In this document: positions 1-5,028 of the stretch, in pieces
Position numbering within the stretch: position 1 is the first letter of the stretch
How the letters are laid out: every line of letters begins with the position of its first letter
From: Rhodospirillaceae bacterium
GTDB lineage: Bacteria; Pseudomonadota; Alphaproteobacteria; Rhodospirillales_A; Casp-alpha2
Reading direction: 5' to 3'
DNA length: 5,028 bases
NCBI GenBank assembly: GCA_003488105.1
Contig: DNMS01000296.1
Location: forward strand, 1-5,028
Translations under genes and position numbers: made by a program
The notes under the pieces: model-generated
The model's database searches: none
What the model saw: only the letters and a program-made list of their open reading frames with translations
What the model was told of the DNA's origin: nothing

Positions 1-20
1 CGGGCCGGTTCCTTGAACTG

Positions 21-47
21 AGCCGCGCGGGCATGGCCGCGGCGGCT
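21..47. terminator. GC-rich hairpin downstream of the operon, possible terminator
   Basis: Bases 21-30 (AGCCGCGCGG) pair with 37-40 plus 42-47 (CCGC, GCGGCT): a 10-bp stem with one bulged G at 41 and a 6-nt loop at 31-36. It lies 46 nt past the lipoprotein stop, where an operon terminator would be expected. There is no run of T on either strand after the stem, so it is not a classical intrinsic terminator. It could mark an RNA 3' end protected after Rho-dependent termination, or be chance pairing in very GC-rich DNA. Confidence 0.3.
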
Positions 48-93
48 GCCGGACCGCCCGCCCCCGGCGCGTCCCCGGCGGGTCCGATGGGCG

Positions 94-687
94 TCAGATT
101 TGCGCGGCAATGTCGTTCACGAAGGCCTTGAAGATATCGCGGGCGGCCGCGCTGAATCCCTTGACCAGGGCCGTGAGGCCGTCGTCCTTGGGTGTGAATT
201 CTCGGGTGTAGGTCTTGGCGATCAGGACCGTGCCGTCGTTGACCCGGCGCAACACCAGATTCATCTCGATGACGCCGGCGTTCGATCCGTCGATCACCCG
301 CTCCAGCTTCTCCACCCGGCCGGTGACCGCGAAATCGGGCCGTGCCCGCATTTCCGGCGTCACCACCGTGCCGGCAATGCCGGCGGCGCGCAGATAGCCG
401 ACCAGTTCTGCCTGCAACAGAACCCCCGGCGCTTCGTTCCAAAAATGATAGTGATAGGCCTGAAGCTGATGCGGGTTGTCGGCCCGGCGGTAGACGATGG
501 AACGCTGCGTCAATTCGCCGGCGGCAAGCAGGCGGTCGACCTCGAGCACACCCGCCATCAACCGCTTGCCCGGTGCTTCCGGCGGCGTGACCTCAAGCCG
601 GTAGAAATGATTTTCCGGCACCGTGGCGTTGCCGCCGCAAGCCGCCAGGACGGCAACCAGCGCCAGCGCGGATAATCGTCGGATCAT
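94..687 (-). CDS. ABC-type transport auxiliary lipoprotein (PqiC/ABC_trans_aux-like)
   Basis: Probable periplasmic or outer-membrane lipoprotein that works with the MCE transporter, in the family that includes E. coli PqiC. With the start at 687 it has 197 residues: basic n-region MIRR, hydrophobic core, and lipobox LAAC with lipidated C17. The +2 residue is Gly rather than Asp, which favours export to the outer membrane. Family features are FYRLEV (28-33), IVYRRADNPHQLQAYHYHFW (64-83) and the pattern of alternating strands and helices that follows. There are three in-frame ATGs at 699, 693 and 687. The one at 687 has GAGGA 5 nt upstream and gives a compact signal peptide. The one at 699 makes an ATGA overlap with the mlaD stop and is a reasonable alternative, adding four residues. 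Last gene of the operon. Confidence 0.88.
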   Translation of the reverse strand: MIRRLSALALVAVLAACGGNATVPENHFYRLEVTPPEAPGKRLMAGVLEVDRLLAAGELTQRSIVYRRADNPHQLQAYHYHFWNEAPGVLLQAELVGYLRAAGIAGTVVTPEMRARPDFAVTGRVEKLERVIDGSNAGVIEMNLVLRRVNDGTVLIAKTYTREFTPKDDGLTALVKGFSAAARDIFKAFVNDIAAQI

Positions 688-692
688 GACCA

Positions 693-697
693 TCCTC
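693..697 (-). promoter_or_regulatory. Ribosome binding site choosing ATG 687 of the lipoprotein gene
   Basis: GAGGA on the minus strand, 5 nt before the ATG at 687, lying across the mlaD stop codon (696-698). It favours the start at 687 over those at 693 and 699, although a weaker AGG site 4 nt before ATG 699 also exists. Confidence 0.5.
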
Positions 698-1694
698 ATT
701 TCGCCTGTGCCTCGTCGGTGACCGGCTTGCTGTTCAGCAGCAGGCCGGGGCTTTGCCTGATCTGGCGTGAGAATTCCAACATATTGCGCGACATGCCTTC
801 CAGGTTTTCGTTAATGGCGTCAATGCGACGGGCGACGCTTTCGACCACATAGCGGGCGTCCTTAATGGCGCGCCGCAGATCGCCGTCGTTCTTGCCGACC
901 ATGTCGGTCAGGGTCGTCATCAATTTGTCGCCGTTGGCCATGGCGGCGCGGGCGTCCTTGGTCGCACCGTTCAGGTTGGCGATCGTCTCCTCGATCAGCT
1001 TGCGATTCGCCGGGGTGGCGGCGGCCTTCAGTTCGCCGCTGAACGACTGCACGTCGGACGCGATCAGTTCCATATCGTCAATAACCACGGGAACGCGGCG
1101 GCTGACGTCGGTGACCAGCAGGGACGCCTCGTTGATCATTTGCTTGAGGTCGCCGGCCAAGGTCTCGCCATGATTGTCGAGAAGCTTGTTGGCGTTGTTC
1201 ACGGCGCGCTGAACGCTGGCCAGAAGGGGTTCGATGCTGTTGTCGCTGAGCCCGCCCAGCTTTTCCGCGACACCCGACACGACGGCGAACAGATCGCCGC
1301 CCTCGACCGCCGCGACTTCCGAGCCCGGCGTCAAGGCATCCGGGCTGGCGCCGGCGGAAATGCTCAGCGTCACCGCCGCAAGCAGGCCGGGTGCTGCAAT
1401 CGCCACCTTGCTGTCCTTGGGGATTTTCCAGCCTTCGTTGATCTCGAAATCGACCCGGAACCGCATGCCACCCTTGGACGGCTCCGGCGTCACCGTCTCG
1501 ACCTGACCGATGGGATAGCCTTCGTAGACGACCTGGGTTCCGAACTTCACGCCGGTGACGTTTGAATAATAGGCATGGTAGGCGTCCGTCGCCCCCGTGC
1601 GGCCTGTCAACACGGACAAAGCCACGATCAGCCCGGCGATCATGGCCAGAACGAAGGTGCCGACCAGCAGATAGTTTATCTTGTTGCTTCTCAC
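696..1694 (-). CDS. mlaD: MlaD-type MCE protein with long helical C-terminal region
   Basis: Inner-membrane-anchored substrate-binding ring subunit of the lipid transporter, facing the periplasm. The 332 residues start with a short cytoplasmic end and one transmembrane helix (about 8-29), followed by a single MCE domain (about 38-115) with GVKFGTQVVYEGYPIGQV (48-65) and the pore-loop-like APGLLAAVTLSI (101-112). The rest (about 140-310) is predicted by eye to be almost wholly helical, with heptad-like hydrophobic spacing, ending in PGLLLNSKPV, a common tail of long MlaD-like proteins. E. coli MlaD is only 183 residues, so this is a long variant. The start is GTG at 1694, chosen because it places the TM helix as in the family; the ribosome site (GGTGAG, 9 nt upstream) is weak. 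The TGA stop overlaps the ATG-rich start region of the next gene. Confidence 0.94.
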   Translation of the reverse strand: MRSNKINYLLVGTFVLAMIAGLIVALSVLTGRTGATDAYHAYYSNVTGVKFGTQVVYEGYPIGQVETVTPEPSKGGMRFRVDFEINEGWKIPKDSKVAIAAPGLLAAVTLSISAGASPDALTPGSEVAAVEGGDLFAVVSGVAEKLGGLSDNSIEPLLASVQRAVNNANKLLDNHGETLAGDLKQMINEASLLVTDVSRRVPVVIDDMELIASDVQSFSGELKAAATPANRKLIEETIANLNGATKDARAAMANGDKLMTTLTDMVGKNDGDLRRAIKDARYVVESVARRIDAINENLEGMSRNMLEFSRQIRQSPGLLLNSKPVTDEAQAK

Positions 1695-1719
1695 GTCTTC
1701 GCTCTCACCGTGTCGATTT

Positions 1720-2550
1720 TCAAAGGGGTCGGTAGGCGGGCTGTTCGCCCGTCAGCCGGTTCAGGTAGGCATCCGCGTCCATGGTGTCGTCCTCGGCCAC
1801 CCGGTTCAACAGGTTCTGAATGCGTTGCGACGGGTCGGCGCGCAGTTCGTCCGGCGTGCCGATGAACAGAATTTCGCCCCGGTCCAGAATGGTGATGCGG
1901 TCGGCGATCTTGAACGCACTTTCCAGTTCGTGGGTGACCACGACCACGGTCATGCCCAAGGCGTCGCGCAGCAGCAGGATCAGATCGTCCAGCGCCGAGG
2001 CGACGACCGGATCCAGCCCCGCCGACGGTTCGTCGCAGAACAGGATCTTGGGATCCATGACGATGGCGCGGGCGAAAGCCGCGCGCTTGATCATGCCGCC
2101 GGACAGTTCCGACGGCATCAGGTTCTCGAACCCGCCCAGGCTGACCACTTCCAGCTTCATGCGGGCCATGATTTCCATGGTCTTACGGTCAAGCCCCGTA
2201 TGTTCGAACAGCGGCAACATGACGTTTTCGCCCACGGTCATGGACGAGAACAGGGCACCGCCCTGAAACGCCACGCCAAGCTTCTGGCGCAGTTCGACCA
2301 GTTCGACCCCCGACAGCTTGTCGATGTCCTGACCCAGGATGCGCATCGTCCCGGAGGTATGATGTTCCAACGCCATCAAGTGGCGCAAAAGCGTGCTTTT
2401 CCCGGACCCGGAGCCGCCCATGATGACCATGATTTCGTCGGCATGAACATCCATCGAGATGCCCTTGAGGATCATGCGATCACCGTAATGGGTGACCAGA
2501 TCGCGGACCTCGATCACGTTGCGGGGCGTCGATGCGGCGCTGTCGTTCAT
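1720..2550 (-). CDS. mlaF: MlaF-type ABC transporter ATP-binding protein
   Basis: Cytoplasmic ATPase that powers the MlaE permease. The 276 residues contain every nucleotide-binding element: Walker A GGSGSGKST (45-53), Q-loop Q96 in AFQGGALF, signature LSGGM (149-153) followed by the family-typical KRAAFARA, Walker B ILFCDEP (169-175), D-loop SAGLD (176-180) and switch H207. LSGGM in place of LSGGQ is normal for MlaF proteins. A C-terminal tail of about 35 residues after the ABC fold (about 240-276) resembles the extension that in E. coli MlaF reaches the partner subunit near MlaB, which fits the presence of a STAS partner. ATG start at 2550 with AGGGA 7 nt upstream, overlapping the mlaE stop codon. 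Catalytically intact; no oddities. Confidence 0.96.
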   Translation of the reverse strand: MNDSAASTPRNVIEVRDLVTHYGDRMILKGISMDVHADEIMVIMGGSGSGKSTLLRHLMALEHHTSGTMRILGQDIDKLSGVELVELRQKLGVAFQGGALFSSMTVGENVMLPLFEHTGLDRKTMEIMARMKLEVVSLGGFENLMPSELSGGMIKRAAFARAIVMDPKILFCDEPSAGLDPVVASALDDLILLLRDALGMTVVVVTHELESAFKIADRITILDRGEILFIGTPDELRADPSQRIQNLLNRVAEDDTMDADAYLNRLTGEQPAYRPL

Positions 2551-2557
2551 GGTCCCG

Positions 2558-2562
2558 TCCCT
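2558..2562 (-). promoter_or_regulatory. Ribosome binding site of mlaF
   Basis: AGGGA on the minus strand, 7 nt before the ATG at 2550. It overlaps the TAG stop of mlaE, so ribosomes finishing mlaE are placed on the mlaF start. Confidence 0.6.
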
Positions 2563-3376
2563 ACCGTGTGACCACGAAGGCGAACAGCATGTCCGTCACG
2601 ATGATCGCCGAAATGGACTGCACCACGGCGCGCGTCGTCGCCTTGCCCACGCCTTCGGCCCCGCCCTGGACCGAGGCCCCGTTGACCACGCCGATCACGG
2701 CGATGAGGATCGAGAAGATGACGCTTTTGCCGAGCCCGTGCATCAAGTCGTCGACGCTGAGCAGGTCGATGGTCTGATCCATGTAGGCGGCAAGCGAGAT
2801 GCCGAGGTCCAGGTTAACGTAGACCCCGGCGAAGAACAGACCGACGAAATCGGAAAACAACGTCAGCGCCGGAACCATGATCACCATCGCCACCATGGCC
2901 GGCACGACCAGGAAGCGCACCGGATTGATGCCCATGACGTAGAGGGCGTCGACTTCCTGATTGATCTTCATGGTGCCGATGCGCGCGGCCAGCGCCGATC
3001 CCGACCGCCCGGCGATGACGATGCCGGTGATCAGGGGCGCGAATTCACGCACAACGGAAAACGAAATACCGACGGTGACCCGGCTTTCCGCCCCGAAAAT
3101 ACGCAGCGTATGGATACCTTGAATCGCCAGCATCATGCCGATGGTGGCAGCCAGAAGGGCGATGATCGGCACGGCCTGAATGCCGATGGCCATGCATTGC
3201 TCGGCGATGGCGCCCAGGCGCACGGCCTGCTTTTCGCGCCGCCCGAAGATCAACCAATAGAAGCTTTCCACCACCATCATGGCGCCCAAGCCGATTTCCT
3301 CGATCCCGGCGACGGCGGCGCGGCCGACCTTTTCGGTCGTTACAACGATCGGGTTTCGGGCATCGGTTGGCGTCAC
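2561..3376 (-). CDS. mlaE: MlaE-family phospholipid ABC transporter permease
   Basis: Inner-membrane permease of an MCE-type lipid transporter, which in this family works as a dimer under an MlaD hexamer. The 271 residues match the usual roughly 260-residue MlaE; there is no fused N-terminal STAS domain. The family core is clear: REFAPLITGIVIAGRSGSA (110-128), then ARIGTMKINQEVDALYVMG (131-149), containing the cytoplasmic coupling helix with E141, then NPVRFLVVP (151-159). Hydrophobic segments lie at about 64-86, 112-124, 153-172, 173-188, 217-235 and 252-269. An amphipathic N-terminal stretch (about 25-45) matches the interfacial helix of the family. The start is GTG at 3376, with GGAG 9 nt upstream. 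It follows the STAS gene by 36 nt, the largest gap in the operon, and is 10 nt before the ATPase gene. Confidence 0.95.
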   Translation of the reverse strand: MTPTDARNPIVVTTEKVGRAAVAGIEEIGLGAMMVVESFYWLIFGRREKQAVRLGAIAEQCMAIGIQAVPIIALLAATIGMMLAIQGIHTLRIFGAESRVTVGISFSVVREFAPLITGIVIAGRSGSALAARIGTMKINQEVDALYVMGINPVRFLVVPAMVAMVIMVPALTLFSDFVGLFFAGVYVNLDLGISLAAYMDQTIDLLSVDDLMHGLGKSVIFSILIAVIGVVNGASVQGGAEGVGKATTRAVVQSISAIIVTDMLFAFVVTR

Positions 3377-3385
3377 GCGCGGATT

Positions 3386-3389
3386 CTCC
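3386..3389 (-). promoter_or_regulatory. Ribosome binding site of mlaE
   Basis: GGAG on the minus strand, 9 nt before the GTG at 3376. No ATG start in the same frame fits the family's N-terminus, so this site supports the GTG start. Confidence 0.6.
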
Positions 3390-3412
3390 GGTCGGCTGGG
3401 ACGAGGCAGGCT

Positions 3413-3733
3413 TTATACAGCGTCGTCGACGCTGGCGTGGATGGTGAACACGGCGTCGAGGCGGGCCAGCTTAAGCACCCGCAAGGCGCCTTCGCTGACC
3501 GCCGCGAGGGCCAAGGTTTGGCCGCCCTTCTTGGCGGTCTGCAAGGCTTCCACCAGCGAGGCCACGCCCGACGAATCGATATAGCCGACCTTGGCCAAAT
3601 CGACGACCACCGGCCTGCCGTGGCCAACGGTGGCCAACAGGGCTTCGCGCGCCTTCGGCGACGTTTGCAGATCGACGTCACCTTCGAAGGCGATCACGAC
3701 GGATTCGCCCACGTTTTTGACTTCGTGCTTCAT
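3413..3733 (-). CDS. STAS-domain protein: anti-sigma factor antagonist or MlaB-like transporter subunit
   Basis: A 106-residue protein made of one STAS domain, the normal size for SpoIIAA/RsbV proteins and close to E. coli MlaB. Visible hallmarks are the first strand with FEGDVDL (16-22), the strand VVVDLAKV (42-49), and YIDSSGVASL (51-60). By alignment with SpoIIAA, S55 (second Ser of DSSG) is the expected phosphorylated residue. No signal peptide or membrane segment is seen, so it is cytoplasmic. The start is the ATG at 3733, which has a strong GAGGGGA Shine-Dalgarno 6 nt upstream; an upstream TTG at 3748 lies across the preceding stop and lacks such a site. The gene sits between the phosphatase/kinase gene and mlaE. 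It is a probable substrate of the upstream protein. Whether its output is a sigma/anti-sigma switch or the MlaFE transporter cannot be decided from sequence. Confidence 0.92.
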   Translation of the reverse strand: MKHEVKNVGESVVIAFEGDVDLQTSPKAREALLATVGHGRPVVVDLAKVGYIDSSGVASLVEALQTAKKGGQTLALAAVSEGALRVLKLARLDAVFTIHASVDDAV

Positions 3734-3739
3734 GTCCAG

Positions 3740-3746
3740 TCCCCTC
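3740..3746 (-). promoter_or_regulatory. Ribosome binding site of the STAS gene
   Basis: GAGGGGA on the minus strand, 6 nt before the ATG at 3733. It overlaps the TGA stop of the phosphatase gene, suggesting translational coupling. It decides the start in favour of ATG 3733 over TTG 3748. Confidence 0.75.
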
Positions 3747-5028
3747 AAGATGCGCCGGCTTTTGTTTGAAGCCGCTTTCGCAGTTGTAACAGATTACCCA
3801 CCCCGGCGGGAGGCGTCACGAACTGAACGTCGTCCATGATCTCGTGGATCAAATGAACGCCGAGCCCGCCCGGCTTGATATCATCGAGATCGCGGCCCTT
3901 GACCTGGCCCGTATCGACGGGGGCCGCGAAATCCTGCAGTTCGACCACGAAGTCTTCGCCGTCGCGGCGCAGTTCCACCGCGATCTCACCGTCGGCGCGA
4001 CCGCCATAGGCATGACGCACCACGTTCTGGCAGGCTTCGTCCACGGCCAGGATGACCTGTTCGGTCATTTCGTCTTCGCAGGTCAGGAAATCCAAGGCCG
4101 CGCGCACGGCATGGCGGATCACGCGCAGCCGGTCCGCCCGCGCCGGCAAGCGCATGGACATGATCAATTCGGACCCGCCGGCCACCCGCTCGGCGGCGGC
4201 CAAGGCCGCCGGCCGCTCGACCGCCGTGTCGCTAACGCCCAACAGAGTGACGTCGTCGCGCATGCCGCCGTCGCCCGGCTTGATGACCCCGACCACGGCA
4301 TCCAGCCGCGCGCGCAGCGTCTGACCCCGGGTTTCCAAAAGAATGCGTTTGACGCCCTCGACGCCCAGTTCCGTACCGGCGTCGTCGACATAGCCTTCCG
4401 TTACCCCGTCGGTGAAGATCCACAGGCTGCCACCCTTCAGGTCGACCGCCGTTTCCGGGTAGCCGTCCTTGGTCGGCGGTTCGGCCAGAATGCCAAGCGG
4501 CGGGCCCTCGGCCTCGAAGGCCTGAAAATCGCCTTCTGGCGTCAGCAACAGGGCCGGTTCGTGCCCGGCGTTGGACAGCGTCACCACACCCGTGCGCGGA
4601 TCGTAGATGCCGCCGACCATGGTCACGAACATGCCGCGCGCCGCGGTTTCGCAAATCTCGCGGTTGACCAGGGCCAACAGACGGCCCGGCGACAAAATCG
4701 CCTTGCCCAGGCAGCGGTAGAGGCTGGCCGTCTTGGCCATCAGCAGGGCCGCGTTCACACCCTTGCCCGAGACGTCGCCCAGGCAAAAGCAAAGGCGCCC
4801 GTCCTCAAGCGGGAAGTGATCGAAGAAATCGCCGGAAACCTCGCGCGCGGGCTGGTTGACGCCGCCGATGGGCGCGTCATCGCCGGGCTGCCGGGGCAAC
4901 AGGGAGCTTTGAATTTCGCGGGCCAGTTCCAGTTCGCGCTTGATGCGTTCCTGTTCGAACAGCGCATCGGCCTGACGCGCGTTCAGGATCGCCAATGCCG
5001 CCGAAGCGGCCAGCGCTTCCAGAAAATG
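3745..5028 (-). CDS. SpoIIE/RsbU-type PP2C phosphatase fused to RsbW-type HATPase (5' end outside window)
   Basis: Two-headed partner-switch regulator. The phosphatase would dephosphorylate a STAS antagonist and the HATPase domain would phosphorylate or bind it. The frame is open to the window edge, so 427 residues are visible (residue 1 at base 5028). Residues 1-18 (FLEALAASAALAILNARQ) look like the last helix of a GAF domain. A charged coiled coil covers about 19-43. The PP2C domain (about 38-266) keeps its metal-binding motifs: SGDFFD (65-70), GDVSGKG (84-90), NAGHEPA (153-159), FTDGVTE (205-211) and RDDVT (257-261). The HATPase_c_2 domain (about 285-420) has an N-box with E331 and N335 (DEACQNVVRHAYG), a DFAAP variant of the G1 box at D366, and GGLGVHLI (387-394). 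The in-frame TTG at 4995 is inside the GAF-like helix and is not a credible start. The TGA stop is followed 11 nt later by the STAS gene. Family and domain calls are firm; kinase activity and substrate are inferred. Confidence 0.93.
   Translation of the reverse strand, partial: HFLEALAASAALAILNARQADALFEQERIKRELELAREIQSSLLPRQPGDDAPIGGVNQPAREVSGDFFDHFPLEDGRLCFCLGDVSGKGVNAALLMAKTASLYRCLGKAILSPGRLLALVNREICETAARGMFVTMVGGIYDPRTGVVTLSNAGHEPALLLTPEGDFQAFEAEGPPLGILAEPPTKDGYPETAVDLKGGSLWIFTDGVTEGYVDDAGTELGVEGVKRILLETRGQTLRARLDAVVGVIKPGDGGMRDDVTLLGVSDTAVERPAALAAAERVAGGSELIMSMRLPARADRLRVIRHAVRAALDFLTCEDEMTEQVILAVDEACQNVVRHAYGGRADGEIAVELRRDGEDFVVELQDFAAPVDTGQVKGRDLDDIKPGGLGVHLIHEIMDDVQFVTPPAGVGNLLQLRKRLQTKAGAS

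Follow-up and report, generated by a model that had tools for sequence, protein, structure and literature searches.

Does a partner-switch module encoded at the head of an Mla-type lipid transporter operon control the transporter itself, or is it a regulator of another target that is merely transcribed together with it? The question is raised by a 5,028-nt stretch of DNA, the whole of which is referred to below as the window.

Organization of the operon in the window

A single six-gene operon lies on the minus strand, in the order GAF-PP2C-HATPase, STAS, mlaE, mlaF, mlaD and ABC_trans_aux lipoprotein:

3745-5028, minus strand: GAF (end only)-PP2C/SpoIIE phosphatase-HATPase_c_2 kinase, open at the window end, with the N terminus cut
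3413-3733, minus strand: stand-alone STAS protein of 106 aa (PF01740, PF13466), with DSSG at residues 53-56
2561-3376, minus strand: MlaE-type permease of 271 aa (PF02405, 231.8 bits), MlaE domain only, no fused STAS
1720-2550, minus strand: MlaF-type ATPase of 276 aa, with a C-terminal extension
696-1694, minus strand: MlaD/MCE protein of 332 aa, with a long C-terminal part
94-699, minus strand: ABC_trans_aux (PqiC-like) lipoprotein of 201 aa, 4-nt overlap with mlaD

The first protein matched PP2C (PF07228) with 138.8 bits and HATPase_c_2 (PF13581) with 93.4 bits. The intergenic gaps are 11 nt (kinase/phosphatase-STAS), 36 nt (STAS-mlaE), 10 nt (mlaE-mlaF) and 25 nt (mlaF-mlaD), the first three being exactly those given, on one strand, in a sequence-only reading of this DNA. 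That reading had also described the permease as free of a STAS fusion, in agreement with the 271-aa frame, which holds the MlaE domain only; its interval of 2561-5028 leaves out mlaF, and the operon runs on to mlaD and the lipoprotein gene. The window operon contains no mlaC.

A sister locus (L001 in genome G001), the proteins of which are 95-99% identical, was used as a stand-in for the window's own genome. The full-length first protein of this locus is 599 aa, with GAF at 48-186, PP2C at 248-437 and HATPase at 466-590. Ten neighbouring frames were scanned, five of which gave Pfam matches (PhaC, EAL-GGDEF, tRNA methyltransferase, response regulator and GCS2), and a sigma factor was absent from these 10 frames. 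The EAL-GGDEF protein gene (3813-5735 of L001) is located directly upstream of the operon and divergent from it.

Judged by its genes, the transporter resembles the Mla-Pqi chimeric system, Mpc, rather than the canonical Mla transporter assumed in the sequence-only reading. The order E-F-D-lipoprotein, the PqiC-like lipoprotein and a long MlaD (331 aa in Mpc against 332 aa in the window) are shared with Mpc (PMC12436622). MpcE, however, carries an N-terminal fused STAS, whereas the STAS of the window is free and has its own kinase/phosphatase. The module has known relatives as well. One polypeptide with both PP2C and HATPase, a single-domain STAS protein and serine phosphorylation, the last being predicted for the window, are common to HsbR-HsbA/CrsR-CrsA and SypE-SypA (PMC6482189, PMC10120452). 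HsbR, CrsR and SypE carry a REC domain where the window has GAF, and the targets of these switches, where known, are sigma/anti-sigma factors or a diguanylate cyclase, with no transporter among them. RsbU-RsbW-RsbV and SpoIIE-SpoIIAB-SpoIIAA share the kinds of phosphatase, kinase and STAS domain and the position of the acceptor serine, but their kinase and phosphatase are separate proteins and their target is a sigma factor (PMC11418112).

Gene order and lineage of the MlaE orthologues

The MlaE protein of the window, used as a query, gave 65 loci in named genome records. An orthologue was found in 192 of the 317 genomes of the order (E up to 1e-60), in 14 of 385 sampled genomes of the class (at least 229 bits, the next match having 176 bits) and in 6 of 398 sampled genomes of the phylum. 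The order loci among the matches listed (30 rows plus 116 added), 16 more from the class and phylum samples, the 65 named-record loci and further loci from the class, phylum and canonical-MlaE searches were pooled, and 168 distinct orthologues were retained after removal of copies (phmmer, at least 225 bits; next non-orthologue, 174.8 bits). The conservation of the phosphatase-STAS-mlaE order, a survey of which had been proposed from the sequence alone, is high: the STAS gene is directly upstream of mlaE in 162 of the 168 orthologues, HATPase together with STAS in 160, and PP2C in addition in 155, PP2C and HATPase being in one open frame in 130 of these 155. Since STAS is directly upstream in 162 of 168, its adjacency to mlaE is beyond chance. 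The distance from the STAS stop to the start of the MlaE domain is 17-145 nt, with a median of 52 (162 loci). The catalytic residues are intact, including the N-box Asn of the HATPase (160/160), the Glu four residues earlier (159/160) and the Asp-Gly of PP2C (156/156).

A contig end truncates both rows that show STAS alone, and likewise three of the five with HATPase-STAS but no PP2C; the other two, L042 and L312, have room, and there HATPase is present and PP2C is not. Among the six orthologues without an upstream STAS, two leave too little sequence to show one (42 nt in L013, 3 nt in L227). The remaining four, L231 (474 nt), L019, L229 and L291, have enough room, yet no STAS is located upstream of mlaE. 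In the L229 genome (G225), STAS, GAF-PP2C and HATPase are arranged tail-to-tail with mlaEFD-aux, outside its operon; in that of L291, HATPase and STAS occur as a pair at a distance of about 8 kb along the contig; in that of L019, two loci on other contigs encode a HATPase-STAS pair and GAF-PP2C-STAS, respectively; and the L231 genome gave weak STAS matches only. As separate observations, an orthologous mlaE without adjoining mlaF or STAS was seen at 474-1241 of L400 (G738), two tandem STAS genes lie between HATPase and mlaE in L035 (6330-7033; same DNA as L352) and L037 (same DNA as L350), and the STAS pair at 2408-2723 of L339 resembles one STAS split by a frameshift.

On a tree of 90 MlaE rows, which included 44 orthologues and two divergent HATPase-STAS operons, the STAS-fused MlaE (32 rows; support 97/91) and the canonical MlaE (12 rows; 100/100) each form one side of a branch, and the 44 orthologues with the two divergent operons form a third side (100/99). 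From these three separate sides, the partner-switched state follows a single lineage. Within the partner-switched clade fall L036, which is labelled Chromatiales, and L019, which is labelled Zetaproteobacteria, a placement arising by transfer or binning error.

The STAS protein was also followed independently of the transporter. A STAS-alignment search gave a match of at least 147 bits in 14 of the 385 class genomes, and 12 of these 14 are also among the 14 with an MlaE orthologue (hypergeometric chance 4e-19, a value that ignores kinship). In G356 (L393) and G124 (L394) a complete GAF-PP2C-HATPase-STAS module is present and no orthologous mlaE was found in the genome, which counts against an obligatory link between module and transporter. 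The sequence-only reading had named, as one observation that would speak against it, a phosphatase-STAS pair away from mla genes and next to a sigma factor; the module is indeed away from any orthologous mlaE in 2 of the 14 STAS genomes, but the three frames scanned beside these free modules, encoding glutathione S-transferase and chorismate mutase (G356) and an ABC ATPase of another kind (G124), include no sigma factor.

A similar STAS (100-105 bits) was noticed in three genomes of 1.2-1.3 Mb, at 5466-6011 of L397 (G387, also L363), in L365 (G309) and in L364 (G110), with no MlaE match in these genomes and no HATPase match in the STAS loci. In two of the three, with neighbours read by eye, this STAS has a long acidic tail and is adjoined by zinc-ribbon-like and prepilin-peptidase-like genes; pilin-like genes, again by eye, are also near that of L397.

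The STAS protein and the MlaB-contact residues of MlaF

The position aligned with MlaB Thr52 is Ser54, within DSSG at residues 53-56, and not the neighbouring S55 proposed earlier as acceptor. Each of the two serines occurs in 163 of 164 STAS rows, with a gap in the last one, whereas the 34 rows counted as fused STAS carry mainly Thr at the acceptor site (Thr 25, Ser 4, other 5; two of these rows were mis-extracted). The phosphorylated sites of RsbV and SpoIIAA are S56 and S58 (PMC11418112). By profile score, the STAS protein is RsbV/SpoIIAA-like and not of the family MlaB: it reached 71.8 bits against TIGR00377 (anti-sigma factor antagonist; cut-off 53.45) and 24 bits against the MlaB model NF033618, below the curated cut-off of 90. 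In a single-chain model (mean pLDDT 96.6), residues 97-99 form a fifth strand and residues 102-105 a helix, while MlaB is a minimal STAS with neither a fifth strand nor a terminal helix (PMC7367683). Membership in the MlaB family is thus contradicted by score and by model. The protein has the surroundings of a partner-switch STAS, adjoining a HATPase and a PP2C with catalytic residues.

In E. coli, MlaB T52 and Q22 contact MlaF K128 and T114, and MlaF Y261 and M127 pack on MlaB L55, L59 and L90 (PMC7784689). The STAS positions aligned with these three leucines are hydrophobic (Val/Ile 57 in 163/164, Val/Ile/Leu 61 in 163/164, Leu/Met 92 in 162/164), a property that a plain STAS may keep for other reasons. 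The alignment is gapped around the counterpart of Q22, and this position was left out of the comparison. E62 and Q65 of STAS were considered as MlaF-specific residues and dropped, because the free modules also have both.

Among 163 orthologue MlaFs, K128 is present in 163, T114 in 148, Met/Leu at 127 in 155, Tyr 261 in 158 and Leu 265 in 158. The fused-class MlaFs, 33 rows chosen by open-frame length alone and including L069 and L076, which are canonical on the MlaE tree, have K128 in 33, T114 in 13 and Met/Leu at 127 in 11; none of these 33 rows shows the C-terminal motif Y[LM]xRL, which 153 of the 163 orthologues have. Of nine short canonical MlaFs without a STAS detected next to them, eight have Glu/Lys at 127 and lack T114, Tyr 261 and residue 265, with K128 in six of the eight. 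The ninth, the MlaF of L078, on the E. coli side of the tree, has M127, K128, Y261 and L265, with Ser at 114, and the surrounding 11 kb shows no STAS (L102, G012; plus-strand frames beyond 6.3 kb were read by eye). Because L078 has the set without a visible STAS, the contact set follows a separate STAS mostly, not strictly, and the argument from MlaF is slightly weakened. The L102 region is of the canonical mlaF-mlaE-mlaD-mlaC type, with an MlaF keeping the contact residues and the extension; in L097 the contig edge comes after mlaC.

The C-terminal extension of MlaF is short and its alignment to E. coli shifts between alignments; a helix at 259-267 was weakly predicted (single chain, mean pLDDT in the 60s), and the MlaF of L227 and L228 ends in GWL instead. 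In a mean-field DCA of 153 concatenated rows of STAS, HATPase, MlaE and MlaF (effective number 91-119), no protein pair was clearly enriched. The observed/expected ratio was 0.35-1.41 for the top 50-500 couplings; for MlaE and MlaF, which structures show to be in contact, it was only 1.1-1.3, indicating that the analysis is short of power and speaks neither for nor against a STAS-MlaF contact.

Other STAS proteins were surveyed by STAS_2 HMM search in 10 genomes, nine of them with a second, canonical MlaE, and in none of the nine was a STAS_2 match located beside the canonical MlaE. Likewise, neither the window STAS nor E. coli MlaB, used as phmmer probes, found a STAS around canonical MlaEF; since such single-sequence probes are weak, the absence rests on the HMM search of the nine genomes. 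In G007, a MAG of 2.8 Mb, one STAS_2 match, that of the operon, and one HATPase_c_2 match above the cut-off were found, as far as the assembly shows.

A proposed switch of lipid transport and its alternatives

The gene neighbourhood, conserved within one large bacterial order, suggests a way in which the activity of a lipid pump could be turned on or off once the pump has been made. The kinase/phosphatase most likely phosphorylates the small STAS protein encoded next to it. We consider it probable that the operon specifies an Mpc/Mla-type transporter with a partner-switch STAS subunit, which would dock on MlaF and be controlled at S54, phosphorylation lowering transport and PP2C restoring it. 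In this scheme, unphosphorylated STAS would dock on the helical subdomain of MlaF, like E. coli MlaB, and make the ATPase competent. Phosphorylation by the HATPase of Ser54, central on the putative docking surface, would then release STAS and let transport fall, and PP2C, gated by the GAF sensor, would take the phosphate off and restore it. In agreement with such a scheme, MlaB T52E weakens binding to MlaF (PMC7367683). MlaB T52A keeps MlaF binding and abolishes ATPase activity (PMC5016091), and hence the serine may act in catalysis too. The window operon shares with E. coli MlaFEDB a STAS encoded on its own alongside mlaE and mlaF, a Ser/Thr in the place of T52 and, for the most part, the MlaB-contact residues of MlaF; it differs in the absence of mlaC, in the RsbV-like STAS with fifth strand and terminal helix, and in the adjoining kinase/phosphatase (PMC7367683, PMC7784689, PMC5016091). 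The sequence-only reading is borne out in part: its idea of a free STAS in the slot of MlaB under control of its neighbour is supported by synteny, near-invariant residues and the MlaF residues at the MlaB contact of E. coli, and is revised as to the acceptor (S54, not S55), the RsbV-like STAS and the Mpc-like transporter. With slightly better than even confidence we extend the proposal to a deep transporter clade, in which HATPase and MlaF would compete for one face of STAS, the ABC ATPase being the output of the switch and flux being controlled, under GAF gating, within the lifetime of the complex.

The strongest alternative is an ordinary regulatory role for the partner switch, directed at a sigma factor or other distant target, with co-transcription as its only tie to the transporter, for example in an envelope-stress unit. 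The RsbV-like character of STAS, the modules without mlaE in G356 and G124 and the ability of such HATPase domains to bind sigma factors, as described for HsbR and CrsR (PMC6482189), fit this explanation. Against it stand the position of STAS, flanked by the kinase gene and mlaE for 160 of the 168 orthologues, the absence from the MlaE of this clade of the fused STAS seen in relatives, and the retention by MlaF of MlaB-contact residues mostly missing from eight of nine canonical MlaFs; with a sigma factor in none of the 10 scanned neighbour frames of L001, we regard it as unlikely, at about one chance in five. Far less credible is a constitutive MlaB-like STAS subunit on which the kinase/phosphatase rarely acts, or a kinase/phosphatase that targets another STAS. 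Thr/Ser of MlaB is conserved with no known kinase, E. coli T52A behaves like a catalytic and not a switch mutant (PMC5016091, PMC7367683), and tandem STAS genes occur in two loci (L035, L037), but Ser is found in 163 of 164 rows against mainly Thr in fused STAS, and the kinase of G007 has no second STAS_2 protein as far as the assembly shows. Least probable of all is a reverse flow, MlaF occupancy titrating STAS and so reporting the transporter state to the HATPase and then to an effector, for which the anatomy would be identical and the HATPase is the output component in canonical systems, with SypA contrasted (PMC10120452). Against it, no obvious effector was seen in the 10 scanned L001 frames, and in 130 of 155 loci a single frame encodes both PP2C and HATPase. 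SypE and HsbR have this arrangement too, and there the STAS protein acts downstream (SypA) or is the one that binds the outputs, FlgM and HsbD (HsbA).

Possible control of MlaB by phosphorylation was proposed in two papers and left untested (PMC5016091, PMC7367683). Among the matches listed for the open-access literature, no paper, in its accessible text, connects MlaE or MlaF with a partner switch of the PP2C/HATPase kind. Candidates for the kinase, the phosphatase and the sensor are all encoded in the operon described here, in a conserved position next to the transporter genes, making phospho-control of an MlaB-like subunit testable with few proteins. If the proposed switch of MlaF by the STAS protein is true, partner switching would reach beyond gene control and act directly on membrane lipid transport. 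A natural comparison for the role of STAS is provided by the three MlaE clades, STAS-fused, canonical and partner-switched.

The two divergent operons of the tree, L395 (G160) and L396 (G339), keep HATPase-STAS ahead of mlaE-mlaF-mlaD-aux. By eye, their MlaF looks catalytically broken, with the signature GG changed to AA, the Walker B Glu changed to Asp and the H-loop His lost, while the switch genes are retained.
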